Source: Lysobacter sp. Root690
Lineage (GTDB): Bacteria > Pseudomonadota > Gammaproteobacteria > Xanthomonadales > Xanthomonadaceae
NCBI RefSeq assembly: GCF_001427785.1
Contig: NZ_LMHM01000011.1
Location: forward strand, 13,050-73,080
Direction: 5' to 3'
Length of the DNA: 60,031 bases
Part shown: piece after piece, positions 1 through 60,031 of the stretch
How positions within the stretch are numbered: position 1 is the first letter of the stretch
Layout of the letters: every line of letters starts with the position of its first letter
Program-made: the position numbers and the translations under genes
The notes under the pieces: model-generated
Seen by the model: the letters and a program-made list of their open reading frames with translations, nothing else
The model's database searches: none
Told to the model about the DNA's origin: nothing

Positions 1-461
1 CGCCGTCGCGCGTGGGTTACCGCGGCTCCTTCCGCGGCCAATGCGGGTGCGCCGGACGCTCGTCGAATAGGCGGGTTCGCGCGAACGGGTTCGGCTGCGC
101 CGCGTACGCGCCGACGATGCGGCACGCATGCCGGCATTCGCGCGCGAGCACGACCGAACGCAATGGAAAACGCAGCGGGCGCCGTGCACGCCGAAGCGAG
201 GCTATCGGTGTTATCGGGGCTATCGCCGATCGCGGCACGGGCGCGGACACGCCAACCATCGACAAACGCATCGCCTGGACGCGAATCGCTGCCGAGCAAC
301 CTGCCGATCCATTCCGTGGCGGACATCCTTGCGTCCTTGACGGCGGCGCCCGATACGGGCGCGACGACTGAGTCGAACCCTAGCCCGGTCGACGCGCGGG
401 AACCGCGTCAGTTGTCACAGCCCGGCGCATGCGTCGCCGCGGCGGCGCAAACGCGGTGTGT
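1..461. other. no supported gene
   Basis: The open frames in this GC-rich stretch overlap each other in several frames on both strands. Their arginine/alanine-rich translations are typical of random high-GC sequence, and none has a convincing start or family motif. It could be an intergenic region or contain the decayed end of a gene outside the window. I see no tRNA, terminator or repeat here. Confidence 0.5.
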
Positions 462-1118
462 TCAAGCGTTCAGCGTTTCGACCTGCCCGTCGGCAAACAC
501 CACGAGCATCTTGCTGAATTCGCTGGAAACGCCTAGCTGCGAATAGACGTGACGGTACGTCGCGATCCACGCGGGGTCCCGTTCATCGGCGATCACGAGC
601 CAGCGCTCGCCGCCGAAAGATTCGGTCGGATGCTTAACGGCCGCCGCGCCGATGTAGTTGAGCAAGGCCGCGGCCAGATCGAAAAGCACCCGCGGATCGG
701 TGTCGGGGTTGTGCACGAAACCGATCACTTTCGACGCCGGCCTCGCGCCGCCCCTAGCGAACCGGACCCGGGTCTGATTGCCGCAGATGGTCTCGCCGAT
801 CTCGACCTGCACGGGTCCCCGTCGGAGACATTCGCTGATGTTGGATTCCAGCTCTTCTGCGGTCTTCGACGGCAGGCGAATCGGCGCGGTGACAGCGAGC
901 ATCACCACCTGCCCATCGGCGACTTGCGGCGAAAGCGCGGCCTGCAAACGCGAGATCAAACGCAACGCGACCTTGTCGAAGCGCAGACGGGGCACAGCAT
1001 CGTCGCCGTGTCCCGCGACCACAGGTTCGATCACCGCGACATCGATGGCGATGCGTTTTGCGTCAAGCCTCAGATAGCCATCGGGCGACGTCGCCGTCGC
1101 CCCGCTCCCGGATCGCAC
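462..1118 (-). CDS. hypothetical protein, about 218 aa, possibly truncated at its 5' end by a frameshift
   Basis: I do not recognise a family. The protein is soluble-looking, with no signal peptide or membrane segment, and has mixed alpha/beta composition. It has a single plausible secondary-structure-rich body (for example the stretch VALRLISRLQAALSPQV near residue 50) and four or fewer cysteines. The open frame begins at a GTG with no clear ribosome binding site. Another frame immediately upstream has a good AGAGGTG site and an ATG at 1176 (see the small ORF 1063-1176). The true gene may therefore start at 1176 and be split by a one-base frameshift near 1090. It lies directly downstream of guaA on the same strand, 84 bases away, and could be cotranscribed with it. 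The function is unknown. Confidence 0.6.
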   Translation of the reverse strand: MRSGSGATATSPDGYLRLDAKRIAIDVAVIEPVVAGHGDDAVPRLRFDKVALRLISRLQAALSPQVADGQVVMLAVTAPIRLPSKTAEELESNISECLRRGPVQVEIGETICGNQTRVRFARGGARPASKVIGFVHNPDTDPRVLFDLAAALLNYIGAAAVKHPTESFGGERWLVIADERDPAWIATYRHVYSQLGVSSEFSKMLVVFADGQVETLNA

Positions 1119-1176
1119 CGAAGTATTCGGCGACCTGCTCGATCGCCGCCGTCTCGCGCTTGCCCGACCCGGACAT
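1063..1176 (-). CDS. 37-codon ORF, probable N-terminal part of the frameshifted hypothetical gene
   Basis: An ATG at 1176 is preceded at normal spacing by AGAGGTG. It opens a 37-residue frame containing a plausible amphipathic helix (ETAAIEQVAEYFGAIRERG). It ends in TGA at 1063-1065, inside the next hypothetical ORF, in a different frame and with 56 bases of overlap. Joining the two frames near 1085-1100 would give one continuous protein of about 235 residues. A genuine small overlapping gene is the alternative. The ribosome binding site favours real initiation here. Confidence 0.35.
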   Translation of the reverse strand: MSGSGKRETAAIEQVAEYFGAIRERGDGDVARWLSEA

Positions 1177-1202
1177 ACGCCGCACCTCTCAAAGGGCCGA
1201 AC

Positions 1203-2771
<1,569 letters not shown>

Positions 2772-2774
2772 TGG

Positions 2775-2877
2775 GGCCGGGATTCGGGAATGGGGATTCG
2801 GGATTCGTAAAAGCGGAACGCTGGGGATGGGAAACGAATCGGCTTACCGAATCTCGAATCCCAAATCCCTAATCCCG
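2775..2877. repeat. ATTCGGG-heptad inverted repeat between guaB and guaA
   Basis: The left arm (2775-2808) holds several copies of the heptad GGGATTC; the right arm (2848-2877) holds the complementary GAATCCC units in inverted order. The roughly 40-base loop contains unrelated sequence. The transcript could fold into an imperfect hairpin between guaB and guaA. The same heptads recur at about 14.3/14.7, 20.3-20.4 and 23.7 kb. Confidence 0.85.
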
Positions 2878-2887
2878 CGCGCCGGCA

Positions 2888-4791
<1,904 letters not shown>

Positions 4792-5670
4792 TTAACCCCG
4801 ATCCCCCGCCTCCGCCGCCTCCAACGTGTTCTGCATCAACGTCGCCACCGTCATCGGCCCCACCCCACCCGGGACCGGGGTGATCCAGCTGGCGCGCTGG
4901 GCGGCGGCGTCGAAACCGATGTCGCCGACCAGGCGGCCGTCGTCCAGGCGGTTGATGCCCACGTCGATCACCACCGCGCCGTGCTTGACCCATTCGCCCG
5001 GGATCAGGCTCGGGCGGCCGGCGGCGACCACCAGGATGTCGGCGCCGCGCACCGAGGCCTCCAGCACCTCAGGCGGGGTGAATTTGTGGCAGCTGGTGAC
5101 GGTGCAGCCGGCGATCAGCAGTTCCAGCGCCATCGGCCGGCCGACGTGGTTGCTGACCCCGACCACGGTCGCGCTCTGCCCGCGCACCGGCCGGTCGGTG
5201 TAGCCCAGCAAGGTGGTGATGCCGCGCGGCGTGCACGGACGCAGGCCGAACTGGCGCAGCACCAAATGACCGACGTTCTCGGGATGGAAGCCGTCGACGT
5301 CCTTCTTCGGGTCAATGCGGTGGATCAGCGCGGTGGCGTCGCGGCGGTCGGGCAGCGGCAGCTGCACCAGGATGCCGTGGACCTCGGGGTCGGCGTTGAG
5401 CCGGTCGATCAGCGCCAGCAGTTGCTCGTCGCCGGTATCGGCCGGCAGGTCGTAGTCGATCGCGCGGATGCCGACCTTCTGCGCGGCGCGGCGCTTGTTG
5501 CGCACGTACACGCTGGAGGCCGGATCGTTGCCGACCAGCACCACCGCCAGACCGGGCCGCGACAGGCCGGCGGCGACGCGCGCGTCGACCTGGGCCTTGA
5601 GGTTGTCGAGCAGGTCCTCGGCGATGCGCTTGCCGTCGAGGATGCGGGCCGGGTGCGAAGAAGGCGTCAT
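4792..5670 (-). CDS. folD: bifunctional methylenetetrahydrofolate dehydrogenase / methenyltetrahydrofolate cyclohydrolase
   Basis: Interconverts 5,10-methylene-, 5,10-methenyl- and 10-formyl-tetrahydrofolate using NADP+, supplying formyl groups for purine synthesis; cytosolic dimer. It is 292 residues, the usual length. The active-site pair Tyr55/Lys59 is in [11 protein letters not shown], the substrate motif VQLPLP follows near residue 103, and the NADP-binding loop is [13 protein letters not shown]. The C-terminal signature [15 protein letters not shown] is intact. The loop reads GVSN where many homologues have GRSN, a change on the cofactor side that may be neutral. It is transcribed in the same direction as guaBA but separated by the palindrome cluster. 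The start is placed just before the conserved ILDGK segment. Confidence 0.97.
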
Positions 5671-5827
5671 GCGGGGTCGTCGGCGCTGCGCTAGAGTCGG
5701 GGCCGCGCATTATCCCCCATTCTTTCGCGCGAATTCCGTCACTGCGCCGCCGAATCGGCGCCGGCCGGCGTCGCTCGCGGCCGCCGCGCCGCCATCCCGT
5801 CCCTCCAGCTCCGAACGAGACACCGCC

Positions 5828-6163
5828 ATGAGCCATCCCGCCCCGCCCGTCGATTCCGCGCCGCAGGACCACGAAACCATCGCGATCCAGGCCGCCGCGT
5901 TCCGCCGCCTGCTCGCTCACCTCATGCACGAGCGCAGCGACGTGCAGAACATCGACCTGATGATCCTGGCCGGCTTCTGCCGCAACTGCCTGGGCGACTG
6001 GTACCGCGAGGCGGCGCAGGCGCGCGGCATCGATATGAGCAAGGACGAGGCGCGCGAAGCGATCTACGGCATGCCGTTCGCGCAATGGAAGGCGCAGTTC
6101 CAGCGCGAGGCGACGCCGGAGCAGGTGGCGGCGTTCGAGGCGGCGCAGAAACAACACGGCTGA
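5828..6163 (+). CDS. DUF1244 family protein
   Basis: Small cytosolic protein of 111 residues, dominated by the family signature HERSDVQNIDLMILAGFCRNCLGDWY at about residues 37-62, followed by YGMPFAQWKAQFQ. The family is common in Proteobacteria; its biochemical function is not established. The ATG at 5828 is chosen because translation upstream is low-complexity and the signature then falls at its usual distance. The last 98 bases are tandemly duplicated immediately downstream (6166-6265), which leaves a non-translated second copy of the C-terminus. It is divergent from folD, so the 157 bases between them should hold both promoters. Confidence 0.9.
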   Translation: MSHPAPPVDSAPQDHETIAIQAAAFRRLLAHLMHERSDVQNIDLMILAGFCRNCLGDWYREAAQARGIDMSKDEAREAIYGMPFAQWKAQFQREATPEQVAAFEAAQKQHG

Positions 6164-6265
6164 GCACGGCATGCCGTTCGCGCAATGGAAGGCGCAGTTC
6201 CAGCGCGAGGCGACGCCGGAGCAGCTGGCGGCGTTCGAGGCGGCGCAGAAACAACACGGCTGAGC
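6066..6265 (+). repeat. 100-bp tandem direct duplication of the DUF1244 gene 3' end
   Basis: Bases 6066-6165 (the last 32 codons, stop and two bases) are repeated head-to-tail as 6166-6265. The only difference I see is G6125 to C6225, which would change a Val codon to Leu. The period of 100 is not a multiple of three, and the second copy lies after the stop codon, so it is not translated as part of the gene. The near-perfect identity indicates a recent duplication. Confidence 0.95.
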
Positions 6266-6281
6266 GACGTGGGTATCTCCT

Positions 6282-6378
6282 TGTAGGAGCGGCGCGAGCC
6301 GCGACCGCGACATCGCGGCTACGACGAAACCGACGCCGTGGTTGCGATGTCGCGGTCGCGGCTTACGCCGCTCCTACA
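6282..6378. repeat. TGTAGGAGCGGCG inverted repeat
   Basis: The 35-base left arm 6282-6316 begins TGTAGGAGCGGCGCGAGCC. It is matched by the inverted arm 6344-6378, which ends GGCTTACGCCGCTCCTACA. The arms differ at only a couple of positions and enclose a 27-base loop. It sits between the convergent DUF1244 and DUF2272 genes and could act as a bidirectional terminator. This family is widely scattered in Xanthomonadaceae genomes (from memory). Confidence 0.9.
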
Positions 6379-6401
6379 GGGGGCGATCGAAGAGACGCGC
6401 G

Positions 6402-7445
6402 TCAGTTCTGCTCCGGCCGAATCCCAGGCGTATTCGGATTCGGACAACGCGGCACGCCCGAACCCACCACGCACTGCACGCAGCAACCCGACGGCTGCAA
6501 CGACGCCGGCGCGGCCTGCGGGGCGAACAACGGCGTCGGCGGCGCGAGCTGGGCCAAGGCGGATTCGGACTTGAGCTTGAGCAGCACCGCCCAGTCGAGC
6601 TTGCTCATGTCGCAGGCCGAAGCGGTGTCGGGCGAACACTCGACCTGGGTTTCGCTGCGCAGCGGCAGCGGCCAGAACTGGCCGTTGCGGTTGACCGCCA
6701 TCAGCCGCATGGTCGCGCCCTGCTGGACGTTGCCGCCGATCAGATAGGCCTTGCCGTCGTTGCCCGGATTGACCGCGACGACCACGTCGCAATGCATGTT
6801 GAGCGAACCGTTGGCGGCGTCGAGCGCGGCGCTCAGGCCCTGGAAGCCGTAGACCCGATTGCTCGAACGCACCGCGCACAGCAGATCGCCGGGCGAAGCG
6901 GTCGCGCTGGCCGGATCGAGGAACTGGAACGGACTTTGATCGGCGCTGCGATACGCGTCGCGCACATAGTCGTAATGACTCGCCGACGGCCGGAACCCGG
7001 GCACCGACGCTTTCATCATCACGTAGGAAATGAACGCCGCCGACCACGGGTTGTCGATCAGGAAGGCGCGGCAGGCCACCGCCGAATAGCCGCTGCCGTA
7101 GGGATCGAAGCATTGCTCGGCGCCGGCGAAACCGCTCATGCGCTGCAGCAGGCCGGTGTCGCGCCAATAGCTGGCGGTGCGACGCCAGGTTTCGGTGGCG
7201 CCGTCCTGCAGGCGCGAGGTCTCCGCTTCGCTGACCACCGCGCTGGCGAGCCGGCCCTGGGTGTCGATAAAGGGCCGGAACCACAGCAGGTTCTCGGTGC
7301 AGGCCGCCGCCGCGATGCGGGTGGCCGCGTCCGCGGCCGCGCCCTGGTCGCGCAATGTGGGACAGGCGTCGGCGGCGAGCGCGGGCCGCAGCGGCCACAA
7401 CGTTGCCGACAGACTCAGCAAAACCAACAAAGCGCAGCGGTACAT
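6402..7445 (-). CDS. exported DUF2272-domain protein
   Basis: 347 residues from the ATG at 7445, which starts a classic Sec signal peptide (MYRCALLVLLSLSATLW, cleavage after ALAA near residue 24). The open frame continues upstream but that translation is non-coding in style. The mature part carries features I associate with DUF2272: a WRRTASYWRDTGLL segment, an AAFISYVMMKASVPGF segment followed by a conserved SHYDYVRDA, and several cysteines that may form disulfides. The C-terminus has a Cys-rich CCVQCVVG stretch and a proline-rich tail. The likely location is periplasmic or extracellular. A role in cell-wall hydrolysis has been guessed for the family but is unproven. Confidence 0.8.
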   Translation of the reverse strand: MYRCALLVLLSLSATLWPLRPALAADACPTLRDQGAAADAATRIAAAACTENLLWFRPFIDTQGRLASAVVSEAETSRLQDGATETWRRTASYWRDTGLLQRMSGFAGAEQCFDPYGSGYSAVACRAFLIDNPWSAAFISYVMMKASVPGFRPSASHYDYVRDAYRSADQSPFQFLDPASATASPGDLLCAVRSSNRVYGFQGLSAALDAANGSLNMHCDVVVAVNPGNDGKAYLIGGNVQQGATMRLMAVNRNGQFWPLPLRSETQVECSPDTASACDMSKLDWAVLLKLKSESALAQLAPPTPLFAPQAAPASLQPSGCCVQCVVGSGVPRCPNPNTPGIRPEQN

Positions 7446-7682
7446 CGGCGATCTCCGGGTGGCGATGCGGCCGCGATGCTGGGCGGCCGCAGGGTTTCTC
7501 GGCACGACCCCAATGAGCCCGCCTGTTTCCAGCCTAGTCATCTTCCGTGCAAACAGTGTGATCGCGCCAGCGCTGGCGAGACAGCACCGTCGCGGGTTAT
7601 CGTCGCAACAACGCACTGCGGCACACGGTTTGTGCGACCGCAGTCGGCGCTCCCCCGCCCCGCAAGGAAGGCTCTCGCATCG

Positions 7683-8480
7683 ATGGCTCGCAACCCCCGT
7701 CTGCTCCAATCCGTCACCGTGCTCGCCGGCGTCGCCGCGGCCGGTTATCTCAGCATCTGCGGCTGGCTGTACTTCAAGCAGCGCGAGCTGATGTATTTCC
7801 CGCAGAACACCCGTCTTGGCTCGGACATGACCGATTACACGGTCGATCGCGGCGACGTGGTGCTGCGCGGCTGGCGGCTCAACGCGGGCCGCGAAAAGGC
7901 CCTGATCTATTTCGGCGGTAACGCCGAACGCATCGAGAACATGCGCGAGTCGCTGGCGCAATGGTTCCCCGATCGCACCATCTACCTGGTGTCCTACCGC
8001 GGCTTCGGCGCCAGCGAGGGCCAGCCCGAGGAAGCCAAGCTGTTCGCCGACGCATTGGCGATGTTCGATCAGGTCGCGCGCGAACATCCCAAGCAACCCA
8101 TCGCGGTGATCGGCCGCAGCCTCGGCAGCGGCGTCGCCAGTTATGTCGCCGGCCAGCGCCCGGTCGAGCGCCTGGCGTTGGTGACGCCGTTTGACAGCCT
8201 CAGCGAAACCGCGCAAGCGCATTACAACTGGCTGCCGACGCGCTGGCTGGTCCGCGACCGCTACGACTCCGTCGCGCATCTGCGCGGTTATTTCGGCCCG
8301 ATCCTGGTCGTGCGCGCGAGCGCCGACGACGTGATCCCGCCGGCCAACACCCAGCGTCTGATCCACTCGTTGCAAACGCGTCCGCACGGATTGGACGTGA
8401 TCCAGTTGAACGGCGCCGATCATCACAACATCGGCCAGTACCCGCAGTACGGTCAGGCTTTGAGGGATTTCATCCACTGA
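7683..8480 (+). CDS. membrane-anchored alpha/beta hydrolase (BEM46/ABHD13-like)
   Basis: 265 residues starting at an ATG with AAGGAAGG upstream. An N-terminal membrane anchor (about residues 9-27) is followed by one alpha/beta-hydrolase domain. The nucleophile is Ser146 in GRSLGSG, the acid is probably Asp215 or Asp216 (ASADDVIPP), and the catalytic His is at 247 or 248 (GADHHNI). The oxyanion region FGGNAERIEN matches the BEM46-like group of uncharacterised serine hydrolases. The substrate is unknown; a lipid or ester is likely from the family. A Rid-family gene follows after 21 bases in the same direction, so the two are probably cotranscribed. The domain probably faces the periplasm, given the short cytoplasmic N-terminus. 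Confidence 0.88.
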   Translation: MARNPRLLQSVTVLAGVAAAGYLSICGWLYFKQRELMYFPQNTRLGSDMTDYTVDRGDVVLRGWRLNAGREKALIYFGGNAERIENMRESLAQWFPDRTIYLVSYRGFGASEGQPEEAKLFADALAMFDQVAREHPKQPIAVIGRSLGSGVASYVAGQRPVERLALVTPFDSLSETAQAHYNWLPTRWLVRDRYDSVAHLRGYFGPILVVRASADDVIPPANTQRLIHSLQTRPHGLDVIQLNGADHHNIGQYPQYGQALRDFIH

Positions 8481-8501
8481 TCCATCAACCCGAGGTGCGA
8501 C

Positions 8502-8870
8502 ATGGAACGCCAAGTGATCCATCCCACCGAAGTGTCTTACTCGCAGGCGCACCAGATCACCGGTTTCAAGCGCCTGTTGTTCATCAGCGGCCAGTTGCCG
8601 CAATGCGATGCCTGCATCCTGCCCAAGGATTTCGACGGCCAATGCCGCCGCGCCTGGGCCAACGTCGAACGCCAGCTCGAAGCGGCCGGGATGGATTTCA
8701 GCAACCTGGTCAAGGTCACCACTTTTTTGACCGACCGACGCATGCGCAAGCGCAATTACGAAATCCGCCATGAAGTGCTGGGCGAGCATTCGCCGGCGCT
8801 GACGGTGGTGATCGCCGAGTTGTACGAGGAAGGCTGGATGGTGGAGATCGAGGCGATCGCGGCGGACTGA
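8502..8870 (+). CDS. Rid (YjgF/YER057c/UK114) family protein lacking the deaminase arginine
   Basis: 122 residues with the trimeric Rid fold: FISGQLP near residue 26, WANVERQLEAAGMDFSNLVKVTTFL in the middle, and the C-terminal VEIEAIA. RidA enzymes hydrolyse reactive enamines/imines such as 2-aminoacrylate using an arginine in a PxRS motif. Here the corresponding segment reads SPALTVV, without arginine. The protein therefore belongs to one of the Rid subgroups without proven deaminase activity. The start is preceded by CGAGGTG. It is probably in an operon with the hydrolase upstream. A 23-bp perfect inverted repeat follows the stop codon. Confidence 0.9.
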   Translation: MERQVIHPTEVSYSQAHQITGFKRLLFISGQLPQCDACILPKDFDGQCRRAWANVERQLEAAGMDFSNLVKVTTFLTDRRMRKRNYEIRHEVLGEHSPALTVVIAELYEEGWMVEIEAIAAD

Positions 8871-8892
8871 GGGAGCTAGAGGAACGAGTTCA

Positions 8893-8958
8893 GAGGAGTG
8901 AGGAGTGAGTAAGAGCCGGAGCGCGGCGAACGATGCTCTTACTCACTCCTCACTCCTC
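8893..8958. terminator. 23-bp perfect inverted repeat between convergent genes
   Basis: Left arm 8893-8915 (GAGGAGTGAGGAGTGAGTAA and three more bases) and right arm 8936-8958 are exact complements with a 20-base loop. The site lies between the convergent Rid and moeB genes, so the hairpin would form in both transcripts and could end or stabilise either one. There is no T-tract. The unit contains internal GAGTGAG repeats, and a degenerate relative occurs at 34.57 kb. Confidence 0.75.
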
Positions 8959-8969
8959 TCCACTCACTA

Positions 8970-10106
8970 TTAACTCGAAGCGCAGAACGCTTGGTAGTCG
9001 ATGTAACCCGGAAACGCGCGATCGGCCGCGCACACCGGGCAATCGGGATCGGGCCGCAGGCGGGTTTCGCGGAAGCGCATCGCCAATGCGTCGAAGTGAA
9101 GCAGGCGTCCGGCCAGCGATTCGCCCAGGCCGAGGATCAGCTTGACCACTTCGGTCGCCTGGATCAGCCCGACCACGCCCGGCAGCACGCCGAGTACGCC
9201 GGCCTCGGCGCAGTTGGGCGCGGCCTCCGGCGGCGGCGGTTCCGGAAACAGGCAGCGGTAGCACGGGCATTGGCCGCGATGGCGGCCGGCATCGAACACG
9301 CTGACTTGGCCTTCGAAACGGTGGATCGCGCCGTACACCAGTGGCTTGGCCAGTTTCACGCAGGCGTCGTTGAGCAGATAGCGCACCGGGAAATTGTCGG
9401 CGCCGTCGAACACCACGTCGGCGTCGCCGATCAGGCGCTCGACGTTGTCGGAACTGATCCGCTCGGCGAAGGTTTCCACCCGCACGCGCGGGTTGAGCGC
9501 GTTCAACGCGATCCGCGCCGATTCGACCTTGGACACGCCGATCCGGCCCTCGGTGTGCAGGATCTGCCGTTGCAGATTGCTGCGATCGACCACGTCGTCG
9601 TCGGCCAGCACCAGGGTGCCGATCCCGGCCGCGGCCAGATAGAACGCGGCCGGCGAACCCAGCCCGCCCGCGCCGACCATCGCCACGCGCGCGGCCTGCA
9701 GCTTGCGCTGGCCGGCTTCGCCGACTTCGGGCAGACGCAGGTGGCGCGAATAGCGGTCGTAGAAGTCGCGTTGTTCGTCGGACTGCTCCAGCACCGCCAG
9801 CGGCAGGCCGTCGGCGATCCAGCGCGCGGTGCCGCCTTCGACCGAGGCGACCCGGGCGTAACCGGCATCGAGCAAGGCCTGCGCGGCGCGCAGCGAACGC
9901 GCGCCGGATTGGCAGATCAGCACGATGGCGGCGTCGCGGTCGGGCAGATGCGCTTGCGGGTCGGCTTCCAGCGCGTCCTTGACGATGCCCAGCGCGTGCT
10001 CGGCCTGGCCGGCGGCGCGTTCGTGCGGCTCGCGCACGTCGATCAGGATCGCGCCGGCCTGCTGGCGCGCGCGCGCTTGCGCGGGGGAAAGGTGTTCGAT
10101 GCTCAT
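8970..10106 (-). CDS. moeB: MoeB/ThiF-type adenylyltransferase with N-terminal rhodanese domain
   Basis: 378 residues from the ATG at 10106. Residues 1-105 form a rhodanese domain with Cys65 in the active loop CQSGAR. Residues 118-370 form an E1-like domain with the nucleotide loop GAGGLG (145-150), DDDVVDRSNLQRQ, and zinc-binding pairs CPCYRC and CPVC. MoeB adenylates the C-terminal glycine of MoaD so that it can be thiocarboxylated for molybdopterin synthesis; the rhodanese domain can supply the sulfur. Rhodanese fusions are usually placed at the C-terminus, as in MOCS3/UBA4, so this reversed order is a variation. The moeA and mobA genes upstream support the molybdenum-cofactor role. A ThiF role in thiamine synthesis is the alternative. 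Confidence 0.9.
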   Translation of the reverse strand: MSIEHLSPAQARARQQAGAILIDVREPHERAAGQAEHALGIVKDALEADPQAHLPDRDAAIVLICQSGARSLRAAQALLDAGYARVASVEGGTARWIADGLPLAVLEQSDEQRDFYDRYSRHLRLPEVGEAGQRKLQAARVAMVGAGGLGSPAAFYLAAAGIGTLVLADDDVVDRSNLQRQILHTEGRIGVSKVESARIALNALNPRVRVETFAERISSDNVERLIGDADVVFDGADNFPVRYLLNDACVKLAKPLVYGAIHRFEGQVSVFDAGRHRGQCPCYRCLFPEPPPPEAAPNCAEAGVLGVLPGVVGLIQATEVVKLILGLGESLAGRLLHFDALAMRFRETRLRPDPDCPVCAADRAFPGYIDYQAFCASS

Positions 10107-10170
10107 GGATGGATTATCGCCGGTTGCGGTGGGGCCGGCGGGCGTGGGATGCGACGGACTGTTGCGCCTG

Positions 10171-10279
10171 CCCTCACCCAACCCTCTCCCGCGAGCGGGA
10201 GAGGGCTTTAGACACGCGAAGCTATCTAAAGCTCTCTAAAGCCCCTCTCCCGCCTGCGGGAGAGGGGTTGGGGTGAGGG
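10171..10279. repeat. paired CCCTCTCCCGC hairpins between moeA and moeB
   Basis: Two hairpins, CCCTCTCCCGC-GA-GCGGGAGAGGG (about 10181-10205) and CCCCTCTCCCGC-CT-GCGGGAGAGGGG (about 10243-10267), are enclosed by inverted CCCTCACCC / GGGTGAGGG ends. Short direct repeats (CTATCTAAAGCTCTCTAAAG) lie between them. The element is an inverted repeat about 109 bases long. In the moeA transcript each hairpin could act as an attenuator or terminator before moeB. Confidence 0.85.
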
Positions 10280-10293
10280 CCGGCAAGCAATTT

Positions 10294-11514
10294 TCAACCC
10301 AAGGCATACGGCATCACCTCCATCACCGTCCCCTCCTGCAACCGCTGCGGCCCCTCCGGCACCACCATCAGCGCATCGGAATCGGCCGCCGCGCGCAGCC
10401 GGTGCGAGCCGGTGGCCGGATTGGGATCGACCCGCAATACCCCGTCGTCGTCGCTGAGCAGGCGCGCGCGGATGAATTCGCGCCGCGGATGGGTTTTCTC
10501 GATCGATCCGACCAGCCGCGCGCGCCACACCGGGCGCGGTTCGGCGCGGCCTTGCAGCCCGTCGATCAGGGCGCGGCCGAAGCTCAGGTAGGTCGCCATC
10601 ACCGACACCGGATTGCCCGGCAAACCCAGCATGCGCGCCTGGTCCATGCTGCCGAACAGCAGCGGCATGCCCGGGCGCATCTTCACTTTCCAAAAATGGA
10701 TCGCGCCGAATTCGCCGAGCACCGCGGGGATGTGGTCCTTCTCGCCGGCCGACACCGCGCCGCAGGTGAACACCAGATCGAACGCGCAGGCGGCGTCGCG
10801 CAACGCGATCTCGACCTGCTTGGGATCGTCAGGCAAGCGCGGCCACGCGGTCGGTTCCAGACCGTCGGCGCGCAGCAGCCCCATCAGCAGATCGCGATTG
10901 CTGTCGTAGATCTGCCCCGGCGCCAGCGGCATGCCCGGTTCGACCAGTTCATCGCCGCTGGTGAACACCGCGACCGTGGGTTTGCGCCGCACTTCCAGCG
11001 AGGCCAGCCCCAGCGAGGCCGCCAGCGACACCCGCGCGGGCGTGAGCAGCTGCCCGGCGCGCAGCACGCGCTCGCCTTCGCGCACGTCTTCACCGGCGTA
11101 GCGCACGTTCTGGCCGAGCGCCGTCGCCGGCACCCATACGCGATCGCCGTCGATGCGCACGTTTTCCTTGATCGCCACGGTGTCGGCGCCGGCCGGCAAC
11201 GGCGCGCCGGTGGTGATGCGCACGCATTGGCCCGCGCCCAGGCTCAAGCCGGCGGTGAGACCGGCGAATTGTTCGCCGACCAGGACCAGCGCGGTGTCGT
11301 CGCCGTCGAGATCGGCGTGACGCAGGGCGAACCCGTCCATCGCGCTGTTGTCGAACGGCGGCAGCGACAGCGGCGCGTCCACATCCTGCGCGAGCACGCG
11401 GCCGTGGCAACGCGGCAACGACAGGGACTCGGTGGCGAGCCGATGCGCGGCGGCGACCTCGGCGACGATCGCCATGGCGTCGTCGAACAGCAGGCCGGTG
11501 GGGAAATCGCTCAT
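10294..11514 (-). CDS. moeA: molybdopterin molybdenumtransferase
   Basis: Inserts molybdate into adenylylated molybdopterin to give molybdenum cofactor; cytosolic dimer. The 406 residues carry the MoeA arrangement: N-terminal domains with LPPFDNSAMDGFALR (about 47-61), the MPT-binding core with FTSGDELVEPG and GAVSAGEKDH, the loop GLPGNPVSVMATY, and the C-terminal beta domain. The start MSDFPTGLLFDDA is the natural family N-terminus. It sits 63 bases downstream of mobA and 187 bases upstream of moeB on the same strand, with the hairpin pair in that last gap. Confidence 0.96.
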   Translation of the reverse strand: MSDFPTGLLFDDAMAIVAEVAAAHRLATESLSLPRCHGRVLAQDVDAPLSLPPFDNSAMDGFALRHADLDGDDTALVLVGEQFAGLTAGLSLGAGQCVRITTGAPLPAGADTVAIKENVRIDGDRVWVPATALGQNVRYAGEDVREGERVLRAGQLLTPARVSLAASLGLASLEVRRKPTVAVFTSGDELVEPGMPLAPGQIYDSNRDLLMGLLRADGLEPTAWPRLPDDPKQVEIALRDAACAFDLVFTCGAVSAGEKDHIPAVLGEFGAIHFWKVKMRPGMPLLFGSMDQARMLGLPGNPVSVMATYLSFGRALIDGLQGRAEPRPVWRARLVGSIEKTHPRREFIRARLLSDDDGVLRVDPNPATGSHRLRAAADSDALMVVPEGPQRLQEGTVMEVMPYALG

Positions 11515-11577
11515 GGCTGGGGACTCATCGAAGACATGTGGATTGAGGGAGAGGCGGTCGCCGCCGGCAAGGATGGT

Positions 11578-12204
11578 TCAGTGCTGATCCGTCGGCGGAT
11601 CGCAGCGCTCCGGACCGGCCTGGGAGTCGGCCTGAAACCCGGCCGCGGCCAGATCGTCGAGCGTATTGAGATTGCCGAAGCGTAGGCCATCCAGACGCAG
11701 CGCGGCCATGCCGAGTGCGGCCTGCAGCGCGCGCACGGCCAGCGCGCGGCGTCGCAAGGCCACGGCGAGGGCTGCGCGCAGCGGCGCGACCGGCCACAAC
11801 GCGAACAAGGGCTGCACGCCGTCGTCGTCGATCGCGTACGCACCCTGCCCGGTTTGCGCGGCGATCAGTGCCGACAACAGGTGTTCGTCGAGGTTGACCG
11901 CATCGACCGGCAAGGTGAACAACCATGGCGTCGCGCAGGCACCGACCAGCGCAGCGAGACCGCCGAGCGGCCCCAGGTCGGGCTCGGCATCGGCGAGCGC
12001 TTGCAGACCGTGCGCGGCATAACGCGCGTGATCGCGATTGGCGCTGACCCACACCTGCGCGACCTGCGGTGAGTACACGCGCGCCAAGCGCAGCACCTGC
12101 GCTTCGCCGTCGCGTTGCAACCAGGCTTTGTCGAGTCCGCCCAAGCGCGAAGCGCGGCCGCCGGCGAGCAGGCCCAGGCTGAGATCGTTGCGCAGGACGG
12201 ACAT
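11578..12204 (-). CDS. mobA: molybdenum cofactor guanylyltransferase
   Basis: Joins GMP to Mo-molybdopterin, making the bis-MGD cofactor of DMSO-reductase-type enzymes. 208 residues from the ATG at 12204; a longer in-frame start at 12243 exists but adds an arginine/proline-rich leader. The nucleotidyltransferase signature is LLAGGRASRLGGLDK near residues 12-26, followed by DLGPLGGLAAL and the catalytic-site region TLPVDAVNL, where many homologues have CDxP. The C-terminal part is alanine/arginine-rich. Context with moeA and moeB supports the call. A general MobA-like NTP transferase is the alternative. Confidence 0.9.
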   Translation of the reverse strand: MSVLRNDLSLGLLAGGRASRLGGLDKAWLQRDGEAQVLRLARVYSPQVAQVWVSANRDHARYAAHGLQALADAEPDLGPLGGLAALVGACATPWLFTLPVDAVNLDEHLLSALIAAQTGQGAYAIDDDGVQPLFALWPVAPLRAALAVALRRRALAVRALQAALGMAALRLDGLRFGNLNTLDDLAAAGFQADSQAGPERCDPPTDQH

Positions 12205-12303
12205 GAGGCGGGTAGCGACTCGCGGCGGCGGACCTGAGCGCATTGTGCCTCCACGGCCGCAAACGCGGTGTCGTCGTGCCGGTGTCGTCGTGCGCCGCCG
12301 ACG

Positions 12304-12879
12304 CTACGGCGCGCTTGCAGCGAGTTCGGCCTGCCGCTGCCGCGCCTGTCGGACGTGCGCGACGATCTCGCCCCATGCCGCCTCCAACGCGGACGCGAAC
12401 CGTGGCGTGTTCGCGATCTCGGACACGGTCACGCCCGAACCGATCACGGGAATGCGCACGCACGCGGCGTCGATCAAATCGGCCGACATGGTGCAAAGAA
12501 TTTCCTTGAGCGCGTCGTCGGCGTGATGCGACTGGAACGCGGGATTGAACGCCGCCACGGGTTTGCCCCCGAACGGCGGATGCCCGACCAGCCAGTCGAG
12601 TGCGTTCTTGATCGTGCCGGTGACGCCGTGGGCGTATTCCGGGCTGACGACGATGATCGCCTCGGCGTCGGTGACGGCCTGCCACAGCGCCGCCACGGCC
12701 TGCGGGGGCCGCGATTCCAGATCGGGGTTGAACAGCGGCAATTCGCTCTCGCGTTCGAACGCGACCTCAGCCGGCGCCAGCGCGCGAGCCGCGCGCAACA
12801 AACCGGCGCTGAAGGACTGCGCGCGCAGGCTGCCGCACAGGCCCAGCAGCTTCATCGGACGTGCGCGCTCGACCGACAT
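12304..12879 (-). CDS. NADPH-dependent FMN reductase family protein
   Basis: Flavodoxin-fold oxidoreductase of 191 residues, or 183 if translation begins at the internal Met (12855), which lies directly before the first beta strand MKLLGLCGSLR. The FMN phosphate loop is GSLRAQSFS. The second flavin loop, SPEYAHGVTGTIKNALDWL at about 79-97, is characteristic of the azoreductase/chromate reductase group (ChrR, YieF, Azr). Such enzymes transfer two electrons from NAD(P)H to quinones or other acceptors. The gene lies 14 bases downstream of der on the same strand, so it may be read from the der transcript. The physiological substrate cannot be inferred. Confidence 0.9.
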   Translation of the reverse strand: MSVERARPMKLLGLCGSLRAQSFSAGLLRAARALAPAEVAFERESELPLFNPDLESRPPQAVAALWQAVTDAEAIIVVSPEYAHGVTGTIKNALDWLVGHPPFGGKPVAAFNPAFQSHHADDALKEILCTMSADLIDAACVRIPVIGSGVTVSEIANTPRFASALEAAWGEIVAHVRQARQRQAELAASAP

Positions 12880-12893
12880 GGGCGCGACGCGCC

Positions 12894-14294
12894 TTACTTG
12901 CCGCGCTTCACATGCCGGATCAGACGCTTCTTCTTCGCCACCTGCCGCTCGGTCAGCACGTTCTTCTTGCCTTCGTACGGGTTGCTGCTGTCCTTGAAGA
13001 TGAAGCGCACCGGCGTGCCGACCAGCTTGAAGCGCTTACGGAAGAAGTTTTCCAGATAGCGCTTATAGCTGTCGCTGAGCGTACGCAGGCGGGTGCCGTG
13101 GACGACGAAGGTCGGCGGGTTCAAGCCGGCCGGATGGGCGAAGCGCAGCTTGGCCACGTGCCCGCGCACCACCGGCGGCGGGTTGGTTTCGTAGGCGACT
13201 TCCATCGCCTTGGTGACTTCGCTGGTGCCGATCTCGGTGGTCGCCGAGGCGTGCGCGCGATGGATCGCGGAGAACAGCTCGCGCAGGCCGGAGCCGTGCT
13301 TGGCGCTGATCCGCACCGGTTCGGCCCATTCGACGAAGGCGAGCTTGCGCTTGAGCAGGTTTTCGGTCTGCTGGCGCTGGTATTCGGTCTGCCCGTCCCA
13401 CTTGTTGACCGCCACCACCAGGGCGCGGCCGGAGTCGAGCGCGTAGCCGAGCACGCTGGCGTCCTGATCGGTCACCCCTTCGCCGGCGTCGAGCATGACC
13501 ACCGCGACCTGGCAGTTTTCGATCGCCTGCAGGGTCTTGATGATCGAGAACTTCTCGACCGCTTCCTCGACCCGCGCCTTGCGCCGCACGCCGGCGGTAT
13601 CGACCAGGCGGTACAGACGGCCGTCGCGCTCCATGTCGATCGCGACCGAATCGCGGGTGGTGCCCGGCACTTCGGAGGCGATCATGCGTTCTTCGCCGAG
13701 CAGGCGATTGACCAGGGTCGACTTGCCCACGTTCGGGCGGCCGATGAAGGCCACGCGCATGCGCTTGGGATCGTTGTCGAGCTCGGTGGTCGTGCCCTCT
13801 TCGGGCAGACGGCCGTAGACCTCCGCCAGCAGTTCGTCGATGCCCTGGCGATGCGCCGACGACACCGCGATCGCGTCGCGGATGCCGTAACGGGCGAAAT
13901 CGTTGATCGCCTGACGCGCGTCGAGGCCGTCGGTCTTGTTGACCACCAGCAGGGTCGGCCGCGCGGTCTTGCGCAGCCAGGCGAGGATTTCGTCGTCGAG
14001 CGCGGACGCGCCTTCGCGGCCGTCGACCACGAACAGGACCAGATCGGCCTCCTCGGCGGCGGAACGGGCCTGGCGCGCGGTCGCGCCGGCCAGACCTTCG
14101 TCCACGCCGGCCATGCCGCCGGTGTCCACGATCGCGAATGGGCGCTGGCCTTCGGGCCGGCACACGCCGTAGTGGCGATCGCGGGTGACGCCGGGCTCGT
14201 CATGGACGAGCGCGTCGCGGGTACGCGTGAGCGCGTTGAACAGTGTGGATTTTCCGACGTTGGGACGGCCAACGAGGGCGACTAGGGGAAGCAT
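12894..14294 (-). CDS. der: ribosome-assembly GTPase Der (EngA)
   Basis: Essential double-GTPase needed for 50S ribosomal subunit maturation. The 466 residues contain two G domains with P-loops GRPNVGKS at 9-16 and again at 185-192. Switch and base-recognition motifs DTGG/NKTD (first) and DTAG/NKWD (second) follow, then a C-terminal KH-like domain from about residue 365 ending in a lysine-rich tail ([13 protein letters not shown]). All GTPase motifs are intact. It lies downstream of bamB in the conserved yfgM-bamB-der order, but here the bamB-der gap is 420 bases and contains a strong hairpin and flanking repeats, so der may be separately transcribed. Confidence 0.98.
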
Positions 14295-14714
14295 GTTTGA
14301 GGAGCCAGGATTCGGGATTGGAGATTCGGGATTCGCAACCGCGCAGCGTGGAGGGGCGTTGCGCCCACTGGCTGCGACCAGGGTTGTTGAATCGATGTGG
14401 CGTACATAGTGCCAGAGCGGCCGGCAAGGCGTCGGTAAAACAGCCCAGGCACGGGGCTTCGCGGCTTAAAACTCGGGGTTAGCGGCTGCGTGGCTTGTAC
14501 AAGCTCTTATTCGCCGCAGCCAGGACAATCGGTGAAACTAAAACCCACGGCTTTACGGCCCACAGCGGGCAATGAAGCCCTCAATATCGAACGGCCCGGG
14601 TCGGCTCAGCCGATCCGGGCCGCGTGATTCCTCAGGCGGGTCCACTAGCCAATATCGCAGGCGACTAGCCCTGGGCTCTTGCCAATCCCGAATCCCAAAT
14701 CTCGAATCCCGGCC
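14295..14714. repeat. 420-base bamB-der gap flanked by inverted ATTCGGG heptads
   Basis: No gene. ATTCGGG heptads at about 14305-14336 and their complements at about 14681-14712 bracket the gap, with roughly 345 bases between them, much more than at the other heptad sites. The interior holds a GC-rich hairpin at 14592-14622 and otherwise nothing I can identify. The spacing suggests either that the two arms are independent or that something was inserted between them. Confidence 0.75.
14592..14622 (-). terminator. strong GC hairpin in the bamB-der gap
   Basis: CGGCCCGGGTCGGC and GCCGATCCGGGCCG form a 14-bp stem with one mismatch and a three-base loop. On the minus strand it would lie about 95 bases downstream of the bamB stop codon and 300 bases upstream of der. 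It lacks a following T-run, so termination would be inefficient or Rho-dependent. Attenuation is possible. Confidence 0.5.
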
Positions 14715-15950
14715 TCACTGCAGCTTGAACGCCGTCAGTTCGCCCTTGACGTTCTGCACGATCAGCACGCCGTCGGCGACCACCGGAGCGGCCCGCAGCG
14801 ACTTGCCGCCGACGCGCTCGCGCGCGGCGAACTCGCCGGTGTCGAGCTTCATCCAGTGGATGTAGCCGTCGAAATCGCCGACCACCGCGTAATCGCCCTG
14901 CACGGCCGCGCCGGTCAGGTTGCGGCGCGCCAGCGAGGGCTGCGACCACAGCGCGCTGCCGCTCGAACGGTCCAGACCGTAGACGGTGCCGGTCGGGTCG
15001 CTGACGATCAGGCGATCGCTGGCCACGCCGACGCGGCCCGCGCCGCCGTGTTCGCTGACCCAGATCGGACGGCCGCTCGGCGCATCGATGGCGACGGTCT
15101 GCTTCTTGAAGCTGCTCGCGTACAGCACGGTGCCGTCCAGCACCGGGGTGCCGTCGACGTCGGCCATGCGGTCGAGTTCGCTGCGGCCTTCAGGCTGCGC
15201 GACCGGCTGGTCCCAGGTCGGACGGCCGTCGCTGGCGGCCAGCGCGCTGATCGTGCCGTCGTCGTTGCCGACGAACACGAAGCCCGGGCCGAGCGTCGGC
15301 GAACCGTTGCCGCGCAACGACAGCATCGGCACTTCATGGGTCCAGAACCAGCGACGCTCGCCGCTGGCGGCGTCGAACGCGGTTACCCGGCCGTCGTTGG
15401 AGCGCACGAACACCATGCCCAGGCCGATCGCCGGCGCGGCGATGACTTCGTTGGTGACCTTGGCGGTCCACTTCTCGGCGCCGGTGGCGGCGTCGAGCGC
15501 GATCACTTCGCCGTCCAGGCCGCCGATCACGACCAGGCCATCGCCCGCGCCGGGGCCGCCGGACAGGCTGATGTCCTTGTCCTTCTTGTCCTTGTCCTTG
15601 CGCTTGGGGATGTATTCCCAGACCTGCTTGCCGGTCTGCAGATCGTAGGCGTGCACGCCGCCCTTGATCGCCGCGGCGTAGACGCGGCCATCGGCCACGA
15701 CCGGGCCCTGGCGCACGCCGATGCGGTCCTCGCCCTTGCCGGCGTTGGTCGACCAGATCTTGTCGACCTTGACGCTGGCGGTGAAATCGCTGAGTTCGGC
15801 CGGCTCGTTGGGCTTGCCGTCGTCCTTCTTCTTGCCGCCGAACCAACCCTTGACCGTGGAGCAGCCGGCCAGCGCGAACGCGCACAGCACCACCGCGGCG
15901 ACGCGAACGGCCGGACGCAGGTTGCGACCGGTCTTCTGAGCTTGCTTCAT
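14715..15950 (-). CDS. bamB: outer-membrane assembly lipoprotein BamB
   Basis: Scaffold lipoprotein of the BAM complex, which inserts beta-barrel proteins into the outer membrane. 411 residues from the ATG at 15950. The signal peptide ends in the lipobox LAGC with Cys30 as the lipidated residue. The rest is an eight-bladed PQQ-like beta-propeller, seen as repeated units such as YALDLQTGKQVWEY and AFDAASGERRWFW. A lysine-rich linker (GGKKKDDGK) follows the lipobox. It starts two bases after the yfgM stop codon, so the two are almost certainly cotranslated. Length and order match the family. Confidence 0.96.
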   Translation of the reverse strand: MKQAQKTGRNLRPAVRVAAVVLCAFALAGCSTVKGWFGGKKKDDGKPNEPAELSDFTASVKVDKIWSTNAGKGEDRIGVRQGPVVADGRVYAAAIKGGVHAYDLQTGKQVWEYIPKRKDKDKKDKDISLSGGPGAGDGLVVIGGLDGEVIALDAATGAEKWTAKVTNEVIAAPAIGLGMVFVRSNDGRVTAFDAASGERRWFWTHEVPMLSLRGNGSPTLGPGFVFVGNDDGTISALAASDGRPTWDQPVAQPEGRSELDRMADVDGTPVLDGTVLYASSFKKQTVAIDAPSGRPIWVSEHGGAGRVGVASDRLIVSDPTGTVYGLDRSSGSALWSQPSLARRNLTGAAVQGDYAVVGDFDGYIHWMKLDTGEFAARERVGGKSLRAAPVVADGVLIVQNVKGELTAFKLQ

Positions 15951-15952
15951 CT

Positions 15953-16582
15953 TCAAGATTTGGCCTCGGGCTTGGCCGGCGTGCCGCCGGCTTCAATGAG
16001 CTTGAGTTCGAGCAGACGGCGACGCTGCGAAGCCTCGTCGAGCTTGCCGAGCGCGGCGCTGTAGTCGTTGCGGGCCAGATCGCTCTTGCCGAGCGCGAAC
16101 TGCGCGTCGCCGCGCACCTCGATCGCCATCGGCGAGGTCGATTTGCCGAGCAGCTTGACCGCTTCGGCCGGCTGCTTGGCGTCGATCAGCAGACGCGCCA
16201 GACGCTGGTTGACGATCTCGGCGATCGCCGCGTCTTCGGTCTTGATGCTGCGCAGGGTCGCGATCGCGGCGTCGCGCTGGTCGCTATCGACCTGCGACTT
16301 GGCCAGGTCGAGCTGGGCCAGGGTCTGGTAGGTCCCGGCCGGCAGCGCCTTGACCTTGGCCGCGGCGGTCTTGTCCTTGGCTTCGACCGCGTCGGCGGCG
16401 GCCTGGAACTGCGCCGCGGCCTTGCCGTGTTCTTCGAGCTGGTGGTTGCCCCACCACTTCCAGCCGCCGATCGCGGCCAGACCGAGGGCGATGCCACCGA
16501 TCAGGCCGGCGCCGTTGGCGCGCAACCACGCCAGTACGCGTTCGCTTTGTTCGTGTTCGTCGAGCAGGTCGTCTATCGCCAT
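15953..16582 (-). CDS. yfgM: YfgM-like membrane-anchored TPR protein
   Basis: 209 residues. A short cytosolic N-terminus with DDLLDEHEQSERVLAWLR precedes one transmembrane helix at about 25-42 (GLIGGIALGLAAIGGW), and a periplasmic tetratricopeptide-like domain follows. YfgM in E. coli is an ancillary subunit of SecYEG that works with PpiD in periplasmic chaperoning. It overlaps or abuts bamB and is separated from rodZ by 135 bases. In the usual gammaproteobacterial order hisS and ispG lie between rodZ and yfgM; here they are missing. The family is well conserved in the N-terminal 45 residues. Confidence 0.92.
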   Translation of the reverse strand: MAIDDLLDEHEQSERVLAWLRANGAGLIGGIALGLAAIGGWKWWGNHQLEEHGKAAAQFQAAADAVEAKDKTAAAKVKALPAGTYQTLAQLDLAKSQVDSDQRDAAIATLRSIKTEDAAIAEIVNQRLARLLIDAKQPAEAVKLLGKSTSPMAIEVRGDAQFALGKSDLARNDYSAALGKLDEASQRRRLLELKLIEAGGTPAKPEAKS

Positions 16583-16717
16583 GATGCGCCGTCGCTAAGC
16601 TGACTTGAACGCCCCAACGCCGCGCAACGCGCGAGGATGGGCCGTAATGGACCGGCCCGATGCCGCACTCGATGCAGCGTCGGGCCGATGAAGGTGTTCG
16701 CGGACCCGCGGCGCGGA

Positions 16718-17539
16718 TCAGTCGGAGACTGGCGCGAGGGAACCGTCAGAGGATAGCGTAAAGCGCGCGACGTTCGCGCGGCTGAACGGCGCCAGATCAA
16801 GCGGTTGGCCGGCGGCGCTGACTTCGACCGCGGCGGTGTTGCCCAGACGCACGCTGGCGACTTCGCCCGGGCCGTAGCTGCGCTCCTGGCCGGAGCCGAG
16901 GATGCCTTCTTCCAGTTTGCTGCCGTCGACGCCGACGATCTGCACCCAGCTGTCGCCGCTGAACTTCAGCACCAAGGTCTTAGCCGGCGCGGCCGCGGCC
17001 GGGGACGGCATGATCGAGGCGGTGACCGGGGTGCGCTGCGGCGGGGTGGCCGACGACGGCTGCGCGGCCGGCAACGCGGTGTTGGCCGTGCCCGGCGCGA
17101 CCGCCGCCATGTCCAGCGACTGCACGGTGGAATTGCTGGCCGGATGACGGGTCGCGATCCAGATCGGCACCGCGATGGCCGCGGTCATGACGATGTAGAC
17201 GGCGCGGCGCGTGGTCTGTTCGAACACGCGGCGATAGCGCGGGGTGTGGGTGTGGCTGACGAGTTCGGACGGCGCGGTCGAAGCGACCGACGTGCCGCTG
17301 AGCTGGCTTTCCAGGTCGATGCCGACCAGTCGCGCATAGCTGCGCAACTGCCCGCGCACGAACACCGGCGCGCCCATGCTGGCGATGTCGTCGTTTTCCA
17401 GGGAATACACGACGCGCGCCGGCATTTTCAGCCGCGCGGCCACGTCTTCCACGGACAGCCCCGCGGCTTCGCGGGCCTGCTTGAGACGCGCGCCGCAGCT
17501 TCCGCTGCCTTCAGGCGCGAATTCGTTCGACTGCATCAT
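16718..17539 (-). CDS. rodZ: cytoskeletal transmembrane protein RodZ
   Basis: Connects MreB to the membrane and helps keep rod shape. 273 residues from the ATG at 17539, which overlaps the pilF stop by one base (TGATG); a GTG at 17542 is also possible. An N-terminal HTH_25/Cro-like domain (about 18-75: LKQAREAAGLSVEDVAARLKM) is followed by a transmembrane helix (113-130), a Pro/Ala/Thr-rich periplasmic linker and a C-terminal DUF4115 beta domain with FSGDSWVQIVGVDG. All expected parts are there. The stop-start overlap argues for translational coupling to pilF. Confidence 0.94.
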   Translation of the reverse strand: MMQSNEFAPEGSGSCGARLKQAREAAGLSVEDVAARLKMPARVVYSLENDDIASMGAPVFVRGQLRSYARLVGIDLESQLSGTSVASTAPSELVSHTHTPRYRRVFEQTTRRAVYIVMTAAIAVPIWIATRHPASNSTVQSLDMAAVAPGTANTALPAAQPSSATPPQRTPVTASIMPSPAAAAPAKTLVLKFSGDSWVQIVGVDGSKLEEGILGSGQERSYGPGEVASVRLGNTAAVEVSAAGQPLDLAPFSRANVARFTLSSDGSLAPVSD

Positions 17540-18414
17540 CACTTACCGCCATCCCCTATTCCGGAGCCCTGCGTGTCAGGGAACTCCGCCCTCATTCGCT
17601 GAACGTATCTCGCGGCGGCAGCCGTGTCGCCGAGTTTTTGTTCGATCTGTGACGCAGTCATCAGCGCTTCAGCTGAAATAGGCTCAATGGCCAGTCGCCG
17701 TTCAGAAAACGCCCGCGCTTCGAAGGCCTTGCCCAGGCGCAACTGACGCTTGGCCATCGCGCTCAGCGCGAGTGTGGATTTGGGATCGAGCGACAGCGCC
17801 AGGCGCAGGTCCTGGTCGGCGCGATCGTTCTGGCCGAGCTTGTCGGCGCAGGCGCCGCTGTTGGCCAGCGCCACCGCCGGACTGCCGTAGCGCGGATCGG
17901 CCAGGGTGCGGTCGAAATAGCTCATCGCCTCGGCCGCGCGGTTGTTGTCGCACAGCCACACGCCGTAATTGTTGAGCGCGGCGCCGCGATCAGGCGCGTA
18001 CTCGGCGGCCTTGCGGTAGTAACCGCCGGCGTCGGCGGTCTTGCCGTCCATCTCGGCCATGACCGCCATCAGGCTGTAGGCCTCGGCCGATTTGGAATCG
18101 ATCTGCAACGCCTGCTTGAGTTCCGAGCGCGCCTTGTCGCGGTCACCGGATTCCAGGTAACGCTGGGCCGACTGGACCCGGCCCTGCGCGGCGGCCGCGC
18201 CGTCGACGCCCTTGCGCCGATCGCCGACGTCGTACTCCACCGCGGTCTGCTTGAAGCCTTTGCGGTCCATCTTCGGGCGGATGAAGCTCAGCCGGTTGCA
18301 GGCGACGGTGGCGAACACGATCAGCGTCAGCAGGGCCAACAGGCGCAGCACACGTCCGCGGGCCGGGGCGTTGCGGTGGCTCAGACCGGACAGCACGGAA
18401 TCAAGCCGCGGCAT
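17539..18414 (-). CDS. pilF: type IV pilus biogenesis lipoprotein PilF/PilW
   Basis: Pilotin-type TPR lipoprotein that helps PilQ secretin reach and assemble in the outer membrane. 291 residues with a basic N-terminus, a hydrophobic segment and the lipobox ATVAC, giving lipidated Cys39. About six TPR-like helical pairs follow (for example [20 protein letters not shown] and [17 protein letters not shown]). The predicted signal sequence is preceded by about 24 residues, longer than usual; an internal start is possible. It overlaps the rlmN 3' end by 14 bases. Pilin genes are not in the window. Confidence 0.92.
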
Positions 18415-19750
18415 CGCCGACGCTCCCGTCGGGCTGGCTCAGGCCCTGGGCCTGCAGTTGCTTGCGGAATTCGGCCTGGCGCCGGGTGCGGTCCATGACC
18501 TGGCCCTTGAGCTGCCCGCAAGCCGCGTCGATGTCGTCGCCGCGGGTGCGGCGCACCGGCGCGATCATGCCGGCGTCGTTGAGCAGCTTCTGGAACGCGC
18601 GGATCGCGACTTCGTCGGGGCGCTCGAAACGGGTGCCCGGGAACGGGTTGAACGGGATCAGGTTGACCTTGGCCGCGTCCTTCATCTGCACCGCGTTGTC
18701 GAACTGGCGCAGCAAGCGCACCAGTTGCCGCGCGTGGGTCGGCTGGTCGTTGACGCCCTTCATCAGGGTGTATTCGAACGTCACCGAGGTGCCGCGCTTG
18801 CGCAGCGCATAGCGCACGCAGGCTTCCATCAGTTGTTCGATCGGGTATTTCTTGTTGAGCGGCACCAGTTCGCTGCGCAGCTCGTCGTTGGCCGCGTGCA
18901 GCGACACCGCCAGCGACACGTCGCTGACTTCGCCGAGCTTGTCGATCATCGGCACCATGCCGGCGGTCGACAGGGTCACGCGCTTGTTGGCCAGGCCGTA
19001 GCCCAGGTCGTCGCGCATGATGCTCATGGCGCGCACGACGTTGTCGAAATTCATCAGCGGCTCGCCCATGCCCATCATCACCACGTTGGTGAGCTTGCGC
19101 TGCTGATGCGGGACGTTGCCGAGGTGACGCGCCGCTACCCAGACCTGGCCGATGATCTCGGCGGTCGACAGGTTGCGGTTGAAGCCCTGGGTCGCGGTCG
19201 AACAGAACTGGCAGTTCAAGGCGCAACCGACCTGCGAGGACACGCACAGCGTGCCGCGGCCCTTGTCGGGAATGAACACCGCCTCGATCGCGTTCTTGGC
19301 GTCCATGCCGAGCAGCCACTTGTGGGTGCCGTCGGTGGAAGGCTTGTCGAAAATGACCATCGGCGCGCGCACTTGCGCGTGCTCTTCGAGCTTGGCGCGC
19401 AGCACCTTGCCCAGGTCGGTCATGTCGTGGAAATCCGTGACGTAGCGGTGATGGATCCACTTCATCACCTGATGCGCGCGGTAGCGCTTCTCGCCCAGGG
19501 TCTGCTCGAAGAAATCCTCGAGCTGGGTGCGGTCGAGATCGAACAGATTGGTCTTGCCGTTGTCGGGCACGAAGACGCCGGCCGAAGCCGGCGCCTTCGC
19601 GCTTTCAACGTTCGTGCTTTCACTGTTCGAGCGGTCGACGCTTGAACCGTCGACTTGCGTGATCGCGATCGGCGCGCGCGCAACGGGTTCCGTCGAGGGC
19701 GTGTCGCCGAGCAGCGGAAGGTCGTTGGCGTTGTCGCGGATATCGTTCAC
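18401..19750 (-). CDS. rlmN: dual-specificity 23S rRNA/tRNA (adenine C2)-methyltransferase
   Basis: Radical SAM enzyme that methylates A2503 of 23S rRNA and A37 of some tRNAs. 449 residues with the [4Fe-4S] motif C176-A-L-N-C180-Q-F-C183. The two-step mechanism's second cysteine lies in [11 protein letters not shown] near residue 414, so both catalytic cysteines are present. The first 65 residues are a disordered Ser/Thr/Ala-rich extension not found in the 384-residue E. coli enzyme; the family core starts at [17 protein letters not shown] later start would remove it, but no good in-frame alternative has a ribosome binding site I can see. Downstream of ndk by 24 bases. Confidence 0.96.
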
Positions 19751-19774
19751 TGCATTACTCGATGTACGTGCGGC

Positions 19775-20200
19775 TTAGCGCGCGTACACGTCGGTGGCCG
19801 GGAAGAAGTACGCGATCTCGATCGCGGCGTTCTCCAGGCTGTCCGAACCGTGCACGGCGTTGGCGTCGATGCTGTCGGCGAAGTCGGCGCGGATGGTGCC
19901 CGGCGCGGCGTCCTTCGGATTGGTGGCGCCCATCAGGTCGCGGTGCTTGAGCACGGCGTTCTCGCCCTGCAGCGCCTGGATCACCACCGGACCACTGATC
20001 ATGAACTCGACCAGGGCGGCGAAGAACGGGCGCTCGCGGTGGACCGCGTAGAAACCTTCGGCTTCCTGCTTCGACAGCTGCTTCATCTTGGAAGCGACGA
20101 CCTTCAGGCCGGCCTTTTCGAAACGGGAATAGATCTCGCCGATGACGTTCTTGGCGACGGCGTCGGGCTTGATGATGGACAGGGTGCGCTCCAGCGCCAT
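19775..20200 (-). CDS. ndk: nucleoside diphosphate kinase
   Basis: Transfers the gamma phosphate between nucleoside di- and triphosphates via phosphohistidine. 141 residues with the catalytic His117 in NAVHGSDS, the signature region [11 protein letters not shown] at the N-terminus, and a [12 protein letters not shown] core. First gene of the ndk-rlmN-pilF-rodZ group. A 9-bp hairpin and an ATTCGGG repeat pair lie between it and the divergent fatty-acid regulator gene. The ATG has the ribosome binding site CCGGAGAC upstream. Confidence 0.98.
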
Positions 20201-20252
20201 GGAAAGTCTCCGGGTAGGCGGGCCGCTTACGGTCGGCCCTGAGAATAACAGA

Positions 20253-20276
20253 AAACCCGCGACAGGACGCGGGTTT
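20253..20276 (-). terminator. AAACCCGCG hairpin upstream of ndk
   Basis: AAACCCGCG (20253-20261) and CGCGGGTTT (20268-20276) form a perfect 9-bp stem with a 6-base loop. On the minus strand the stem is followed by TTCTGTTATTCT, a partial T-run, so it resembles an intrinsic terminator in the ndk leader or a stop for antisense reading. Whether it lies inside the ndk transcript depends on the unmapped promoter. Confidence 0.5.
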
Positions 20277-20312
20277 AGCCGATATGGCTCCCGTAATTCT
20301 ACATGTAAAGGC

Positions 20313-20410
20313 GGGGATTCGGGAGTGGGGATTCGGGATTCGCCAGCGGCAAACGTAAGCCGCGGGCCGGCCTGCTTTGGCGAATCCCGAATCGCGAATC
20401 CCGAATCTCG
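20313..20410. repeat. ATTCGGG-heptad inverted repeat between ndk and the TetR gene
   Basis: Heptad units run forward at about 20313-20342 and inverted at about 20380-20410, with a 37-base loop. The 341-base ndk/TetR gap (20201-20541) is otherwise occupied by the hairpin at 20253 and by the promoter/operator at 20421-20466. No gene is seen in it. Confidence 0.85.
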
Positions 20411-20420
20411 GCGGTCACGA

Positions 20421-20450
20421 TTGACGCGCCCGCACCCTCCGGACTAGCAT
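20421..20450 (+). promoter_or_regulatory. sigma70-like promoter of the PsrA-like gene
   Basis: TTGACG at 20421-20426 and TAGCAT at 20445-20450 are 18 bases apart. The palindromic operator at 20449-20466 overlaps the -10 and the expected transcription start, the usual position for an autorepressor site. Confidence 0.6.
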
Positions 20451-20466
20451 CAAACAAGCGTTTGAT
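20449..20466. promoter_or_regulatory. PsrA-type operator
   Basis: ATCAAACAAGCGTTTGAT is a perfect 7-bp inverted repeat with a 4-base centre. It fits the motif reported for the fatty-acid regulator PsrA of Pseudomonas, (G/C)AAAC-N2-4-GTTT(G/C). It lies 76 bases upstream of the TetR gene that leads to fadB/fadA genes. Confidence 0.75.
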
Positions 20467-20541
20467 TCATGCCGCCGCTTTAAGACCGGCGCCCAGGCCG
20501 GTACCAAGGCCATCCCCTGCTCCCGGAGTCCGACCGACCGC

Positions 20542-21162
20542 ATGACCACCACCGCTCATTTCTCGACCAAGGACCGCATCCTCGGCGCCGCCGAAGAGCT
20601 GTTCGCCCAGTTCGGCTTCACCGGCACCTCGCTGCGTCAGGTCACCAGCCGCGCCGACGTCAACATCGCCGCGGTCAACTACCACTTCGGCAGCAAGGAA
20701 AACCTGGTCAACGAGGTGTTCCGCCGGCGCATGGACGAGATGACCGAGCAGCGCATGAGCGCGCTCAAGGCCGCGGTGGACGCGCATCCGGGCGAGCTCG
20801 AGCCGATCCTGGCCGCGTTCGTCCAGCCCGCCCTGGCCCTGGCCCAGGACCGCAACGGCGGCGGCGCCTTCGTGCGGGTGATCGCCCGCGCCTATGCCGA
20901 GAAGAACGACAGCCTGCGCAAGTTCCTGTCCGACCACTACGGCCACGTGCTGCGCGAGTTCGCCAAGGCCATCGCCGTAGCGGTGCCGGGGCTGAGCAAG
21001 GAAGAGCTGTACTGGCGCCTGGATTTCCTGGCCGGTTCGCTGACCTACGCCATGGCCGACTTCGGCCTGATCAAGCGTCCCGCCGGTGTCACCGAGGCGG
21101 CGCATCGTGAACGCGCCGCCCGCGAACTGATCCGTTTCGCCGCCGCCGGCTTCAAGAGCTGA
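20542..21162 (+). CDS. TetR-family regulator, PsrA-like
   Basis: 206 residues. The N-terminal HTH (about 10-58) reads DRILGAAEELFAQFGFTGTSLRQVTSRADVN and continues with the recognition-helix segment AAVNYHFGSKENLV. The C-terminal ligand domain carries a TetR_C_30-like pattern (FLAGSLTYAMADFGLI). PsrA proteins sense long-chain acyl-CoA and repress beta-oxidation genes. The adjoining operator match, and the dehydrogenase/hydratase and thiolase genes 160 bases downstream on the same strand, support that role. It may regulate both itself and, through readthrough, the fad genes. No second operator copy is visible between it and the next gene. Confidence 0.85.
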   Translation: MTTTAHFSTKDRILGAAEELFAQFGFTGTSLRQVTSRADVNIAAVNYHFGSKENLVNEVFRRRMDEMTEQRMSALKAAVDAHPGELEPILAAFVQPALALAQDRNGGGAFVRVIARAYAEKNDSLRKFLSDHYGHVLREFAKAIAVAVPGLSKEELYWRLDFLAGSLTYAMADFGLIKRPAGVTEAAHRERAARELIRFAAAGFKS

Positions 21163-21322
21163 GCGACGCAGGCGCCGGTCCCGGCGGGGACCGACGCCGC
21201 CGGAGTGCCCAGTGCCCCGGCCCGGTAAACCCGCCCGCTCGCGAGAAGCACATTCTCGCCGAGCACGTCCCTCCCCTCGCCACGTCCCAAGATTCTCGAA
21301 TTCCTTCAAGGAGTTGTAGACG

Positions 21323-23698
21323 ATGTCCAACCAATTGCTAGTCCGTCGCGCCGCGGTCCTCGGGGCCGGCGTCATGGGCGCCCAGATCGCCGCGCACCTC
21401 ACCAATGCCGGCGTCGACACGGTGCTGTTCGACCTGGCCGCCAAGGAAGACGCGCCCAACGGCATCGTCGACAAGGCCATCGCCAACCTGGCCAAGCTCA
21501 GCCCGGCGCCGCTGGCCAGCAAGGCCCTGGCCGAGCGCCTGACCGCCGCCAACTACGACACCGGCCTGGAACTGCTGCGCGACTGCGACCTGGTGATCGA
21601 AGCGATCGCCGAGCGCATGGACTGGAAGCAGGACCTGTACAAGAAGATCGCCGACCACGTGCCCGACCACGCCGTGCTGGCCTCCAACACCTCGGGCCTG
21701 GGCATCAACAAGCTCGCCGAAGTGCTGCCGGAAAAACTGCGTCACCGCTTCCTCGGCGTTCACTTCTTCAACCCGCCGCGCTACATGCATCTGGCCGAGC
21801 TGATCCCGGCCAAGACCACCGACGCGGCCGTGCTCGAAGGCCTCGAGACCTTCCTGACCACGACCCTGGGCAAGGGCGTGGTGATCGCCAAGGACACCCC
21901 GAATTTCATCGGCAACCGCGTCGGCGTGTTCTCGATGCTGGCGGCGATGCACCACACCGAGCAATTCGGCCTGGGCTTCGACACGGTCGACGCGCTGACC
22001 GGCCCGGCCATCGGCCGTCCGAAGTCGGCGACCTACCGCACCGCCGACGTGGTCGGCCTGGACACCATGGCCCACGTCATCAAGACCATGGGCGACACCC
22101 TGCCCGACGATCCGTGGCATTCCTACTTCAAGTCGCCCAAGTGGCTGACCGCGCTGGTCGAGAAAGGCGCGCTGGGCCAGAAGGCCGGCGCCGGTTTCTA
22201 CACCAAGAAGGGCAAGGACATCCTGGTGCTGGATCTGAAGGCGCAGGATTACCGCGTCGCGGCCGGCGAACTCGATGCCGACATCGCCGCGCTGCTGAAA
22301 GAAAAAGATCCGGCCAAGAAATTCGCCGCGTTGCGCGCCAGCACCAACCCGCAAGCGCAGTTCCTGTGGGCGGTGTTCCGCGACAGCTTCCACTACAGCG
22401 CCTTCCATCTGGAGTCGATCGCCGACACCGCGCGCGACGTCGATTTCGCCATGCGCTGGGGCTACGGCTGGTCGCTGGGCCCGTTCGAAACCTGGCAGGC
22501 CGCGGGCTGGAAGCAGGTCGCCGATTGGATCGCCGAGGACATCGTCGCCGGCAAGGCTATGGCCAACGCGCCGTTGCCGAACTGGGTGTTCGACGGCCGC
22601 GACGGCGTGCATAACAAGGACGGCAGCTACAGCCCGGGCCGCGGCGCTCAGGTGCCGCGTTCGTCCAACCCGGTGTATGCGCGCCAGCGCTTCCCCGACG
22701 CGCTGATCGGCGAGAAGTTCTCGCAGGGCCAGACCGTGTTCGAGAACGACGGCATCCGCCTGTGGGCCGACGACGGCGACGACATCGCGGTGATCAGCTT
22801 CAAGACCAAGATGCACACGGTCAACGACCATGTGCTCAACGGCATCCAGGAAGCGATCGGCATCGCCGAGAAGAAGTTCAAGGGCGTGGTGATCTGGCAG
22901 CCGAAGGAGCCGTTCTCGGCCGGCGCGGATCTGTCCGGCGCGCTGGGCCTGCTGCAGGCCGGCGATCTGAAGGGTTTCGACGCGATGGTCGCCAACTTCC
23001 AGGCCACCAGCCAGCGCATCAAGTACTCGCTGGTGCCGGTGGTCGCGGCGGTGCGCGGTCTCGCGCTGGGCGGCGGTTGCGAATTCCAGATGCATTCGGC
23101 GCGCAGCGTGTTCGCGCTGGAAAGCTACATCGGCCTGGTCGAGGCCGGCGTCGGCCTGCTGCCGGCCGGCGGCGGCCTGAAGGAATTCGCGGTGCGCGCG
23201 TCCGAAGCCGCAGGTCCGGGCGGCGACGTGTTCGCCGAACTCAAGACCGCGTTCGAAAGCGTGGCGATGGGCAAGGTCTCGACCTCGGCGTTCGAAGCGC
23301 GCGAACTCAAGCTCGCCCGCGACGGCGACCGCGTGGTGTTCAACGCCTTCGAACTGCTGCACGTGGCCAAGGCCCAGGCGCGCGCGTTGGCCGAAAGCGG
23401 CTACCGCCCGCCGCTGCCGGCGCGTCGCATCCAAGTCGCCGGCGACGTCGGCATCGCGACCTTCAAGATGATGCTGGTCAACATGCTCGAAGGCCGCTTC
23501 ATCTCGCCGCACGACTACGAAATCGCGACCCGCATCGCCACCGTGATCTGCGGCGGCGAAGTCGACCGCAACGCGCTGGTCGACGAGGAATGGCTGCTCA
23601 AGCTCGAGCGCGAACACTTCGTGGCCTTGGCGCAGATGCCCAAGACCCAGGAGCGCATCGCGCACATGCTCAAGACCGGCAAGCCGTTGAGGAACTGA
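21323..23698 (+). CDS. 3-hydroxyacyl-CoA dehydrogenase / enoyl-CoA hydratase, FadN-like domain order
   Basis: Catalyses the hydration and NAD+-dependent oxidation steps of fatty-acid beta-oxidation. In its 791 residues the dehydrogenase comes first: NAD loop LGAGVMGAQIAAHL at 12-25, then HFFNPPRYMHLAELIPA around 148. The crotonase domain follows, with GLALGGGCEFQMHS near 583 and active-site glutamates in ESYIGLVEAGVG. This is the order of Bacillus FadN; E. coli FadB has the hydratase first. The start MSNQLLVRRAAV has the site AAGGAG upstream. Next gene: thiolase. Together they form a two-protein beta-oxidation complex, probably under the PsrA-like regulator. Confidence 0.95.
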   Translation: MSNQLLVRRAAVLGAGVMGAQIAAHLTNAGVDTVLFDLAAKEDAPNGIVDKAIANLAKLSPAPLASKALAERLTAANYDTGLELLRDCDLVIEAIAERMDWKQDLYKKIADHVPDHAVLASNTSGLGINKLAEVLPEKLRHRFLGVHFFNPPRYMHLAELIPAKTTDAAVLEGLETFLTTTLGKGVVIAKDTPNFIGNRVGVFSMLAAMHHTEQFGLGFDTVDALTGPAIGRPKSATYRTADVVGLDTMAHVIKTMGDTLPDDPWHSYFKSPKWLTALVEKGALGQKAGAGFYTKKGKDILVLDLKAQDYRVAAGELDADIAALLKEKDPAKKFAALRASTNPQAQFLWAVFRDSFHYSAFHLESIADTARDVDFAMRWGYGWSLGPFETWQAAGWKQVADWIAEDIVAGKAMANAPLPNWVFDGRDGVHNKDGSYSPGRGAQVPRSSNPVYARQRFPDALIGEKFSQGQTVFENDGIRLWADDGDDIAVISFKTKMHTVNDHVLNGIQEAIGIAEKKFKGVVIWQPKEPFSAGADLSGALGLLQAGDLKGFDAMVANFQATSQRIKYSLVPVVAAVRGLALGGGCEFQMHSARSVFALESYIGLVEAGVGLLPAGGGLKEFAVRASEAAGPGGDVFAELKTAFESVAMGKVSTSAFEARELKLARDGDRVVFNAFELLHVAKAQARALAESGYRPPLPARRIQVAGDVGIATFKMMLVNMLEGRFISPHDYEIATRIATVICGGEVDRNALVDEEWLLKLEREHFVALAQMPKTQERIAHMLKTGKPLRN

Positions 23699-23703
23699 GA
23701 TTG

Positions 23704-23791
23704 GTGATTCGAGATTCGGGATTCGCAAAAGCGAATTCCGAATCCTCTCCCCTAATCCCGAATCCCTAATCCCGAATCCCGAATCCCGCTT
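23704..23791. repeat. ATTCGGG-heptad repeats between the fad genes
   Basis: About three forward units (23704-23724) face a longer inverted run (about 23731-23790) with at least six GAATCCC-type units, including three or more consecutive CCCGAAT copies. The right arm is longer than the left, so the array has probably expanded or contracted. It sits inside the presumed fad operon, where its RNA could form a hairpin that tunes expression of the thiolase. Confidence 0.85.
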
Positions 23792-23804
23792 TCGGAGAAA
23801 GCAC

Positions 23805-25007
<1,203 letters not shown>

Positions 25008-25050
25008 GCTCAAGCCATCCGATCGCGCAACGGCCAGGGAGGCCGTCGCC

Positions 25051-25443
25051 ATGACCTTCAAACCCAGCGCGTTCGCTGTGGCCGTTGCGTTGATCCTGGC
25101 TTACTGCACCGTGCCCGTATTCGCAGGGCACGGGGCGGGCGCCATGGGCTTGCTGCTGTTCAACGGCGGCCCCAGTGCGACGATGGCCTGGTTCGGCATC
25201 CTCGCCAGTGTGGGCGCCAGCTTCCTGCGTTGGGAGCTGGCGTCGTTGCTTGGGCCTGTGGTGCTTGCGATAGCGCTATGGTCGGGCTTCGTCGATATCT
25301 ACGGCGAGGACGATATCTTGAGCGTTCAAGGCATCTTGTCCTGCCTGTTGTGGAGCGTGCTGTTCCACTTGATGCTATTGATCTCGATAGTCCGTACCGT
25401 GTTGTTCTGGCTGGAACAACGCGAATACGAACGGCAGTTGTGA
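25051..25443 (+). CDS. small integral membrane protein, unknown
   Basis: 130 residues with four hydrophobic segments (about 9-27, 42-60, 64-83, 93-118) and a charged C-terminal tail EQREYERQL. I recognise no family. The gene starts at an ATG with AGGGAGG upstream, 43 bases after fadA, and may be weakly cotranscribed. Glycine and leucine content is that of a compact membrane bundle. Confidence 0.7.
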   Translation: MTFKPSAFAVAVALILAYCTVPVFAGHGAGAMGLLLFNGGPSATMAWFGILASVGASFLRWELASLLGPVVLAIALWSGFVDIYGEDDILSVQGILSCLLWSVLFHLMLLISIVRTVLFWLEQREYERQL

Positions 25444-25543
25444 TCGGTAATTCGCATTTGGCCGCATCCGCCCCTGTGTTCGATACAGACGTCGTGATGG
25501 GATATTCCGCACTTGCATCGATGCCATTCGCACAGGAGCCGGT

Positions 25544-26278
25544 ATGAGCCAATCGGCCTTGCCTTCCGCCGCGCCCGCCTGGGCCGTCGCGATGCGCCGT
25601 TTTACCAACTATTTGTCGCAGGATTTTCTCGGCGGCCCGCGCCCGTGGAAACTCGCGTGGATCGTAAATTTCCAGAAGGCCGGCACCTTCGTATTTCTCG
25701 GCGCGTTGATCGGCTACTACCACAACACTTCGACGGCCGCGTGGATTTATCTGGCGATGCACGGCAGCTATGGTCTGGTCTGGATCATCAAGGACCTGGC
25801 GTTTCCCGATCCGAGCTGGCAGGTCAAGGTGACGATCGGCGGCGGTATCAACGCGTTCGCGAGCGTGCTGGCCTGGTACTGGGTGTTTGGCTGGCTGCTG
25901 ATTTCAGGCGCGTCGCAACCGGACTATCCGTTGCCGGACGCGATCTGGTTTTGTCTGTGCATCAGCCTGTGCATTCTCGGCTGCGCGATCATGATCGCCG
26001 CCGACGCGCAGAAATACTTCACCTTGCGCGTGCGTAGCGGCCTGATCAGCGACGGCATGTTCCGCTACGTGCGCCATCCGAACTATCTGGGCGAGATCAT
26101 GATCTACGGCAGTTTCGCGCTGATGGTCTGGCATTGGCTGCCGGTCGTGGTGCTGGCCTGGGTCTGGCTGGGCCTGTTCGCGGTGAACATGGCGATGAAG
26201 GAGGCGAGCATGTCGCGCTATCCGCAGTGGGCGGAATACAAGCGGCGCAGTTGGTGGTTGATACCGGGACTGTTCTGA
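25544..26278 (+). CDS. integral membrane methyltransferase-like protein (ICMT/DUF1295 type)
   Basis: 244 residues with about five to six transmembrane helices. The C-terminal part reads RYVRHPNYLGEIMIYGSFALM (about 173-193), the signature shared by isoprenylcysteine carboxyl methyltransferases, phospholipid methyltransferases and steroid 5-alpha-reductase-like DUF1295 proteins. The later EASMSRYPQWAEYKRRSWWLIPGLF matches the second half of the SAM or NAD(P)H site. The substrate cannot be told. The GGAGCCGGT upstream gives a reasonable ribosome binding site. Confidence 0.85.
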   Translation: MSQSALPSAAPAWAVAMRRFTNYLSQDFLGGPRPWKLAWIVNFQKAGTFVFLGALIGYYHNTSTAAWIYLAMHGSYGLVWIIKDLAFPDPSWQVKVTIGGGINAFASVLAWYWVFGWLLISGASQPDYPLPDAIWFCLCISLCILGCAIMIAADAQKYFTLRVRSGLISDGMFRYVRHPNYLGEIMIYGSFALMVWHWLPVVVLAWVWLGLFAVNMAMKEASMSRYPQWAEYKRRSWWLIPGLF

Positions 26279-26450
26279 GGCGTCGAATCGGCGATGCGAG
26301 CGGCAGGCTTGGTCGCTTAGGCCACGGCTACCCCGCGGATGTGAGCACGACGATCAATCACGACCACGCCGCGCGATTGGTCGTGTCGTGAAAGCGCGAC
26401 TGTCGTGGAGCGCGGCTATCGTGAAGCACGCTCTGGTGAAGCACGAACGA

Positions 26451-26480
26451 CCGGGCCCGCGCGCAATCGCACGGGCCCGG
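26451..26480 (-). terminator. CCGGGCCCG hairpin after the small secreted-protein gene
   Basis: CCGGGCCCG (26451-26459) and CGGGCCCGG (26472-26480) form a perfect 9-bp stem with a 12-base loop, just past the stop codon of the minus-strand gene at 26491. No T-run follows. Confidence 0.5.
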
Positions 26481-26490
26481 CGCTGAAGAC

Positions 26491-26784
26491 TTACTTCGGA
26501 CAGGCAGTGAACTTGCCCTTGGCATCGCGACACCGCTTGGCCTCGGCCTTCTTCGCGCAGGCGATGAACTTGCCCTTGTCGTCGCGACAACGCTCGGTGG
26601 CGGCCTTGGCGGGCGCGGCCTTGGTCGCAGGCGCCGCGGCGGGCTTGGTGGTCGGCGCCGGCGCCGGAGTCGACTTGGTCGTCGGCGTCGGCTGAGTGGC
26701 GGGCGCGGGCTGCGGCGCGGCGATCGCGCCCAGACTCAGGGACAGCAGGACGGTGGCGAGCGAAACGGCGAGCGTACGGCGCAT
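26491..26784 (-). CDS. small secreted protein with duplicated CRDxKGKFxAC motif
   Basis: 97 residues: a Sec signal peptide (about 1-22, ending AIAAP), a Pro/Ala/Thr/Lys-rich linker (about 23-63) with repeated TP/KP motifs, and a C-terminal 34-residue region. That region has two nearly identical modules, RCRDDKGKFIAC and RCRDAKGKFTAC, spaced 19 residues apart. Each module has two cysteines nine residues apart and could form a small disulfide-closed loop. The family is unknown to me. It is likely periplasmic or extracellular, and the lysine-rich composition would make it basic. Confidence 0.75.
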   Translation of the reverse strand: MRRTLAVSLATVLLSLSLGAIAAPQPAPATQPTPTTKSTPAPAPTTKPAAAPATKAAPAKAATERCRDDKGKFIACAKKAEAKRCRDAKGKFTACPK

Positions 26785-26928
26785 GGCGAGGTCTCCCGAG
26801 AACGCGACCGCAAGGTCGATCGCAGCGAGATGCTAGCAATCCGGGCACCGTCGCTGTGTGTTGGCCGGGTTAAATTTACTTAATCCATCCGCCCTGCCCG
26901 CCGGGATCCGACTCCGGTAATTGACGGC

Positions 26929-27300
26929 TCAGGCCATCCGGGTGCCGTTCGCCACCGGCCGCTCGATCGTGGTGATCACCACGCCCTCGTCGGTCGGAAA
27001 ACCGGTCAGCAGGAACTCCGACACGAACGGCCCGATTTGCTTGGGCGGGAAATTGATCACCCCGACGATCTGGCGTCCGACCAGATCTTCAGCGGCGTAC
27101 AGGTGGCGGATCTGCGCGCTGGTCTTGCGGATGCCGTGCGGGCCGAAGTCGACCCACAGTTTCCACGCCGGCTTGCGCGCCTGCGGAAATTCCTCGACCT
27201 GGGTCACGGTGCCGGCGCAGAGCACGACTTTCTCGAAATCGCTCCACGCGATCGTCGCGGTGGATTCGGCTGCCGTTGGTTGGGATGTTGTCTGGCTCAT
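26929..27300 (-). CDS. csaA: tRNA-binding protein CsaA
   Basis: 123 residues. The OB-fold tRNA-binding domain runs from about residue 20: FEKVVLCAGTVTQVEEFPQARKPAWKLWVDFG, then KTSAQIRHLY and VVGVINFPPKQIGPFVSEFL, matching B. subtilis CsaA closely. CsaA binds tRNA-like RNA and is reported to act as a secretion-related chaperone. The ATG at 27300 overlaps the stop codon of the oxidoreductase gene by four bases (ATGA), showing translational coupling. The N-terminal Thr/Ser-rich leader of about 18 residues is longer than in Bacillus. Confidence 0.92.
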   Translation of the reverse strand: MSQTTSQPTAAESTATIAWSDFEKVVLCAGTVTQVEEFPQARKPAWKLWVDFGPHGIRKTSAQIRHLYAAEDLVGRQIVGVINFPPKQIGPFVSEFLLTGFPTDEGVVITTIERPVANGTRMA

Positions 27301-28592
27301 CGTCTGATTCCTTCGCTCATGTCTTTCCACGCGTCCTTCCATTGCGCCCAGCTGTAACTCAGCTGCGCCGCCAGCAGGCCGGCGGGTTTCATCGCCGAGA
27401 CCAGGCCGTAATCGGACAGTTCGCGCCAGCGCTGATCGCCGTCGGCGATCGCCGCGGCGAGCAGCTCGCCGGCGAATGTGGTCGGCGCGACGCCGTGTCC
27501 GCCGAACGCCTGCGCCAACCACAGGCCGGGTTCGACCTGACCGATCTGCGGCATCTGGTGCCGCGCATAACTCATCAATCCCGACCACGCGTAATCGATG
27601 CGCGCGCCGCTCAGTTGCGGAAACACCTTGAGCAGATCGCGATACAGCAAACGCTTCACGTCCTGCGGCGAGCGATCGCGCACCGAGATGCGGCCGCCCC
27701 ACAGCAGGCGCGTATCGGGCAGCGGCCGATAGTAATCGAAGGCGAAACGGGTGTCGTAGACCGCCGCGTTGGTATGCAGCGCCTCGTGCAGGCGCGCGCC
27801 GAGCGGTTCGGTCACCATCACATAGGTCGCGATCGGCATCACCGCCGCATCGACCCGACGCCGCAGCCCCGCCAGATAGCCGCCGCAGGCCAGCACCACC
27901 TGCTCGGCTTGAATCTCGGCGTGCTCGGTGCGTACCCGCCATCCGGCACCATCGCGCTCCAGCGCGAGCACCGGGCTGCGCTCGTGCACGCGCACGCCCA
28001 GGCGCGCGGCCAGCGCCGCCAAGCCGTGCGCGTACTTCAAGGGATGAAAGTGCAAGGCCTGCGGTTCGAACAAGGCTTCGTGATAGCGCTCGCTGCGCAG
28101 CCGTTCGCGCACGCGCTCGCGCGACCACCATTGCCAGTTCACGCCAAAGTGTTCGGCCAGCAATTGTTGCCGCGAGCGCAGCACGTGCGGATCGCGGAAC
28201 CAGTTCGCCCAGACGATCCCCGCCTCGACCGCATCGCAGTCGATGCCATGGCGATGGATGCGGCCGCGGATCAGCTCGACCGCGTCGGTGGTGCCCGTGT
28301 ACAAGGCGCGCGCGCGTTGCGGTCCCAGGTCGCGCAGCAACGCGTCCTCGCCGCGCGAGAAACCGCCGAACACGAACCCGCCGTTACGCCCGGACGCGCC
28401 GAAGCCGATCTGCCGCGCGTCGAGCAGCAGCACGTCGGTCAAGCCGCGCTCGGCCAGACCCAACGCGGTATTGAGGCCGGCGAAACCGCCGCCGATCACG
28501 CACACGCGGGTCTGCGCCCGGCCCTCCAGCGCCGGCCATTCGGGGCGATGATCGAGGCTGGCGCGATAGTAGTTTTCGGCGGGTATGGACAT
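27297..28592 (-). CDS. FAD-dependent amine oxidoreductase, PuuB/OrdL-like
   Basis: 431 residues from the ATG at 28592. The N-terminal FAD-binding motif GGGFAGLNTALGLAERG begins at residue 34, followed by GFGASGRNGGFV, typical of DAO-fold enzymes such as gamma-glutamylputrescine oxidase. The C-terminal part has WLAQAFGGHGVAPTTFAGE. Family members oxidise amines with O2 to give aldehyde, ammonia and H2O2. Putrescine metabolism is plausible since agmatine genes occur at 38.8-41.5 kb, but the substrate is inferred only from the family. Its stop codon overlaps the csaA start. Confidence 0.88.
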   Translation of the reverse strand: MSIPAENYYRASLDHRPEWPALEGRAQTRVCVIGGGFAGLNTALGLAERGLTDVLLLDARQIGFGASGRNGGFVFGGFSRGEDALLRDLGPQRARALYTGTTDAVELIRGRIHRHGIDCDAVEAGIVWANWFRDPHVLRSRQQLLAEHFGVNWQWWSRERVRERLRSERYHEALFEPQALHFHPLKYAHGLAALAARLGVRVHERSPVLALERDGAGWRVRTEHAEIQAEQVVLACGGYLAGLRRRVDAAVMPIATYVMVTEPLGARLHEALHTNAAVYDTRFAFDYYRPLPDTRLLWGGRISVRDRSPQDVKRLLYRDLLKVFPQLSGARIDYAWSGLMSYARHQMPQIGQVEPGLWLAQAFGGHGVAPTTFAGELLAAAIADGDQRWRELSDYGLVSAMKPAGLLAAQLSYSWAQWKDAWKDMSEGIRR

Positions 28593-28706
28593 GGGCGAAG
28601 CGCAGCGGTTTGATGGGGGCGGCCGAACGCGCGCAATGCGCGGACCCGCCGCGCCGCCGTCAGCTCGATGCCTTGAACGGATGCCTTGAACGAATGCAGC
28701 GAACCC

Positions 28707-29147
28707 ATGCAGCCTAGCCGCGAAATCCACCGCGCCGACCTAGCCTACCGCAGACGCAGCCTGTGGCTGCTCGCCGCGACCGTGCTGGTCTGCGCGATCG
28801 GCCTGTGGCATTGGCATGAGTGGCTGACGACGGTACGCGATCAGGTCGTCGCCAGCCCGCCCGAACACGCGCGGCGCTGGTTGGCTCAGGCGATCGTGGT
28901 CATGCTGCTGGCGCCGGTGCTGCCGTTGCTGGGATGGGGCCGCGGCCTGCGCCACATGGGCGCGGCCGCGCGCGCGCAAGGCCGGTTTCCGCCGCGCGAC
29001 TGGAAGACCTATCGCGACGTGAACGTGCTGCGCGATCGCGCCGCCCTGGATTGGTCGCGGCGCAGCGAACGGCTGGGCCGTTTAGCGCAAAACGCCGCCG
29101 GACTGTTGGTCGCGGCGGCGTTGGCGGTGTGGCTGTGGTTGAGCTGA
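28707..29147 (+). CDS. small membrane protein, unknown
   Basis: 146 residues from the ATG at 28707 (a TTG seven codons earlier is less likely). Three hydrophobic segments (about 17-36, 56-76 and a final one at 126-145) surround a cytosolic, arginine-rich loop with WGRGLRHMGAAARAQGRFPPRDWKTYRDV. The pattern resembles small inner-membrane proteins found in Xanthomonadaceae. No family is recognised. It is divergent from the oxidoreductase and convergent with galU. Confidence 0.6.
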   Translation: MQPSREIHRADLAYRRRSLWLLAATVLVCAIGLWHWHEWLTTVRDQVVASPPEHARRWLAQAIVVMLLAPVLPLLGWGRGLRHMGAAARAQGRFPPRDWKTYRDVNVLRDRAALDWSRRSERLGRLAQNAAGLLVAAALAVWLWLS

Positions 29148-29175
29148 CTCGCTCAGTCGGACGGGTGGACGTGGC

Positions 29176-30078
29176 TCAGGCTAGGTCTTCCACGCCCAGT
29201 TCGTTCAACGCGTTCTGCATCAACTGGCGCGCCGCGTCACTGAGCTTTTCGTGGTCCAGCGCATAGCGGATGGTCGCCTCGATCAGGCCCAGGTGGGTGC
29301 CGCAGTCGAAGCGGGTGCCCTGGAACCGATACGCGTTGACGGTTTCGCGTTCGAGCAAGGTCGCGATCGCGTCGGTCAGCTGGATCTCGCCGCCGGCGCC
29401 CGGCGTGGTCTTTTCCAGCAGTTCGAAAATGCCCGGGTTGAGCACGTAGCGACCGACCACGGCGAGGTTGCTCGGCGCGACCTCGGGCGCCGGCTTCTCG
29501 ACGATCGCGCGGATGCGGCCTTGGCGCGCAGCGAAACCGTCGGTCGCGACGATGCCGTAGCTGGCGGTCTGCGAGCGCGGAACGTCCTGCACCGCGATCA
29601 CGCTGGCGCCGGTGGCTTCGGCCGCGTCGGCCATCTGCTTCAGCGCGCCAGGGCCGCGGTTCCAGATCACGTCGTCGGGCAGCAGCACCGCGAACGGTTC
29701 ATTACCGATCACGTCCTTGGCGCACAGCACCGCATGACCGAGGCCCAGCGCTTCGGCTTGAGTGACGAACACCGCGCGCACGCCGGGCGGCAGCACGTTG
29801 CGAATCAGTTCGAGTTGTTCCAACTTGCCCGAGCGCTCAAGCTTTTGTTCCAGCTCGTAGGCCTTGTCGAAGTAATCGGCGACCGCGTGCTTGTAGCGGT
29901 TGGTGATGAACACCAGTGTGTCGCAACCGGCTTCGATGGCTTCATCGACCGCGTACTGGATCAGCGGCCGATCGATGATCGGCAGCATTTCCTTGGGCAC
30001 GGTCTTGGTCGCGGGAAGAAACCGGGTGCCGAGGCCGGCGACGGGGAACACGGCCTTGCGAATACGTGGAGGCATCAA
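29176..30078 (-). CDS. galU: UTP-glucose-1-phosphate uridylyltransferase
   Basis: Makes UDP-glucose for polysaccharide and LPS synthesis. 300 residues: nucleotide signature AGLGTRFLPATKTVPKEM at about 15-32, then GLGHAVLCAK, DDVIWNRGPGALK and a C-terminal FQGTRFDCGTHLG. Its start overlaps the stop of the sugar dehydratase gene (30075) by four bases (ATGA), so both are cotranslated in one surface-polysaccharide operon. The family is highly conserved. Confidence 0.97.
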   Translation of the reverse strand: MMPPRIRKAVFPVAGLGTRFLPATKTVPKEMLPIIDRPLIQYAVDEAIEAGCDTLVFITNRYKHAVADYFDKAYELEQKLERSGKLEQLELIRNVLPPGVRAVFVTQAEALGLGHAVLCAKDVIGNEPFAVLLPDDVIWNRGPGALKQMADAAEATGASVIAVQDVPRSQTASYGIVATDGFAARQGRIRAIVEKPAPEVAPSNLAVVGRYVLNPGIFELLEKTTPGAGGEIQLTDAIATLLERETVNAYRFQGTRFDCGTHLGLIEATIRYALDHEKLSDAARQLMQNALNELGVEDLA

Positions 30079-31985
30079 ATCTTCCTGGCGTTACGGGCGG
30101 GGAATGCCACCACCGTAGCCGACTCTTTGTAATCAGGGTGTTCACCCACCGGGTGGAACTCCGGCACCGCGATGCGCAGCAGCACCGCGAGCGCGTCGCG
30201 GTCGTAGCGGATCGAGGCTTCGCGCAGCTGTTGCAGCGAGTGCTCCAGCGCGCTGGTCGACACGTCGCGCGGCTCGGCCTGCAGGATCTTGGGGTGCACG
30301 GTCGGGCGATAGCGCTCGTCGGCGTGGAACAAGGTCTCGTGCAGCTTCTCGCCCGGACGCAGGCCGGTGTAGACGATCGCTACGTCGCGGCCCGGCTGCT
30401 TGCCGGCCAGACGGATCATCTGCTCGGCGAGCAAGCGAATCGGCACCGGCTCGCCCATGTCGAGGGTGTAGATCGCCTCGTGGGTGCCGATCGCCGAGGC
30501 CTGCAGGATCAACTGGCAGGCTTCGGGAATGGTCATGAAGAAACGGGTGACTTCCGGGTCGGTGACCGTGACCGGGCCGCCGCTGCGGATCTGTTCGCGG
30601 AACAACGGCACCACACTGCCAGCCGAATCGAGCACGTTGCCGAAGCGCACGGTGACGAAGCGGGTCTTGCGCTGATCGGCCAGCGAGGTGCAGGTCATCT
30701 CGGCCAGGCGCTTGGTCGCGCCGAGCACGTTGACCGGATCGACCGCCTTGTCGGTGGAGATCAGCACGAAGGTGCCCACACCAGCGGCGCGGCAGGCGCG
30801 CGCGACGGTTTCGGTCGCCAGCACGTTGTTGCGCACGGCTTCGCGCAATTGCGCTTCCAGCAGCGGCACCTGCTTGTAGGCGGCGGCGTGGAAGGCGGCG
30901 TCGGGTTCGGCCAGCTTGAGCGCGTATTCGATGACGGCCTTGTCGCCGCAGTCGCCGAGGATCGGAATGAATTCGACGTCGGGGAAATCGCGGCGCAGCG
31001 CGGTCTCGGTGGTGACCAGGGCAAGTTCGTCGATTTCGATCAGGGCGATGCGGCCGGCGCCGTGACGCGCGCACTGGCGGCACAGCTCCGAACCGATCGA
31101 ACCGCCGGCACCGGTGACGAGCACCGAGCGCGCGCCCAACCAGCCGCGAATCGCCTTCCAATCCGGCAATACCGGTTTACGGCCGAGCAGATCCTCGATC
31201 GCGACTTCCTTCAACTCGCCCGGCAGCGAACGCCCTTCAAGCACGTCCTGCAGACGCGGCACCATCCGGAACGGCACGCCAGTGCGCTCGCAGGCCATGA
31301 CAATGCGCTGCATCGCATTGGCATCGGCCGACGGCATCGCGATCACCAGCAGCTTGGCCGCGGTCTCGCGGGCGATCTCGGCGACGTCATCGACCTTGCC
31401 CAGCACCGGCACGCCCTGCACCTTACTGCCGCGCAGGCGCGCAGCGTCGTCGAGGAACCCGACCGGGTGATAGGTACCGAAGCGGCGCAGATCGCGTACC
31501 AGCGCCTCGCCGGCGCGGCCAGCGCCGAGGATCAGGATGCGCACCGACACCGCGTTGGCGCTGTCGATCCGGCTGTCCTTCCAGGCGCGATACAACAGTC
31601 GCGGCGCGCCGAGCATGCCCATCAGCACCAGCGGATACAGCACCAGCACGGTGCGCGGAACCTGTTCGACGCGGTTGTACAGGAACAAGCCGAGCACGAT
31701 CGCGAACAAACCGAGCATGCAGGCTTTGAAGATATTCCAAAGGTCGGGGACGCCGGCGAAGCGCCACAGGCCGCGATACAGGCCGACCTGCCAGAACACC
31801 AGACCCTGCGCGAGCAGCACCAGGGCGATTTCGGTCGACCACAGCGGCAACGGCGGCGGCGTGGCGGTGATGCCGAAACGCAGCTTGTGCAGCGCTTGCC
31901 AGACCAGCCAGACCATCGCGAGATCGTGCGCGACCACCGCCAATCGGGGCAGTCCGCTTTTGAGACGATCACGCCATGAGCTCAT
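30075..31985 (-). CDS. membrane NDP-sugar 4,6-dehydratase/epimerase, WbpM/CapD-like
   Basis: 636 residues with four or five N-terminal transmembrane helices (to about 130), a first Rossmann domain with LGAGRAGEALVRDL near 153, and a C-terminal SDR domain with VTGAGGSIGSELCRQ near 292. The substrate motif is STDKAVDPVNVLGATKR near 413. WbpM-type enzymes convert UDP-GlcNAc to a 4-keto-6-deoxy sugar that leads to QuiNAc or FucNAc in O-antigen. The position next to galU and a WbpL-like transferase fits O-antigen or exopolysaccharide synthesis. The exact sugar is not derivable from sequence. Confidence 0.92.
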   Translation of the reverse strand: MSSWRDRLKSGLPRLAVVAHDLAMVWLVWQALHKLRFGITATPPPLPLWSTEIALVLLAQGLVFWQVGLYRGLWRFAGVPDLWNIFKACMLGLFAIVLGLFLYNRVEQVPRTVLVLYPLVLMGMLGAPRLLYRAWKDSRIDSANAVSVRILILGAGRAGEALVRDLRRFGTYHPVGFLDDAARLRGSKVQGVPVLGKVDDVAEIARETAAKLLVIAMPSADANAMQRIVMACERTGVPFRMVPRLQDVLEGRSLPGELKEVAIEDLLGRKPVLPDWKAIRGWLGARSVLVTGAGGSIGSELCRQCARHGAGRIALIEIDELALVTTETALRRDFPDVEFIPILGDCGDKAVIEYALKLAEPDAAFHAAAYKQVPLLEAQLREAVRNNVLATETVARACRAAGVGTFVLISTDKAVDPVNVLGATKRLAEMTCTSLADQRKTRFVTVRFGNVLDSAGSVVPLFREQIRSGGPVTVTDPEVTRFFMTIPEACQLILQASAIGTHEAIYTLDMGEPVPIRLLAEQMIRLAGKQPGRDVAIVYTGLRPGEKLHETLFHADERYRPTVHPKILQAEPRDVSTSALEHSLQQLREASIRYDRDALAVLLRIAVPEFHPVGEHPDYKESATVVAFPARNARKI

Positions 31986-32024
31986 TCTTGCCTCGCCTGA
32001 TTACTGGTACTGATTGGGTATGCG

Positions 32025-33026
32025 TCAGCGGCTGCGACCGTCGGGTCGGGTTCCGGTCTTCTGGATCAGCCACCAAAAAAAAGCGCCGGATATATACCAT
32101 CCGGCCCCCATACACAGCATGAAACCGATTCGGACTTCGGTCACAAGCCGCATGGAGAGTAAGGCCAGCAGCGTGAAAACCGCATAGGCAAGGGTCACGC
32201 GCGTGTGCCCGATGTGCCTCGCCCAGACCTGATAAGCGTGCTGGGTGTGCGGGGTCCACCAACGCTCACCGCGCCTCACCCGCCGCAGCAGGGTCAGCGA
32301 GGAATCGATCATGAATGCGGCCAGCGGGATCATGACCATCACCAAACCAGTCGCCAGCCCGCCCTGTGAACGCAGCCCCAGCATGCCCGCCGACACCACG
32401 GTCAAGGCGGCCACGGCGTAGCCGATCGCGCCGCTGCCGACGTCGCCCATGAAGATCCGCGCGCGCGGGAAATTGAACGGCAAAAAGCCAAGGCAGGCCG
32501 CCATCAGGGCCAGCGCCAGCCAGTTCCAGACCGTGCCGCCCAGGCCGACCAGGGCGAACCCGACCAGCGCCGCCTGCGAGGCGGCCAGGCCGTTGATCCC
32601 GTCCATGAAGTTCCACACGTTGGTCAGACCGACCGCGAGCACGAACGCGGCCAGCGCCAGCCACGTGTCGCCGAGCACGTACCAAAGCGCGAAACCGAAC
32701 ACCGCCGCCGCGGCCACATGGACCCCCAGCCGCAGCCATGGCGACAGCGGCCTATGGTCGTCGACCCAGCCGATCGCCGCGACCATCAGCAGGCCCAGCG
32801 CGAACGCCCACACCACCGGCGCGTGCGAGGGGAAACGAATGCCCAGCGCGACCGCGGCGATCAACACCGCCGCGACGATAGCGATACCGCCGCCGCGCGG
32901 GGTCGCCTCGCTGTGGCTGCGGCGTTCGCCGGGCTGGTCGATCATGTTGCTGCGCAATGCGTACACGCGCGCAAGCCAGGTCCCTGCCGCGCCCAGCGCC
33001 GCATAGATCGCGATCCACTGCCACAT
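32025..33026 (-). CDS. polyprenyl-phosphate glycosyl-1-phosphate transferase (WecA/WbpL-like)
   Basis: 333 residues with about ten transmembrane helices. Catalytic motifs of the family are present: VDDHRPLSPWLRL (about 94-106), NVWNFMDGINGLA near 141, RIFMGDVGSGAIGY near 190, and a C-terminal HAYQVWARHIGHTRVTLAY-type loop. These enzymes load the first sugar-phosphate onto undecaprenyl phosphate on the cytoplasmic side. The GDVGSG loop and HAYQ tail are closer to WbpL than to MraY. Only three bases after the lapB stop. The sugar is not identified. Confidence 0.92.
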   Translation of the reverse strand: MWQWIAIYAALGAAGTWLARVYALRSNMIDQPGERRSHSEATPRGGGIAIVAAVLIAAVALGIRFPSHAPVVWAFALGLLMVAAIGWVDDHRPLSPWLRLGVHVAAAAVFGFALWYVLGDTWLALAAFVLAVGLTNVWNFMDGINGLAASQAALVGFALVGLGGTVWNWLALALMAACLGFLPFNFPRARIFMGDVGSGAIGYAVAALTVVSAGMLGLRSQGGLATGLVMVMIPLAAFMIDSSLTLLRRVRRGERWWTPHTQHAYQVWARHIGHTRVTLAYAVFTLLALLSMRLVTEVRIGFMLCMGAGWYISGAFFWWLIQKTGTRPDGRSR

Positions 33027-33029
33027 GCT

Positions 33030-34205
33030 TCAGACCACCGCGTAGTTCAACAGCGGCTTGATCGTGCCCCACTCCTTGCAGCTCGGGCATTGCCAGTGAT
33101 GGCTGCGCGCGCCGAAGCCGCAGCTCTTGCAGCGGTAGCTCGGGTTGCGCACCAGCAACTGATCGGTGATGTGCTTGAGATCGTGCAGCGTCGCCAGCGG
33201 ATCGGCGTTCTCGGCGATGGTCAGATCGATCAGCGCCGCTTCGCCGCGCACCGACGGGCGGTCCTTGAGCTGCCGCGCCAGGTAGGCGCGCGCGGCCGGC
33301 ACGCCGTCCTCGGCCTCGACCATCCGGGTCAGCGCCAGCACCGGGGCGATGCCGCGGTAGTGCTCGCACATTTCGGCCAGGAACGCGCGCGCGCCGGTGG
33401 CGTCGCCGTCGCGCTCGTAGCAGCTGAGCAGGGACGGCAGCACTTCGGGCAGGTAATCCGGATCGGCGCGGGCGACCCGCTCGAACGCGCGGATCGCGGC
33501 GGGATCGTTGCCGGCTTCGACCTCGACCCGGCCTTCGAGCATGCCGGCGCGCACCGAGTTGGCGTCGGCCTCGTAGGCGCGCTTGATCGCGGCGCGCGCG
33601 GCCTCGCTGTCGCCGGCGGCGCGATGGCGGTCGGCCAGTTCGCATTCGAACTGGGCTATCAGCTTGCCCATCGGCTCGCCGGTCGCCGCTTCATAGCGCC
33701 GGGCGTTCTCGATCGCCTTGTCCCAGTCGCGTTCGGACTGGTAGATGCCGATCAGGTGGCGCAGCGCCAGCGGCGCCAGGTCCAGCGCGACCAGATCGCT
33801 GAATACGGTCTCGGCGCGGTCGAGCAAGCCCGAGCGCATGTAGTCCTCGCCCAGCGCCAGCAGCGCCTGCACCTTCTGTTGATCGCTCAGGCCCGGTCGC
33901 TGCACCAGCGCCTGGTGCAGCCGGATCGCCCGGTCAACCTCGCCGCGGCGGCGGAACAGATGGCCCAGCGCGACCTGGGTCTCAAAGGTGTCCTTATCGA
34001 GTTCGGCGATATGCAGGAACAGCTCGATCGCCTTGTCGGGCTGTTCGTTGAGCAGGTAATTGAGGCCGCGGAAATAAGTGGTGGACAGGCGGCTGACTTG
34101 GTTGTCGCTGTGGCGCTCGCCGCCGCGCCGGCCAACCACCCAGCCGCTGACCGCGGCGATCGGCAGCAACAGGAAGAACCAAAACCACTGGCTGATGAAT
34201 TCCAT
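33030..34205 (-). CDS. lapB: lipopolysaccharide assembly protein LapB (YciM)
   Basis: Inner-membrane TPR protein that recruits FtsH to degrade LpxC and so balances LPS against phospholipid synthesis. 391 residues: N-terminal membrane anchor (about 5-24), about nine TPR units, and a C-terminal rubredoxin-type zinc module with CKSC and CPSC, in which the four cysteines are intact. The start at 34205 (MEFISQWFWFFLLLPI) gives a standard N-terminus. It begins two bases after the lapA stop. Conserved order ihfB-lapA-lapB. Confidence 0.96.
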   Translation of the reverse strand: MEFISQWFWFFLLLPIAAVSGWVVGRRGGERHSDNQVSRLSTTYFRGLNYLLNEQPDKAIELFLHIAELDKDTFETQVALGHLFRRRGEVDRAIRLHQALVQRPGLSDQQKVQALLALGEDYMRSGLLDRAETVFSDLVALDLAPLALRHLIGIYQSERDWDKAIENARRYEAATGEPMGKLIAQFECELADRHRAAGDSEAARAAIKRAYEADANSVRAGMLEGRVEVEAGNDPAAIRAFERVARADPDYLPEVLPSLLSCYERDGDATGARAFLAEMCEHYRGIAPVLALTRMVEAEDGVPAARAYLARQLKDRPSVRGEAALIDLTIAENADPLATLHDLKHITDQLLVRNPSYRCKSCGFGARSHHWQCPSCKEWGTIKPLLNYAVV

Positions 34206-34207
34206 GC

Positions 34208-34480
34208 TCAGACCTCGGGGCCGGCGATCGTGGGCGGCGCCACGACGGTGCGCTGCGCGCGGGCCAGCCGGCGGCGCAGCGGCAGGACCACGCTGGCGCT
34301 GATCGCCAGGCCGCCGATCAGCGCGCCGATCAACAGCGCCACGATCAGGGCGATGCCGAGCGAGGTGGCCGGGATGAAGCCCACGCCCAGGTCGATGCTG
34401 ACGATCTGGCGGTTGAGGGCGCCGAGAATCGCCCCTGCCGCGAGGCAGACCAGGGCGATGAGAAGGCGGATCACGCGCAT
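34208..34480 (-). CDS. lapA: lipopolysaccharide assembly protein LapA (DUF1049)
   Basis: 90 residues with two transmembrane helices (about 2-20 and 41-66) and a short basic cytosolic tail RRRLARAQR. LapA partners LapB in LPS regulation. Two bases separate its stop from the lapB start, giving a coupled pair. The ihfB-lapA gap is 256 bases and holds GAGTGAG-type repeats. Confidence 0.93.
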   Translation of the reverse strand: MRVIRLLIALVCLAAGAILGALNRQIVSIDLGVGFIPATSLGIALIVALLIGALIGGLAISASVVLPLRRRLARAQRTVVAPPTIAGPEV

Positions 34481-34570
34481 GGGGAGGGTTCCAACGGTCT
34501 TGCACGGTCTCGTGCGTGTCGGTCCTAGCTTAACGGACGCGCATGCGCGCGGCGTGTGGGGGCCAGAAAC

Positions 34571-34725
34571 GAGTGTGGAGGAGTGAGGAGTGAGTCAAGG
34601 CGCGATCGCCCTGCCCCCTCGGCCAGTGCGGCCGGTACCTATATAGAGAAGGAATCGAGAGCGGGCCGGCGGCGATGCCGCTGGTTCCTCACTGCTCAAG
34701 GCGGCGCAGCCGCCACTCATTCCTG
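34571..34725. repeat. degenerate GAGTGAGGAGTGAG inverted repeat between ihfB and lapA
   Basis: GTGTGGAGGAGTGAGGAGTG at about 34572-34591 resembles the left arm of the perfect 23-bp repeat at 8893. TTCCTCACTGCTC and CCACTCATTCC at about 34686-34723 are a decayed inverted counterpart. The 256-base gap contains no gene. Confidence 0.6.
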
Positions 34726-34736
34726 CCTTGAACCTT

Positions 34737-35039
34737 TCAGCTTTCCTCGTCCAACGGCGTCACGCCGCTGACGCGCTCGCGCAATTCCTTGCCGGGCTTG
34801 AAATGCGGGACATGCTTGCCGGGCAGCGCGACCGATTCGCCGGTCTTGGGGTTGCGGCCCAGACGCGGCGGACGGTAATGCAGCGAAAAACTGCCGAAGC
34901 CGCGGATTTCGATCCGCTCGCCGGCCGACAAGGCGCCGCCCATCATTTCCAGCAATGCCTTCACCGCCAGATCCACATCGTCGCCCTTGAGATGGGCCTG
35001 ACGCTGCGAAAGGATCTCGATGAGCTCGGACTTGGTCAT
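34737..35039 (-). CDS. ihfB: integration host factor beta subunit
   Basis: DNA-bending heterodimer partner used in transcription, replication and recombination. 100 residues with the HU/IHF fold: [14 protein letters not shown] at the N-terminus, [11 protein letters not shown] in the helical body, and the flexible arm signature [22 protein letters not shown] at about 48-69, including the intercalating proline. The DUF1049/LapA gene follows. 208 bases separate it from rpsA. Confidence 0.97.
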
Positions 35040-35247
35040 GCGGAGTGTTGCCTGGCCTTATGAAGGTCGTTGAAGAGTGCCCGCGACATCGCGGAACGCC
35101 GCGATCCCCTGCCGCAGACCGAAGACGGCCGGCATGGCCGGACCGTCCCGGTGTCGCATCGCGGCCGGCGCTGGGCCGGACCGCGACGCGGATACCGCCG
35201 GCCGGGACGAATCCCGGCCGTATTGCGATACAACGTAAAGCCCGCGA

Positions 35248-36936
35248 TTACTCGGACTTGCCGCCCAGACGCTCGCGCAGCAACGCGCCGAGGCTGGTGG
35301 TGCCGCTGGAGGCTTCCGAGGCGCGGTGGTTGTAGTCCGACAGCGCTTCCTGCTGCTCGGCTTCGTCCTTCGCCTTGATCGACAGCTGCATGCTGCGGCC
35401 CTTGCGGTCGGTGCCGATGATCTTGGCTTCGACTTCCTGGCCGACCTTGAGGTACGTGGAGGCGTCTTCGACGCGTTCCTTGGCGATGTCGCGCGCGGCG
35501 ACGTAGCCCTCGATACCATCGGCCAGTTCGATCGTGGCGCCCTTGGCGTCGACTTCCTTCACCACGCCCTTGACGATCGAGCCCTTGGCGTTGGAGGCGA
35601 CGTACTGACCCATCGGGTCCTGCTCGAGCTGCTTGACGCCGAGCGAGATGCGCTCGCGCTCCGGATCCACGGCCAGAACAACGGCTTCCAGCGTGTCGCC
35701 CTTCTTGAAGTTGCGCACGATGTCTTCGCCGGTGGTGTTCCAGCTGATGTCCGACAGGTGCACCAGGCCGTCGATACCGCCGTCCAGGCCGATGAAGATG
35801 CCGAAGTCGGTGATCGACTTGATCTGACCTTCGACCTTGTCGCCCTTCTTGTGGATGGCCGCGAAGGTCTCCCACGGGTTCGAGGTGACCTGCTTCATGC
35901 CCAGCGAGATACGACGACGCTCTTCATCGACGTCGAGCACCATGACCTGAACTTCATCGCCGACCTGCACGATCTTGGACGGGTTGACGTTCTTGTTGGT
36001 CCAATCCATTTCGGACACGTGGACCAGGCCTTCGACGCCCGGCTCGATCTCGACGAACGCGCCGTAATCGGTGACGTTGCTGACCTTGCCGAACACGCGG
36101 GTGTTGGCCGGGTAGCGACGGGCGATGTTGTCCCACGGATCCTCGCCCAGCTGCTTGAGGCCGAGGCTGACGCGGTTGCGCTCGCGGTCGTACTTGAGCA
36201 CGCGCACGTCGAGTTCCTGACCGACTTCCACGACTTCCGACGGGTGACGCACGCGCTTCCACGCCATGTCGGTGATGTGCAGCAGGCCGTCGATGCCGCC
36301 CAGGTCCACGAACGCGCCGTAATCGGTGAGGTTCTTGACCACGCCCTTGAGAATCGCGCCTTCCTGCAGCTTCTCCATCAGCTGTTCGCGCTCGACGCTG
36401 TACTCGCTCTCGACCACCGCGCGGCGGGAGACGACGATGTTATTGCGCTTGCGGTCCAGCTTGATCAGCTTGAACTCGAGTTCCTTGCCTTCCAGGTAAG
36501 CGGAGTCGCGCACCGGGCGCACGTCCACCAGCGAACCGGGCAGGAAGCCGCGGACATCCTTGATGTCGACGGTGAAACCACCCTTGACCTTGCCGCTGAT
36601 GCGGCCGGTGATGGTCTCGTTCTTTTCGAGCGCCTCTTCGAGCTCGTCCCACACCATCGCGCGCTTGGCCTTCTCGCGCGACAACACGGTTTCGCCAAAG
36701 CCGTTCTCGATCGAGTCGAGTGCGACCTTGACTTCGTCGCCCACGGCAACGTCGATCTCGCCGGCGTCGTTACGGAACTGTTCGATCGGCACGATGCCTT
36801 CGGACTTCAGGCCCGCGTTGATCACCACCACGTCGCTGCGGACTTCCACAACGGTACCGGTGACGATCGCGCCCGGCTTCAGCTTGGCCAGGTATTGCTG
36901 GCTGGCTTCGAACAGTTCGGCAAATGATTCGGTCAT
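35248..36936 (-). CDS. rpsA: 30S ribosomal protein S1
   Basis: RNA-binding protein needed for translation initiation on structured mRNAs. 562 residues starting [16 protein letters not shown], the usual family start. Six S1 (OB) domains are visible as repeated [13 protein letters not shown] / GAFVDLGG-type segments, with junctions at roughly residues 20, 105, 190, 280, 365 and 450. The C-terminal end is acidic and serine-rich. A hairpin, GTTGCC-ACGAC-GGCAAC at 36984-37000 (minus strand reading), lies in the 223-base leader between cmk and rpsA. Confidence 0.98.
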
Positions 36937-37159
36937 TGGATTGAATATCTCGGTTGAACACACGGGCCGCACCGTTTGACATCGTTGCCGTCGTGGCAAC
37001 GCAAGCAGAACGTGGTCGACCCACCCGTTATGTGGCGCGATGGAGCCGCACCATGTGTTGTTGGTTGATCCGGCGCAGGATTGCGACGGGGTTTTTGTTG
37101 CTGAGATTTTTTCGCACTTCCGCTGCGGACGACGGACTCGCGCCGTTGCCGATGGCCGT

Positions 37160-37852
37160 TCAGCGCGCAGGCAACAAAGCCAGCACCTGTTCGACTACCG
37201 TGTCGATTCCCAGACCGGTGGTATCGATGCGGACGGCGTCTTCAGCCGGTCGCAACGGAGCCACCGCGCGCTGGGCATCGCGGGCGTCGCGGGCCAGAAT
37301 CTCCCGCAGCAGACCGTCCAAGGTAACGCAAACCCCTTTGTCTTTCAACTGCTTATAGCGCCTTTCCGCCCGTTCGTCGGCGCTGGCGGTCAGGAAGACC
37401 TTGAACGGGGCGTCCGGGAAGATCACCGTGCCCATGTCCCGCCCGTCGGCGACCAGCCCGGGCGATTGCCTGAATGCGCGTTGGCGGTCCTTGAGCGCGG
37501 CCCGGACCTCCGGAATCGCGGCGATCGCCGAGGCGGCCGCGCCGGCGGTCTCGGTGCGCAGCTCGTCGGTGGCGTCCTGTTCGTTGACCAGCACCCGCAG
37601 CTCGCCGGACGGGTCGTCGCGGAAGCCGATGCGGGTGTCGAAGGCGCAGCGGACCAGGGCGGCCGGGTCGGCGAGGTCCAGGTCGGCCCAGCCGGCGGCG
37701 ACGCCGACCGCGCGGTACAGGGCGCCCGAATCCAGGTAATGCCAGCCCAGGCGCTGGGCGACCAGGCGGCTGATGGTGCCCTTGCCCGAGCCCGAGGGCC
37801 CGTCGATGGTCAGGACGGGAATGGTGGTGCTGTCGGAGGATGCATTATTCAT
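37160..37852 (-). CDS. cmk: cytidylate kinase
   Basis: Phosphorylates CMP and dCMP. 230 residues from the ATG at 37852: P-loop GPSGSGKGT at 18-26, then [32 protein letters not shown], and the arginine-rich lid around [13 protein letters not shown]. Conserved order cmk-rpsA-ihfB. The longer open frame upstream is non-coding in style. A CATAAT that could be a -10 is found just before the start codon. Confidence 0.96.
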
Positions 37853-38158
37853 GGCGCCTATTATGCGGCGGCTGGAAGCGGTTTCGGCCCGCCCGGCGCT
37901 TGAGCCGGCCCGGGCCCGACCGGCGGATCGGTCCTCGCATTCCTGCGCCGCGCCGCTCTCCGGTACGCGACCGGGGCGAGCAACCGAACTCCCCCGACGG
38001 CGCAATTGTCCCTTGAATTGAGCTCTATCGCCCCGCTCCGCCCACGCCGAGCGAATTTTTTCACTGCAAGCGCTTGATCGGACGAAGATTTATCCGGTAC
38101 AATCGCGGGCTAACTTTTCCACCCCGTTTCTTTCACCTATTTTTTGCCGAGGTCTGTC
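37853..38158. other. divergent cmk/rpmJ promoter region
   Basis: 306 bases without a gene. The rpmJ promoter is at 38074-38103 on the plus strand. A candidate -10 for cmk on the minus strand, CATAAT near 37859-37864, sits close to the start codon. The rest is GC-rich and unremarkable. Confidence 0.5.
38074..38103 (+). promoter_or_regulatory. sigma70-like promoter of rpmJ
   Basis: TTGATC at 38074-38079 and TACAAT at 38098-38103, with 18 bases between. Transcription would start near 38110, about 49 bases before the ATG. No Zur-like palindrome is visible around it. Confidence 0.7.
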
Positions 38159-38284
38159 ATGAAGGTCCTGTCCTCCCTGAAGTCGGCGAAGGCCCGTCAC
38201 CGCGACTGCAAAGTCGTCCGCCGCCGCGGCAAGGTCTTCGTGATTTGCAAGTCGAACCCGCGTTTCAAGGCGCGTCAGCGCTAA
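38159..38284 (+). CDS. rpmJ: 50S ribosomal protein L36, C-minus (YkgO) type
   Basis: 41 residues, [20 protein letters not shown] at the N-terminus and [13 protein letters not shown] at the end. It closely resembles E. coli YkgO: the classical zinc-binding set (Cys11, Cys14, Cys27, His33) is not intact here, with only Cys17 and the later ICK cysteine left. This zinc-independent version is usually made under zinc starvation as a paralogue. Here it has a strong constitutive-looking promoter and a good terminator, so it may be a main copy. A second, zinc-binding copy could lie elsewhere. Confidence 0.93.
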
Positions 38285-38324
38285 GAATCGCCGACGGCCC
38301 AACCGCCGTACCGGGTTCAAGTCG

Positions 38325-38356
38325 AAAGCCGCCGCAAGGCGGCTTTCTTCGTTCTT
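38325..38356 (+). terminator. intrinsic terminator of rpmJ
   Basis: AAAGCCGCC (38325-38333), loop GCAA, and GGCGGCTTT (38338-38346) form a 9-bp stem followed by CTTCGTTCTT, a mostly pyrimidine run with T-clusters. Confidence 0.85.
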
Positions 38357-38461
38357 CCACCCCTTTCGCCCCCAGCTTCGCAAAAACGTGACGGCCGCAC
38401 GCTGCCGTTAAGCGTCACCTTGTGCCTAGAATCCCGCGTCCTTTGACGAGGTGGATTTGCC

Positions 38462-38791
38462 ATGAAACTGCGCATTGCCGTTGCACCCCTGCTTGCCCTG
38501 CTCGCCCTGTCCGGCGCCGCCTCGGCCGAGACCCTGTTGATCGAGCGCGTGCAGCAAGAGGGCAAGGCCCTGCTGCCAGTGCGCGGTCAAGGCATGGACC
38601 AGGTCAAGGCCCGCTACGGCGAGCCGACCCAGCGCCTGGAGGCGCGCGGCGGTCAGAAGCGGCAGTGGCCGCAGATCAACCGCTGGGTCTATCCGGCCTT
38701 CACCGTGTACTTCGAGAAGAGCCGGGTGATCGACGTGGTGGCGAACAAGGCGGACGCGAACGAAGTCGGGCCGAAACCGCCTATCCTTTGA
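38462..38791 (+). CDS. small secreted protein of unknown function
   Basis: 109 residues with a Sec signal peptide (about 1-22, ending ASAET) and a small soluble domain: MDQVKARYGEPTQRLEARGGQKRQWPQINRWVYPAFTVYFEKSRVIDVV. The phrase KARYGEPTQ recalls the start of SmpA/OmlA (BamE)-like domains, which also bear a Y/W-rich beta sheet, but there is no lipobox. Probably periplasmic. It ends four bases before the aguA start and is probably read with it. Confidence 0.75.
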   Translation: MKLRIAVAPLLALLALSGAASAETLLIERVQQEGKALLPVRGQGMDQVKARYGEPTQRLEARGGQKRQWPQINRWVYPAFTVYFEKSRVIDVVANKADANEVGPKPPIL

Positions 38792-38795
38792 GGTT

Positions 38796-39833
38796 ATGAC
38801 TAACAACGCATTGCGCTTCCCCGCGGAGTGGGAACCCCAATCCGCGGTTCTTATCGCGTGGCCGAACGCCGACACCGACTGGGCCGATCGCCTGGGCGAG
38901 GTCGAGGAAACCTACATCGCGCTGGTCGCGGCCATCACCCGCTTCCAGCCCGTGCTGATCTGCGTGGCCGACGACGACGTGCAGGCGTATGCCCGCGCGC
39001 GCTTGTCCTCGGCGCGGATCGACATGGGCGCGGTGCGTTTCATCGACGCGCCCTACGACGACACCTGGCTGCGCGACTCCGGCCCGATCACGCTGAAAGC
39101 TGGCGACGGCTTCCGCCTGCTCGATTTCCGCTTCACCGGCTGGGGCGGCAAGTTCGACGCCAGCCAGGACGATCTGCTGGTGGAACGGCTCAGCGATCAG
39201 GGAATTTTCGCGAACAGTGAGCGCCAAAGCATTGATTTTGCTTTGGAAGGCGGCGGCATCGAGACCGACGGCGCGGGCACTTTGCTGAGCACCTGGCAGT
39301 GCCTGCACGAGCGTCACCCGGACGCCAGCCGCGAAGAGATCACCGCCAAGCTGTCGGCCTGGCTGCGGCAGGACCGGGTGCTGTGGCTGGACCACGGCTA
39401 TCTGGAGGGCGACGACACCGACGCCCACATCGACACCCTGGCCCGCTTCGCCGCGGTCGACGCCATCGTCTACCAGGGCTGCGACGATCCGGCCGATTCG
39501 CATTACGACGAGCTGCAGGCCATGGCCGCCGAACTGGCCGCGCTGCGCACCCGCGATGGCCAGCCGTATCGCCTGTTCGCATTGCCGTGGGCGCAGCCGA
39601 TCATCGACGAAAACCGAAGGTTGGCAGCCAGTTACGCCAACTTCCTCATCGTCAACGGCGCCGTGCTGATGCCGGCCTACGGCGACGCCCGCGACGGCGA
39701 AGCCCAGGCGGTGCTGGCGCAGGCCTTCCCGGACCGCGAGATCGTCCCGGTGCCGTGCCGTCCGCTGATCTGGCAGAACGGCAGCCTGCATTGCGTGACC
39801 ATGCAGTTGCCACGGGGCGTGGTCGCGGGCTGA
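38796..39833 (+). CDS. aguA: agmatine deiminase
   Basis: Hydrolyses agmatine to N-carbamoylputrescine and ammonia, first half of the ADI-independent putrescine route. 345 residues of the pentein fold with the nucleophile Cys333 in NGSLHCVTMQLPRG, acidic and His residues in DDTWLRDSGPI (near 88-98) and WLDHGYLEGDDTDAHID (about 198-214). The N-terminus FPAEWEPQSAVLIAWP is characteristic. A near-perfect hairpin (39864-39888) follows. aguB is 830 bases downstream with a lipoprotein gene in between. Confidence 0.96.
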   Translation: MTNNALRFPAEWEPQSAVLIAWPNADTDWADRLGEVEETYIALVAAITRFQPVLICVADDDVQAYARARLSSARIDMGAVRFIDAPYDDTWLRDSGPITLKAGDGFRLLDFRFTGWGGKFDASQDDLLVERLSDQGIFANSERQSIDFALEGGGIETDGAGTLLSTWQCLHERHPDASREEITAKLSAWLRQDRVLWLDHGYLEGDDTDAHIDTLARFAAVDAIVYQGCDDPADSHYDELQAMAAELAALRTRDGQPYRLFALPWAQPIIDENRRLAASYANFLIVNGAVLMPAYGDARDGEAQAVLAQAFPDREIVPVPCRPLIWQNGSLHCVTMQLPRGVVAG

Positions 39834-39863
39834 GGTCTCGCCTCGTCCTGAGCCAACACAGAC

Positions 39864-39892
39864 ATCGGCCGCCGCTTCGGCGGCCGATTTGT
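39864..39892 (+). terminator. intrinsic terminator of aguA
   Basis: ATCGGCCGCCG (39864-39874), loop CTT, CGGCGGCCGAT (39878-39888): an 11-bp stem ending in TTGT. No long T-run, but the stem is strong and the position directly after the stop codon is right. Confidence 0.75.
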
Positions 39893-40029
39893 ATGTAACG
39901 GGCCACGGGCCATTTAGCTCCAGGCCATCCACGTCCCAAGCCGCCGCGAGGCTTGGCGAACGGATACCACTGCGACATTCTCCGGCATCTATACGCCACC
40001 CTCCATTCGCGCGCGGCTCAGGGGATCTC

Positions 40030-40569
40030 ATGCGTCGAACCATCCTTGCTACCGGCCTGGCTCTCGCCGTGGCCGGCCTGCTCAGCGGCTGCGGCCCGCG
40101 CTACTACAAGCCGCAATCGCTGGGCGCCGGCACCGCGACCTTGAACATGAGCCGGGGCGCCATGCACCTGGGCGCTCGTTCCCTGCAGGTGTACGCCGGT
40201 TATCGCGACCGCCAATGCTCGCGATCGGCGGGAACTGGCCGCCTGGGCTGGATGTTCACCTACGCGACCGTGAACAAGACCGCCGTGGTCGACGCCGGCC
40301 AACGGCTCTACCTTATCGCCGGGTTGCACGAATACAGCGTCGGAGGCCCGCCTGATCAATCGAGCGAGCGGGGCATGTACATGACCCACGGCACCTGCCG
40401 CAATCTGGCCAGCTTCATTCCACAGGCCGGCCACAGCTACGAAATCATCCAGGAGCAACACCGGCCGCACACCTGCGAGCTGCGGGTGCTGGACCAGGGC
40501 ACCGACGCAGCGCCGTCGGACCTGACCGTCGAGGATCCCCGCAACTGTCCGCTCGAAGCCGCCGGCTGA
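40030..40569 (+). CDS. hypothetical lipoprotein
   Basis: 179 residues from the ATG at 40030. Signal peptide with lipobox LLSGC, lipidated Cys21. The mature domain is beta-rich with several aromatic residues and five cysteines (YRDRQCS, HGTCRN, HTCELR, RNCPLE) that may pair as disulfides. I do not recognise a family. It sits between aguA and aguB, with separate terminator and start, so it is probably an independent insertion between the polyamine genes. It is likely outer-membrane or periplasmic; the CGPRYY after the lipobox gives no sorting clue. Confidence 0.75.
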   Translation: MRRTILATGLALAVAGLLSGCGPRYYKPQSLGAGTATLNMSRGAMHLGARSLQVYAGYRDRQCSRSAGTGRLGWMFTYATVNKTAVVDAGQRLYLIAGLHEYSVGGPPDQSSERGMYMTHGTCRNLASFIPQAGHSYEIIQEQHRPHTCELRVLDQGTDAAPSDLTVEDPRNCPLEAAG

Positions 40570-40665
40570 TCCGGCGCCCGTCGCACGAGGCCGATCGCGC
40601 GACAGAGCAGTCGCGGTCTTCGGCTTTACAATGATCGGCCCCACGCTCGTGATTGCGACCCGACG

Positions 40666-41553
40666 ATGAAGCCCACCACCCTCCCCGTCGCCCTGATCCA
40701 GGACCGCGACCACGGCTCGCGCGAGGCCAATCTGGCCAATATCGAAAGCCGCGTCGCCGAAGCGGCCAAGCAAGGCGCCAAGCTGGTGCTGCTGCAGGAA
40801 CTGCACAACGGGCCGTATTTCTGCCAGCACGAATCGGTGAGCGAATTCGATCTGGCCGAGCCGATTCCCGGCCCGAGCACCCAGCGCCTGGGCGCGTTGG
40901 CCAAGCAGCACGGCGTGGTGTTGGTCAGCTCGCTGTTCGAGCGCCGCGCGGCCGGGCTGTACCACAACACCGCGGTGGTCTATGAAACCGACGGCTCCAT
41001 CGCCGGCAAGTACCGCAAGATGCATATCCCGGACGATCCGGGCTTCTACGAGAAGTTCTATTTCACCCCGGGCGATATCGGCTTCGAGCCGATCGACACC
41101 TCGGTCGGCCGCCTGGGCGTGCTGGTGTGTTGGGACCAGTGGTATCCGGAAGGCGCGCGGCTGATGGCGCTGGCCGGCGCCGATCTGCTGCTGTACCCGA
41201 CCGCGATCGGCTGGGACCCGGACGATCAGCAGGACGAAAAAGACCGTCAGCGCATGGCCTGGATCCTCAGCCACCGCGGCCACGCGGTCGCCAACGGCTT
41301 GCCGGTGCTCAGCGTCAATCGCGTGGGCCATGAGCCCTCGCCGATCGGCGCCTCGGGCATCCAGTTCTGGGGGTCGAGCCATGTGCTGGGACCGCAGGGC
41401 GAGTACCTGGCCGAGGCCAAGACCGCCGAGCCCGAGATCGTGATGGCGCAGGTCGACCTGGGCCGCAGCGAACACGTGCGGCGGATCTGGCCGTTCCTGC
41501 GCGATCGCCGCATCGACGCCTACGCCGACCTGCTCAAGCGGTACCGCGATTGA
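40666..41553 (+). CDS. aguB: N-carbamoylputrescine amidase
   Basis: Nitrilase-superfamily amidase that turns N-carbamoylputrescine into putrescine, CO2 and ammonia. 295 residues with the catalytic triad Glu45 (LVLLQELHNGPYFCQ), Lys118 (GKYRKMHIPDDPG) and Cys155 (GVLVCWDQWYPE). The flanking HYGVIGWDP-type region GWDPDDQQDEKDRQRM is typical for AguB. Its stop codon overlaps the start of the next gene (TTGA). With aguA it completes agmatine to putrescine. Confidence 0.96.
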   Translation: MKPTTLPVALIQDRDHGSREANLANIESRVAEAAKQGAKLVLLQELHNGPYFCQHESVSEFDLAEPIPGPSTQRLGALAKQHGVVLVSSLFERRAAGLYHNTAVVYETDGSIAGKYRKMHIPDDPGFYEKFYFTPGDIGFEPIDTSVGRLGVLVCWDQWYPEGARLMALAGADLLLYPTAIGWDPDDQQDEKDRQRMAWILSHRGHAVANGLPVLSVNRVGHEPSPIGASGIQFWGSSHVLGPQGEYLAEAKTAEPEIVMAQVDLGRSEHVRRIWPFLRDRRIDAYADLLKRYRD

Positions 41554-42113
41554 GCCCGGCCGCGCCCGCGTCGTTGCAACTGCGCCCGGCGGCCGAAAGC
41601 GATCTGGCCGCGATCCATGCCCTGTACGCGGTCGAGGTGCGCGAGCACTTGGCGACCTACGAATACGACGTGCCCGACCTGGCCGAGATGCATCGCCGCT
41701 GGCGCGCGATCGTCGACGCGGGCTATCCCTATCTGGTCGCCGAATGCGACGGCACCTTCGCCGGTTACGCCTACGCGACCAGTTACCGCACCCGCATCGG
41801 TTATCGCTGGACGGTGGAGAACTCGGTCTACATCGAACCGGCGTTTCACGGCCGCGGCATCGGCCGCGCGCTGATGCTGCGGCTGATCGACGACTGCACC
41901 GCGCTGGGGTTCCGGCAGATGGTCGCGGTGATCGGCGACGGCAGCAACGCCGCCTCGATGGCGCTGCACGAGCGCCTGGGTTTCAAGCTCGCCGGCGTGT
42001 TTCACGGCCTGGGCCGCAAACACGGGCGCTGGCTGGACACGGTGCAGATGGTGTTGCCGCTCGGCGACGGCAATGTCGGCGAGCCCGATGAGAACGTGCC
42101 TGGGTTGAAGTAA
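41550..42113 (+). CDS. GNAT acetyltransferase, phosphinothricin/methionine-sulfoximine type
   Basis: 187 residues, if started at TTG 41550 which overlaps the aguB stop by four bases (TTGA); another start is possible at TTG 41574. GNAT motif A is VENSVYIEPAFHGRGIGRALM (about 90-110) with acetyl-CoA loop GRGIGRA. The preceding AYATSYRTRIGYRWTVENSVYI is typical of PAT/MddA-type acetyltransferases. The substrate is probably an amino-acid analogue such as methionine sulfoximine or phosphinothricin, inferred from the family. The overlap with aguB suggests co-expression. Confidence 0.88.
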   Translation: MSPAAPASLQLRPAAESDLAAIHALYAVEVREHLATYEYDVPDLAEMHRRWRAIVDAGYPYLVAECDGTFAGYAYATSYRTRIGYRWTVENSVYIEPAFHGRGIGRALMLRLIDDCTALGFRQMVAVIGDGSNAASMALHERLGFKLAGVFHGLGRKHGRWLDTVQMVLPLGDGNVGEPDENVPGLK

Positions 42114-42328
42114 GCCCGTCTCGAATAAGCCGATCGCTCGTGGCCGAAACGATGCTTGAGGTCGGTGGGTCACTCGGCTTGCGTGGGCGCGGCCTCAGCC
42201 TCGGCGCCTTTCGTTCCGATCGCATCGATATTCCATCGCGACGGTTCGAACTGCGCCGGGCCTGAATGGCCTTGCCACCAAACCTCCGGCCGCATCATCG
42301 CGAGCGGAAGCAATTCACCTGCATCGGA

Positions 42329-43363
42329 TCAAGCCTCCGACACACGCACCACCAACTTGCCGAAGTTGCGCCCTTCGAGCAGACCGATGAACGCCTCCGG
42401 CGCGTTCTCCAGACCGTCGATCACGTCCTCGCGCACTATCACGCGGCCAGAGTCGATCCACTCGCCCATGTCGCGGCGGAAGGCCTCGAAGCGGTCGGCA
42501 TAGTGGTCGAGGATGATGAAACCCTGCATGCGGATGCGCTGTTGCAGCACCGTCGCCATCAGCAACGGCAGACGGTTGGGCCCGGGCGGCAGGCTCTGGC
42601 GGTTGTAATCGGCGATGTGCCCGCATACCGGCACCCGCGCGCCCTGGTTGAGCAACGGCAGCACCGCGTCGAACACTTCGCCGCCGACGTTCTCGAAATA
42701 CACGTCGATGCCGTCGGCGCAGGCCGCGGCGAGTTGCTCGGCCCAGCGCGGATCGTGGCGGTCCAGGCAGACATCGAAGCCCAGCGTCTCGACCGCATAC
42801 CGGCATTTGTCGGCACCGCCGGCGATGCCGACCACGCGCGCGCCCTTGAGCTTGGCGATCTGCCCGACCACCGAACCGACCGCGCCGGTCGCCGCGGCCA
42901 CCACCACGGTCTCGCCCGGCCGGGGCTGGCCGATATCGAGCAGGCCGACATAGGCGGTGAACGCCGGCATGCCGAGCCCGCCCAGCGCGCGCGAAGGCTG
43001 CGCCATATCGCCGAGCGCGGTCAGGTCCGTGCCGTCGGACAGCGTGTAGTCCTGCCAGCCGGCGTTGGCGAGCACCAAATCGCCGACCTGGAAGCCGGGA
43101 TGCCTGGACACGACCACGCGGCTGACCGTGCCGCCGATCATCGGCGCGCCCAGGATCACGCCGGGCGCATACGAGGTGCCGCCTTCTTCCATCAAGGTAC
43201 GCATGTAGGGATCGAGCGACAGATACTCGGTGCGCAACAGCACCTGACCTTCGGCCGGCACCGGCACGGCGGCATGATCGAGGCGGAAGTCCTGCGCGGT
43301 CGGCAAACCTTGCGGACGGGCGGCGAGAAGGAAGCGGCGATTTACGGTGTCGCTTTGCGGCAT
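42329..43363 (-). CDS. NADP-dependent oxidoreductase, CurA/MDR family
   Basis: 344 residues. GroES-like N-terminal domain and a Rossmann domain with AAATGAVGSVVGQIAKLKGARVVGIAGG at about 152-180. The absence of zinc ligands, and motifs YLSLDPYMR and DVYFENVGGEVFDAV, match the leukotriene B4 12-hydroxydehydrogenase/CurA group that reduces alpha,beta-unsaturated carbonyls with NADPH. The promoter holds a 15-bp operator that is repeated before the neighbouring TetR gene, so an electrophile-responsive regulator probably controls it. 162 bases separate the two genes. Confidence 0.92.
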   Translation of the reverse strand: MPQSDTVNRRFLLAARPQGLPTAQDFRLDHAAVPVPAEGQVLLRTEYLSLDPYMRTLMEEGGTSYAPGVILGAPMIGGTVSRVVVSRHPGFQVGDLVLANAGWQDYTLSDGTDLTALGDMAQPSRALGGLGMPAFTAYVGLLDIGQPRPGETVVVAAATGAVGSVVGQIAKLKGARVVGIAGGADKCRYAVETLGFDVCLDRHDPRWAEQLAAACADGIDVYFENVGGEVFDAVLPLLNQGARVPVCGHIADYNRQSLPPGPNRLPLLMATVLQQRIRMQGFIILDHYADRFEAFRRDMGEWIDSGRVIVREDVIDGLENAPEAFIGLLEGRNFGKLVVRVSEA

Positions 43364-43464
43364 GGGATGAGGTCCGGTTGGCGTGGAAGATCGGATGAAT
43401 TGCTGCGGTTGTGTACAGACGCGGCGGCGGCAGGCAGAGGTGATTCCGGGTGGTCGCAGCTTTA

Positions 43465-43493
43465 AATAGACCGGTCGTCTATAAAACAGACAA
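43465..43493 (-). promoter_or_regulatory. promoter of the CurA-like gene with a TetR operator
   Basis: On the minus strand TTGTCT (43488-43493) and TCTATT (43465-43470) have a 17-base spacer, into which the operator TAGACCGGTCGTCTA (43467-43481) is set. Binding there would block RNA polymerase. The inferred transcript leader is about 95 bases. Confidence 0.6.
43467..43481. promoter_or_regulatory. TetR operator copy 1, TAGACCGGTCGTCTA
   Basis: Perfect inverted repeat TAGAC-CGGTC-GTCTA. An identical 15-mer lies at 44150-44164 before the TetR gene. The motif resembles known NemR and LmrA/YxaF sites. Confidence 0.85.
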
Positions 43494-43525
43494 AGAAAAG
43501 GCGGGAAGGCCTGCGCCTTCCCGCC

Positions 43526-44128
43526 TCAGGCGATCGCGACCAGTCCCAGCAAGTGCCGGGTGCTGGCCATGGCGGTGTCCAGCGGCGCGCGGTCGCGGGT
43601 GATCTTGGCCAGCAGGCTGGCGCCGAGCCAGTTCTGGTAAAGCTCGGCGCCCGCCAGGGCGGCATCGCGAGGGGCCGTCAGCGAACCGTCCGCGCGACCG
43701 GCTTCGATGCAGCGGGCCAGCCGGTCGGTGATCCCGCGGGTGCCGCGCGCCAGCGCCGCGCGCATGCTTTCGGACAGATCGCAGACCTCGGCCCCGAGCT
43801 TGACCACCAAGCAGCGGCTCTGCGCTTCATCGCCGGTCTGCGAATCCAGCCAGTCGTGGAAGTAAGCGCTCACTCGCTGCGCCGCCGTGCCCGGCTGCGC
43901 CAGCAGCTCGTCCATCCGCCCCAGGTAATCGGCGAAATAGGCTTCGAGCACGGCCTCGCCGAACGCCTCCTTGGAGCCGAAGTAGTGATAGAACGAACCC
44001 TTCGGCACCTGCGCCGCGCTCAGAATCTCGGCCAGGCCGACCGCGGTGAAGCCCTTGCGCAGCAGCAAGGGATGGGCGACGTCGAGGATGTGTTGGCGGA
44101 CGTCGGCTGTGGCGGGAGTGGCGTTCAT
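43526..44128 (-). CDS. TetR-family regulator controlling the CurA-like reductase
   Basis: 200 residues from the ATG at 44128 (a start at 44149 adds seven residues that would overlap the operator). HTH (about 8-54): HILDVAHPLLLRKGFTAVGLAEILSAAQVPKGSFYHYFGSKE. The C-terminal domain has two cysteines (SRCLVVKLG and CDLSE) that might sense electrophiles, as in NemR. Operator copies in its own promoter and the reductase promoter show it as the regulator of both. The inducer is unknown; quinones or aldehydes are guesses from the family. Confidence 0.9.
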   Translation of the reverse strand: MNATPATADVRQHILDVAHPLLLRKGFTAVGLAEILSAAQVPKGSFYHYFGSKEAFGEAVLEAYFADYLGRMDELLAQPGTAAQRVSAYFHDWLDSQTGDEAQSRCLVVKLGAEVCDLSESMRAALARGTRGITDRLARCIEAGRADGSLTAPRDAALAGAELYQNWLGASLLAKITRDRAPLDTAMASTRHLLGLVAIA

Positions 44129-44149
44129 GGCAGGCACATTAGCGGCCAT

Positions 44150-44164
44150 TAGACCGGTCGTCTA
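44150..44164. promoter_or_regulatory. TetR operator copy 2, TAGACCGGTCGTCTA
   Basis: Identical to the site at 43467. It starts 22 bases before the TetR ATG and so is placed for autorepression. It is preceded by AT and followed by GTG, so the flanks differ from copy 1. Confidence 0.85.
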
Positions 44165-44594
44165 GTGACGGTTGGCGAGGCCTCAACCGGGCCATTCTGT
44201 CCCGGGGCCGCGGCTCGGCGAGCGCTGGACTGCCAAAGGCTGGGCGCCTCGATCCGATCCAGTAGCAGACCTTAGGTCTGAGCGGCTGTGCCACAGAAGC
44301 CCCATGCCAATTCGTGCGAGGGCCTTTGCATGCGGCTCAACCCTGGCCCGGCGCGCTGCGACTGCGCCATGGCTACGCCACCGAGCAAGCGCGCGACGGC
44401 CGGGACCGCACAGCCGGCCCCACCCACTGAGTTCGACTCAGTACCGTGCCAGTTCGACCTAAGCCCGCATCCCGATGCACACCTGCGCCTAAAGACCGAT
44501 GGCCCAGTCACGCGAAAAGCGCACTCTCGACACTAAGCCTGTGCTCGGCTTTACTCGATCCGCACACTCGCTGCCGACGAACGGCGACAATAAA
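44165..44594. other. no gene seen between the two TetR modules
   Basis: The stretch has several overlapping frames without consistent coding character. It may contain the minus-strand promoter of the first TetR gene. No repeat or RNA structure stands out. An in-frame extension of the second TetR gene up to 44499 is considered unlikely, because the translated part has no family similarity. Confidence 0.45.
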
Positions 44595-44610
44595 ACGAAC
44601 GGACGTGCTA
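44595..44610. promoter_or_regulatory. operator copy 1 of the second TetR, ACGAACGGACGTGCTA
   Basis: Ends 11 bases before the TetR ATG at 44622, within the core promoter region. It matches the inverted 16-mer at 45279-45294 in 15 of 16 positions (ACGAACGGACGTGCTA against ACGAACGGTCGTGCTA). Confidence 0.65.
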
Positions 44611-44621
44611 TTTTCCACCCC

Positions 44622-45236
44622 ATGTCGACCCTGACCGCCACCAACAAAGGCGCCGCCACCCGCGACGCGATCCTCGAGCAGGCCTACGGCATTGCCTGCT
44701 CGGCCGGATTGGAAGGGCTGTCGATCGGTCCGCTCGCGGCCGCAGTCGGCATGTCCAAGAGCGGCGTGTTCGCTCACTTCGGTTCGCGCGAGGATCTGCA
44801 ACTCGCCGTGCTCGACATGGCCGGACAGCGTTTCGTCGGCTATGTGCTGCTGCCGGCCTTGCAACAGCCGCGCGGGCTGGTGCGCCTGCGCGCCATCGTG
44901 AATGCCTGGTTCGACTGGTCGCGGCACACCGACGGTGGCTGCGTGCTGCTCGGCGCGGTCAGCGAGTACGACGACCGGCCCGGCCCCCTGCGCGACTGGG
45001 TGGTCGAACAGCAAAAGCGCTGGCGCCAGGTCCTGGGCCAGGCCGTTCAATTGTCCATCGACACCGGCGAACTCGGCGCCGACACCGATACCGAGCAACT
45101 CGCGTTCGAAATCTACGGACTGGCGCTGATCGTGCATCACGATGCCGGCCTGTTCGGTTTCGACGCCGCCACCGAACGCGGCCGGCGCGCCTTCGAGCGC
45201 CTGATCCGCTCCTACGCGCCCTCCCCCACCGCCTGA
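44622..45236 (+). CDS. TetR-family regulator next to a hydrolase
   Basis: 204 residues from the ATG at 44622. HTH (about 12-60): RDAILEQAYGIACSAGLEGLSIGPLAAAVGMSKSGVFAHFGSREDL. The C-terminal domain looks like TetR_C_13-type proteins (RHTDGGCVLLGAVSEYDDRPG). The operator copies before it and at the start of the alpha/beta-hydrolase gene identify it as regulator of both. The ligand is unknown; a fatty-acyl or ester compound is plausible since the neighbour is a hydrolase. Confidence 0.9.
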   Translation: MSTLTATNKGAATRDAILEQAYGIACSAGLEGLSIGPLAAAVGMSKSGVFAHFGSREDLQLAVLDMAGQRFVGYVLLPALQQPRGLVRLRAIVNAWFDWSRHTDGGCVLLGAVSEYDDRPGPLRDWVVEQQKRWRQVLGQAVQLSIDTGELGADTDTEQLAFEIYGLALIVHHDAGLFGFDAATERGRRAFERLIRSYAPSPTA

Positions 45237-45255
45237 GCGCCCGACGAGGTCCGTC

Positions 45256-46182
45256 ATGTACCCGCTTATCGCCAAAATTAGCACGACCGTTCGTAACGCA
45301 ATCAAGCTGTACGGCCTGCGCCTGAGCTTCGTTTTCGGCGGCTGGTTCGCGCCCGAGGCGACCATGCGCCGCGCCGCCGACCTGTTCTGCACCCCGTTCG
45401 CCTCCTCGCGTCGGCGCGCGCTGGCCGCGCCGACCTTTGATGCGCGCGAAGACACGCTCGACATCGACGGCCATGCCATCGCCGCCTATGTCTGGGGCGA
45501 TCCGCAGCGCCAGCCGTATGTGTTGTTCGCGCACGGTTGGTCCAGCCATGGCACCCGCGTCGCCAAGTGGCTGCCGCAGTTGTTGGCCGAAGGCTATGCG
45601 GTGGTCGCGTTCGACCAGCCCGGTCACGGCCGCAGCGGCGGGCGCCTGGCCACCCTGCCCGACTTCACCCGCCATCTGCACCAGGTCGGCGAGCACTACG
45701 GCCCGGCCGCGGCGGTGATCGGCCATTCGCTCGGCGGCGCCGCGGCGCTGCTGGCGATGGCGCGCGGCCTGCGCGCCGAGCGCGCGGTGCTGATCGCGCC
45801 GGCCGCCGATCCGGTCGCCGCGGTCAAACGCTTCGCCCGGTTCCTGTGGGTCGGCGACGATCTGTGCCGACGCATGTTCGCGTATTTCGAAACGCGCATC
45901 GGCATCAGCTTCGATTCGCAGCAGGCGCATCGCAACGCCCCGACCATCGCCCGCCCGGCCCTGATCGTGCACGACCTGGACGATCGCGAAGTGCCCTGGG
46001 CCGAGGGCGAACGTTATGCCCGTTACTGGCCCGATTCGCGCCTGCTCAGCACCCAGGGCCTGGGCCACAACCGCATCGCCGACGACGGCGGCGTGATCGT
46101 CGCGGCGCTGCGCTTCCTGCATGGCGAACAGGTCGGGGACAAAGTGGTGTCGAGCGAGAATCTGCCGTATGGGTTTGCTTGA
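45256..46182 (+). CDS. alpha/beta hydrolase
   Basis: 308 residues; the ATG at 45256 has CGAGGTCC upstream and follows the TetR stop by 19 bases. The nucleophile is Ser158 in GHSLGG, with a catalytic Asp in HDLDDREVP and His in GLGHNRI. The oxyanion loop is FAHGWSSHGTR. The N-terminal 60 residues, with TMRRAADLFCTPFASSRRRA, are typical of this proteobacterial subgroup, whose substrates are unknown. The promoter region is controlled by the upstream TetR, whose operator also lies inside codons 8-13. Confidence 0.9.
   Translation: MYPLIAKISTTVRNAIKLYGLRLSFVFGGWFAPEATMRRAADLFCTPFASSRRRALAAPTFDAREDTLDIDGHAIAAYVWGDPQRQPYVLFAHGWSSHGTRVAKWLPQLLAEGYAVVAFDQPGHGRSGGRLATLPDFTRHLHQVGEHYGPAAAVIGHSLGGAAALLAMARGLRAERAVLIAPAADPVAAVKRFARFLWVGDDLCRRMFAYFETRIGISFDSQQAHRNAPTIARPALIVHDLDDREVPWAEGERYARYWPDSRLLSTQGLGHNRIADDGGVIVAALRFLHGEQVGDKVVSSENLPYGFA
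45279..45294. promoter_or_regulatory. operator copy 2, inside the hydrolase 5' coding region
   Basis: TAGCACGACCGTTCGT, inverted relative to copy 1, with the core ACGA-CCGT-TCGT. It lies at codons 8-13 of the hydrolase, so repression would have to act on elongation or through looping with copy 1 (about 670 bases away), unless the gene starts later. Confidence 0.6.
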
Positions 46183-46599
46183 GTGGCGCCGGGCGAACCC
46201 GCGATCGATATGAAACGGGTAATGAGTCGCCAGCAGTGAGTAACGAGTAAGAGTCCGCGTGGCATGCGATCGGTCTGGTCGGGGCTCCACCCCTCCGGCC
46301 TCGGCCAGGCCGTTCGCCTATCGCACGCGCTGCCGTCGCGGCGGCCTGCGACGGCCCGCAGCGAACCTCGAGCTGGACGATGGCGGGCGAGCGAGACCCG
46401 ACCCGCCCCATCGCCCCCGTACCGCGAGTCGTCCGCCGCATCCGCCGCCACCGCCGCGAAACCACCGCTGCGCGCCGCGCGCCGCCAGTGCCGGACCGCC
46501 GTCGCGGGTTTGCCGGCACCCCTGCCCGACCTCTATGCTGCGGGCCTTTCTGTGCTCCGGCACAGCACCTCGCCGCGCGAGCCAGAAGCCCCCATCCGA
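46183..46599. other. no gene seen before the TraB-family gene
   Basis: 417 bases. The start of the region carries the phrase AGTGAGTAACGAGTAAGAGT (about 46234-46253), a degenerate relative of the GAGTGAG repeats at 8.9 and 34.6 kb. The rest is arginine-rich in all frames. An upstream extension of the TraB frame to 46264 looks non-coding. Confidence 0.45.
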
Positions 46600-47805
46600 A
46601 TGAATGAACCGCTGAACGACGGCCTGCACGGCCAACCGCACGCCATCGTCGAACGCGACGGCGTCCGCTACACCCTGCTGGGCACCGCGCACGTGTCGCA
46701 GGCCAGCGTCGACGCGGTCCGCGATGCGGTCGGCAGCGGCCGCTATGACGCGGTCGCGGTCGAACTCGACGCGCAGCGCCTGCAGGCGCTGACCGACCCC
46801 GACGCGCTGGCCAAGCTCGATCTGATCCAGGTGATCCGCTCGGGCAAGACCGCGCTGTTCGCCGCCAACCTGGCCCTGGCCGCGTACCAGCGCCGGCTCG
46901 CCGAGCAGCTCGGCATCGAACCGGGCGCCGAACTCAAGCGCGCGGTGCTCGAAGCGCGCCAGCGCGAACTGCCGGTGCATCTGATCGACCGCGAAGTCGG
47001 CCTGACCTTCAGGCGCGCGTCCAGCAAGCTGGGTTTCTGGGGCCGCGCCAAGCTCGGCGTCGGCTTGATCAGCGGGCTGTTCGCCGCCGATGAGGTCGGC
47101 GAGGAAGAAATCGAAAAGCTCAAGCAGGGCGACATGCTCGAATCGAGCTTCGGCGAGTTCGCCGCCGAAAGCCCGCAGTTGTACGAAACCGTGATCGCCG
47201 AGCGCGACCGCTACATGGCCGCGCGCCTGCGCGAGACCCATGGCGACGCGCGCGAAGTGCTGGCGGTAGTCGGCGCCGGCCACCTGCAAGGCCTGGCCAA
47301 ACACCTGCGCGAAGACACCCAGGATCCGGTCGAGCAGCGCACCGAACTCGAACAGGTCGCGACCAAGAGCAAGGTGCCGTGGGTGATGATCGTGATCACC
47401 AGCCTGATCCTGGCCGGCATCGCCTGGGGCTTCTGGAAAGGCGGCGTGGCGATGGGCGCGGACCTGCTGCTGCAGTGGGTGCTGTACACCGGCGGCCTGG
47501 CCGCATTGGGCTGCCTGCTGGCCGGCGGCCATCCCTTCAGCGTCATCACCGCGGCGGTGGTCGCGCCACTCAAACCGTTCCGTCCCGGCGTACCGACCGG
47601 CGCGCTCAGCGCGCTGGTCGAGGTGCATCAACGCAAGCCGGCTTACGGCGACTTCATGGCCTTGCGCGACGATGCGCAGACGCTCAAGGGTTGGTACCGC
47701 AACCGGGTGGCTCGGGTGGTGTTGAACTTCATGCTGACCAACATCGGCACCGGCATCGGCGTGTGGATCGCCGGATTCCGGATCGCCAGCAAACTGGTCG
47801 GCTGA
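46600..47805 (+). CDS. TraB/PrgY-family membrane protein
   Basis: 401 residues from the ATG at 46600. The N-terminal TraB domain (about 15-235) has the motifs YTLLGTAHVSQAS and VVGAGHLQGLAKHL and a conserved EVGLTFRRA segment. Four to five transmembrane helices follow in the C-terminal third (about 262-400). In Enterococcus PrgY/TraB the domain inactivates sex pheromone; in proteobacteria the function is unknown, and a metalloprotease-like role has been proposed. It is the nearest gene upstream of the peptide cassette, with 147 bases between its stop and the promoter, so the two are probably separate units. Confidence 0.88.
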   Translation: MNEPLNDGLHGQPHAIVERDGVRYTLLGTAHVSQASVDAVRDAVGSGRYDAVAVELDAQRLQALTDPDALAKLDLIQVIRSGKTALFAANLALAAYQRRLAEQLGIEPGAELKRAVLEARQRELPVHLIDREVGLTFRRASSKLGFWGRAKLGVGLISGLFAADEVGEEEIEKLKQGDMLESSFGEFAAESPQLYETVIAERDRYMAARLRETHGDAREVLAVVGAGHLQGLAKHLREDTQDPVEQRTELEQVATKSKVPWVMIVITSLILAGIAWGFWKGGVAMGADLLLQWVLYTGGLAALGCLLAGGHPFSVITAAVVAPLKPFRPGVPTGALSALVEVHQRKPAYGDFMALRDDAQTLKGWYRNRVARVVLNFMLTNIGTGIGVWIAGFRIASKLVG

Positions 47806-47952
47806 GGCGCGACGATCCCGGCGACGCATCGTCCATCGATGCGCTCGCCGCTCGCGACGGCGCGCCGCGGATGCGCCGATTCAGCTGAGCCATCGCGCGC
47901 GCGGCCACGGCGATAACGATTGCGCGCGCTGGCGACCTGTCAGTTTTCGCCG

Positions 47953-47981
47953 TTGACTTGGCGTTGGTGCCGCCCGATAGT
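47953..47981 (+). promoter_or_regulatory. sigma70-like promoter of the peptide cassette
   Basis: TTGACT (47953-47958) and GATAGT (47976-47981) with a 17-base spacer. Transcription would begin near 47988, which places the ATG at 48028 about 40 bases downstream and argues against the frame's earlier starts. Confidence 0.65.
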
Positions 47982-48027
47982 TCGGCACCGGATGGATCCA
48001 TCCGCGGCAGGCTACGCGCACAACGCC

Positions 48028-49254
48028 ATGGATAAGGCAAGCACCGTCACCGACAACGCGCCGGCCGCACCAGCGTCTTGCGCCGACCGTAGCGACAATC
48101 CGGCAATCGCCGTGCTGGATTCGCGATTGCCGCTGCAAGGCATCCAGATCCAGGCCTGGCCCGACGGCGAATTCCTGATAGGCAACGCCGCCGGCAAGCA
48201 CTTGGTCGCCGGCAAGGAAATCGCGCTGATCATCCGCGCGCTTTGCGCCGCGCCGGACGGCGCGCAAGCCTACGCTCGCTATGCCGCGCAAGGCGGTCGC
48301 CTGGCCGAAGCGGCGTTCCTGACGCAGGCCTCGCGCTGCACCGCCGCGCTCGCGCTGACGCCGTCGCCGGCCGCTCCGCCTCGATTGTTTTTCCGCCGCA
48401 CGGTGTTGTCGCCCGATCGCGTCGCTCCGTTCGCGAACATCGCCCGGCACGCCTTCGTGTTGCCGTGGGCCGCGCTCGGCGTGCTCGCCGCCTTGGCCGC
48501 GCCGGTGTTGGCGATAGCGGTGTTCGGCGAACGTCTGGCCGCGACCTGGCTGAGCCTGGACCAGTCCATCGCCGCGTTCGTGCTGATCCTGCTCGGCGCG
48601 GCGATCCACGAGTTCGGCCATGCCGGCGCCCTGGTGCGGCACGGCCAACCCGCCGGCGCGATCGGTGCCGGCCTGTATCTCGGCGCGATTCCGGTGTTCT
48701 ACGCCGATGTCTCGCGCGCCTGGCGCCTGAGCGTGCGCGCGCGGGTGGTGGTCAACCTCGGCGGCGTGTATTTCCAGGCGATCTATGCCACGGCGCTGAT
48801 GCTGCTCGGCGCGGTCGCCGGGTATCCGGCACTGCAGATGGCCGGCGCGCTGTCGGTGATCCTGGCGCTGACCCAGTTCATGCCGTTCGCGAGCACCGAC
48901 GGCTACTGGGTGCTGAGCGATCTGCTGCGCGAGCCGCGCCTGGGCAAGTTCGACGCCAAGCTGTTGCGCGAATGCAGGCAAGGTGACGCGGCCGGTCGCG
49001 AGGCGCGCTTGCGGCTGGCGTATCAACTTTGCAATGCCGCCGTCGTCGTCGCGATCCTGATCGTTTCCTTCCGCCACGCCTCCGGCCTGCTGCGCGCCAT
49101 CGCCGATTCCTACAGCACCGGCATCGTGTCCGACACCTTGCGGCAACCTTCGCGTTGGCTGTCGCTGGTGCTGCTTTGCTTCCTCGTCTATCAACTGCTG
49201 GCGGTGGCGCGCCGGCTCGCGAACAACGCCAGGTCACGCCGCCGGCCTGGTTGA
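48028..49254 (+). CDS. membrane M50-type metalloprotease with PqqD-like N-terminal domain
   Basis: 408 residues from the ATG at 48028; earlier in-frame starts (47920, 47992) lie before or at the transcription start. Residues 35-104 resemble a PqqD-type peptide-recognition wing (PDGEFLIGNAAGKHLVAGKEIALIIRAL followed by a helix with GAQAYARYAAQGGRLAEAAFL). Next come about six transmembrane helices. The zinc-binding motif is H194-E195-F-G-H198 in the second one, with the third ligand probably Asp291 in PFASTDGYW. Such site-2-type proteases cut within or near the membrane; relatives labelled putative peptide zinc metalloprotease, such as YydH, occur in RiPP clusters. Followed after 25 bases by two precursor-like genes. 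Confidence 0.8.
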   Translation: MDKASTVTDNAPAAPASCADRSDNPAIAVLDSRLPLQGIQIQAWPDGEFLIGNAAGKHLVAGKEIALIIRALCAAPDGAQAYARYAAQGGRLAEAAFLTQASRCTAALALTPSPAAPPRLFFRRTVLSPDRVAPFANIARHAFVLPWAALGVLAALAAPVLAIAVFGERLAATWLSLDQSIAAFVLILLGAAIHEFGHAGALVRHGQPAGAIGAGLYLGAIPVFYADVSRAWRLSVRARVVVNLGGVYFQAIYATALMLLGAVAGYPALQMAGALSVILALTQFMPFASTDGYWVLSDLLREPRLGKFDAKLLRECRQGDAAGREARLRLAYQLCNAAVVVAILIVSFRHASGLLRAIADSYSTGIVSDTLRQPSRWLSLVLLCFLVYQLLAVARRLANNARSRRRPG

Positions 49255-49279
49255 GCTCTACCCGAAGCGCGGCCTCGAA

Positions 49280-49423
49280 ATGGACTGTCCGAGCATGAAC
49301 GAAAACCTGGATACCGATCTGAAACTGGAAGCGCTGGACGAACGCCTGGAGTTCGCGCCGGCGTGGTTGTGCGAGAACGCCGAGTGGTTCACCGATTTCT
49401 GGGGCCTGGACTGCACCCAGTAA
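49280..49423 (+). CDS. candidate precursor peptide 1 (47 aa)
   Basis: A 47-residue frame starting MDCPSMNENLDTDLKLEALD and continuing ERLEFAPAWLCEN. The C-terminus is AEWFTDFWGLDCTQ. The start at 49280 is chosen over the in-frame ATG at 49295 because the paralogue also starts MD-x-P. It lies 25 bases after the metalloprotease gene on the same strand. Its conserved first part and variable, aromatic-rich tail with a C-terminal Cys-x-Gln look like a leader plus core. Residues Cys31 and Cys45 match the two cysteines of the paralogue; Cys3 is extra. No database comparison has been possible. Confidence 0.75.
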   Translation: MDCPSMNENLDTDLKLEALDERLEFAPAWLCENAEWFTDFWGLDCTQ

Positions 49424-49434
49424 CAATCGCCGAC

Positions 49435-49483
49435 GCTGTCCGTGCCGGCGTTGCATGAACCCCGAACGCCGCCCACGGACAGC
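49435..49483 (+). other. intercistronic stem-loop between the two peptide genes
   Basis: GCTGTCCGTG (49435-49444) pairs with CACGGACAGC (49474-49483), a perfect 10-bp stem. After a small asymmetric bulge, CGGCGTT (49446-49452) pairs with AACGCCG (49465-49471), leaving a 12-base loop. It occupies most of the gap between peptide 1 and peptide 2. Possible roles are RNA processing, partial termination or different dosage of the two peptides. Confidence 0.7.
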
Positions 49484-49498
49484 CGATGCTCAACCGTC

Positions 49499-49515
49499 GC
49501 GGCCACGATGGCCGC
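49499..49515 (+). other. small hairpin before peptide 2
   Basis: GCGGCCA-CGA-TGGCCGC is a perfect 7-bp stem with a 3-base loop, 22 bases upstream of the peptide 2 start and near its ribosome binding site. Its role is unclear. Confidence 0.5.
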
Positions 49516-49536
49516 GGCCAACAGCGGAGAACGAAG

Positions 49537-49665
49537 ATGGACGCACCGATCGACAGCAACGAACTGAAGCTGGAAGAACTCGACGAACGCCTCGAGTTCG
49601 CCCCGGCCTGGGTGTGCGAGCACTTCCCGATCTACGAGTATTTCGGTGGCAGCTGCGTCCAGTAA
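49537..49665 (+). CDS. candidate precursor peptide 2 (42 aa)
   Basis: A 42-residue frame with GGAG at 49526-49529 and 7 bases spacing. Begins MDAPIDSNELKLEELDERLE and ends FAPAWVCEHFPIYEYFGGSCVQ in shorter pieces. Alignment with peptide 1 shows LKLE-x-LDERLEFAPAW-[LV]-CE conserved, then divergent residues, then G-x-x-C-x-Q at the stop. The two cysteines (27 and 40) are 12 residues apart, against 13 in peptide 1. Acidic leader, aromatic tail: the pattern of a RiPP precursor or a small secreted disulfide peptide. A hairpin at 49697-49725 follows as a likely transcript end. Confidence 0.78.
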   Translation: MDAPIDSNELKLEELDERLEFAPAWVCEHFPIYEYFGGSCVQ

Positions 49666-49696
49666 TCACTGGCCGATACGCCGGGTAACATCGCGG

Positions 49697-49725
49697 AGCG
49701 GGATCGGCTCCACGCCGATCCCGCT
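49697..49725 (+). terminator. 11-bp perfect hairpin after peptide 2
   Basis: AGCGGGATCGG (49697-49707), loop CTCCACG, CCGATCCCGCT (49715-49725), with TCC after it. It lies 32 bases after the peptide 2 stop codon and 57 bases before the DsbA-like gene. It would at least partly separate peptide and thioredoxin-type expression. The missing T-run makes it a weaker intrinsic terminator. Confidence 0.65.
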
Positions 49726-49781
49726 TCCGATGCGGCAACGCGGCAATACGGATCGGCGGACGCGGTCGCGTCCTGCCTCGC

Positions 49782-50456
49782 ATGCGACGTAACGCACGGG
49801 ACCGAATCTTGAACGCAGCAAACACACTCCGCCGCGGGCCGCTTCATCCAATTCGACTGGCGCGGCTGACGGGTATCGGCCTGGCGGTCGCCGCGCTGGT
49901 CGCCTGCGGGCCGCAACCTCCCGCCGGGGTCGCCCAGATCGATGGCGACTATGCGGTGGTGTCGCGGCTGCGACCGCATTCGCTGCAGCGGGTGAGGATC
50001 GAGGTCGCCATCAGTTTCCACTGCCCCGCCTGCAAGCGTTTCCAACCCAGCCTGGATACGCTCGCGGCGAAGTACGGCGAGCGTCTGAGCATCGAGCAGA
50101 CCGCGATGACGCCGCGCTCAGGCTCGGGCCGTCCCGAGCGCCTGTTCCTGCTCTCCAAGCGCGCGGGCCTGGGGCCCGCCGCGCGCGACGCGCTGTATCG
50201 CGCCCGCTTCGACCTGAAGCAGGACATCGAACAAGACGCCGTGCTCACCGGCATAGCCCGCCAGATCGGCCTGCCGCCTGCGCTGCTGGCGCAGCTCGAC
50301 AGCGCCGAACTCAAGCGCGATCAGGCGTCGATCGACGCGCGCACACGCGCTTTCGCCGCATACACGCCCAGCATCCTGGTCGAAGACCAGTTGCTGGTCG
50401 ATGCCGACGCCGCGCAGATCGCGCGCGTGGTCAACGGCCTGTTGCCAAGCCGCTGA
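49782..50456 (+). CDS. DsbA-like thioredoxin-fold lipoprotein
   Basis: 224 residues from the ATG at 49782; a TTG at 49809 is an alternative. The signal peptide ends with ALVAC, lipidated Cys42. The thioredoxin-fold domain has the redox centre C81-P-A-C84 in ISFHCPACKRFQPS, the cis-proline loop TPSILV near residue 191, and the intervening helical insertion of the DsbA group. Such proteins oxidise or isomerise disulfides in the periplasm. Its place directly after two-cysteine peptides suggests that it oxidises them, which is an inference. It converges with the efflux operon, with 10 bases between stops. Confidence 0.88.
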   Translation: MRRNARDRILNAANTLRRGPLHPIRLARLTGIGLAVAALVACGPQPPAGVAQIDGDYAVVSRLRPHSLQRVRIEVAISFHCPACKRFQPSLDTLAAKYGERLSIEQTAMTPRSGSGRPERLFLLSKRAGLGPAARDALYRARFDLKQDIEQDAVLTGIARQIGLPPALLAQLDSAELKRDQASIDARTRAFAAYTPSILVEDQLLVDADAAQIARVVNGLLPSR

Positions 50457-50466
50457 CCCGCGACGC

Positions 50467-53400
50467 TCAACCCGCCGCTTCGGCCATGCCGCCGGCGTTC
50501 GCGCGCGAACCGCGCGCGCGCCGCACCAAGGCCGAGGTGCCGGCGCGCATATCGTCGAGGATGCCGTAGATCGTCGGCAGGAACAGCAGGCTGACGACGG
50601 TGGAGAACGCCAGGCCGCCGGCCACCGCGCGCGCCATCGGCGAGTACGCCAGGCCGCCCAGCACCACCGTATCGCTCAGCGAAATCGGCACCATCGCCAG
50701 GATCGCGGTGCCCATGGTCATCATGATCGGGCGCAGACGCTCGCGGCTGCCCTCAACCAATGCCTCGTTGCGCGACATGCCGCGCCTGCGCAGGTTGTTG
50801 ATGTGCTCGACCATGACGATGCCGTTGTTCACCACCACCCCCATCAGCACCAGGATGCCGATGAAGGCCATCACCGTGAACGAGCTGCCGGTCAGCCAGA
50901 ACAGCCAGAACACGCCGAAGATCGAGAACACCACGCAGCTCATGATCGCTGCGGGGAACAGCAACGATTCGAACACCGCCGCCATCACCACGTAGATCAT
51001 CACCAGCGCCAGCACCAGGTTGATCATCATCTGCTTGCCGGCGTCGTCGTCGCGTTCGAACGAACTGCCGTCGAAGCTGTAGCTGTAGCCGGCCGGGAAC
51101 GACACCTTCTTGAGCGTTTCCTCCATCGCCTTGCGCGCATCGGGCGTGGTCGCCTTGCCGTTGAGGCTGGCCAGCACGGTCAGCGTGGTCTGTCGGTTGT
51201 TGCGATTGATCTGGCTCGCGGTCGGGCGCACGTTGACGTCGACCATCGCCAGCAAGGGCACGCTGCGGCCGTCGCTGGAACGCACGGTGAACTCGGCCAG
51301 ATTCTCGATGCCGTAGCTCTCCGCGCCGGCGAAACGCGCCCACACCGGCACCTCGGTATCGCCGCGCTGGAAGTCGCGCAACTGGGCGCCGCGCAGCGAC
51401 AGGCCGACGAAGCGCGAAACTTCCTCGACGCTGAAACCGAACGATGCCGCGCGCTCGCGATCCACCTTCACGTTGAGCTCGGTATTGCGGTCGCCCACGT
51501 CCACGCGCACATCGCGCAGTTCGGGCCGGCGCGCGAGCATCGGCACGATGTCGTTGGCCAGTTCGCTCAGGGTTTCGGTGGAGTCGCCGACCAGTTGCAC
51601 CTGCACGTTGTTGCCGCCGCTCTGGGCGCTGCCCTCGTCCTGGCCCATGCTGATCTCGGCCTTGGCCGATTTCGGCATCGCCTTGGCGATCGCGTCGACC
51701 ACCGGCTTGGTGTTCTTGACCTCGTTCTCGTGGAACTGCAGGCGGGTGCCGGCTTCGCTGCCCTGCTCGCTGAAGAACGAATAGATCTGCTTGATGTGGT
51801 ACTGCTTGCGGTGTTCCTCGAGGAAACGCTCGGTCTTGAGGATCTCCATCGACATCTGCTCGCGGGTGTAGCTGCCCTTCCAGTGGTACTGGATGAAAGC
51901 CTCCTTGCCGCCCTCGTTGCCGAACATGTCGAACTTGGTCTGGGTCATCGGCACCAGGCTGAGCGCCACCACCAGGACGATGCCGAGCACGCTCAGGCCC
52001 CGATGCTCCAGGGTCCAGCGCAGGAAGCGCGCATACACGCGCTGCAGGCGCGGGATCAGGCCGGTGGTGGTGTTGACCGCAGGCGGCGTTTTCAGGCGCG
52101 CGGAGATCATCGGGATCAGGCTGACCGCGACCAGCCACGAGGCCAGCAGCGACACCGAGATGGTGATCGCGATCTGCGACATGAAGATGCTGATGTCGTT
52201 GGTCTCGCCGATCAGGTTCGGCAGAAACACGATGCAGTGGCACAGCGTGCCCGCCGACAAGGCGATGGCGACGTGGCGGGTGCCCAGGATCGAGGCCAGT
52301 TGCGGCTGATCGGGCATCTTCTCGCGTTCCTGATAGATGCTCTCGACCACCACCACCGCGTTGTCCACCAGCATGCCGACCGCGAGCAACAGGCCCATCA
52401 GCGACAGCACGTTGAGGGTGACGCCGACGAAATGCATCAGCCCGAGCGTCATCACGAAACAGATCGGAATGGCCAGGGTCACCATCAAGGTCGACGGCCA
52501 ATGGCGTAGGAAGAAGAACAACACCGCCACCGACAGCAGCAGGCCGATCGCGCCGGCCTCGGCCAGTTCCAGCAAGGAACTGGTCACGTCCTCGCCCTGG
52601 TTTTGCACCACCTTGATTTCAATGTTGCTCAGCGCCGGCTGGGCGCGGATCGCCTCGACCTCGGCCAGCGCCAGCTTCGCCACCTCCACCAGGTTGGCGC
52701 TGCGCTCCTTGTAGATGTCCAGGCCGATCGCCGGACGACCGTCCAGGCGCCGGCCGGTTTCCAGGCGCGCGGGCTTGAGGCGCACGTCCGCGATCGCGCC
52801 CAACTTCAGGCCATTGGTGTTGATGACCAGGTTGCGGAACTGTTCCAGATCGGCCACCTGGCCGATCGGCTGAACCCGCAGACGGCGCCCGCCGTCTTCG
52901 ATTTCACCGGCGGAAATCGAGAAATTCAGCGCCTGCAGGCTCTTGGTCAGGGTGTTGAGATCCACCCCGTGCGCGACCATGCGGTCGGGCAGGATCGCGA
53001 TCTCGACCTCGCTCGGCGCCGCGCCGCCGATCTCGACCTTGGCCACGCCCGGGATGCGTTCGAGCCGGCGCTTGAACTCGCGGTCGATCAGGTCGTACTC
53101 GCGACTCAGATCCATGTCGCCGGCCAGGCGCACCTGCAGGATCGCCTGGTCGCCGCTGGACCACTTGAACACGAAGTAGCGCTGGAAGCCCTCGGGCAGA
53201 TCGTCGACGATCGCGTCGATGCGCTCGCGCGCCTCCGAGGCCGCGATGGCGATATCGCGGTCCCAGTCCTTGAACTCCATCTGGATGGTGGCCGAATCCG
53301 AGCTCGCGCTGCCGCGCATGCTCTTGATCCCGGTCATCGTCGCCAAGGCCTCTTCGGCCGGGCGCAGGATGGTGCGTTCGACCTCTTCCGGCGTGGAGCC

Positions 53401-53559
53401 GTCGTAGGGCAACTGCACCAGCAGGAACGGCGCGGTGATGTCCGGCAACGACTCCAGCGGCAGCCGCACCGCCGCGATCAGGCCGATCACGAACATCGAC
53501 ACGAACAGCATGATGGTCGTGATCGGCCGCTTGATGCTGATCTCGGCAACGCTGCTCAT
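50467..53559 (-). CDS. RND efflux permease with altered proton-relay residues
   Basis: 1030 residues with 12 transmembrane helices and two large periplasmic porter domains. Transmembrane helix 4 reads GMLVDNAVVVVES (Asp399, Asn400), where AcrB has Asp407-Asp408. Helix 10 reads VVVNNGIVMVEH (Asn911), where AcrB has Lys940. So only one of the three key residues of the AcrB proton relay remains. The same change occurs in a subgroup of RND proteins. It starts one base after the stop of the larger permease, so the pair is cotranslated. The C-terminal tail (Arg-rich, AGGMAEAAG) is variable. Substrates unknown. Confidence 0.95.
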   Translation of the reverse strand: MSSVAEISIKRPITTIMLFVSMFVIGLIAAVRLPLESLPDITAPFLLVQLPYDGSTPEEVERTILRPAEEALATMTGIKSMRGSASSDSATIQMEFKDWDRDIAIAASEARERIDAIVDDLPEGFQRYFVFKWSSGDQAILQVRLAGDMDLSREYDLIDREFKRRLERIPGVAKVEIGGAAPSEVEIAILPDRMVAHGVDLNTLTKSLQALNFSISAGEIEDGGRRLRVQPIGQVADLEQFRNLVINTNGLKLGAIADVRLKPARLETGRRLDGRPAIGLDIYKERSANLVEVAKLALAEVEAIRAQPALSNIEIKVVQNQGEDVTSSLLELAEAGAIGLLLSVAVLFFFLRHWPSTLMVTLAIPICFVMTLGLMHFVGVTLNVLSLMGLLLAVGMLVDNAVVVVESIYQEREKMPDQPQLASILGTRHVAIALSAGTLCHCIVFLPNLIGETNDISIFMSQIAITISVSLLASWLVAVSLIPMISARLKTPPAVNTTTGLIPRLQRVYARFLRWTLEHRGLSVLGIVLVVALSLVPMTQTKFDMFGNEGGKEAFIQYHWKGSYTREQMSMEILKTERFLEEHRKQYHIKQIYSFFSEQGSEAGTRLQFHENEVKNTKPVVDAIAKAMPKSAKAEISMGQDEGSAQSGGNNVQVQLVGDSTETLSELANDIVPMLARRPELRDVRVDVGDRNTELNVKVDRERAASFGFSVEEVSRFVGLSLRGAQLRDFQRGDTEVPVWARFAGAESYGIENLAEFTVRSSDGRSVPLLAMVDVNVRPTASQINRNNRQTTLTVLASLNGKATTPDARKAMEETLKKVSFPAGYSYSFDGSSFERDDDAGKQMMINLVLALVMIYVVMAAVFESLLFPAAIMSCVVFSIFGVFWLFWLTGSSFTVMAFIGILVLMGVVVNNGIVMVEHINNLRRRGMSRNEALVEGSRERLRPIMMTMGTAILAMVPISLSDTVVLGGLAYSPMARAVAGGLAFSTVVSLLFLPTIYGILDDMRAGTSALVRRARGSRANAGGMAEAAG

Positions 53560-53560
53560 G

Positions 53561-56500
53561 TCAGTGCGTCTCCGCCAGCGGATCGTTGTCGTGGCCGATC
53601 TTGTCGGCGGCCACGCGCGCCTCGCGTTCGGCCTTGCGCACGCGGTTGCGGTAGTACTCGTCGCCGCGGCGATCGAGCAGATCGTAGACCACCGGGATCA
53701 CCACCAAGGTCAGCAGGGTCGACACCAGCAGGCCGCCGATCACCGTGATCGCCATCGGCGAGCGCACTTCGGCGCCCTCGCCGGTCGCGATCGCCAGCGG
53801 CAGGAAGCCGAACAAGGTGCACAGCGTGGTCATGATGATCGGGCGCAGGCGCGAACGCGCGCCCTCGATCAGGGCCTCGCGCTTGGGCGTGCCCTGCTCG
53901 CGCAGCTGGTTGACCTTGTCGATCAGGATGATCGCGTTCTTGACCACCAGGCCGACCAGCAGGATCAGGCCGATGAACACCACCACCGACACCGGCGAAC
54001 GGGTCAGCAGCAGTGCCAGCACCGCGCCGACCAGGGCCAGCGGGATGGTGAACAAGATCACGAACGGATGCAGCAAGGATTCGAACTGCGAGGCCATCAC
54101 CAGGTACACCAGGAAGATCGCCAGACCGAACGCGAACAGCAACGAGTTGATCGACTGCTGCAGTTCCTCGCCCTGACCGCCGATGTGCATGCGCACCTCC
54201 GGGCTCAACGGCTCCTCGCGCACCATCTTCTCGACCTCGGAGACCGCGCCGGCCAGATCGATGTCGCGCAGGTTCGACGACACGATCGCCACGCGCACCT
54301 GATCGGCGCGGTGGATTTCGCTGGGGCCGCTGGTGGCGACCACGTCGGCCACCGACTCCAGCGTGACCGGACGGCTGCTGTTGGGATTGACGATCAAACG
54401 GCGGATGTTCTCGATCGAAGCGCGATCGGATTCGCGCGCGCGCACCAGCACGTCGATCTTGCGATCGCGGAAGCTGTAGCGGGTGGCGACGTCGCCGCGC
54501 ACCTTCTTGACCACGATATCGGCGATGTCGCGGGTGGCCAGGCCGAGCGCGCCGGCGCGGTCCTGGTCGAAGCGGATCTGGATCTCGGGGAAGCCCTGCT
54601 CCACGGTGGATTTGACGTCGGCGAAATAGGGATTGGCGCGCAGCATCGCCGCCATCTTCTGGCCGGCGCGCTGGATCGTTTCCAGGTCCTGCCCGCGCAG
54701 TTCGATTTCCAGCGGCGTGGAGAAACTGAAAAGCTGCGGACGGGCGAAGTCGACCTGGGCGCCGGGATGCGCCTGCATGGTCTGGCGCAGTTTTTCGGTT
54801 TCGGCCGCTTCCACTTCCTTGCTGCCGCCGTCGGCCATCACCACGGTGATCTTGCCGATGTTCTCGCCGCTCTCGGTCGGATTGGCGTCCAGGCGCGTGC
54901 CGCTGCCGCTGACCCCGAACCAGGCGTGGATGCCCGGATCCTTGGCGTGCTTTTGCTGGATCTCGCGCACCAACTTGTCGGTTTCGCGCAGCGGCGTGCC
55001 CGGCGGCAGCTTGACCGTCATGTCGAAGCGGTCCTGCGCCAACTGCGGGATCAGGTCGGCGCCCAGCAGCGGCACCGCCGCCAGGGTCGCCACGAACGCC
55101 GCGCCGGCCAGGCCGAGCACCAGCACGCGATGGCCCATCGCCGCCGGCAGCAGCTTCAGATAGCCGCGTTCGGCGCGCTCGTACGGCGCCATCGCCAGAT
55201 CGCTGGCCTTGCCCATGACCGGGCCGACCACCGCGCCGATGCCGCGCCACGCGCGCACCACCACCCAGGCGATGCCGAAGAAAGTCCAACGCACCGCCGA
55301 GGCGATCGCATACAGCGGCCACGCCACGATCTTCAGCAGCCGATTGCGCGGCTGCCAGCGCGGATGCGGCGCTTCCTCCTGGAAGCCCAGCGCCGGCCGG
55401 CCGCGCAACGCGCTCAGCATCGGGATCAGGGTCATCGACACGATCAGCGAAATGCCGATCGCCAACGCTACCGTCAGCGCCTGGTCGCGGAACAGCTGAC
55501 CGGCGATGCCCTCGACGAACACCAGCGGCAGGAACACCGCGATGGTGGTCAGGGTCGAGGCGACCACCGCCATGCTGACCTCGCGGGTGCCGACCACGGC
55601 CGCCTCGAGAATGCCCAGGCCGCGCTCGCGCGCCTTGGCGATCGATTCCAGCACCACGATCGAATCGTCCACCACCAGGCCGGTGGCCAGCGCCAGGCCG
55701 CCCAGCGACATCACGTTCAAGCTCAGACCCAGACGGTCCATGAAGAAGAACGTGGCGATGATCGACACCGGCAGCGACAGGCCGATCACGAACGTGCTCC
55801 AGCCGTCGCGCAGGAACAGGAAAATGATCAGGACCGCGAGGAACGCGCCGATCACCGCGTCTTTCTTGACGTCGGCGATGGCGTGGCGAATGAACTGCGA
55901 TTGGTCGTCGATCGTGGTCAGTTCCACGTCCGGCGGAATCTGCGCCTTGATCTGCGCCAGCCGCGCCTGGATCGCATCGGCGGTGGACACGGTATTGGCG
56001 TCGCCTTCCTTGTAGATGGCCAGTTCCACCGCTTCCACGCCGGCCAGGCGGATGACCGCTTCGCGTTCCTTGTAACCCTGGCGGATCTCGGCGATGTCCT
56101 TCAACCGCACCGGCTTGCCGCCGGCCGCGGTGGCCTGATCGCCCGAGTTCGCGCTCTGCACCGACGCCGCCGCCGCCATCGCGTCGGCCGAACCGGAGGC
56201 CGCGGCCACCCGCGCCATTTCCGCTGCCGCGTCGGCCGCGGCGTTGCCGCCGACCTTCTGCGTGGTGACCAGCATCTCGCGGATTTCCGGCACGCTGGCG
56301 AATTCGTTGACCGTGCGCACCAGATAGCGCTGCGCGCCTTCTTCTAAGCGGCCGCCGGAGACGTTGATGTTCTCGGCCTTGAGCCGCTGGATCACGGTGT
56401 CGATCGGCAGATTGAGCTGGGCAAGCTTTTGCTGGTCGATGTCGACCTGGATCTCGTCCTCCAGACCGCCGCCGACCTTGACCGCGGCCACGCCGTCGAC

Positions 56501-57052
56501 CGGTTCGAGCTTCTTCTTCAGATCGTCGTCGGCGTAGCGGCGCAACGCGGTCAGCTGACGGATCGCCTCGGTGTCGCTGGCCTTGTCGCCGCCCTTGGTC
56601 GACAGCGCGATCCGCAGGATCGGCTCGGTCGAGGGATTAAAACGCAGCAGCACCGGCTTCTTGGCTTCCAGCGGCAGCTGCACGATCTCCATCTTGTCGC
56701 GCACCTCCAGGCTGGCCTGGTCCATGTCGGTGCCCCAGGCGAACTCGAGCACCACGTCGCTCTGGCCGGTGCGCGACACCGACTTGAGCTTGCGCAGGCC
56801 CTTGACCACGCCGACCGCTTCTTCCAGCGGTTCGGAGATCAAGGTCTCGATCTCGGTCGGCGCCGCGCCGGCGTATTCGGTACGCACGGTCAGGGTCGGA
56901 TAACTCAGATCGGGCAGCAGATTGACCTTCAGGCTGTTGAGCGCGATCACGCCGAACAGCAGGAAGGTGATCGTCACCATCGCCACGGTCACGCGGCGAC
57001 GGGTGGAAAACTCCACCAGGTTAAAGGACGTCGTGTCCGGAAGCTGAGCCAC
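53561..57052 (-). CDS. RND efflux permease, long form with complete relay residues
   Basis: 1163 residues, longer than the roughly 1040 typical of HAE1 permeases. Helix 4 reads GLVVDDSIVVLE (Asp462, Asp463) and helix 10 VVKNAIILID (Lys1038), so the proton relay is intact. Insertions: an Ala/Gly-rich, low-complexity segment at about 266-312 in the first periplasmic domain, and about 90 extra residues with two hydrophobic stretches between helices 6 and 7 (around RWTFFGIAWVVVRAWRG). The N-terminus begins MAQLPDTTSFNLVEFSTRRR. Second gene of the adaptor-permease-permease operon. Substrate unknown. Confidence 0.95.
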   Translation of the reverse strand: MAQLPDTTSFNLVEFSTRRRVTVAMVTITFLLFGVIALNSLKVNLLPDLSYPTLTVRTEYAGAAPTEIETLISEPLEEAVGVVKGLRKLKSVSRTGQSDVVLEFAWGTDMDQASLEVRDKMEIVQLPLEAKKPVLLRFNPSTEPILRIALSTKGGDKASDTEAIRQLTALRRYADDDLKKKLEPVDGVAAVKVGGGLEDEIQVDIDQQKLAQLNLPIDTVIQRLKAENINVSGGRLEEGAQRYLVRTVNEFASVPEIREMLVTTQKVGGNAAADAAAEMARVAAASGSADAMAAAASVQSANSGDQATAAGGKPVRLKDIAEIRQGYKEREAVIRLAGVEAVELAIYKEGDANTVSTADAIQARLAQIKAQIPPDVELTTIDDQSQFIRHAIADVKKDAVIGAFLAVLIIFLFLRDGWSTFVIGLSLPVSIIATFFFMDRLGLSLNVMSLGGLALATGLVVDDSIVVLESIAKARERGLGILEAAVVGTREVSMAVVASTLTTIAVFLPLVFVEGIAGQLFRDQALTVALAIGISLIVSMTLIPMLSALRGRPALGFQEEAPHPRWQPRNRLLKIVAWPLYAIASAVRWTFFGIAWVVVRAWRGIGAVVGPVMGKASDLAMAPYERAERGYLKLLPAAMGHRVLVLGLAGAAFVATLAAVPLLGADLIPQLAQDRFDMTVKLPPGTPLRETDKLVREIQQKHAKDPGIHAWFGVSGSGTRLDANPTESGENIGKITVVMADGGSKEVEAAETEKLRQTMQAHPGAQVDFARPQLFSFSTPLEIELRGQDLETIQRAGQKMAAMLRANPYFADVKSTVEQGFPEIQIRFDQDRAGALGLATRDIADIVVKKVRGDVATRYSFRDRKIDVLVRARESDRASIENIRRLIVNPNSSRPVTLESVADVVATSGPSEIHRADQVRVAIVSSNLRDIDLAGAVSEVEKMVREEPLSPEVRMHIGGQGEELQQSINSLLFAFGLAIFLVYLVMASQFESLLHPFVILFTIPLALVGAVLALLLTRSPVSVVVFIGLILLVGLVVKNAIILIDKVNQLREQGTPKREALIEGARSRLRPIIMTTLCTLFGFLPLAIATGEGAEVRSPMAITVIGGLLVSTLLTLVVIPVVYDLLDRRGDEYYRNRVRKAEREARVAADKIGHDNDPLAETH

Positions 57053-57128
57053 AGTCAGTCCCCACGTTCAAATAGGTAGTGCGAAGGACGCGGCCGTCTG
57101 CGGCCGCGTCGGGGGCGTGATCGCCGGT

Positions 57129-58280
57129 TTACTGCTTCAGCGGAGCGGTCGCGCTCGCGGCGGCGGCCACTTCCTTGGGCTTGGCGGCGTTGATCGGCAA
57201 CACTTCGGTGCCTTCGCGCAGCGCGGTCTTGCCGGCCACCACGACCTGATCGCCGAGCTTGATGCCGTCGCGCACCTCGGCCCAGGCGCCGTCGAGGTAA
57301 CCCAGCTTGACCGGCACCCGCGCGACCTTCTTGCCGCGCACCACGAACACCGCCGGATCGCCTTCGTCGTCGAGCAGCGCCGCGCGCGGCACCACCAGCG
57401 CGTCGGCGCGGTTGTCGTAATCGATGCGCAGGCGGCCGAACATGCCCGGCTGCAGCACCCCGCCGCCTTCGAAGCTGCAGATCACCCGGAAGGTGCCGCT
57501 GCCCGAATCGACCACCGGGGCGACCCGGTCGACCTTGCCGGTGAAGGTCTTGCCGGGCATCGCGTCGACCAGCATCTGCACCGGCAGGCCGGCCTTCAAG
57601 GTCGCCAGCTCGCGCTCGGGAACGTTGAGGGTGGCCTCGAGCTGCGAGGTGTCGACGATGCGGATGATCGGCGAATTGATCTGCACGAAGTTGCCGGTCT
57701 TGATCGAACGCGAGGCGACCACGCCGGAAATCGGCGCTTCGACCTTGGCGTAGGACAGTTCCAGGCTGGCCATGCGGTTGGCCGCGCGCGCGCTTTCCAG
57801 GTCGTAGCGCAACTGGTCGGCGTCGTTGGCGCTGAGCAGGCGCTGCTCGGCCATCTGCCGGGCGCGCGCGTAGTTGGCTTCGAGCTTGCGCATGGTCGCG
57901 TTGGTCTGCGCGGCCTGCTGCTCGGCGCGGGCCGAGTCGAGCCGCACCAGCACCTGTCCGGCCTTGACGAACTGGCCTTCCTCGACCATCACGTCGAGGG
58001 CGACGCCGGAGGTCTTGGCGACCACCTGCGATTCGGCGCGCGCTTCCAGCGGCGCGGTACCGGTATAGCTGGCCGCGATCGCGCGGCGGCTGGCCGCGGC
58101 GACCTCGACCGGCACCGCTTCCGACACCTTGTCCTTGGCCTCCTTGGCCTGCGCCTCGGCGGCGCCCGCTCCGCCCTTGCAGGCCGACAGTCCCATGAGG
58201 CAGGCCAGGGCCAGGGCGGCGATCGCCACCGTGCCGCGCACTGCCGGACCGCCCTTGCGGTTATTGGTGAGTTGACGCAT
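57129..58280 (-). CDS. periplasmic adaptor (membrane fusion) lipoprotein of the RND pump
   Basis: 383 residues from the ATG at 58280. Lipobox LMGLSAC, lipidated Cys34. A barrel-sandwich (lipoyl) domain with GVALDVMVEEGQFVKAGQVLVRLD, a coiled-coil hairpin (about 128-172: AQTNATMRKLEANYARARQM), and beta-barrel and membrane-proximal domains follow. It links the inner-membrane permeases to a TolC-like channel, which is not encoded in the window. First gene of the operon; the first permease begins 76 bases downstream. Confidence 0.95.
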   Translation of the reverse strand: MRQLTNNRKGGPAVRGTVAIAALALACLMGLSACKGGAGAAEAQAKEAKDKVSEAVPVEVAAASRRAIAASYTGTAPLEARAESQVVAKTSGVALDVMVEEGQFVKAGQVLVRLDSARAEQQAAQTNATMRKLEANYARARQMAEQRLLSANDADQLRYDLESARAANRMASLELSYAKVEAPISGVVASRSIKTGNFVQINSPIIRIVDTSQLEATLNVPERELATLKAGLPVQMLVDAMPGKTFTGKVDRVAPVVDSGSGTFRVICSFEGGGVLQPGMFGRLRIDYDNRADALVVPRAALLDDEGDPAVFVVRGKKVARVPVKLGYLDGAWAEVRDGIKLGDQVVVAGKTALREGTEVLPINAAKPKEVAAAASATAPLKQ

Positions 58281-58333
58281 TCGAGACGACCCCAAGCTAC
58301 TAAAGTTTTTTCGTCGGTTTCCGGTCGTATGCC

Positions 58334-58357
58334 GGTGTTGTATATAGGTATATCACC
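58334..58357 (-). promoter_or_regulatory. possible operator/promoter of the RND operon
   Basis: GGTGTTGTATAT and AGGTATATCACC are imperfect halves. On the minus strand TATACCTATATACA supplies possible -10 hexamers about 60-70 bases before the adaptor ATG. It is the only A/T-rich stretch in this gap, so a role in RND regulation is plausible. No regulator gene lies next to it. Confidence 0.4.
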
Positions 58358-58535
58358 AGCCCCTAAAGCCAACATCCGCCGAAGGTCATGATGACTGGAG
58401 CCATGGATTTATTCTGAGGCACGGTGCGCGCGGGCGACCTCCGTCGCGCGCGCCGCCGTGCCTTGCAGCGCAAATCCACGCCGGGCCCGGAGCGTTCCGG
58501 AATCGGCGCCAAGTATGGATGCGCTCAAGGACGGC

Positions 58536-58564
58536 TTCGTTGCAGTCGCGTCGCCAGCTATACT
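58536..58564 (+). promoter_or_regulatory. promoter of the cytochrome genes
   Basis: TTCGTT (58536-58541) and TATACT (58559-58564) with a 17-base spacer; the -10 is good, the -35 weak. The start codon at 58643 lies about 70 bases beyond the expected start of transcription. Confidence 0.55.
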
Positions 58565-58642
58565 CGGCGGCTTGTGCGCGGCTCCGGCCCCGCAGAGCCA
58601 GCCACCACCTTTCGCTAGCCATTCGAGATTGCGGACTACGAC

Positions 58643-59038
58643 ATGATGCGACCGCTGACGATCGCCGCCTGCTTTGCCCTGACCCTGGCCGCCCTGAGCG
58701 CACATGCTCAGCCCCAGGAACCTGCCAAGGCGCCGGCCCCCACTCCGACGGCTCCGGCCGCCGCCCCGGCCGCCGCGCCGTCTTCCAAGGGCAACGCCGA
58801 AACCGGCCGCCAGCTCACCTACACCTGTCAGGGCTGCCACGGCGTGACCGGTTACAAGAACGCCTACCCGAACTATCACGTTCCCAAGATCGTCGGCCAG
58901 TCGCCCGAGTACCTGGTCAGCGCGCTGACCGAATACAAGAAGGGCACGCGCAAGCACCCCACGATGCAGGCCCAGGCGCAGAGCTTCTCTGACCAGGACA
59001 TCGCCGACATCGCCGCCTTCCTTTCCAGCGCCAAGTGA
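58643..59038 (+). CDS. class I c-type cytochrome, periplasmic
   Basis: 131 residues with a Sec signal peptide (about 1-22, ending AHAQ), an Ala/Pro-rich linker and a heme-binding domain: Cys62-x-x-Cys65-His66 in YTCQGCHGVTG. The distal Met is probably in HPTMQAQAQSFSDQD. The pattern YPNYHVPKIVGQSPEYLVSALTEYKKG is that of cytochrome c4/c553-type electron carriers. The stop TGA overlaps a GTG of the next frame, and the following cytochrome starts 8 bases later. Likely electron donor to a terminal oxidase or other periplasmic enzyme. Confidence 0.92.
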   Translation: MMRPLTIAACFALTLAALSAHAQPQEPAKAPAPTPTAPAAAPAAAPSSKGNAETGRQLTYTCQGCHGVTGYKNAYPNYHVPKIVGQSPEYLVSALTEYKKGTRKHPTMQAQAQSFSDQDIADIAAFLSSAK

Positions 59039-59046
59039 GCCGCCCC

Positions 59047-59502
59047 ATGACGAATCCCAGCTTCTTCAAGCGCGGCCTCGCCATCGCCTCGCTCGCCCTG
59101 GCCCTGGCCGCGTGCTCCAGCGGCGAAGTGCCCGCCGGCCATTCCTCGGCCGACCGCAACGAAGGCCACACCAAGTCGTCCTCGGGCCTGCCGGCCGGCA
59201 ACATCGCCGCGGGCGAGAAATTCGCCAACACCAAGCGCCCGCCGACCAATCAGGCTTGCGTGGAATGCCACGGCACCAACAGCGACAGCAAGCTCCCGAT
59301 CGATCCGGTGACGCCGCGCCTGGCAGGCCAGTACCACGACTATCTGGCGCACTCGCTGCAGATGTACCGCGACGGCGACCGCGCGCACGCGCTGATGTCG
59401 TTGCAGGCCAAGGATCTGACCGATCAGCAGATCGCCGACGTGACCGCCTATTTCGGTTCGCTGCAGAACGACAAGCTGCGCGATCTGCACGGCGTGCATT
59501 GA
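59047..59502 (+). CDS. c-type cytochrome lipoprotein
   Basis: 151 residues from the ATG at 59047. Lipobox LALAAC, lipidated Cys23. The heme motif is Cys71-V-E-Cys74-His75 in NQACVECHGTN; the Met ligand is in HALMSLQAKDLTDQQIADVTAYF. It resembles the first cytochrome in fold and order (both c4-like) and is cotranscribed with it, eight bases apart. The pair may be two halves of a c4-type diheme shuttle split into a soluble and a membrane-tethered protein. A strong terminator follows. Confidence 0.9.
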   Translation: MTNPSFFKRGLAIASLALALAACSSGEVPAGHSSADRNEGHTKSSSGLPAGNIAAGEKFANTKRPPTNQACVECHGTNSDSKLPIDPVTPRLAGQYHDYLAHSLQMYRDGDRAHALMSLQAKDLTDQQIADVTAYFGSLQNDKLRDLHGVH

Positions 59503-59558
59503 TCGATCGGTGGATCGGGGCGCGGCTGGCTCGCGCGTTTGGATCACGCTACAGAAAA

Positions 59559-59583
59559 CGGCCCGCATTGCGGGCCGTTTTTG
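59559..59583 (+). terminator. intrinsic terminator after the cytochrome genes
   Basis: CGGCCCGC (59559-59566), loop ATT, GCGGGCCG (59570-59577) then TTTTTG: an 8-bp GC stem with a true T-run, preceded by AAAA that extends the stem. Confidence 0.95.
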
Positions 59584-59711
59584 TTTGTGCGGTTGTCGAA
59601 TGGAGCCGCTTGCATGTCGATCTGTAGGCCCGACGACTTGATCTACAGGTATCGCAACGGCATACATCGACATCCTGCCATCGATTCGCCCAGTGGTTGC
59701 GTCCTTTCCTG

Positions 59712-60017
59712 CCGTCATTCCCGCCAACGCGGGAATCCAATGACTTTGGCGGAGCAACGGAAACGACGTGGCTCGCGTGACTAAAGTCACTGGATTCCCG
59801 CGTTCGCGGGAATGACGAGCAAAGGCCATTCAACCCGCAGGCCGAAGCTTTATATATCGCTACCTTGCCATCGAATCATCCAGCGACTTCGCCCCTTCCT
59901 ACCGTCATTCCCGCGAACGCGGGAATCTAGTGACTTTGACGAAGCAACGGAGACGACGTCGCTCGCAAGACCCCGCGCTAAAGTCACTGGATTCCCGCAT
60001 TCGCGGGAATGACGAGC
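59712..60017. repeat. two tandem pairs of CGTCATTCCCGCG palindromes
   Basis: Units at about 59712-59739 (forward), 59790-59820 (reverse), 59903-59930 (forward) and 59987-60017 (reverse). Each forward/reverse pair is separated by about 50-56 bases with shared spacer words (TGACTTTG, GACGTxGCTCGC, CTAAAGTCAC), so the second pair is a diverged tandem copy of the first. The loop-flanking GTGACTTT/AAAGTCAC also match as inverted repeats. Same family as the cluster at 4.5 kb. The rest of 59584-60031 has no gene. Confidence 0.88.
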
Positions 60018-60031
60018 AAAGGCGGTTCGAT

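Follow-up and report, generated by a model that had tools for sequence, protein, structure and literature searches.

Four plus-strand genes at positions 48028-50456 of the window (the whole stretch of 60,031 nucleotides that was analysed) encode an M50-type protease, two short peptides (here denoted peptide A and peptide B) and a DsbA-like lipoprotein. We consider it fairly probable that these genes form a minimal RiPP-like maturation cassette, in which the protease would recognise and remove the leader of each peptide and the lipoprotein would close one Cys-x12/13-Cys disulfide. Judged by its genes, the cassette looks like a reduced relative of peptide natural-product pathways that are already known. 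The genes, their motifs, their conservation and the association of such proteases with short ORFs of this type were observed directly.

Organisation and conservation of the cassette

The four genes had been placed at these coordinates by the original prediction, and all four frames are kept in a second species of the host genus (genome G116), where their strand and order are identical. The sigma-70-like promoter upstream of the protease was found once against 0.2 expected in shuffled sequences, and both hexamers and the spacer length are identical in the G116 copy. In the G116 alignment an in-frame stop comes after an upstream ATG near 47992, and 48028 is therefore the likely protease start. 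With a longer frame starting at 47920 the promoter would fall within the gene. Each peptide gene is followed by a strong stem-loop. In the alignment with G116 one pair of the stem behind peptide A is broken, and the inner 10 pairs of the stem behind peptide B are identical, with flanking bases gained or lost. The gap between peptide B and the lipoprotein gene comprises 116 bases and this one stem-loop.

Features of the cassette (positions are those of the window)
Feature	Coordinates	Strand	Remarks
Sigma-70-like promoter	47953..47981	+	TTGACT-17-GATAGT, ~47 bases 5' of protease start
M50-type (site-2-protease-like) membrane metalloprotease, 408 aa	48028..49254	+	HEFGH 194-198, DGYW 291-294 (Asp291)
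Protease N-terminal domain, residues 1-125, candidate RRE (PqqD-like)	48028..48402	+	Family-level PqqD profile match
Peptide A precursor, 47 aa (42 aa if begun at 49295)	49280..49423	+	Leader motif LDERLEF, tail APAWLCENAEWFTDFWGLDCTQ
Stem-loop 3' of peptide A	49435..49483	+	Region fold z -3.6
Peptide B precursor, 42 aa	49537..49665	+	Leader motif LDERLEF, tail APAWVCEHFPIYEYFGGSCVQ
14-pair stem-loop 3' of peptide B, without T-run	49695..49727	+	Region fold z -3.8
DsbA-like lipoprotein, 224 aa	49782..50456	+	Lipobox LVAC ending Cys42, CPAC 81-84, TPS 195-197

Among the window ORFs no radical-SAM, YcaO, LanM or ABC-transporter gene adjoins the cassette, as had been noted before, and no transporter or immunity gene is linked to it; the four-gene block itself holds no sigma or anti-sigma gene. 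The flanking genes are, as we take them to be from recognition of their sequences, a TraB-like gene and, on the opposite strand, an RND gene. The window has a G+C content of 66.8% and belongs to a host assembly of 6.3 Mb in 18 contigs.

The whole cassette is present in two of the 20 genomes of the host genus, the second being G116, and the 10-kb region around it is 92.8% identical between the two. A search of the 20 genomes with the protease found these two only, and a peptide profile matched the same two, with two copies in each; one further profile match, at E 0.58, was taken as noise. Close orthologues of the lipoprotein (at least 92% identity) are likewise confined to the two genomes, and relatives at 25-33% identity occur in four more (6/20 in all, E 1e-5). 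TraB was found in 20/20. The site of the cassette is empty in 7/20 genomes, in which RND comes next after TraB and the ends of the two tblastn matches are 268-595 bases apart. In G297 the interval between TraB and RND is taken up by a transposase-like gene, and in G283 and G138 by other genes; these interlopers are presumably an IS transposase and ExeA/GspB-like genes. The RND gene lies ~3 kb further from TraB in G252, G205 and G090, and within the 1.5 kb examined it was not found in five genomes. The TraB-RND interval is thus a variable site in the genus, and the cassette is accessory.

Comparison with G116 gave dN/dS values of 0.05 for peptide A and 0.07 for peptide B, over few sites (4 synonymous and 1 nonsynonymous change, and 8 and 3, respectively), compared with 0.26 (protease), 0.23 (lipoprotein) and 0.04 (neighbouring TraB gene). 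Both peptides are thus under purifying selection, as judged from few changes, in agreement with the synonymous-substitution bias on which the original prediction had staked the peptide genes.

The protease, its N-terminal domain and the lipoprotein

The protease shows hydrophobic stretches by Kyte-Doolittle analysis and combines HExxH with a distal Asp in a membrane protein, a combination expected of the M50/site-2 protease clan. His194, Glu195, His198 and Asp291 are invariant in 16/16 aligned proteases. The assignment as a metalloprotease is supported. Pfam PF02163 scores 13 bits against it, under the gathering score of 27.2. The best NCBIfam model is NF041824 (daptide_HExxH), at 70.8 bits with a cutoff of 300; NF058609 (YydH/LiaK epipeptide protease) gives 29.1 bits with a cutoff of 225. 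Both scores lie far under the cutoffs, and the protease is therefore a distant relative. Membership of the daptides was rejected on the first of these scores, together with the lack of a C-terminal Thr in the peptides and of daptide tailoring genes, and membership of the epipeptide proteases on the second, together with the lack of an adjoining epimerase-type radical-SAM gene. An AlphaFold2 model of the whole protease, from a two-row alignment of which one row was L008, had a pLDDT of 38.8 and left the fold unconfirmed. PDB sequence searches returned no useful match, a plasmid search gave two distant partial matches only, and a search of genome contigs for related loci gave one distant HlyD-type relative, L008.

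Related short proteases occur in 7/297 genomes of the host family. Long and short forms together were found in 37/397 genomes of the host order and in 32/369 genomes of the class, where long forms prevail. The class-level long forms, with frames of ~700 aa, were taken as HlyD-fused like L008 and excluded from the short M50 set. A loose scan of these long forms gave one noise-like match.

A PqqD-like N-terminal domain had been predicted for the protease, and it is detected for the family and not for this protein alone. A profile of 16 protease N-termini was compared with one built from 30 PqqD domains of related genomes, giving a score of 29.4, against 9.8 for the reversed profile and at most 13.8 in 60 column shuffles. 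Pfam PqqD matches one of the 16 family members, L014, and the family profile without L014 still scores 30.6. The window protease and its orthologue, taken alone, gave no match to PqqD (score 9.8, E 0.45). Set against the other N-termini, the window N-terminus gave a weak result in hhalign (score 18.8, E 0.026), and in hmmsearch it did no better than its own shuffles (E 1.5). The modelling of the N-terminus that had been proposed along with the prediction gave, with AlphaFold2 on 125 residues, the order strand-strand-strand-helix-helix-helix, compatible with an RRE, but at a low pLDDT of 51.7, and 0/316 PDB structure matches had E <=0.001. By family membership an RRE is likely in this protease, with residues 1-125 as the candidate domain. 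Passages of two papers on RREs make no mention of M50.

The lipoprotein has the CxxC, the cis-Pro site and a Pfam DSBA match of a DsbA-like thioredoxin-fold protein; the DSBA score, 26.2 bits, is just over the cutoff of 25.6. A weak match to the solved DsbA-type structure 4k2d (E 0.0056) was also found. The DsbA-like oxidase assignment, which had been made on family motifs, is supported.

Peptides A and B and the related M50 loci

Peptides A and B are paralogous, with a constant front and diverging tails, and share the segment LKLE-x-LDERLEF, the putative recognition segment. The tails comprise 19-22 residues, are aromatic and acidic, end in Gln and contain two cysteines, spaced by 13 residues in peptide A and by 12 in peptide B. 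By eye, neither peptide has a long hydrophobic stretch or transmembrane helix. Judged from the sequence, peptide A may start at its second Met, at 49295, which is in register with the first residue of peptide B; from 49280 it would carry a third cysteine, Cys3. A leader profile built from 15 other precursors ranked peptide B first (E 1.3e-4) and peptide A second (E 4.7e-4) among 551 window ORFs, the next ORF having E 0.67. This ranking is partly circular, the window peptides having served as models for the motif.

The motif, LExR[LFIV]E[FLM] with a downstream cysteine, was drawn from (L)ExRFEME short ORFs located before two related proteases and from the window peptides, and was searched in short same-strand ORFs within 2 kb of the protease at 21 short M50 loci, ~370 kb in all. 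At 15 of the 21 loci such an ORF was found, 21 ORFs altogether, each with a cysteine after the motif (21/21), and no motif ORF was found on the opposite strand at the 21 loci. The original prediction would have fallen had homologous short ORFs been absent beside related proteases; with such ORFs present at these loci, it was not refuted on this count. The conserved leader and variable Cys-containing tail that it described are supported as well. The G1014 locus encodes three precursors that were found after the motif was fixed, and this locus and the strand bias are less circular evidence than the profile ranking. Four more motif ORFs, at two of the same 15 loci, lie beyond 2 kb and resemble further family members. 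No motif ORF was found at the remaining six loci (L013, L014, L095, L161, L162 and L163), among which the protease frames of L161 and L162 are without DGY and L095 and L163 are near contig ends.

The layout closest to that of the cassette is at L057 (genome G492), where the protease is followed by a 49-residue peptide whose two cysteines are spaced by 12 residues, as they are in peptide B, and then, without a DsbA-like gene, by a DUF2987-like secreted-type protein (3.7e-3, under the cutoff). Among the selected neighbours that were scanned, five loci (L012, L052, L053, L054 and L056) have LpxL-like acyltransferase genes that score over the Pfam cutoff. Radical-SAM genes, nearest to RiPP maturases and under the NCBIfam cutoffs, occur at L050 and L056, and a cupin-like gene at L050. 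None of these three gene types is present in the window cassette.

Radical-SAM and LpxL-like genes beside the protease at related loci lend something to the alternative that peptides A and B are RiPP precursors modified at cysteines or aromatic residues by a radical-SAM or other enzyme whose gene lies elsewhere in the genome, so that the cassette is incomplete and its chief modification is something other than a disulfide. There is precedent for RiPP pathways whose enzymes are encoded at a distance. We regard this as rather unlikely, since no such gene adjoins the cassette in either species despite an otherwise conserved block, and the one extra gene that is there, the DsbA-like one, suits a two-cysteine tail.

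Site-2 proteases often act in regulated proteolysis, and with no exporter or immunity gene linked to the cassette, the peptides might instead be short regulators, membrane-associated or cytoplasmic, that are degraded through regulated intramembrane proteolysis, the lipoprotein serving general oxidative folding. Against this stand the duplication of the precursors and their constant front and diverging tail, a pattern repeated at other loci; the enzymes of peptide-maturation type that neighbour the protease at those loci; and the lack of a sigma or anti-sigma gene in the block. A regulatory system is in our view distinctly unlikely.

No relative of the lipoprotein was found at the 15 other short M50 loci scanned. 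The DsbA-like gene is therefore outside the wider protease family, and the expectation that the peptides always sit beside both a protease and a DsbA-like gene found no support as a general rule, the latter being confined to the two genomes that have the full cassette. This absence, and the stem-loop and 116 bases that part the lipoprotein gene from peptide B, would fit a chance neighbour of a protease-peptide unit, which we consider the least likely of the three alternatives, as strand and order are the same in two species, close orthologues of the lipoprotein are limited in the genus to these two genomes, the four others having distant relatives, and the whole insert sits in a site that is empty in 7/20.

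Proposed maturation and comparison with named systems

For the favoured reading, a cassette that makes, cuts and disulfide-bonds a peptide, the leader and tail, the protease, the DsbA-like gene and the related ORFs all speak in favour, with the RRE detected at the family level only. We infer leader binding, the cut site, export, disulfide closure and a biological role in antagonism or signalling, and propose the order recognition, intramembrane cut, periplasmic release and disulfide closure. The RRE-like N-terminal domain would bind the leader on the cytoplasmic side, the candidate segment for binding by the N-terminal 125 residues being DLKLEALDERLEF. The intramembrane zinc site would then cut just behind the recognition segment. 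The window leaders, LDERLEFAP, are comparable with the daptide leader ELExMEAP as given in excerpts of the daptide report (PMC10036551) and look like a variant of it, and by this analogy the cut would probably fall after ...EFAP, leaving the tails AWLCENAEWFTDFWGLDCTQ and AWVCEHFPIYEYFGGSCVQ. With one disulfide, the calculated [M+H]+ of these tails is 2432.995 for peptide A and 2232.952 for peptide B; a cut after RLEF would give 2601.085 and 2401.042, and reduction would add 2.016 to each. The freed tail would be released on the periplasmic side, where the DsbA-like lipoprotein of the outer envelope would close one disulfide in it. Export might be accomplished by the protease or by an unlinked system; EpeP, which is thought to cleave and export, offers a partial precedent for export without a linked transporter (PMC10885120).

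Two groups in print come close. According to the excerpts cited, daptide clusters encode several short precursors each and an intramembrane site-2 protease that carries an RRE at its N-terminus, and in the leader ELExMEAP the Leu and Met matter most when a different RRE protein recognises it (PMC10036551). In the same excerpts, daptide precursors end in an invariant Thr, whereas the tails here end in Gln and hold two cysteines, and the alcohol dehydrogenase, aminotransferase, methyltransferase and RRE accessory protein of daptide clusters have no adjoining counterpart here (PMC10036551). In the staphylococcal TMcins, as outlined in part of the source, an S2P-clan protease cuts the leader and a DsbA-like protein forms a single disulfide, needed for activity, between two conserved cysteines (PMC13252029). 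S2P-type motifs and a DSBA match are present here, and the two proteins might act likewise on the two-cysteine peptides. The same outline gives these Gram-positive systems a transmembrane helix in the precursor, a DUF3267 protease, an ABC transporter and an escort protein, unlike the peptides here, which by eye have no long hydrophobic stretch, and the cassette, which has no adjoining transporter (PMC13252029). By analogy, the cassette resembles the protease arm of the daptides and the disulfide arm of the TMcins, and it falls under the definition of neither.

M50 membrane proteases also mature, and perhaps export, short peptides in the epipeptide systems (YydH/LiaK, EpeP), and act on the peptide of a dedicated cluster in the pearlins (TglG, TmoG), as far as the passages of PMC10885120 describe them. 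In those passages, the TglG/TmoG-type protease frees a single modified C-terminal amino acid, unlike here, where there is no peptide-aminoacyl ligase gene (PMC10885120). In the open-licence PubMed Central literature searched, neither the cassette nor the LExRLE leader in the host order is described. The arrangement had been called unnamed; this literature agrees, but daptides and TMcins are close relatives in print.

More tentatively, and with somewhat less than even confidence, we suggest that an LExRLE leader and a short RRE-like M50 protease may constitute an unnamed RiPP platform, found mainly in the host order and equipped with varied tailoring genes, for radical-SAM, LpxL-like acyltransferase or cupin proteins. 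Its minimal form would be the window cassette, in which the releasing protease is the only leader-guided enzyme and one lipoprotein-set disulfide the only modification. If this is right, the cassette would provide a small, genetically tractable four-gene system in which to test whether an RRE-like domain can guide an intramembrane protease to a peptide when no further modifying enzyme takes part, and TMcins with their disulfide would have a Gram-negative counterpart. Precursors missed by gene finders could be sought with the wider leader motif. Whether some peptides are lipidated is a separate question, posed by the LpxL-like acyltransferases at five related loci.

A variable interval in the genus

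Across the genus, the interval between the TraB and RND genes that flank the cassette varies in content: it holds nothing, a transposase-like gene, other genes or the four-gene cassette.

Coordinates of the variable interval and of features at related protease loci
Sequence	Position	Feature
Window	47805-50467	TraB-RND interval
L160	8105-8936	Three LESRLEM precursors
L057	9406-10062	Secreted-type protein

Precursors and neighbours of related M50 proteases

At five loci in other genomes (L012, L052, L053, L054 and L056), short M50 proteases with precursors carrying the leader-like motif LExR[LFIV]E are adjoined by LpxL-like acyltransferase genes (Pfam PF03279, score above cutoff), and the peptides there are possibly lipidated. 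L160 carries three tandem paralogous LESRLEM precursors followed by a short M50 protease; they also precede a gene of ~248 aa that, judged by position and size, is like the post-protease gene of L011 and L012. Precursors ending in RCNGRC, again with a short M50 protease, are adjoined by radical-SAM-type genes at L049-L051 and L010 (search-confirmed for L050 only), and a cupin-like gene is present at L050. Downstream of the 49-residue two-Cys peptide of G492, the genome of L057, lies a DUF2987-like secreted-type protein (weak match, E 0.0037).
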